Below the pieces are notes generated by a model, which had not been told where the DNA came from, did not search any database, and was given only the letters and a program-made list of their open reading frames with translations. Positions 1-23,650 of a DNA stretch of 23,650 nucleotides are shown one piece after another. The number at the start of each line of letters is the position of its first letter. Position 1 is the stretch's first letter. Both the position numbers and the translations under genes were made by a program. Source of the DNA: Candidatus Aerophobetes bacterium Ae_b3b. Its GTDB lineage: Bacteria > Aerophobota > Aerophobia > Aerophobales > AE-B3A. The DNA is taken from positions 1-23,650 of the forward strand of contig NJBP01000034.1 in assembly GCA_005223085.1 (NCBI GenBank), written 5' to 3'.

Positions 1-215
1 GTGATAGTTTTACTTCGGCAATATTAGCAAAATTTCTACAGAAAATTAAGCAGGGCAAAGATCCGTTTGATCTTGATTGTGAGGAAATGGAGGACATTTT
101 AAGATTTGCTAATGCTGCAGGAGCATTGACAGCAACCAAAAAGGGAGTAATTCCTTCCCTTCCCACTCAAGAAGATCTGTGTATCTTTTTGAATGGATAT
201 GGCAAAATTAATTGA
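1..215 (+). CDS. PfkB-family sugar kinase, C-terminal end (5' part outside window)
   Basis: An open frame runs from base 3 to a TGA at 213-215 and encodes about 70 residues. It begins with DSFTSAIL, which matches the end of the GAGD(S/T)F motif of ribokinase/PfkB-family kinases, so the first visible codon would be the catalytic Asp. It continues with FANAAGALTATKKGVIPSLP, the typical C-terminal AGA...G.P.LP helix region of this family. PfkB kinases phosphorylate a sugar or sugar acid with ATP; the substrate cannot be read from the tail. The end overlaps the predicted start of the transketolase N-terminal gene by 23 bases, so the kinase is the upstream member of the same operon. The rest of the gene lies to the left of the window. 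Confidence 0.8.
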   Translation, partial: DSFTSAILAKFLQKIKQGKDPFDLDCEEMEDILRFANAAGALTATKKGVIPSLPTQEDLCIFLNGYGKIN

Positions 216-1083
216 ATTCAGAGTAAATTTATTAAAAGAGAGAAGCAGTCTGTTGAAACACTCAGTTGAGCTTGTTAGAGGATTGAAGGAGGCAGCCATC
301 GCTGTTGGCCAAGAAATTGTCAAAATGACAAGTAATGCTAATTCAGGCCACTTAGGAGGCTCGCTTTCCTGCGTAGACATTCTCGTAGCTTTGTATTTTC
401 ATCAACTCAACCACAACCCCCGAAATCCATCTTGGCCAGGTAGAGATAGATTTGTTTTAAGCAAAGGGCATGCTGCTCCAGCTCTTTACGGTACTTTAGC
501 CCTCAGTGGATGCTTCCCCAGGGAAGAGTTAAAGACTTTCAGAGACATCGATAGTAGGCTACAAGGCCACCCGGATAACAAGAAAACTCCCGGAGTTGAG
601 ATTTCTACAGGATCTCTAGGTCAGGGGCTCGCCGTCGCTGTGGGGATGGCATTAGGATTCAAACTGGCCGGCAAGAACAATCAAGTATACGCTTTGGTAG
701 GGGATGGTGAGTTGGATGAAGGAGAGATCTGGGAGGCGGCAATGTTTGCCAGCCATCATAAGATAGTGAACATAACAGTTCTGGTGGATAGAAACCACGG
801 TCAAAATGATGGAAGAACGGAGGAGGTAATGTCCATAGAGCCCTTGGCTGCAAAATGGGCATCCTTCGGCTGGAAAGTCTTTGAGGTTGACGGACATAAC
901 ATAAAGAACATTCTCAATGTTTTAGACAGATCAATGGAAAATAGGAGCAAACCGACTGTTATAATTGCTCAAACGGTAAAAGGTAAAGGGATCTCTTTTG
1001 TGGAAGGTAATGACGACTACCATGCCAAACCCCTACCTAAAGAGCTGGTAGCTCAAGCCATAGCTGAGTTGGGAAAAAGATGA
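193..1083 (+). CDS. Transketolase, N-terminal (pyrophosphate-binding) subunit
   Basis: This 296-residue protein is the N-terminal half of a transketolase encoded as a separate gene. Visible motifs are SGHLGGSLS (about 51-59), VLSKGHAAPALY (88-99), GSLGQGLAVAVGMALG (140-155) and the thiamine-diphosphate/Mg2+ motif GDGELDEGEIWEAA (170-183). It would act in the cytoplasm with the adjacent C-terminal subunit to move two-carbon ketol units between sugar phosphates. Split transketolases are common in archaea and many anaerobes; a split form is also known as apulose-4-phosphate transketolase (AptAB) in the apiose pathway. The ATG at 193 (or the in-frame ATG at 199) overlaps the upstream kinase and lacks a strong ribosome-binding site, so translation is probably coupled; the first 35-40 residues before the conserved core are uncertain. 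The stop overlaps the next start (ATGA). Confidence 0.93.
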   Translation: MDMAKLIEFRVNLLKERSSLLKHSVELVRGLKEAAIAVGQEIVKMTSNANSGHLGGSLSCVDILVALYFHQLNHNPRNPSWPGRDRFVLSKGHAAPALYGTLALSGCFPREELKTFRDIDSRLQGHPDNKKTPGVEISTGSLGQGLAVAVGMALGFKLAGKNNQVYALVGDGELDEGEIWEAAMFASHHKIVNITVLVDRNHGQNDGRTEEVMSIEPLAAKWASFGWKVFEVDGHNIKNILNVLDRSMENRSKPTVIIAQTVKGKGISFVEGNDDYHAKPLPKELVAQAIAELGKR

Positions 1084-2045
1084 AAAATACTATAAACTCA
1101 CCCCAATTGATGTCTACCAGAGATGCTTATGGGCAAGTTTTAGTTGAGATAGGGAAAGAACAGAAAAATATTGTTGTCCTCAATGCGGATCTTTCTCAAT
1201 CCACGAGAACTTCGTTATTTGCTGAAACTTTCCCGGAAAGATTCTTTAATGCTGGAATTGCTGAGCAAAATATGATGGGAGTAGCAGCTGGTCTTGCTAC
1301 TACTGGATTTATACCTGTAGTATCGACATTGGCCATATTTGCCGCTGGCAGAGCGTATGATCAGGTAAGAAATACAATCGTTCATTCAGGTCTCAATGTT
1401 AAGATTGTAGCTACTCATTCCGGGATTACTATGGGTAAAGATGGTTCTTCTCATCAATCAATAGAGGATATCGCTTTAATGAGAGTTATACCTGATATGA
1501 CGGTCATTGTTCCAGCTGATGCTCTTGAAACAAAAAAAGCTCTGCGAGCTACCATTGAATACAAAGGTCCTGTTTATATTAGATTGGGACGCCCAGAGAT
1601 TCCCGTTGTTACAGACGAAGAATCACCCTTTGTCATCGGTAAAGCCGATATTTTGAGAAAAGGGAATGATTTAAGCATTATCGCCTGTGGAATAATGGTC
1701 TTTCAAGCTTTAAAAGCTGCCGATGTTCTAGTCTCGCAGGGGATAAAGGCAAGAGTCATAAACATGCATACTATTAAACCTCTTGATTTAGAAATTTTAT
1801 TTAATGCGGCCAAAGAGACAGGTGCCATCCTCACCGCAGAGGATCACAGCATTATAGGTGGGCTGGGCAGTGCAGTTCTGGAGGCCCTTGCCTGTAAAGA
1901 ACCGAGGCCGCCAGTATATCGGATTGGGGTCCGCGATGTCTTTGGTGAATCTGGCGAGCCGGATGATCTTATTAGAAAATACGGTCTTTCTTGGAAGGAT
2001 ATAGTCAAAGCTGCTAAGGAAGTTTTATCATTGAAAGAGGGTTAA
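1080..2045 (+). CDS. Transketolase, C-terminal subunit
   Basis: This 321-residue protein contains the pyrimidine-binding and C-terminal domains of transketolase. The sequence GIAEQNMMGVAAGLA (about 59-73) carries the Glu (E62) that activates thiamine diphosphate. It is followed by the usual AIFAAGRAYDQVRNTI segment, the THSGITMGKDGSSHQSIED loop, and a C-terminal domain with the TAEDHSIIGGLGSAV motif. It starts with a 4-base ATGA overlap with the N-terminal subunit, which fits a stoichiometric two-subunit enzyme. The next gene begins one base after its stop. Sequence alone does not separate a general pentose-phosphate transketolase from a pathway-specific one acting on an unusual ketose phosphate. 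The kinase upstream and the oxidoreductase downstream favour a dedicated pathway. Confidence 0.93.
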   Translation: MKNTINSPQLMSTRDAYGQVLVEIGKEQKNIVVLNADLSQSTRTSLFAETFPERFFNAGIAEQNMMGVAAGLATTGFIPVVSTLAIFAAGRAYDQVRNTIVHSGLNVKIVATHSGITMGKDGSSHQSIEDIALMRVIPDMTVIVPADALETKKALRATIEYKGPVYIRLGRPEIPVVTDEESPFVIGKADILRKGNDLSIIACGIMVFQALKAADVLVSQGIKARVINMHTIKPLDLEILFNAAKETGAILTAEDHSIIGGLGSAVLEALACKEPRPPVYRIGVRDVFGESGEPDDLIRKYGLSWKDIVKAAKEVLSLKEG

Positions 2046-2046
2046 A

Positions 2047-3357
2047 ATGTTACAAATTAAAACTAAACTGGAGGATTTAGAAAGGGATAAAAATTCAATC
2101 TGTATTGGTATCGTGGGAGCGGGTGAGACAGATACAGGTCAGAGGGGAGCTACTTTGATTGAGCAGATTGAAAGTGTTCCGGGAATTACTACCTTAACAG
2201 TGGCAGATAGTTCTATAAATGAAGCTATTTATGCCTTTAAGAAAAGTGGAATTCCCGAGAGAGAAATAGAAATTGCAGACAATCTCTCGCTGGCAGCTAA
2301 AGCCATTACTGGAGGCAAAAGGGTGGTGACCCAAAACTTTGATATGGTACCGAAGCTGGCAAGTATACAGGCTCTCCTTGTTGCTACAAAAGATCCAGAG
2401 AAGAGCGCTACGGTAGCCTTTAAATCTATAATGGAGAAAAAGCACGTCGTTATGCTTAACGCCTTAGCTGATGTTACAGTTGGCTCTGTTCTTAAGCTGA
2501 TAGCTGATAATGCAGGAGTAGTTTACACATTCTCCGTTGGAGATGAGCCGGGGGTTATATTGGAACTATGTAGTTTTGCTCAAATTCTTGGCTTTGAGGT
2601 CATAGCGGCAGGGAAGGGGAAGAATAATCCCCTTAACCAATCAGTTACCCCAGATGATTTAAAAGAGGCTTCTCAAACGAGTGGTGCGAGCCCTCAAGCT
2701 CTCGCCTCTTTTGTTGACGGAACGAAAACTATGTTAGAAATGACTGCCCTTGCTAATGCTACAGGTTTTGTCCCCGATAAAAGAGGAATGCATGGCCCTG
2801 AGGTTTCTGTGGATGATCTACTGAACATATTTTGCTTAAAAGAAGAAGGAGGTATATTAAGTAGGATAGGCATAGTGGACTACGCCATAGGAAATGTTGC
2901 TCCCGGAGTATTTGTTATTGTGAGAACTGAGCAAAAATCTTTGGTCGATGACCTCAAATATCTAAAAATGGGTGAGGGTCCCAGCTATCTTTTATATAGA
3001 CCATATCACCTTGGCAATATTGAAGCTCCTTTGTCCATTGCCAAGGCTATTTTTGACGGAGAGCCCTCGATAGCTCCTTTAGGGGCCCCTATCGCTGAGA
3101 CCATAACTGTGGCAAAGAGGGATCTAAGAGCTGGCGAGGAAATAGATGGTATCGGAGGTTACACTGTCTACGGAACTATTGAGAGAGCAGAGATTGTAAA
3201 GACTGAAAATCTTCTTCCTCTCGGCCTAGCAAAGGGAGCAAAACTCTTAAGCAACGTGGAGGCGGGTCACTGTATCTCATACGGCCAAGTACGATTAGAT
3301 AAGAATTCATTTATGTGGGTACTTAGAAGACTGCAAGATAGGTTGTGTAAAAATTAG
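2047..3357 (+). CDS. NAD(P)-dependent SAF-domain oxidoreductase, DRL/homoserine-dehydrogenase-like family
   Basis: This 436-residue protein has an N-terminal Rossmann region beginning ICIGIVGAGETDTGQRG (about 18-34), a central part with GKGKNNPLN (about 195-203) and HGPEVSVDDL, and a C-terminal SAF-like domain from about residue 350 (TVAKRDLRAGEEIDG...YTVYGTIE). This order matches the homoserine-dehydrogenase-like family that includes DRL, the alternative deoxyxylulose-phosphate reductoisomerase described in Brucella. Many members of the family have other or unknown functions, so an isoprenoid role is only one possibility. It follows the transketolase gene by one base, with a GAGGG-type ribosome-binding site inside the previous gene. 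The operon suggests reduction or rearrangement of a sugar phosphate made by the kinase and transketolase. The substrate is unknown. It is not a true homoserine dehydrogenase, because the SAF domain and GKGKNNPLN motif mark a separate branch. Confidence 0.72.
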   Translation: MLQIKTKLEDLERDKNSICIGIVGAGETDTGQRGATLIEQIESVPGITTLTVADSSINEAIYAFKKSGIPEREIEIADNLSLAAKAITGGKRVVTQNFDMVPKLASIQALLVATKDPEKSATVAFKSIMEKKHVVMLNALADVTVGSVLKLIADNAGVVYTFSVGDEPGVILELCSFAQILGFEVIAAGKGKNNPLNQSVTPDDLKEASQTSGASPQALASFVDGTKTMLEMTALANATGFVPDKRGMHGPEVSVDDLLNIFCLKEEGGILSRIGIVDYAIGNVAPGVFVIVRTEQKSLVDDLKYLKMGEGPSYLLYRPYHLGNIEAPLSIAKAIFDGEPSIAPLGAPIAETITVAKRDLRAGEEIDGIGGYTVYGTIERAEIVKTENLLPLGLAKGAKLLSNVEAGHCISYGQVRLDKNSFMWVLRRLQDRLCKN

Positions 3358-3360
3358 CTT

Positions 3361-3382
3361 ATTGACTACTTAGTCTGTCAAT
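3361..3382. terminator. Weak inverted repeat between convergent genes
   Basis: ATTGAC at 3361-3366 pairs with GTCAAT at 3377-3382 around a 10-base loop, in the 46-base gap between the convergent oxidoreductase and Clp1-like genes. There is no clear T-tract on either side, so this is at best a weak bidirectional terminator. Confidence 0.2.
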
Positions 3383-3403
3383 CTCAATAGCTTCCATATT
3401 TTC

Positions 3404-4270
3404 TCAATCCACCTCTTTACCTTCGAGGTTAATCCTGAGTTTACCCCAAAGGATGCCTCCGATTTTCTTTTCTTTATCCAAAGGAGTATATACGGATATA
3501 CTCCTCATCCTCCCATCTACCTCGTCCACGATACCTAAAGCTAGATTCCTGCCTTCGGTGTCTCTTAGGCAGATCAAGCGATTGTGAAGATATTCCTCTG
3601 AGACAATGCCCCCTAGTCCAATTCTGTCCCCGGCCAAGACCAAGCTTTGAGCACGTTCAAAATAAGCTTTGAATCTCTGCTCGCGGTAGCTGACTCTTTC
3701 AGAATAGTTCTTTTGTCTAACGCCAGGGGGTACTTTCATACGATAGATTTTGGGTATGGTCATCCCCCTAAAGCCAATGAGAATATGTTCCAGCTCATCG
3801 GTTCTCTGGAGAGCTAAGATTATCCGGGGTTGAATTATATCTGTCATGCATCTCTTCAAAACTCTTGCTGGTCCTCCTCTTATCATGCCGGTAGTGTCCA
3901 ATAAAATCTTATCTACCTGGGGCCTAGCTCTTTCATAGATAATCTTGATCCCAGTAATCATGGGAAGGAGATTGCCAGAAGGAGAGGTGGCTCCCACGAA
4001 GTAGAAATCCTTTACCACCAGATTCTCCCATCCCTCGAATTTTTTTTCTAGAAGCCCCCAGGCTATCGTAGTGGGAGGACCCACATGAGACTGCCCCAGA
4101 TCAGCATCTACCACTCCTACTCTAAAAGTTGGTAAAAGAAGTTCTAAAAGATCCTCAATGAGAGTAGTTTTCCCGGTGTCTGATCCGCCCACAACCATTA
4201 TTGTTCTATTTTGCGATTCCAATACAGCATCTTTTATCTTCGGGTTCAGCACGAATCCAGGATCAGTCAT
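3404..4270 (-). CDS. Clp1/Grc3-family P-loop protein, putative polynucleotide 5'-kinase
   Basis: This 288-residue protein has a Walker A motif GGSDTGKTT (about 28-36) and the sequence VVDADLGQSHVGPP (53-66). The D-x-D-x-G-Q signature marks the Clp1/Grc3/NOL9 polynucleotide kinase group. A third nucleotide-site segment LLDTTGMIRGG lies at about 123-133. The C-terminal part (about 205-285) resembles the small beta domain that follows the kinase core in this family. Characterised members phosphorylate 5'-hydroxyl ends of RNA or DNA; whether this bacterial protein does so cannot be judged from sequence. It lies 5 bases after argJ and must be transcribed with it, a partnership with no obvious biochemical reason. 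Other GTPase/ATPase functions are possible. Confidence 0.72.
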   Translation of the reverse strand: MTDPGFVLNPKIKDAVLESQNRTIMVVGGSDTGKTTLIEDLLELLLPTFRVGVVDADLGQSHVGPPTTIAWGLLEKKFEGWENLVVKDFYFVGATSPSGNLLPMITGIKIIYERARPQVDKILLDTTGMIRGGPARVLKRCMTDIIQPRIILALQRTDELEHILIGFRGMTIPKIYRMKVPPGVRQKNYSERVSYREQRFKAYFERAQSLVLAGDRIGLGGIVSEEYLHNRLICLRDTEGRNLALGIVDEVDGRMRSISVYTPLDKEKKIGGILWGKLRINLEGKEVD

Positions 4271-4275
4271 AGTAT

Positions 4276-5508
4276 CTAGACATATCTTTTGTTGATTTTC
4301 ACATATCTTTCAGTCAAATCACATCCCCAGAAGGTGGCCTTGTCTTTTCCTTGATGGAGATCAATAGTTATTTTCACTTCATCCTGCTTCAGGACTTCTC
4401 CTAGTTTTTCTTCTGTCCCATCTACTCCCAAACCTCCTTTTACCACCAAAAAATTGTCAAAATAGACATCTACCCGATGGGGTTTTACTTTGGCATGAGC
4501 TGCGCCAACCGCGGACATCACTCTTCCCCAATTGGGAGATGCACCGGCGATGGCGGTCTTCACCAACATCGAGTTTGCCACTGCTCTAGCAATCCTCCTG
4601 GCATCCTTGGGGAAAGGAGCCCCCTTTACTTTTACCTCGATAAATTTTGTCGCTCCTTCCCCATCCCGGACAATGAGCTTGGCCAAAGATTCACAAATCA
4701 AATTGAGTGCCTGGCAGAAGCGGTCGAAGTTCTCGTCCTTGAGTTTTATTTTTTTCTTCTTGTGCCAGGTTTTTATTCTTTTGTTCCTTGAAAGTCCGTT
4801 AGCCAGGATAAATAGGCTGTCGTTGGTGCTCATATCCCCATCCACACTAATCTGGTTAAAGGATTTGTTGACCGCAGACCTCGTTGCCTCTTCCAGAGCA
4901 TCCTCAGTTATACAGGCATCGGTAGTGATAAAACAGAGCATGGTCGCCAGGTTCGGTGAGATCATCCCCGCTCCTTTAGCCATACCTCCAATTACTACCT
5001 TACCTTTTCCCCTTGCTGGAATGTCGGTTTCCACTGCTATTTCCTTGGTAATCTTGTCGGTGGTCAGAATGGCCCGAGCTGCCCGATGGCCACCTTTAAA
5101 AGATAGAGATTCCACCGCTTGTTCTATCCCAGCCTCAATCTTAGACATAGGCAAGGGTTTACCTATCCTTCCGGTAGAGGCTACCAGAACCATATCTTCC
5201 TTTACTCCTAAATGATGAGCTACTAATCTGGCCATTTTCTCTGCGTCTTTAAGTCCTTTTTCTCCGGTGCAGGCGTTGGCATTGCCGCTATTTATAATGA
5301 TTGCCTGGGTCTGGTGGCGGCGAATCTTCCTTAGAGAATAATGAACCGGCGCTGCCTTTACCTTGTTGCTGGTAAACATCCCAAAACTCATCGCCGGAAC
5401 CTCTGAATAAATCAGTGCTAGATCAGGCTGAGTTGCTTTTATCCCACAGTGCACCCCTGCTGCTTTAAATCCCTGGGGGGCTGTAATTCCTCCTTCTACT
5501 TCTTTCAA
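4276..5508 (-). CDS. argJ: Glutamate N-acetyltransferase / ornithine acetyltransferase
   Basis: This 410-residue protein matches ArgJ over its full length. The autocleavage site is in KGAGMISPNLATML (about 178-191): self-processing would occur before Thr189, which becomes the nucleophile of the beta chain. Other family motifs are TSNKVKAAPV (46-55), NSGNANACTG (73-82) and the C-terminal AGASPNWGRVM. ArgJ transfers the acetyl group from N-acetylornithine to glutamate, giving the recycling form of arginine biosynthesis; some members also use acetyl-CoA. It lies 10 bases after argC and 5 bases before the Clp1-like gene, so the three form one operon. No argB or argD is next to it, so the rest of the pathway is elsewhere. 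Whether it is mono- or bifunctional cannot be told. Confidence 0.96.
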   Translation of the reverse strand: MKEVEGGITAPQGFKAAGVHCGIKATQPDLALIYSEVPAMSFGMFTSNKVKAAPVHYSLRKIRRHQTQAIIINSGNANACTGEKGLKDAEKMARLVAHHLGVKEDMVLVASTGRIGKPLPMSKIEAGIEQAVESLSFKGGHRAARAILTTDKITKEIAVETDIPARGKGKVVIGGMAKGAGMISPNLATMLCFITTDACITEDALEEATRSAVNKSFNQISVDGDMSTNDSLFILANGLSRNKRIKTWHKKKKIKLKDENFDRFCQALNLICESLAKLIVRDGEGATKFIEVKVKGAPFPKDARRIARAVANSMLVKTAIAGASPNWGRVMSAVGAAHAKVKPHRVDVYFDNFLVVKGGLGVDGTEEKLGEVLKQDEVKITIDLHQGKDKATFWGCDLTERYVKINKRYV

Positions 5509-5518
5509 TGGTTTCTCC

Positions 5519-6532
5519 TTAGCTTAAGCCCATGGTTTCTTCAAATCCACACATTATATTCATGTTTTGCACTGCCTGGCTAGAGGCACCCTTGCCCAAA
5601 TTATCGATAGTAGAAATGACTATTACCTGACGTTTTTTTTCATCGACCATAAGTCCTATCTGGCATCTATTTGAATTGACTACATCTTTTACCTGAGGAA
5701 AGCAGCCTTGAGGGAGAATTTCCACGAAAGGTTCCTCTCTATAGAAGTCCTCAAACGCTTTAACTAAATCCTTGGGCTGCGGAGGATCCTTCAGGCCAGC
5801 ATAACAGGTAGAAAGTATTCCTCGATTAAGGGGAACCAGGTGGGGAACGAAGGTGATCTTAACCTCTTTTTGGGCAAGTTTAGCTAACTCTTGTTCTATT
5901 TCGGGGATATGGCGGTGACATCCTACCTGGTAAGCAGATAAGTTCTCATTGACCTCGGGAAAATGGGTTTTCAAGGTAAGTTTTCTTCCTGCTCCGGTAA
6001 CTCCGGATTTGGAATCTACAATGATGCTATCCTCTTTTATTAAATCAAACTTTAGTAAAGGAGCCAGCGAGAGTATGGTTGAGGTAGGGTAACAGCCCGG
6101 ATTGGCTACCAGACGGGCTCCTTTTATTTTTTCCCGGTAAAGCTCGGGTAGGCCATAGACTGCCTGTTTAAGCAAATCTTTCTTTTTATGGGCTACTCCA
6201 TACCACTTCTCATAAACCAGGGGATGGTCGAGACGAAAATCAGCCGAGAGATCCACTATTCTTTTGCTTCTTAAATAGAGTTTTCCCACCACTTCCATGG
6301 AGGCTCCATGAGGAAGAGCCAAGAAAATAAAGGAAGAAAAGGAGACTATTCTTTCTACATCGAGTGATTGACAAACTAGATCCGTACTCAACCAGGGATA
6401 AACCTCTGAGATTTTCTTTCCGGCAAAACTTTGGGAAGTTATCGTCTCGATCTCTACTCTGGGGTGTCTCAAGAGAATCTTAACCAGTTCTGCCCCGGTG
6501 TAACCGGTGGCTCCAATGATCGATACTTTCAA
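5519..6532 (-). CDS. argC: N-acetyl-gamma-glutamyl-phosphate reductase
   Basis: This 337-residue protein has the N-terminal NADP-binding start MKVSIIGATGYTGAELVKIL and the catalytic motif NPGCYPT (about 144-150), with Cys147 as the nucleophile. SGVTGAGRK and the conserved histidine region FVPHLVPLNRGI are also present. It reduces N-acetylglutamyl-phosphate to the semialdehyde in arginine biosynthesis. Length is normal for the family (about 340). The ATG at 6532 is preceded by GAGGTGAGGG, a good ribosome-binding site. It is the first gene of the argC-argJ-clp1 operon, with a promoter candidate about 45 bases upstream. Confidence 0.96.
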   Translation of the reverse strand: MKVSIIGATGYTGAELVKILLRHPRVEIETITSQSFAGKKISEVYPWLSTDLVCQSLDVERIVSFSSFIFLALPHGASMEVVGKLYLRSKRIVDLSADFRLDHPLVYEKWYGVAHKKKDLLKQAVYGLPELYREKIKGARLVANPGCYPTSTILSLAPLLKFDLIKEDSIIVDSKSGVTGAGRKLTLKTHFPEVNENLSAYQVGCHRHIPEIEQELAKLAQKEVKITFVPHLVPLNRGILSTCYAGLKDPPQPKDLVKAFEDFYREEPFVEILPQGCFPQVKDVVNSNRCQIGLMVDEKKRQVIVISTIDNLGKGASSQAVQNMNIMCGFEETMGLS

Positions 6533-6576
6533 CCCTCACCTCTTTAAAATTCGGATATGCACAAGATACTCGTGTT

Positions 6577-6605
6577 AGTTTAGCAAAACAGGAAGGACTT
6601 GGCAA
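6577..6605 (-). promoter_or_regulatory. Sigma70-type promoter of the argC operon
   Basis: On the minus strand TTGCCA (6605-6600) and TAAACT (6582-6577) are separated by 17 bases, which fits a -35/-10 pair. They lie in the 112-base gap between the MerR-type gene and argC and point to argC. The assignment rests on motif match only. Confidence 0.45.
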
Positions 6606-6644
6606 ACAAAGGGATTTTAGGAAAGGATGGAGTCTTGAGAAATT

Positions 6645-7082
6645 TCAATAACTTCCATTTTCTTGAATTTTGTCTTTTGTATGTCTGGAGATCTTACCAA
6701 TGGCCACACTCCAGACTAACTGTGATCTGTTTAAAACGTCAATAACCTTTTTTGGATCACGGGTCAGGGCGAAAACGCTTTTCCCGTTGGTGAGAAATTT
6801 AAGCTCGGATAGAGGCTCTTTTATTTCTGGCTCATGTTTTTTCAAATAATCTACGCTTTTTCTTATCTTCTGTAGTGAGATTCCACTCTCCAGAAGGCTT
6901 TTAGCTGTTTTCAATCTTATTAAATCTCCAAAGGAATAAAGCCTCCTACTTCCTTTCTTGGCGCTTTTTATACTGGGTTTAATGAAATCAATCTTGGCCC
7001 AGTATCTAAGTTGGTTATAGGAGATTCCCACCACCTTTAAGACCAGTCCTGCTCTGTATCCTTTCATAGCGCTCGATTTCAT
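6645..7082 (-). CDS. MerR-type transcriptional regulator
   Basis: This 145-residue protein has a MerR-like winged helix-turn-helix at about residues 8-78: GLVLKVVGISYNQLRYWAKIDFIKPS, then SRRLYSFGDLIRLKTAKSLLESGISLQKIR. The remaining 65 residues form a short effector part with no cysteine cluster, so it is not a metal-sensing MerR of the classic kind. Its start overlaps the stop of the upstream PaaK gene in an ATGA, so it is co-translated as the last gene of the transport and acyl-CoA-synthetase operon. It may therefore regulate that operon, which is an inference from position. The ligand is unknown. Confidence 0.8.
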   Translation of the reverse strand: MKSSAMKGYRAGLVLKVVGISYNQLRYWAKIDFIKPSIKSAKKGSRRLYSFGDLIRLKTAKSLLESGISLQKIRKSVDYLKKHEPEIKEPLSELKFLTNGKSVFALTRDPKKVIDVLNRSQLVWSVAIGKISRHTKDKIQENGSY

Positions 7083-8383
7083 ATCTTCCTCTTATCAATC
7101 AGTCTTTTCGCTTTGCCTGTGGTTCTGGGCAGAGTAGCCGGCTCTACCAGTTCTACCTGAGGAGTCACCATTAGCTCCCCTTTAAGTCTAGCCTTAATCT
7201 TATTCTGTAATCTTTTCAAATCTTTGAGGGAACCCCTAAAAAATCTTTTCTTAATCTCCAGGATCACCCTCATCTCCTCCAGGCCCCCATGTCTTTCCAG
7301 AACAATCTGGTAGTTTCTTCCCACCTCGGGCAGGCCCATAAGGATTCTTTCCACCTCTGAGGGAAAGATATTTACACCTCGAAGGATAAACATATCATCT
7401 ACTCTGCCTTTGATTCGGGATATGCGACGGTGGACTCGTCCACACCTACAGGGATCAGGGTATATATGCGTCAGATCACCAGTCCTGTACCTCAGGATAG
7501 GCATTGCTTCTCTATTTAGGGTGGTTAACACCAGCTCTCCCTCTTCACTGTCCCTTCGAATCTCCAGAGTCTCTTGATCAATAACCTCCATAATGAAATT
7601 ATCCTCCCAGAGATGCATTCCGCACTTTTCCTTACACTCAAAAGCAACTCCTGGACCGTTCATTTCCGAAAGACCGTAAGAATCATAGGCATCCAGGGAG
7701 AAAATTTCCTCGATCTTACTCTTTGTGGCCTCAGAATAAGGCTCTGCTCCTAAATAAACTATGCGCAAGTTAAAATCACCTCTGGGGTCCATTCCCATTC
7801 TTTCCATAACTTCAGCTAAGTAAAGAGCATAGCTAGGGGTTATATGGACTATGGTGGTTTTGAAGTCATGCATCAGCTCAATTTGGCGCTCTGTGTTGCC
7901 AGTTCCACTTGGAATTACCAATAGCCCTGCTCTTTCCGCTCCGTAATGAAAAATGAGACCTCCGGTAAACAACCCATAGCTCATCATGTTTTGAAAAACA
8001 TCTTCAGGTCCTGCTCCTGTCATGCTCATACTGCGAGTTATGAGCCGGGCAGCTTGATCGATATCTTTCTGGGTAAAGAGTACCGCTTTAGGTTTACCGG
8101 TGGTACCGGTAGAGGTATGTAACCTTACCAGACGAGATAAGGAAGAGGTTAAAAACCCATAGGGATAACCAGCACGTAGGTCTTCTCTGGTGGTAAAAGG
8201 AAGTCTTTCCAAATCTTTCAGATTTTTTATATTATCGGGTTTTACCTTGCGTGCGTCAAATGCTTCTCGATAGAAAGGTACTTTATGATAGACTCTGTCT
8301 AGAACTTTCTTTAACCTTTTTAACTGAAGTTTCTCCAGGTTTTCTCTATCAAGATACTCTGGATCTATTTCTCTGGACATCAC
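7079..8383 (-). CDS. Phenylacetate-CoA ligase family protein (PaaK-like), copy 1
   Basis: This 434-residue protein is a member of the ANL adenylate-forming superfamily of PaaK type. It has the phosphate loop TSTGTTGKPKAV (about 89-100), DSYGLSEMNGPGV, the YRTGDLT motif and the hinge/C-terminal KGRVDDMFILRGVNIFPSEVE. A CRCGR motif and nearby cysteines (FECKEKCGMH) may bind a metal, as seen in some PaaK-like enzymes. Such enzymes use ATP and CoA to make acyl-CoA from phenylacetate or related aryl and short acids. The start is a GTG at 8383 or the adjacent ATG at 8380. It lies 12 bases after a second paaK-like gene and overlaps the MerR-type gene. The three copies here may activate different acids made from amino acids. 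Confidence 0.9.
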   Translation of the reverse strand: MMSREIDPEYLDRENLEKLQLKRLKKVLDRVYHKVPFYREAFDARKVKPDNIKNLKDLERLPFTTREDLRAGYPYGFLTSSLSRLVRLHTSTGTTGKPKAVLFTQKDIDQAARLITRSMSMTGAGPEDVFQNMMSYGLFTGGLIFHYGAERAGLLVIPSGTGNTERQIELMHDFKTTIVHITPSYALYLAEVMERMGMDPRGDFNLRIVYLGAEPYSEATKSKIEEIFSLDAYDSYGLSEMNGPGVAFECKEKCGMHLWEDNFIMEVIDQETLEIRRDSEEGELVLTTLNREAMPILRYRTGDLTHIYPDPCRCGRVHRRISRIKGRVDDMFILRGVNIFPSEVERILMGLPEVGRNYQIVLERHGGLEEMRVILEIKKRFFRGSLKDLKRLQNKIKARLKGELMVTPQVELVEPATLPRTTGKAKRLIDKRKI

Positions 8384-8395
8384 TGAACTTCTCTC

Positions 8396-9697
8396 TCAGC
8401 TGGACTCTCTTTTGTCGATTACTCTCTTGCCTTTAGTTTCTCTGGCGAAGGAATCAGGTTCAACCAATTTAACCTTGACACTAATGCCCAAATCCTGGTA
8501 GATCTCTCTTTCCACTTTTGACTTTAAGTCCTGAAGTTTCTTCATTTCGTCAAAGAAGATTTCCTCGGAAACCTTCACCAGGATTTCGACCACGTCCTGG
8601 TCGCTTCGTCGATCAATCACTAAAGAACTGCGAGGTTCAACTCCCCAAATTTGGGAAAAAATGTGTTCAATCTGCGAGGGAAAGAAGCTCACCCCATTGA
8701 TGGTGACCATCTCGTCAGTACGACCGGCTACTTTTTTCATCCGAATCAAAGTTCGACCGCATCCACAGGGAGAAGCATCCAGGGCAGTGATGTCTCCCGT
8801 TCGGTATCTAATCAGGGGAAATGCCTCCTTAGTTATGGTGGTAAGCACCAGTTCTCCTTCCTCTCCGAGGGGAAGAACCTCTTTAGTCCGAGGGTCTATT
8901 ATTTCTGGGATGAATTGGTCCTCAAAAATGTGAAGCCCCTTCTTTTTTTCACATTCTCCTGCCACTCCTGGCCAGGCTATCTCGCTTAAGCCGTAATTAT
9001 CGGTTGCCTTTATATTGAGCTCGTCTTCTATCTGCTTCCTGGTTCTTTCGGAGAAAGGCTCACCGGTAAAAAGACCCCTTTTGAGATGAATGTCAGCAGG
9101 ACCTAATCCCTTTTCCCGAACCACCGCAGCCAGTCTAATCGCAAATCCCGGGGTAGCTATTAAGGCTGTGGTGCGGTAGTCTCGAGCAATTACTACCTGC
9201 CGGGCTGGATCGAGATTGGAGCCCGGAATGACTGATGCCCCTACTAATTCAGCACCATAATGAAAACCGAGACCTCCGCCGAACAGGCTATAATCAAAGC
9301 AGATCTGTACCACATCATTCTTTGTTACACCGCCGGCACAGAGTACCCGAGCGCTTACTTCAGTCCAATGAGTCAGGTCATTCCTGGTGTAGCCCACGCC
9401 GATGGGTTCCCCGGTAGTGCCGGAAGTGCATTGGAGTCTTACGACTTCTCGAAGAGGAACGGCAAACATTCCGTAAGGATAGCTCGCTCGTAAAGTAGTC
9501 TTACCGGTGAAAGGAATTCTGGAAAGCTCGTCCAGAGAATTAATCTCGTCCGGCACCAATCCCATTTGATCAAACAATTTTCGGTAAAAAGCAACACTTC
9601 GATAGACTCGATTAAGAGTAGCCTGAAGTTTTTCCAGTTGTAGTTGTTCCAGCTCATCCTTTGCCATACATTCAAAATGAGGATTCCAGATCGCCAT
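8396..9697 (-). CDS. Phenylacetate-CoA ligase family protein (PaaK-like), copy 2
   Basis: This 433-residue PaaK-type ligase has the phosphate loop CTSGTTGEPIGVGYTR, TDNYGLSEIAWPGV, YRTGDITALD and the hinge region KVAGRTDEMVTINGVSFFPSQIE. A CGCGR motif follows the same position as CRCGR in copy 1. The ATG at 9697 has GGGAGT upstream. It lies 5 bases after livF, so it is co-transcribed with the ABC transporter genes, and 12 bases before copy 1. It differs clearly from both other copies, including KVAGRTDE in place of KGR.DD, so the three paralogues probably have different substrates. The acid substrate cannot be told from sequence. Confidence 0.9.
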   Translation of the reverse strand: MAIWNPHFECMAKDELEQLQLEKLQATLNRVYRSVAFYRKLFDQMGLVPDEINSLDELSRIPFTGKTTLRASYPYGMFAVPLREVVRLQCTSGTTGEPIGVGYTRNDLTHWTEVSARVLCAGGVTKNDVVQICFDYSLFGGGLGFHYGAELVGASVIPGSNLDPARQVVIARDYRTTALIATPGFAIRLAAVVREKGLGPADIHLKRGLFTGEPFSERTRKQIEDELNIKATDNYGLSEIAWPGVAGECEKKKGLHIFEDQFIPEIIDPRTKEVLPLGEEGELVLTTITKEAFPLIRYRTGDITALDASPCGCGRTLIRMKKVAGRTDEMVTINGVSFFPSQIEHIFSQIWGVEPRSSLVIDRRSDQDVVEILVKVSEEIFFDEMKKLQDLKSKVEREIYQDLGISVKVKLVEPDSFARETKGKRVIDKRESS

Positions 9698-9702
9698 CTA
9701 TT

Positions 9703-10437
9703 TTACTCCCAGACTTCTTTATATTCTCTGCCTAGATAGGCTCTTTTTACTTCTTGGTTGTGCAGAAGTTCTTCTGAGGCACCCTGAAGAACAACTCTGC
9801 CAGTCTCGATGACATAGGTTCTATTGGATACTTTGAATGCCGCTGCAGCATTTTGTTCTACTAGAAGGATGGTGGTACCCTGCTGATGTAACTGGGATAT
9901 TATTTGGAAAATGTGGGCGGCTATCAAGGGAGCAAGCCCCATAGAAGGTTCGTCCAGCAAAAGAAACTTCGGTCCTGACATGAGAGCACGGCCAATGGCC
10001 AGCATTTGCTGCTCACCCCCACTGAGAGTTCCCGCCACCTGCGATCGCCTTTCTTTTAAGACGGGAAAGCGTTCAAATATTGTGTCCAGATCACTCTTAA
10101 TCTTAGATTTCTCCTTCCTTCTATAGCGTTGATAGGCCCCCAGAGTAAGATTTTCCATAACCGTTAGAGGAGCGAACAATTGCCTTCCTTCCGGTACCAG
10201 ACTGACTCCCATTCTGATTATTTCCCGGGGAGACTGGTGCGTAATGTCTGCATTAAGGAAGAGAATCTGCCCGGTGAGGGAGGGAACCAACCCCACGATG
10301 GAGTTAAGTAAGGTGGTTTTCCCGGCTCCATTTGCGCCAATTAAGGCCACTATTTCACCTTCTTCAACGTGTAAAGAAACTCCCTTCAAAGCTTGCATAC
10401 GCCCATAATAACTTCTAAGATTTCGTATGGTTAGCAT
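9703..10437 (-). CDS. livF: Branched-chain amino acid-type ABC transporter ATP-binding protein LivF
   Basis: This ATPase has Walker A GANGAGKTT, signature LSGGEQQMLAIGRALM and Walker B LLLDEPSMGLAP, in the order and length (about 244 residues) expected for LivF. I place the start at the ATG at 10437 (MLTIRNLRSYYG), the usual LivF beginning. An upstream in-frame TTG at 10458 would add seven atypical residues. With this start it overlaps livG by 23 bases. It would energise uptake by LivH/LivM together with LivG. The neighbouring PaaK genes make an aryl or branched organic acid or amino acid a likely substrate class. Confidence 0.93.
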   Translation of the reverse strand: MLTIRNLRSYYGRMQALKGVSLHVEEGEIVALIGANGAGKTTLLNSIVGLVPSLTGQILFLNADITHQSPREIIRMGVSLVPEGRQLFAPLTVMENLTLGAYQRYRRKEKSKIKSDLDTIFERFPVLKERRSQVAGTLSGGEQQMLAIGRALMSGPKFLLLDEPSMGLAPLIAAHIFQIISQLHQQGTTILLVEQNAAAAFKVSNRTYVIETGRVVLQGASEELLHNQEVKRAYLGREYKEVWE

Positions 10438-11206
10438 TCTCTGTTTCTCTTTCACCAAGATAAACAGCTATCACCGCTTCATTATTTTGGACTTCGCGTG
10501 GAGTTCCTTCGGCGATGACTTGGCCAGAGTCGAGAACAATCACCTCATCAGATACCTCCATTACCAGCCCCATGTTATGCTCTACCAGAAGAATAGTGAT
10601 TCCAATCTCTCGGATTCGGTAGACAAACTGAGCCATCTCGTCAGCCTCAGGAACGCTGAGCCCGGCTGCTGGCTCGTCAAGTAAAAGTAGGTCCGGCTCT
10701 GTCGCTAAGGCTCGGGCAAATTCTAATAACTTCTGTTGTTGAAAGGTAAGATTAGAGGCCGCCTCATTCTTCTTAGTTTCTAACCCCACGAAGGAGAGCA
10801 TCTCCAAAGAATAGTCATGGATCCTTTTTTCCTCGGCTCGGGTTCTTTTTAGGTTCATAATGGCAGCGAAAATCTCTGATCTAGTTCGGCAATGGCGTCC
10901 CACCATTACGTTTTCCAGAACCGACATATTTTCAAACACCTGTACATTTTGAAAAGTGCGAGAAATCCCCTTTTCCGCAATAACATAGGGTTTGAGCTCA
11001 TTAATCTTATGCTGTTTGAACCTAATTGTGCCAGAAGTTGGTGGACATATTCGGGAAATGAGATTAAAGATGGTGGTTTTACCTGCTCCATTAGGGCCAA
11101 TGATGGCTTTAATTTGATGGGAATTTACCTCAAAATCTACTCCATCTACCGCAACTACTCCCCCAAATTTTTTCTTTAGTTTTTCAATCTGAAGAATAGG
11201 ATCCAT
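10415..11206 (-). CDS. livG: Branched-chain amino acid-type ABC transporter ATP-binding protein LivG
   Basis: This 263-residue ATPase has Walker A GPNGAGKTT (about 37-45), the LivG-specific segment GISRTFQNVQVFENMSVLENVMVG and Walker B LLLLDEPAAGL. The ABC signature is diverged: NLTFQQQKLLEFARAL replaces the usual LSYGQQ-type sequence, but the alignment is clear. It would pair with LivF on the cytoplasmic side of the LivHM permease. It lies 5 bases after livM and overlaps livF at its 3' end. Confidence 0.94.
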   Translation of the reverse strand: MDPILQIEKLKKKFGGVVAVDGVDFEVNSHQIKAIIGPNGAGKTTIFNLISRICPPTSGTIRFKQHKINELKPYVIAEKGISRTFQNVQVFENMSVLENVMVGRHCRTRSEIFAAIMNLKRTRAEEKRIHDYSLEMLSFVGLETKKNEAASNLTFQQQKLLEFARALATEPDLLLLDEPAAGLSVPEADEMAQFVYRIREIGITILLVEHNMGLVMEVSDEVIVLDSGQVIAEGTPREVQNNEAVIAVYLGERETENANHTKS

Positions 11207-11211
11207 AGTTA

Positions 11212-12150
11212 TTACCTTTCTTTCTTAATCAAACGAAGAATTCCCGCAAACAACCCCTGAGGCAAAAACATCATTATGAGGAGAAGAATCGAACCGTAAA
11301 TAAGAATATCGTAGTCCTGAAATGCTCGCAGGTATTCAGGTAGAATGGTTAATAGTGCCGCTCCTATCATTGCTCCCCACACGCTAGCCATTCCTCCCAC
11401 CGCCACCATAGCGACGAGGACTATGGAAAAGTGGAATCCAAAGGGAGTGGGATTGAGAAAGGTAATGAAATGCGCATAGAGACTGCCAGCGAGAGAGGCA
11501 TAGACGGCACTCAACACGAAAACTTGAATCTTGTATTTGGCCGTATTCACCCCCATAATGTTGGCTGTCAATTCACCTTCGTGGATGGATCGTAGGGCCC
11601 GTCCAACCCGGGAGTGAATTATGTTCAAGCTCACCAATAGAACAACTATTACCAGGGTCCAGACAAGATAGTAGTAGTGAACATCGCTGCGAAGCAAAAA
11701 ATTTCCTAGTCTAAATCGAGGAATCTGTCCAAAGCCTGAGGGACCGCCGGTAAGGGAACTAGCCTGGTTAAAGACAATAAAAACAATGTAGCCGAATGCC
11801 AGGGTAGCCATGGCCAGGTAGTGGCCTTTTAGTTTGAGGGCGGGAGCCGCAATAAGAAAAGCAATCCCTCCGGTGACGAAAATACCCGCTAGAAGTGCAA
11901 GCCAGGGTGAGACGCCAAATTTAGTGCTGAGCACCCCTGAAGTATATGCTCCTAGCCCAAAAAAGGCGGCGTGCCCTAAAGAAATCTGTCCGGTATAACC
12001 CATGAGTAAACTAAGGCCAATGGTAATTAGACTATAAATACCCACGAAGACTAACACATTCAGGTAATAAGAATTGCCCAGCCCTAGCGGTAAGGCCAGA
12101 ATCACCCCCGCTAGAATCAGCAGCGAGAGTATATTCTTCCTTCCCATCAA
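11212..12150 (-). CDS. livM: Branched-chain amino acid-type ABC transporter permease LivM
   Basis: This 312-residue membrane protein has many hydrophobic segments and the LivM hallmark LLMGYTGQISLGHAAFFGLGAYTSGVL in the N-terminal third. The loop LTGGPSGFGQIPRF and the C-terminal SVWGAMIGAALLTILPEYLR also match. It forms the membrane channel with LivH in the cytoplasmic membrane. It follows livH after a 21-base gap and precedes livG by 5 bases. Confidence 0.94.
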   Translation of the reverse strand: MMGRKNILSLLILAGVILALPLGLGNSYYLNVLVFVGIYSLITIGLSLLMGYTGQISLGHAAFFGLGAYTSGVLSTKFGVSPWLALLAGIFVTGGIAFLIAAPALKLKGHYLAMATLAFGYIVFIVFNQASSLTGGPSGFGQIPRFRLGNFLLRSDVHYYYLVWTLVIVVLLVSLNIIHSRVGRALRSIHEGELTANIMGVNTAKYKIQVFVLSAVYASLAGSLYAHFITFLNPTPFGFHFSIVLVAMVAVGGMASVWGAMIGAALLTILPEYLRAFQDYDILIYGSILLLIMMFLPQGLFAGILRLIKKER

Positions 12151-12171
12151 TTCCCCTTTTGATTATTTCAA

Positions 12172-13065
12172 TTAGAACTTCTTGAACTCTGCTCTTTCCC
12201 TACTTCCCAGAAGTCCGCTGGGCTTCAAGAATAAGACCAGAAGCAGCACCACCAGAGCGATGGCGTCTTTATACCCGGAAGATATGAAACCTGCGCCCAG
12301 GGATTCCATGATACCAATGATGAATCCGGCCACTACTGCCCCCACGTTACTTCCCAGTCCCCCCAATACCGCCACGCTGAACCCCTTCACTGCCAACATG
12401 GTTCCCCGATCATAGTTCATAAGAGCAATGGGGGTGATGATAATTCCGGCTGTAGCCCCGATACCTGCACTCAAGGCAAAGGACAAAAGAACCATGGTCT
12501 TGACATTGATCCCCACCAGACTAGCTGCCGTGCGATTAGCGGCACAGGCCCTCATTGCTTTTCCAGTCAAGGTAAATCCGAAAAAGAGGATGAGAAGAGC
12601 GACTGTTGCTGCCATAATTCCCAGTATCCATAAGGTCTGAGGGAGAATAGTGGCTCCCAGCACGCTTATAGGCTCTTCTCCTGAAAAAGGAGAAAGGCTG
12701 ACGGTGTGTTTACCCCAGGCGAACATGGCACCACCTTTGAAAAGAATACTAGCAGCCACGGTGATAATAATAAGGGTAATGACAGAGGGACTTTTCAGAG
12801 GATGGATAGCTGCTCTCTCGAAGGCGGCTCCTATAGCGGTAACTATTAAAATGGAAAGAAAAAAACTCACTACCATGGGTAATTTGATAATTGCTGTCAG
12901 GTACACCATCATCATTCCCCCCAGCATGACAAACTCTCCCTGGGCCAGGTTGATAATACCGGTGGCGCTGTAGATTATGTTGAATCCGAGGGCGACCATC
13001 CCGTAGATGGCACCGATGGTGATACCGGTAAATAGATACTGCAACAGTTGGTCCCCGAGACTCAT
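12172..13065 (-). CDS. livH: Branched-chain amino acid-type ABC transporter permease LivH
   Basis: This 297-residue membrane protein begins with GITIGAIYGMVALGFNIIYS and continues with TGIINLAQGEFVMLGG, the characteristic LivH start. AVLGGLGSNVGAVVAGFIIGIMES near the C-terminus is the usual cytoplasmic coupling-loop region. It is the first permease gene after livK but is separated from it by a strong hairpin terminator, so it is probably expressed at a lower level than the binding protein. Confidence 0.94.
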   Translation of the reverse strand: MSLGDQLLQYLFTGITIGAIYGMVALGFNIIYSATGIINLAQGEFVMLGGMMMVYLTAIIKLPMVVSFFLSILIVTAIGAAFERAAIHPLKSPSVITLIIITVAASILFKGGAMFAWGKHTVSLSPFSGEEPISVLGATILPQTLWILGIMAATVALLILFFGFTLTGKAMRACAANRTAASLVGINVKTMVLLSFALSAGIGATAGIIITPIALMNYDRGTMLAVKGFSVAVLGGLGSNVGAVVAGFIIGIMESLGAGFISSGYKDAIALVVLLLVLFLKPSGLLGSRERAEFKKF

Positions 13066-13087
13066 AGGTTTTTCTCCACTTTGATTG

Positions 13088-13127
13088 AAAAAATGGCGCC
13101 AGGTCCTCTGGAATCAGACCTGGCGCC
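13088..13127 (-). terminator. Intrinsic terminator or attenuator between livK and livH
   Basis: GGCGCCAGGTC at 13095-13105 and GACCTGGCGCC at 13117-13127 form a perfect 11-bp stem with an 11-base loop. Read on the minus strand, the stem is followed by A and then six Ts (13093-13088). This is a textbook rho-independent terminator placed just after livK and about 25 bases before the livH start. Partial termination here would give excess binding protein over permease. Confidence 0.88.
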
Positions 13128-13150
13128 GTATGGGATTCGTAGAGTCGGTC

Positions 13151-14332
13151 CTATTCCAACACTACAAATTTCTCATTTTTAACGGTCAGCATTTCGAATG
13201 CATCTTTAGTCAGTCCACTGTGATCCTCGGGCGAGAAGTTAAATATTCCGCCCGTACCCACAAAATTCTTGGTATTTTCAATGTAATCCCTGATTTTTTC
13301 TCGATCCGGCCCTACTTCTCTTAAAGCCGCAATTACTAGGTGCAGTCCATCCCAGGCATGTCCTCCAAAGGTGCTGACATCCTCCTCATACTTAGCTTCA
13401 TATTCTTTCTTGTACTTAGCTAAGACTTCCTTTTGCGGATGGTCGTCGGCAAGAGTGTCCACGGCGAGCAGTCTTCCACAGGGAAAGATTATTCCCTCAC
13501 CTGCTTCTCCAGCGGTCTGGGCATACTTAATATTGCCAAATCCATGGCTCTGAAAAAGGGGAATCTTCATTCCCAACTGCCGCATATTTTTGGCTACAAT
13601 TACCTGGCCTGGCACTATAGACCAATTTACCACGGCCTGGGCTTCGCTCGCTTTGATTTTTGTCAGTTGGGCAGTCATGTCGGTATCGTCGGGCCCATAA
13701 GTTTCATCAGCTACGATCTCGATCTCTAATTCAGGGGCCAGTTTTTTGAGTTGTTTTCGACCCTGATCACCAAAACCGGTTGTCCCGGTGATAATGGCGA
13801 TCTTTGATATCCCTTGGAGCTTCATAGTTTCATAGATTCTCACCGCAGCATGGCTATCCTTTTGAGGGGTCTTGAAAACCCAGCTCTTGACCGGCACGAC
13901 AATGGCCTCGGCAGCCGCACAGGAAATGAGGGGAACCTTAGCCTCTTCCACTATGGGGATCACTGCCATGGTGGTACCACTTCGGGAGGGGCCAACTATG
14001 GCCAGCACCTGGTCCTTGGTAATCAGTTTTTTGGCTGCCGTCACCGTCCTGGTTGCATCACCGACCGTATCCTCAATGATAATCTCTAAAGGATGGCCGT
14101 TAATGCCTCCAGCCGCGTTTACCTCTTCCTCGATCATTTTAGCGGTGTTCCGCTCCGGGGTTCCTAACCAGGCTGCCGGACCAGTTACGGCGAATATAGC
14201 CCCTACCTTATAAGCCACCGCTGGCTTTCGAAGCACTGGCACCCAACGCCAGATTGACAGCGGTCCAACTAGCAATAGGACGATAACTATTGCTACTACT
14301 ACACCCACTACTATCTTTCCTTTCTTTCTCAC
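13151..14332 (-). CDS. Branched-chain amino acid-type ABC transporter substrate-binding protein
   Basis: This 393-residue protein is a type I periplasmic binding protein of the LivK/LivJ (Peripla_BP_6) family. It has YKVGAIFAVTGPAAWLG, NTAKMIEEEVNAAGGINGHPLEII and VLAIVGPSRSGTTMAVIPI. The N-terminus has a basic start and a hydrophobic stretch (about 7-27) without a cysteine lipobox, so it looks membrane-anchored or secreted by a plain signal peptide rather than a lipoprotein. The start is a GTG at 14332 with GAGGAGGTG upstream. A promoter lies directly before it and a terminator directly after it, so it can be expressed alone at a high level. The ligand is unknown; an amino acid or aryl/branched acid fits the neighbours. 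Confidence 0.92.
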   Translation of the reverse strand: MRKKGKIVVGVVVAIVIVLLLVGPLSIWRWVPVLRKPAVAYKVGAIFAVTGPAAWLGTPERNTAKMIEEEVNAAGGINGHPLEIIIEDTVGDATRTVTAAKKLITKDQVLAIVGPSRSGTTMAVIPIVEEAKVPLISCAAAEAIVVPVKSWVFKTPQKDSHAAVRIYETMKLQGISKIAIITGTTGFGDQGRKQLKKLAPELEIEIVADETYGPDDTDMTAQLTKIKASEAQAVVNWSIVPGQVIVAKNMRQLGMKIPLFQSHGFGNIKYAQTAGEAGEGIIFPCGRLLAVDTLADDHPQKEVLAKYKKEYEAKYEEDVSTFGGHAWDGLHLVIAALREVGPDREKIRDYIENTKNFVGTGGIFNFSPEDHSGLTKDAFEMLTVKNEKFVVLE

Positions 14333-14378
14333 TTTCCCACCTCCTCTTTATAAATGCTATCTAGGCTCATGGTAACAA

Positions 14379-14411
14379 TTGACAATATAATTTAATAAAA
14401 AAATTTGTCAA
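14379..14411 (-). promoter_or_regulatory. Promoter of livK with an overlapping inverted repeat
   Basis: On the minus strand TTGACA (14411-14406) and TATATT (14389-14384) are spaced by 16 bases. The sequence TTGACA also forms an inverted repeat with TGTCAA at 14384-14379, so the -10 box overlaps one arm, which suggests an operator. The -35 overlaps the stop of the winged-helix gene. That protein and the ACT protein upstream are natural candidates for the regulator, by position only. Confidence 0.6.
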
Positions 14412-14692
14412 GAACTTCCTAAATCAAGTAGACTCCTTCTTAACTTTTCAGCCTTTTCCCCCAGGGTTTTCATAAACTCTTTACCCTTTGGAGTTGCCAC
14501 TGCTCCCTGAGGTGAAGGTCTTATGAGACTGTGCTGTTCTAGAACTCTCAAAGAATATCTGACCCGGTGCTGGAGAAATCCACTAAGTTCAGAAAGTTTT
14601 ATGATGCCAATTGGTCCATGGCCAATGACAAATTTTAGGATAGCGGTATGTCTTGCCAGCCGTTTGATCTCTTGTTCAAGTTTATCTAACAT
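14408..14692 (-). CDS. Small winged-helix DNA-binding protein
   Basis: This 94-residue protein is almost entirely a winged helix-turn-helix: ILKFVIGHGPIGIIKLSELSG, HRVRYSLRVLEQHSLIRPSPQGAVATPKGKEFM, then a short C-terminal helix. The layout resembles small ArsR/MarR-like regulators. Its ATG overlaps the TAA of the ACT-domain gene (TAATG), so the two are translated together. A two-part regulator, with the ACT protein binding an amino acid and this protein binding DNA, is an attractive inference. It lies directly before the livK promoter. Confidence 0.7.
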   Translation of the reverse strand: MLDKLEQEIKRLARHTAILKFVIGHGPIGIIKLSELSGFLQHRVRYSLRVLEQHSLIRPSPQGAVATPKGKEFMKTLGEKAEKLRRSLLDLGSS

Positions 14693-15123
14693 TATAGTCT
14701 ACTAATTTCCTCAGCAGAGAGAATTTTTACCTTCTTTTCTTGCAGCAAGTCTACGGTGGCTTTTTTTTCTTCGATTTTCAAAACCACCAGAGCACCCCTG
14801 CCCCTCGGAGCTACGAAAGCATAGAGGTATTCCACATTGATACCTTCTTTCCCCAAAATAGCCATAACTTGTGCCAGGCCGCCCGGCTTATCTTCAACTT
14901 CCACTACCACAACCTCTGTTTGGGATACGGTGAATCCTCTCTCCTCCAAAGCCTCGTACGCTTTTTGAGGTCTGTCGACTATCATTCGCAAGATTCCAAA
15001 TTCGGTGGTATCGGCAATAGCTAAGGCCCGGATATTAATTTCTTTATTTCCTAAAATCTGCGTAATTTCAGCTAATCTACCTATCTTATTTTCCAGGAAT
15101 ACCGAGATTTGCCTTACTGCCAT
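14692..15123 (-). CDS. Tandem ACT-domain protein
   Basis: This 143-residue protein consists of two ACT domains: residues 1-68 (ISVFLENKIGRLAEITQILGNKEINIRALAI) and 70-143 (VVVVEVEDKPGGLAQVMAILGKEGINVEYLYAF). Both keep the N-terminal beta strand, the conserved Gly of the loop and the following helix that form amino-acid binding sites. Such small ACT proteins are often found next to PaaK and indolepyruvate oxidoreductase genes in anaerobes and archaea. They probably sense an amino acid. It lies 9 bases after PaaK copy 3 and overlaps the winged-helix gene by one base. Confidence 0.9.
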   Translation of the reverse strand: MAVRQISVFLENKIGRLAEITQILGNKEINIRALAIADTTEFGILRMIVDRPQKAYEALEERGFTVSQTEVVVVEVEDKPGGLAQVMAILGKEGINVEYLYAFVAPRGRGALVVLKIEEKKATVDLLQEKKVKILSAEEISRL

Positions 15124-15132
15124 CTTAGTCTC

Positions 15133-16434
15133 CTATTTCAATTTTCTTTTATCTATTATACGTTTTGCTTTGCCCATACTTCTCTGGATCGTCCTCGGCT
15201 CAACCAATTTCACTCCTATTCTAAGGCCCAGTGCATCTTCAATTTCTCTTTTAATCTTGGCCTCAATCTCTTCCAATCTTCTTACCTCATCAAAGAAAAT
15301 ATGAGGAGAAGTCTCCAGCTCCACCGTCAATTCATCCAATCCTTTTCTTCTTTCTAAAATTAATTGATAATGGGGCTCGGCTTCATCTATCTGGATTAAT
15401 ATATTCTCTATCTGGGAAGGAAAAAGGTTCACCCCTCTTATGATTAGCATATCGTCTGCTCTGCCTTTGATCTTACCAATTCTGGCCAGAGTTCTTCCAC
15501 ACTCACAGGGCTGATAATTTATGTGGGTTATATCACCCGTTCTGTATCTTACTAAAGAGGTTCCTTCTCGGGTTAAGGTAGTTAAAACTAGTTCTCCTTC
15601 CTCTCCTTCTTTTAAAACCTTACCCGTTTTGGGGTCAATTATTTCAGGCAGGAAGTGATCTTCAAAAAGATGCATACCCTCTTTTACCTCACACTCTTGA
15701 GCCACTCCCGGCCCGATAATCTCGGTTAATCCATAAATATCCAGAGCCTCTATACCTAATCGAGATTCGATTTCTTGCCGCATACTTTCTGACCAGGTTT
15801 CCGCCCCCAGTATCCCTACTCTCAAGGGTAGATCCCTGGGATTAATCCCCATCTCTTCTGCCACTTCGGCTATATGCAAGGCATAAGAGGGAGTGCAGGT
15901 CAGAACTGTGGACTTAAAGTCCTGCATTATGGTGATTTGGCGCTTGGTCTGTCCACCAGAGATGGGAATAGTTTTTGCGCCAATGAGCTGAGCTCCATAA
16001 TGGGTTCCCAGTCCCCCGGTGAAAAGACCATAGCCATAAGCATTATGAACTACGTCTCTGGAGGTAGTTCCAGCACAGCTCAATGCTCTAGCCATAACTT
16101 CTGCCCAAATCTGGATATCTTTTCTAGTGTAGCCATTGACTACCGGTTTTCCGGTGGTACCGGAAGAGATGTGAAATTCAACTATTTTCTCTAAGGGTGC
16201 AGTGAATAAGCCAAAAGGATAGCCTTCTCTTAGATCGGACTTACGGGTGAAAGGAAACTTTCTTAGGTCCTCCAGTGATTTTATATCATCTGGATGGAGG
16301 TGACTTTCCTCAAATTTTCTTTTATAAAAAAGTAGGCGCTCAAAAACGCGGTGAGCAACCTCTTTCAATCTTTTTAGTTGAAGATCCTCTAAACTCTTTC
16401 TATCCATACACTCGTATTCTTTATTCCAGATCAT
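15133..16434 (-). CDS. Phenylacetate-CoA ligase family protein (PaaK-like), copy 3
   Basis: I start this PaaK-type ligase at the ATG at 16434 (MIWNKEYECMDRKSLEDLQLKRLKE), which gives 433 residues like the other copies. It has GAGGAGG directly upstream. A longer reading from 16506 would add 24 residues that match nothing in the family and would overlap the transaldolase gene. Motifs are HISSGTTGKPVVNGYTR, DIYGLTEIIGPGVAQEC, YRTGDITHI, CECGR and KGRADDMLIIRGVNLFPSQIE. It activates an aryl or other carboxylic acid to its CoA ester. Among the three copies this one sits next to the IorB-like and ACT genes, the usual arrangement for arylacetate formation from aromatic amino acids. Confidence 0.92.
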   Translation of the reverse strand: MIWNKEYECMDRKSLEDLQLKRLKEVAHRVFERLLFYKRKFEESHLHPDDIKSLEDLRKFPFTRKSDLREGYPFGLFTAPLEKIVEFHISSGTTGKPVVNGYTRKDIQIWAEVMARALSCAGTTSRDVVHNAYGYGLFTGGLGTHYGAQLIGAKTIPISGGQTKRQITIMQDFKSTVLTCTPSYALHIAEVAEEMGINPRDLPLRVGILGAETWSESMRQEIESRLGIEALDIYGLTEIIGPGVAQECEVKEGMHLFEDHFLPEIIDPKTGKVLKEGEEGELVLTTLTREGTSLVRYRTGDITHINYQPCECGRTLARIGKIKGRADDMLIIRGVNLFPSQIENILIQIDEAEPHYQLILERRKGLDELTVELETSPHIFFDEVRRLEEIEAKIKREIEDALGLRIGVKLVEPRTIQRSMGKAKRIIDKRKLK

Positions 16435-16468
16435 TTTTCCTCCTCTTACCCCCTCTGTTTTTTCCCCT

Positions 16469-17383
16469 CTAGCTTTGAAACAGCTCCCGATACTCTGGCA
16501 CCACATCGGCGGAAAAGTTCTTAATTCCTTCCACAGTCTTGGGATGTTGAAGCATGCCTCTAATTACTGGAAAAGGTATAGTAGCGATATGTGCTCCTGC
16601 TTCCGCCATTTGCCTGATTTGTCTTGTATTTCTAATACTGGCAGCAATTACCTCTGTGGGTATCTCGTAATTTCTATAGATTTTCATGATGCTTTTGACC
16701 AAATTTACTCCACTCCCTATTCCATTATCCTGGCCAAAGCCAATGCTGTTTTTTGTCTCTTTGTTAAGGTAAAGAGAGGCTACAGGCTCACCCCTCGAAT
16801 TTTTTAGGTGTTTATCAAGCCTTTGCCTACCAATTTTCTCTATTAAATCGAAATCAAAATAGTCAACCTTCCCAAATTCTATTCCTAATTTTTTCCTTAT
16901 GTAATCATCTATTCTTCCGGCAAAAGGGCTGGCATAGCTAGCCCCAGCCTTGGCTGCTAAAAGTGCCTGTTCTGGGGTCATTATGAGAGTTGCATTTATA
17001 GGAATACCCTTTCGGCTTAACTTTTTTATAGTCTTTAAGGCGTCATAGTCTATTTCCTCTGATTCATCTAAATTTGTGTTTATGGGAATCTTGATGACTA
17101 CGTTTTCAGCAGCCGGATTAAATTTTCTATACAGCAGCTCAGCTTCCTCCACCATTTCTTTCATGGTTAAGCTAATCACCTCGAGGCTGACTGGTCTACC
17201 CTTACCGGCTGTTTTGCATATTTCCCGCATGTAGGTTTCCATATCAATCCTTTTGCCGCCTCCTTTTACCTCATCCACCGCTCTTTTAATTAGCGAAGGA
17301 TTAGTCGTTACCCCATCAACTATGCCCCAGCTGCAAGCTTCTTTAATTTCATCCAATTTCGCTGTATCTACGAAGATTTTCAT
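16469..17383 (-). CDS. Transaldolase-family protein with large insertions
   Basis: This 304-residue protein aligns with the short transaldolase/fructose-6-phosphate aldolase (TalC/FSA) family. It has MKIFVDTAKLDEIKEACSWGIVDGVTTNPSLI, VSLEVISL, NVVIKIPIN with the Schiff-base lysine at about K98, INATLIMTPEQALLAAKAGASYASPFAGRIDD and TEVIAASIRNTRQIRQMAEAGAHIATIPF. Family members are about 215-220 residues. The extra length lies in about 15 residues after residue 35, about 12 after the catalytic lysine (TNLDESEEIDYD), and about 55 at 165-225 between SPFAGRIDD and the helix before TEVIAASIR. The active-site residues I can see are kept, so it is probably an aldolase or transaldolase. It has its own promoter and leads the PaaK-ACT-winged-helix genes, an odd place for a pentose-phosphate enzyme. 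Confidence 0.85.
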   Translation of the reverse strand: MKIFVDTAKLDEIKEACSWGIVDGVTTNPSLIKRAVDEVKGGGKRIDMETYMREICKTAGKGRPVSLEVISLTMKEMVEEAELLYRKFNPAAENVVIKIPINTNLDESEEIDYDALKTIKKLSRKGIPINATLIMTPEQALLAAKAGASYASPFAGRIDDYIRKKLGIEFGKVDYFDFDLIEKIGRQRLDKHLKNSRGEPVASLYLNKETKNSIGFGQDNGIGSGVNLVKSIMKIYRNYEIPTEVIAASIRNTRQIRQMAEAGAHIATIPFPVIRGMLQHPKTVEGIKNFSADVVPEYRELFQS

Positions 17384-17420
17384 TACTCCCCCTTTTATTT
17401 TAAGACTTAATACTCCAATA

Positions 17421-17448
17421 TTTATACCATCTCTTCTTGTAGTGTCAA
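17421..17448 (-). promoter_or_regulatory. Promoter before the transaldolase-family gene
   Basis: On the minus strand TTGACA (17448-17443) and TATAAA (17426-17421) are 16 bases apart, a strong sigma70-type match. It overlaps the end of the IorB-like gene and lies about 38 bases before the transaldolase ATG, so the downstream genes can be transcribed independently of iorB. Confidence 0.6.
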
Positions 17449-18017
17449 CTTCTCTTTCCTAATTCAAAAGCCTTCAAGTTAACCTCTATGGTGTGGTGAG
17501 GAACCTCCTGACGAATGACCTTTTCCCAACTGCTGGATTTAAAGCTGAGAAAAGTTGACAGTTTTCCCAGGAGAACCAGATTGAAAGCCTTGGAATTGCC
17601 GGCAGTCTGGGCGATCTTTAAGGCTGGGATTTTGATGATCCGGGAAGTCCTCTTCTTCAAATGGACAAAGATGTCTTTAGGGTAGAGTTCTTTACCGAGA
17701 CTCACCATAAGAGGCAGGATCTCAAGATCATTTAATATCAACACCCCCTCTTTCTTTAGATAATCAGTGAATCTTAAAGCCTCTAGTTTTTCTAAAGCAA
17801 GGAGAAAATCTGCCCCTCCTTTTCTAATAAGCGGAGAATAGATCTTGGGTCCAAACCTTACCTCTGAGCTAACGCTGCCACCCCTTTGTGCCATTCCATG
17901 GACTTCAGACTTTTTAACATCATGCCCTTCTTCGAAGGCTACTTTAGCTAAGATCTCGGAGGCCAATAAAATTCCCTGTCCTCCCACTCCAACCAGCAAA
18001 ACATTAGTTATTGGCAT
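17445..18017 (-). CDS. 2-oxoacid:ferredoxin oxidoreductase gamma subunit, indolepyruvate oxidoreductase beta (IorB)-like
   Basis: This 190-residue protein has NVLLVGVGGQGILLASEILAKVA at the N-terminus and KSEVHGMAQRGGSVSSEVRFG, the hallmarks of the gamma domain of pyruvate/ketoisovalerate/indolepyruvate oxidoreductases. Length and sequence fit IorB. IorAB oxidatively decarboxylates aryl pyruvates to aryl-acetyl-CoA with reduction of ferredoxin. The catalytic thiamine-diphosphate and iron-sulfur subunit IorA is not in the window, although it usually lies next to iorB. The upstream gene is a DUF4416 protein 6 bases away. Either IorA is encoded elsewhere or this subunit serves another oxidoreductase. 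Confidence 0.88.
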   Translation of the reverse strand: MPITNVLLVGVGGQGILLASEILAKVAFEEGHDVKKSEVHGMAQRGGSVSSEVRFGPKIYSPLIRKGGADFLLALEKLEALRFTDYLKKEGVLILNDLEILPLMVSLGKELYPKDIFVHLKKRTSRIIKIPALKIAQTAGNSKAFNLVLLGKLSTFLSFKSSSWEKVIRQEVPHHTIEVNLKAFELGKRS

Positions 18018-18023
18018 TGGTAT

Positions 18024-18563
18024 CTATCCTTTGGTTTTTAGTTGATTTTGATAAATCTTCCGGAGGTGATTGAAAATCTCAAGATACTCTCTGGCTCTAT
18101 AATCAGGATAAGTCCATTCCCAGGGCTCGAAACCCTTCCCTTTTTTGTACCGCAGGGTAACCTCAGCATAGATTCCTCTTCCCAGATAAATCCGGTGCCG
18201 ATAATCCTTGGTACTAGCCAGGACAAGTTTAGAGAGAGTAAGGTAGCCAGGATCAAGATTAATGCGACGATTGTCCGTCTCAGGATGGAGAAAATCCTGC
18301 TCAAGCTGACTGGTAAATAATTTAATTTCTCCAATCTCGGCCGGATCAATTAGACTTTGGAAACTTATAAATTTTCTCTTCAAGTTTGGTCCCATCTCAG
18401 ACTCATAGTAGTGGGTGCGTTGAAAAGAGAGAATAGGGCTCTTAAAGTCCACCGAACCAAATTTTTGGCTGAGTCTTTTTTCTGCTTCTTTAAATAGATT
18501 GGCCTCACCTGAGATCAAGCCTGTAAATAACTTCACTCCTACTGAGTGCCTAACTTTGCCCAT
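18024..18563 (-). CDS. DUF4416-family protein
   Basis: This 179-residue protein resembles the DUF4416 family, found mainly in anaerobes and thermophiles and of unknown function. Recognisable parts are VGVKLFTGLISGE at the N-terminus, SFQRTHYYESEMGPNLKRKFISF (about 47-69), RRINLDPGYLTLSKLVLAS and TKDYRHRIYLGRGIYAEVTLRYKKGKGFEPWEWTYPDYR at the C-terminal side. The tryptophan- and tyrosine-rich end is highly characteristic. It is the first gene of the run leading to iorB, 6 bases away. I infer no function. Confidence 0.8.
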   Translation of the reverse strand: MGKVRHSVGVKLFTGLISGEANLFKEAEKRLSQKFGSVDFKSPILSFQRTHYYESEMGPNLKRKFISFQSLIDPAEIGEIKLFTSQLEQDFLHPETDNRRINLDPGYLTLSKLVLASTKDYRHRIYLGRGIYAEVTLRYKKGKGFEPWEWTYPDYRAREYLEIFNHLRKIYQNQLKTKG

Positions 18564-18573
18564 TTCTTTTAAG

Positions 18574-18597
18574 TCAGTGATAACCTTTTTTCACTGA
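18574..18597. repeat. Inverted repeat upstream of the DUF4416 gene
   Basis: TCAGTGA (18574-18580) and TCACTGA (18591-18597) form a perfect 7-bp inverted repeat around 10 bases, 11 bases before the DUF4416 start. It could be an operator or an mRNA hairpin. No T-tract follows it on the minus strand, so it is not a terminator for the upstream antiporter gene. Confidence 0.35.
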
Positions 18598-18638
18598 GTG
18601 ACCACTTTTACCGAACACCTGGAACAGTGCTTTGAGCG

Positions 18639-19649
18639 CTAGCCCCTCATGATCAGAATTAGAAAATATCCGCCCACAATGAAGGTGGCAACCATAGCTA
18701 TAGTATCCCAGCCCAATTTCAAAAATGCCTTCTTAGATCTATAGATCAATCCTACTATAACTATAGCGGTGAGGATAATAGAGAGCATTAAAGTAAAGAG
18801 ATGCTGAGAGGAAATTTCTCCTAGGAACTCCTTCTCTCGCAGTAGAACATCACAGAGGGGAATGATCATGATGTCAAAAAAATTGCTCCCTAAAATATTG
18901 CCAATGGCCATATCTATAGAAAACTTAAGAGCACTAACGGCGACTATAAGTTCTGGCAGGGAGGTGCTTAGAGCAAGAAGACTTGTTCCTACCAGGCTCT
19001 CGCTCCAGCCCATTGTGGTCACCAGCTCTTTTCCAATCTCAGCCAGCCAGATACCTAGAAAAACTATACCAACAAAGCATATTAAGAATTTGATGAGGGT
19101 TGATCTTAGGCTAATGCCTTTATACAGAGGGGACGATTCTTTCTCGCTCGGGGGAGGGGAAGGAGATTTTTTTTCATAGGTAAATATGAGTCTCAGTCCC
19201 AGGATATAGACAGCTAAAAGCACCAGACTGTCAAGCCCAAAACCAAAGATGCCTAATGAGCCATTGAGTTGAGATCTCAAAATAAGGGAACTGCAAACGA
19301 TTCCCATAAGAATTATGCTCAAACCCCCGTACAGGATGTGACTCGGTCTTGCCTCGTACATTAAGGGTCCTTTACCCTGAATTAAATCAAGCAAAGCAAT
19401 AATCATTAAGTTTATGAGCAATGACCCAAAGAGGTCTCCGGCGGCTAAATTGGGTGAGTGGACTACCGTTATGGAACTACCGCTGGTGACAAATTCGGGC
19501 AGGGAAGTAGCCAGAGCTAAAAGAACAAACCCCATAAGGGTCTTGGTAATTTGCGTCTTCTCGGAAATGATATTCCCGTACATAGACAATTTATAACCAG
19601 CATAAATCATAGCCATGCTACAAATAGAGAACTTTAACCAGACCAGCAT
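18639..19649 (-). CDS. Sodium/calcium exchanger-family (CaCA) membrane protein
   Basis: This 336-residue polytopic membrane protein has the two inverted alpha-repeats that define the CaCA superfamily. The first is GFVLLALATSLPEFVTSGSS...GDLFGSLLINL (about 40-82). The second is GTSLLALSTSLPELIVAVSAL...IGNILGSNFFDIMI in the C-terminal half. The LATSLPE/LSTSLPE acidic motifs provide the ion-binding glutamates. Around ten hydrophobic segments are visible, with a charged cytoplasmic loop rich in Ser and Pro in the middle (KKSPSPPPSEKES). It probably exchanges Ca2+ or another cation for Na+ or H+. It follows pyrD by 17 bases and is probably co-transcribed with it, with no evident functional link. 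Confidence 0.9.
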   Translation of the reverse strand: MLVWLKFSICSMAMIYAGYKLSMYGNIISEKTQITKTLMGFVLLALATSLPEFVTSGSSITVVHSPNLAAGDLFGSLLINLMIIALLDLIQGKGPLMYEARPSHILYGGLSIILMGIVCSSLILRSQLNGSLGIFGFGLDSLVLLAVYILGLRLIFTYEKKSPSPPPSEKESSPLYKGISLRSTLIKFLICFVGIVFLGIWLAEIGKELVTTMGWSESLVGTSLLALSTSLPELIVAVSALKFSIDMAIGNILGSNFFDIMIIPLCDVLLREKEFLGEISSQHLFTLMLSIILTAIVIVGLIYRSKKAFLKLGWDTIAMVATFIVGGYFLILIMRG

Positions 19650-19666
19650 TGACTGAACCTTCCCTT

Positions 19667-20584
19667 TTAATTTAAGTTAAGCCAACCTACTAAATCTTTG
19701 AACTCCCTGATATTGTTTCTCTGTAAATATTCTCCGATCCCCTCTTTTACCTTTATCATAGTTTTCGGGTCAATGAAATTTGCCGTTCCTATGGCTACCG
19801 CACTTGCCCCCGCCAGGATAAATTCTAAAGCGTCCACGGCGGTCATTATTCCGCCAACTCCAATTAGAGGTAGGTTCACTTTTTGGAAAGTCTGCCGGAC
19901 CATTCTTACAGCAATTGGTCTTATAGCAGGTCCCGAAAGACCTCCCGTAACATTACCCAACTTTGGTTTTCTAGTCTCTATATCGATGGCCATACCGACC
20001 AAGGTATTTATGAGAGACAGGGCTTCAGTACCGGCTTCTTCAGCTGCCTTAGCAATTTCGGTTATGTCGGTTACGTTGGGAGTGAGTTTGGTGATAAGGG
20101 GGATATCAGTAACCTCCCTTATTCTCTTCACTAAAGAGAAGACTAAGCTTGGATTGGTGCCGAAGATAAGACCCCCGTTCTTCACATTAGGACAGGAGAT
20201 ATTTATTTCTAAAGCATCTATTCCTTTAACTCTGTTGAGCCTCTCGGCGAGACGCAGATACTCCTCCTCCTTTTCTCCCGCAATATTAACCACCAATGCG
20301 GTGTTGAACCGTTGTAAAAGGGGAAGTTTTTCTCTGAGGAAAATCTTTAACCCGGGATTTTCTAATCCAATGGAATTGAGAAGTCCTGAGGGAGTCTCTG
20401 CTAGACGGGGAGGCCGATTTCCTTCCCTGGGTTCCAGGGTCACCGTCTTGGTGATTATTCCCCCCAGTTCATTAAGATCAATGAATCTACTATACTCTTC
20501 CCCATATCCAAAGGTTCCTGATGCTGCCAGAACAGGGTTCTTCAAGCTAATCCGGCCCAGTTTAATTTTCAAGTTCGGATTCAA
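19667..20584 (-). CDS. pyrD: Dihydroorotate dehydrogenase, class 1B type
   Basis: This 305-residue protein has NPVLAASGTFGYGEEY, GGIITKTVTLEPREGNRPPR, GLLNSIGLENPG and EINISCPNVKNGG with Cys131 as the catalytic base, the mark of class 1 (cytosolic) enzymes. FMN-site segments are GLSGPAIRPIAVRMV and GVGGIMTAVDALEFILAGASAVAIGTA. It oxidises dihydroorotate to orotate in pyrimidine synthesis. The 1B type normally works with the iron-sulfur/flavin subunit PyrK; no pyrK is next to it here. The start is a TTG at 20584 preceded by AAAGGTGAG. The TTG overlaps the TGA of the decayed DUF72 frame (TTGA). Confidence 0.93.
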   Translation of the reverse strand: MNPNLKIKLGRISLKNPVLAASGTFGYGEEYSRFIDLNELGGIITKTVTLEPREGNRPPRLAETPSGLLNSIGLENPGLKIFLREKLPLLQRFNTALVVNIAGEKEEEYLRLAERLNRVKGIDALEINISCPNVKNGGLIFGTNPSLVFSLVKRIREVTDIPLITKLTPNVTDITEIAKAAEEAGTEALSLINTLVGMAIDIETRKPKLGNVTGGLSGPAIRPIAVRMVRQTFQKVNLPLIGVGGIMTAVDALEFILAGASAVAIGTANFIDPKTMIKVKEGIGEYLQRNNIREFKDLVGWLNLN

Positions 20585-20769
20585 CTACTCACCTTTCGAA
20601 CAGTGTCCTTATAGTCTTTGGCCTTTTTCATCGCTTCTTCCCGCCACTTTTCCACGGTGGTAAGTTGTGGGGGCTGGGAAAATGTCTTTTAAAGCTCTAC
20701 TACGGGAAACCTCTCATAGTACCTGTTTTTCGCAACTGTGAAGCCGGAACAGCCTATCTTTACCTTCAC
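20581..20769 (-). pseudogene. Decayed DUF72 (YecE-like) gene, N-terminal remnant
   Basis: From a GTG at 20769 the minus strand reads VKVKIGCSGFTVAKNRYY, then ERFPVVEL, a TAA stop (20691-20689), and in the same frame KTFSQPPQLTTVEKWREEA before drifting into unrelated residues and a TGA at 20583-20581. IGCSGF, the VVEL.KTF.QPP segment and TVEKWR.EA are the known start of DUF72 proteins, where a residue such as Gln normally stands in place of the stop. One C-to-T change (CAA to TAA) would explain it. The remaining roughly 190 residues of a normal DUF72 protein are missing. So this is a remnant with a nonsense codon and a large deletion, still sitting between the promoter and pyrD. The open frame across the stop and the TTGA overlap with pyrD are visible directly; family membership is from motif recognition. 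Confidence 0.75.
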
Positions 20770-20840
20770 CCCAGAAAAATCCTTAAGAGTTCAGCCCATT
20801 CCATATTTTATTACCACATTATCATAAAAGAAATATGTTG

Positions 20841-20883
20841 TATCATTGTGATGATATAAGACGACGAAAAATAAATTTGTCAA
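20841..20883 (-). promoter_or_regulatory. Promoter with palindromic operator upstream of the DUF72 remnant and pyrD
   Basis: On the minus strand TTGACA (20883-20878) and TTATAT (20859-20854) are 18 bases apart. A perfect palindrome TATCAT-TGTG-ATGATA (20841-20856) overlaps and follows the -10, where a repressor would block transcription. TTGACAAATTT at the -35 is also seen at the livK promoter. It would drive the DUF72 remnant, pyrD and the antiporter gene. Confidence 0.5.
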
Positions 20884-20913
20884 GCTCAAATCCTGCAAAA
20901 CTTAAAGAAAACC

Positions 20914-21077
20914 AGGTAGGCACTCGCCTATGCTCGTGCACTACCTCCCTTAGAAAGTAAGAGACATCCCCTCACCGTATCGGTGAATGAGGCCGCTTGA
21001 GTACCGATGAATTTCTGGGTTTGACCTTGACATCGAGAATCTCAAGGGTAAGCGTAGGTAGTTAATAAGATACCTAC
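20914..21077. repeat. Cluster of four hairpins, possible structured RNA or mobile-element end
   Basis: Hairpin 1 is AGGTAGGCAC (20914-20923) with GTGC-A-CTACCT (20936-20946), ten pairs with a single bulged A. Hairpin 2 is TCACCG-TAT-CGGTGA (20972-20986). Hairpin 3 is CCTTGA (21025-21030) with TCAAGG (21042-21047). Hairpin 4 is GTAGGTA (21054-21060) with TACCTAC (21071-21077). ATCGGT (20979-20984) can also pair with ACCGAT (21003-21008), an alternative fold. AGGTAG and its complement occur in both outer hairpins. A relic of an IS200/IS605-type end or its guide RNA would fit bulged hairpins, but no transposase or TnpB is recognisable. Confidence 0.5.
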
Positions 21078-21104
21078 ATCAATCCCCTTTATATGTTTGG
21101 TGCA

Positions 21105-21218
21105 GATTCAAGAAGAATCTACATCCATCATTGAAATAGCGAGTCAGTCAAGGAGAAAGAGCAACCAGCGCAAGTCAGCCGAGCTTTGCAAATCAAAGAA
21201 TCGCTGCTTGCCAGCAGC
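21105..21218. repeat. Three short perfect hairpins
   Basis: GATTC-AAGAA-GAATC (21105-21119), CTTTG-CAAAT-CAAAG (21184-21198) and GCTGC-TTGCCA-GCAGC (21203-21218) are each perfect 5-bp stems. They lie downstream of the NucS-like gene on its strand, between that gene's repeat arm and the hairpin cluster. They could form the folded part of a second, diverged attC-like site, but no matching end box was found. Confidence 0.35.
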
Positions 21219-21258
21219 ATGGGGAGGACTTTTTCTTGACAAAGTGCCTTTATTACAT

Positions 21259-21275
21259 GTTATACGCAGTAGCCC
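21259..21275. repeat. Left arm of the 17-bp inverted repeat framing the NucS-like gene
   Basis: GTTATACGCAGTAGCCC pairs with GGGCTATTGCGTATAAC at 22233-22249 at 16 of 17 positions. Read on the minus strand, this arm ends in GTATAAC two bases after the stop region of the gene, where an integron cassette would carry the first box of its attC. Confidence 0.8.
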
Positions 21276-21277
21276 CA

Positions 21278-22213
21278 TCATTGTAATTTGAAACAGTCAA
21301 GTTTAACACCATAGACAACTATCTCGATTCCAAGAGATTCACAAGCCTTTTGTAGTTTTGGAGACACCTTACCATCGCAGACAATCATTTTCCTAATTTT
21401 CCTTGTTGGATACTCTTTTTCTATGTCTCTTACATAGCTTGCAACCTGTGTTGGAATTTCATCTGTTAATTTATCCGGTCCTTTTAGTTCAGCTACAATA
21501 AGTGAGCCATCCACTGCTTCAAGTACTAAATCCAATCTATCACCATCTGGTAAGACTTTTTCGTAATCAATAACTCTGGCGTCTTTTTCTATCACAGAAG
21601 GGTTTTTGCGCAGCAGTTTTTGTATTTCGGATTCTTTTAGCCTGTGAACTTCATCCATAGGGATTATCTTCTCGCTTTCATCATAAAAATAAAGGTGATA
21701 TTGAACATCCGGTGGGTTTTCAATTTTAACGTTCTCCTCATATTTCTCGATTTCATCAAGCAAAATGGAAACATCGTTATCAGTAAGCTGTCTATGAGAT
21801 CTGGTTGCTGATCCAATCACTGCAAGTTCAGTTTTTCTCCCGCTATTAAACGGTTCGAAGTCAATATTAAGAGATAGCTTTTTGGCCAATTGTTTAATGA
21901 AATAAATAGGTTTTCGCAATCTTTTTGACTTATTTTTATCGCCAATAAATAACCAATCGTCATACTGACCATCGCAATTTATTGAAGAATTGCTCTGTGC
22001 TTTCTTTCCGGGTAAGATTCTGTCGACAACGATATAACAAGTAATATATTTGCTTGAACCAATTTTCGTGTGAAAAAATAAATAGCTACCTTTTGACAAA
22101 TTATCTTTTAGCACTTTACCTCTTTGGCCTGATTCTCCATAAGCCAATTCTTTAAAATCAGGATCCTTATGTCCTTTTAATGGTACATACGGTATCAGGT
22201 AATGTTTTGGCAT
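21278..22213 (-). CDS. Putative nuclease: N-terminal unknown domain plus C-terminal NucS/DUF91-like PD-(D/E)XK domain
   Basis: This 311-residue protein has two parts. Residues about 190-300 look like a NucS/DUF91-type PD-(D/E)XK nuclease: KESEIQKLLRKNPSVIEKDARV, then DRLDLVLEAVDGSLIVAELKG with Asp228, Glu242 and Lys244 in the catalytic D...ExK arrangement, then QVASYV with the usual Gln (256). Residues 1-150 (MPKHYLIPYVPLKGHKDPDF, then SYLFFHTKIGSSKYITCYIVV and DDWLFIGDKN) form another domain. It recalls the nucleotide-modification-associated (Nmad) or EVE-like modules found next to nucleases, but I cannot name it firmly. The ATG has AAGGAG upstream. The gene lies between the arms of a 17-bp inverted repeat and after an attC-like site. 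It may act in defence against foreign or modified DNA; that is inference. Confidence 0.65.
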   Translation of the reverse strand: MPKHYLIPYVPLKGHKDPDFKELAYGESGQRGKVLKDNLSKGSYLFFHTKIGSSKYITCYIVVDRILPGKKAQSNSSINCDGQYDDWLFIGDKNKSKRLRKPIYFIKQLAKKLSLNIDFEPFNSGRKTELAVIGSATRSHRQLTDNDVSILLDEIEKYEENVKIENPPDVQYHLYFYDESEKIIPMDEVHRLKESEIQKLLRKNPSVIEKDARVIDYEKVLPDGDRLDLVLEAVDGSLIVAELKGPDKLTDEIPTQVASYVRDIEKEYPTRKIRKMIVCDGKVSPKLQKACESLGIEIVVYGVKLDCFKLQ

Positions 22214-22232
22214 CTATACTTTCTCCTTGAAT

Positions 22233-22249
22233 GGGCTATTGCGTATAAC
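22233..22249. repeat. Right arm of the 17-bp inverted repeat framing the NucS-like gene
   Basis: GGGCTATTGCGTATAAC is the reverse complement of 21259-21275 except for one base. On the minus strand it reads GTTATAC then GCAATAGCCC, starting the cassette 20 bases before the gene's ATG. It overlaps the end of the attC-like site. Confidence 0.8.
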
Positions 22250-22322
22250 GTCTTCGGTGTATGCGAAGTCCGCCGAAGGCGGATTTGGGGAAGCGTAACT
22301 TCCCACAAACACCGTGTTGGGC
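22243..22322 (-). mobile_element. attC-like recombination site (candidate integron cassette junction)
   Basis: Read on the minus strand, this 80-base stretch starts with GCCCAAC (22322-22316), a perfect RYYYAAC box, and ends with GTTATAC (22249-22243), a near match to the GTTRRRY core. Between them ACACCG (22309-22314) pairs with CGGTGT (22255-22260). Inside are two further hairpins: TCCGCC-GAA-GGCGGA (22269-22283) and GGGAAG-CGTAA-CTTCCC (22288-22304). The size is within the known attC range and the fold is strong. The two outer boxes do not pair with each other beyond AAC/GTT, as expected when they come from two neighbouring cassettes. The internal loops are not the classic attC pattern, and no integrase is in the window. 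Confidence 0.5.
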
Positions 22323-22368
22323 GATGCGACGAACTTTCTTTATAGAATGCAGTATTTCTCATATTACT

Positions 22369-22698
22369 TTAACCTCTCCATATCGCTTTTTGGATTACTT
22401 GAAATCGATCTTTGACTCCAAAACTCTTATACAAACTCTCGGTTAAAGTTCCTGTTGGATAATTAGTTCTTTCTTGTATTGCCACAAGTTCTATTGCCAC
22501 AAGTATAAATTCTACCGTAAATTCTCCAATTTTATCCAATTCTTTAAATGGCTCAACGTGTTCAGGCTTAAAGTACTGAATGGCTGGGGGAAATGAAGTA
22601 ACGGATTTAACTTGACTCAGCATTTCCAGGATGTGCTCTCTTAATTTTAGAGTCAACGACGAATTGAAAGCGTGCTTGACATACATCTCTACAATCAA
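22369..22698 (-). CDS. Small hypothetical protein in the cassette region
   Basis: I do not recognise this 109-residue protein (read from a TTG at 22698). It has a hydrophobic, helical middle (FTVEFILVAIELVAIQERTNY) and no clear motif. The frame is open further upstream to 22761, reading CEFREPNKRERTPAHVHL, which looks like coding sequence but has no ATG or GTG. So the true start may be missing, or the gene may be damaged at its 5' end. It lies 46 bases before the attC-like site in the right orientation to be the gene of the preceding cassette. Confidence 0.45.
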   Translation of the reverse strand: MIVEMYVKHAFNSSLTLKLREHILEMLSQVKSVTSFPPAIQYFKPEHVEPFKELDKIGEFTVEFILVAIELVAIQERTNYPTGTLTESLYKSFGVKDRFQVIQKAIWRG

Positions 22699-22744
22699 AT
22701 GAACATGAGCGGGTGTTCTTTCTCGCTTGTTTGGTTCTCTGAAT

Positions 22745-23056
22745 TCACACCGTTTGGTGTCTCACCCAAGCTGATATAGTATCTTTTTTTTGTTTCTTCC
22801 TAAGTCTTTCTGCTTTCTGTTTGATCTTATTAAGCGTGCCAACATCAACTTTGTTCATATCTACCCATAATCCATCTTCCTCACTTCCTTGCCCGAATTG
22901 TTCACCGGACACTACAAAAATCTCTCCATTGTTTAGAATAAATTCAAGCGAGCCCCAACCTGTGAGATCTTCTTTAGAATTTCTTTCCCTAACAAATAAG
23001 ATCCCTATTTCATTTGTTCTTTCAACAAAATGTTTCTTTGTGGTATCCATATTCAT
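22745..23056 (-). CDS. Small hypothetical protein, coupled to the upstream nuclease-like gene
   Basis: This 103-residue protein is unknown to me. Visible features are a beta-rich middle (GSLEFILNNGEIFVVSGEQFGQG) and a strongly basic helix near the end (NKIKQKAERLRKKQKK). Its ATG overlaps the upstream stop as ATGA, with AGGAGG just before it, so it is translated with the PD-(D/E)XK-like gene and may be its partner. The last codons overlap a hairpin ACACC-GTTT-GGTGT (22747-22760). Confidence 0.6.
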   Translation of the reverse strand: MNMDTTKKHFVERTNEIGILFVRERNSKEDLTGWGSLEFILNNGEIFVVSGEQFGQGSEEDGLWVDMNKVDVGTLNKIKQKAERLRKKQKKDTISAWVRHQTV

Positions 23057-23650
23057 CCTCCTCTTTCAATGATCCCAAATTGTTCCCGCCTCTCGTTATG
23101 CACTAAGGCAAAATTATATAATTCTTCTAACTCTTTATAAAGTTTAAACTGAAATCTATATTTAAACTCTCTAAACGGTGTCTGGCTGACATATTGGTTG
23201 AATAAATCTTTTTCCTTTGCACTTGGTCCAACTATAAAAAATCGAGCAGTGAACCTCCTTGGTATTTTCAACAACCTATCTAAGCCAGATTTTACTCTTG
23301 TTGTTTCTTCTACTTCAAAAGCGTAAACGGGAAACAACCCGTAATCATCTTCATCAAGCCACAAAGTATCTATTTCTCTAATCTTTGCCAAGTTAGGACC
23401 CCTGAAAATGTCGGTGCAGTCGGAGACAGTCACAAAATCTCTTAGCGGTTTATCTTGGAAAGTTCTAATAGTTTGGTCGTGTGGAGGTGCATAAGTCTCA
23501 TATCCATAAATGTTTCCGAGTGTAACTAACATTCCTTGAGCAATTCCGTGATCAATCTCTGATTCTTCAGTAAAATTTTGTGCTCCAGGCTTTATGTGAG
23601 TTTCTTCTACAACCTTATAAATGCCACTTCTTTTTGGCGGCACTGGTTCA
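23053..23650 (-). CDS. PD-(D/E)XK-like protein, N-terminus outside window
   Basis: The frame stays open to the window edge (EPVPPKRSGIYK), so the GTG at 23643 is probably not the true start and the gene is partial. The C-terminal 196 residues contain KIREIDTLWLDED (about 88-99), then VYAFEVEETTRVKSGLDRL (106-124) and RFFIVGP (134-140). A conserved Asp, then a beta strand with FEVE, a short gap and a G..RL helix recall PD-(D/E)XK restriction-like proteins in which FEVE(H/E)(S/T)T replaces the usual ExK. The function is unknown. It is translationally coupled to the small protein downstream. A role in restriction or defence is plausible but unproven. Confidence 0.55.
   Translation of the reverse strand, partial: EPVPPKRSGIYKVVEETHIKPGAQNFTEESEIDHGIAQGMLVTLGNIYGYETYAPPHDQTIRTFQDKPLRDFVTVSDCTDIFRGPNLAKIREIDTLWLDEDDYGLFPVYAFEVEETTRVKSGLDRLLKIPRRFTARFFIVGPSAKEKDLFNQYVSQTPFREFKYRFQFKLYKELEELYNFALVHNERREQFGIIERGG

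Follow-up and report, generated by a model that had tools for sequence, protein, structure and literature searches.

The window analysed here is a whole contig (C19) of 23,650 bp from the draft genome of Candidatus Aerophobetes bacterium Ae_b3b (2.04 Mb in 86 contigs, 88.6% complete), the nearest named relative of which in the public set is the Aerophobetes genome G013 (also L086). Beyond the chromosomal gene pyrD lie a cassette encoding a NucS-like nuclease, a structured attC-like site that we call S, and part of a second cassette (Table 1); one S and two cassettes are all that the window shows. The ORFs of the upstream cassette match no Pfam family. No S body was found behind the nuclease gene, beyond 21259, and we therefore regard its cassette as a terminal, truncated member of an array. 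The stretch between pyrD and this cassette, in a region partly common to the same-genus genome G001, is non-coding at 20920-21060 and contains a short hairpin (GCACTCGCCTATGCTCGTGC).

Table 1. Features of the window around the S site
Feature	Position	Strand	Description
NucS-like gene cassette	21259..22249	-	ends GTTATACGCAATAGCCC ... GGGCTACTGCGTATAAC in gene orientation; self-complementary 16/17
Cargo CDS, 311 aa	21278..22213	-	weak C-terminal NucS/RecB-like nuclease domain; ATG 36 nt past cassette start
S body, attC-like, 66 bp	22250..22315	-	A - CGGTGTTTG... two hairpins ...CATACACCG - AAGAC (gene orientation)
Core box GTTATAC	22243..22249	-	opens the NucS-like cassette; R'-like
Core box GCCCAAC	22316..22322	-	closes the upstream cassette; R''-like; GTTGGGC on forward strand
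Left complementary arm	21259..21280	+	cassette end; inverted-repeat search
Right complementary arm	22228..22249	+	cassette start; inverted-repeat search
Upstream cassette, partial	22316..23650	-	cut off by contig end; ORFs of 109, 103 and 196 aa
pyrD, chromosomal	19667..20584	-	array boundary on that side; pyrK-pyrD are neighbours in relatives; G001 aligns with window upstream of pyrD

The cargo protein had been described as NucS-like, and a weak similarity does exist, but it is confined to the C-terminal part: Pfam NucS_C scores 18.2 bits, under the cut-off of 24, so that a NucS domain is not assigned. A Peribacillus 'endonuclease NucS domain-containing protein' matches at 28% over 97%, PADLOC PDC-S11 at 1e-6 and NucS structures at E 0.007, the D..ELK..Q motif being kept in the latter alignment. 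An AlphaFold2 model of the nuclease alone reached a pLDDT of 40 and was left out of the evidence. The gene is missing from the 40 other genomes searched, G001 among them, and the pyrK-pyrD locus of G001 has a different cassette; the comparison with related genomes thus agrees with the cassette reading of the preliminary description.

The boxes GTATAAC (22243-22249), GTTGGGC (22316-22322) and GTTATAC (21259-21265) had been placed exactly. GCCCAAC fits the attC consensus RYYYAAC, and GTTATAC carries a T at the second R of the consensus GTTRRRY; within the S family AAC/GTT is strict and the remaining core-box letters are loose. The two 22-nt arms are complementary at 19 of 22 positions (86%). Long pairing of the cassette ends was claimed correctly, but not an unbroken 17 bp: beside the cores 16 of the first 17 bases pair, and the mismatch, at position 11, is systematic. 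A single-strand fold of the site had been proposed as a check, and the fold of the 90-nt site is more stable than all 200 shuffles on either strand (z -3.6 and -3.9). An Rfam search of the site returned no family, and the 80-bp site used as a plain query against plasmids and phages gave chance-level pieces only. A duplicated 35-nt match on contig C55 of the same genome was rejected as an S site.

Searching the phylum recovered a 92% identical copy of the site in G013, an Aerophobetes of another family, where it sits between a SIR2-domain pair and a PIN toxin pair, each module with its own 17-20-bp complementary ends. In the same genome (G013:C47; L034 2066-7062) duplicates of the alaS end and of a 151-nt stretch flank the cassette island, an arrangement that entry of an integrative element at alaS would produce. 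A pattern built from three sites and run on 85,000 species genomes gave 16 loci. The hosts are Dehalococcoidia, Aminicenantes, Aerophobetes, Acetothermia and Thermodesulfovibrionales among bacteria, while the archaeal hosts come from a number of orders, among them Methanophagales, Methanocellales and Thermoplasmatales; several hosts are metagenome-assembled genomes, in which binning errors are possible. A Clostridia locus (L083) was judged a chance match to the pattern.

Read in gene orientation, a module starts with GTT, ends with AAC and has mutually complementary ends, and an S body comes next. The array is directional, its genes running in the same direction as the recombinase described below and S standing at the gene 3' end; the last cassette lacks S both in the window and in G013. 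Arms vary from module to module and pair only within their own module and in one direction: at the 16 S sites examined, arms complementary at 14 or more of 17 positions were found in 10 of 32 cases in cassette direction, as against 0 of 32 in the opposite direction and 1 of 160 after shuffling. For 18 cassettes, picked by overall arm match and not by position 11, the matches per position were 17, 18, 18, 18, 18, 18, 17, 18, 15, 14, 0, 18, 16, 17, 15, 13 and 14. At position 11 all 18 cassettes read A in the starting arm and G in the complemented end arm, which amounts to an A.C mispair on the gene strand and a G.T wobble on the other. Folding energies of circular junctions favour the strand complementary to the genes by 3.8-6.3 kcal/mol (4/4). 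The spacers of S are asymmetric as well, with 5 nt (GTYTT) versus 1 nt. The L stem of most S has no bulge within the first 10 bp; about 11 bp into the stem, one or two A stay unpaired in a GAAGT motif, and given these the statement that S is wholly devoid of extrahelical bases had to be softened. Gene-less mini-cassettes, consisting of GTT, a short palindrome and AAC, directly precede the S body in the genome studied here (L123 1592-1628) and in Chryseobacterium (L159 9128-9165).

Many S-bearing genomes encode a tyrosine recombinase of 320-370 aa, which we name S-Int. On five contigs, from Aminicenantes, Methanocellales, Dehalococcoidia, Acetothermia and Methanophagales, its gene is found at a distance of 0.8-4 kb from S and is aimed at the array. 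It is sporadic, occurring in 12 of 58 genomes of one archaeal class, where the strict S pattern and S-Int overlap only in part; three or four S-bearing genomes (G013, G058, G065, G087) have no recognisable S-Int. Neither the Aerophobetes genome nor 26 S-bearing genomes or records contain an IntI above the TIGR02249 cut-off. Against that model S-Int scores 214-239 bits (cut-off 265), its matches jumping model positions ~180-235, and it exceeds the cut-off of NCBIfam NF040815 ('site-specific tyrosine recombinase/integron integrase'). By sequence and by fold the Vibrio integron integrase 2a3v is its best PDB match, ahead of archaeal XerA, and residues 172-235 of 2a3v have only 22 counterparts in S-Int. 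The region known as I2 (about 42 residues) is absent from every aligned S-Int, from the relatives on Chryseobacterium and Klebsiella plasmids and from Xer; in the same alignment the insertion is present in IntI1, IntI2 and Shewanella IntI. An AlphaFold2 model of S-Int, weak at a mean pLDDT of 61, has no helix at the I2 location.

In a phylogenetic tree S-Int, its Bacteroidetes relatives and IntI are separated from XerC/D (100/100) and IntI forms one clade (100/99), while the branching order inside the larger group is not fixed. S-Int carries an extra N-terminal domain and an IntI-type 'SPLD' tail. It is not the housekeeping Xer protein: the Aerophobetes genome has a separate XerC and XerD, and S-Int is sporadic and stands apart from both in the tree. 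The IntI-family matches on contigs C6, C15 and C41 of this genome are other recombinases, XerC/XerD among them. On G000:C6 (L122, 1178-5187) three short tyrosine recombinase genes unrelated to S-Int stand in a row, with an ORF for a TIR-like-domain or nucleotide-binding protein between them.

Behind the stop codon of the recombinase lie two palindromes of ~24 bp with a CCAAATTGGAG-like spacer between them, directly followed by the GTT of the first cassette. This double palindrome, 17-130 nt past the gene and ending at GTT, has the placement of an integron attI. Eight such sequences align, from archaea, Aminicenantes, the Aerophobetes genome, its congener G001 and a Klebsiella plasmid.

On C71, a second contig of the Aerophobetes genome, pyrK is followed by an S-Int fragment (C71:1627-1959) and an attI remnant; next come a mini-cassette (GTTAAGCAAAATG..CATTTTGCTTAAC), an S body and a cassette whose gene encodes 328 aa. 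In the window, the array stops short of pyrD. Wherever both genes were seen in a relative, pyrK and pyrD are neighbours or about 1 kb from each other; the 1-kb gap in G001 matches C71 on one flank (the end of pyrK and attI) and the pyrD upstream region of the window on the other, with the recombinase lost and a methyltransferase fragment in its place. Because the gap in G001 aligns with both contigs, C71 and C19 are very probably the two ends of one array, the unassembled part of which would lie between them. The recombinase here is a decayed fragment, and since no intact one is present the system in this host has probably lost its autonomy and is probably inactive.

The preliminary description had held that a lack of further sites and of an integrase, together with constant presence of the gene, without the repeats, in related strains, would speak against a cassette. 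The exact 80-bp site does occur only once, but C71 holds a divergent S; and the genome has remnants of a recombinase and of an attI-like site, though the recombinase is not a canonical IntI. With the gene lacking in relatives, these finds leave the cassette reading standing: the site belongs to a family that separates modules with self-complementary ends, and a recombinase and an attI-like site adjoin it in several genomes.

Comparisons between genomes and plasmids bear on movement. Two Dehalococcoidia genomes have 4,390 bp in common at 97.8%, through the recombinase and exactly to the last base of ..GTCTAAC; past it they have nothing in common. A Chryseobacterium isolate plasmid (NZ_CP041688.1, L159, 7980-17014) carries a recombinase, an attI-like site, cassettes and S-like stems (GGCCAGCTCGGCTT/AAGCCGAGCTGGCC) in a complete integron-like array with hairpin mini-cassettes and insertions of IS110 and a group II intron; in an arm search at 13/17 shuffles of this plasmid give as many pairs, so only arms abutting S were used there. 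In five plasmids (e.g. NZ_CP084417.1, L185, 6139-7757; L189) a fragment of an S-Int relative and an S-type attI immediately precede blaVEB-3. Most of the blaVEB plasmid matches listed begin at, or at most 3 bases from, the G of the cassette start, and the one listed record examined is a class 1 integron. The blaVEB cassette in class 1 integrons starts at the same base as that behind the S-type attI, and its ends obey the position-11 rule.

We consider it likely that the window holds the far end of a cassette array of integron-like type, belonging to a class whose recombinase is devoid of I2. The array would run from pyrK through the recombinase (now a remnant), an attI-like double palindrome and cassettes of the form GTT..gene..AAC, each with an S behind it, to the NucS-like cassette and pyrD. 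What can be read directly from the sequences is the arms, the S family, the attI-like site, the neighbourhood of the recombinase, its lack of I2 and a breakpoint that falls sharply at the core. From these we infer that S-Int, an IntI/XerA-type enzyme without the I2 helix, would recombine the GTT core of attI with that of an S folded as a single strand. In the circular cassette the two ends would pair over 14-20 bp and so lengthen the S hairpin, and the strand could be chosen by the G.T wobble, which the gene-complementary strand carries where the gene strand has A.C, together with the unequal spacers. The position-11 wobble possibly stands in for extrahelical bases, and a link between the lack of I2 and the altered site is an attractive possibility. 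Weighing against the array reading are the fragmentary recombinase and the split of the array over two contigs of a draft metagenome-assembled genome, the S-bearing genomes with no recognisable S-Int, the last cassettes without S, and the reversed gene orientation in S arrays of Bacteroidetes type on viral contigs.

Whether this amounts to a separate, cross-domain class of cassette capture, sister or ancestral to integrons, in which an I2-less recombinase acts on structured sites and the strand signal of extrahelical bases has given way to a lengthened stem bearing a fixed G.T wobble, we judge to be evenly balanced.

The main competitor, an unlikely one in our view, is an ordinary CALIN of a canonical integron, with S as a lineage-specific attC for a classical I2-bearing IntI and S-Int as an unrelated neighbour. 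The layout, the bottom-strand hairpin, the GTT/AAC cores and the cargo types (toxin-antitoxin modules, nucleases) all agree with it, a blaVEB cassette with the same arm rule also occurs in class 1 integrons, and the canonical cassette aadB has 12 complementary bases at its ends. However, aadB is matched at position 11, where all 18 S-family cassettes have A/G; the L stem of S is usually free of bulges over its first 10 bp; S is adjoined by S-Int with a conserved attI; and an IntI over the TIGR02249 cut-off is lacking throughout the genomes and records surveyed. The inverted arms flanking the gene and the duplicated alaS sequence bordering the G013 island would suit a transposon, or an element of MITE type, that has long inverted repeats as its ends and the gene as passenger; this is very improbable, since a transposon family would have common ends and the arms are module-specific and one-directional, S stands once between modules and not at both ends, and no target-site duplication was seen. 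That S is an RNA element or terminator with arms arising by chance is scarcely credible: the fold is stable on both strands, but Rfam has no such family, and the arm counts and the sharp core breakpoint between close genomes speak against it.

In its anatomy the system is an integron with another recombinase. Features in common with integrons are a recombinase gene, an attI-like site, a directional array of small genes with structured sites, core GTT, a hairpin favoured on the gene-complementary strand, toxin-antitoxin and nuclease cargo, and occurrence in both domains. Unlike IntI, S-Int is without the additional domain, stays below the model cut-off and is encoded co-directionally with the cassettes; the paired ends of S cassettes span 14-20 bp and include a fixed G.T, the spacers are 5 and 1 nt, and attI is a double palindrome. 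Xer/XerA with dif is alike in that S-Int passes the NF040815 cut-off and has no I2, and in that half of attI resembles a dif-like palindrome; it differs in that S-Int is tied to cassette arrays, has the extra N-terminal domain and the 'SPLD' tail, and groups with IntI. The blaVEB cassette has A/G at position 11 and lies behind an S-Int fragment and S-type attI in the five plasmids, but it also occurs in class 1 integrons with IntI1 and has a longer attC with a bulged L stem.

In the accepted account, it was the gain of I2 that let integron integrases recombine folded, single-stranded attC. I2 is the helix that docks the extrahelical bases of attC in IntI, and the 2020 eLife study regrets the absence of intermediates (PMC7790495). 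Archaeal integrons with canonical IntI are already known (Ghaly et al. 2022, PMC9668308). For the insertion-less members of the 'integron-like' simple tyrosine recombinases of Smyshlyaev et al. (2021, PMC8138268), the sections of that study consulted describe no att sites, attI or cassette arrays. In the open-access literature, to which our survey was confined with subscription papers and preprints outside its scope, we found no description of cassette arrays run by an I2-less recombinase; novelty is therefore provisional, and to that extent the earlier guess of an undescribed cassette type holds. Recombinases without I2 beside attI and attC-like arrays make the question of I2 gain directly testable, and such a class, if real, would fall naturally between Xer-type and integron recombination as an intermediate. 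As standard integron searches need an IntI profile and canonical attC models, S arrays are likely to be missed by them. Relatives of the system are present in archaea, several bacterial phyla and plasmids, one of them beside a clinical beta-lactamase gene, and the S-type attI and recombinase fragment before blaVEB-3 suggest this system as the source of part of the pool of resistance cassettes.

A related form of S occurs on Bacteroidetes-like contigs classed as viral, their host group being inferred. At these sites (L038-L070, e.g. L118 5358-6989) the genes run opposite to S and the site contains long variable inserts. On a Rufibacter plasmid (L184), a recombinase similar to that of the Chryseobacterium plasmid is succeeded by a series of small genes in one direction with it.
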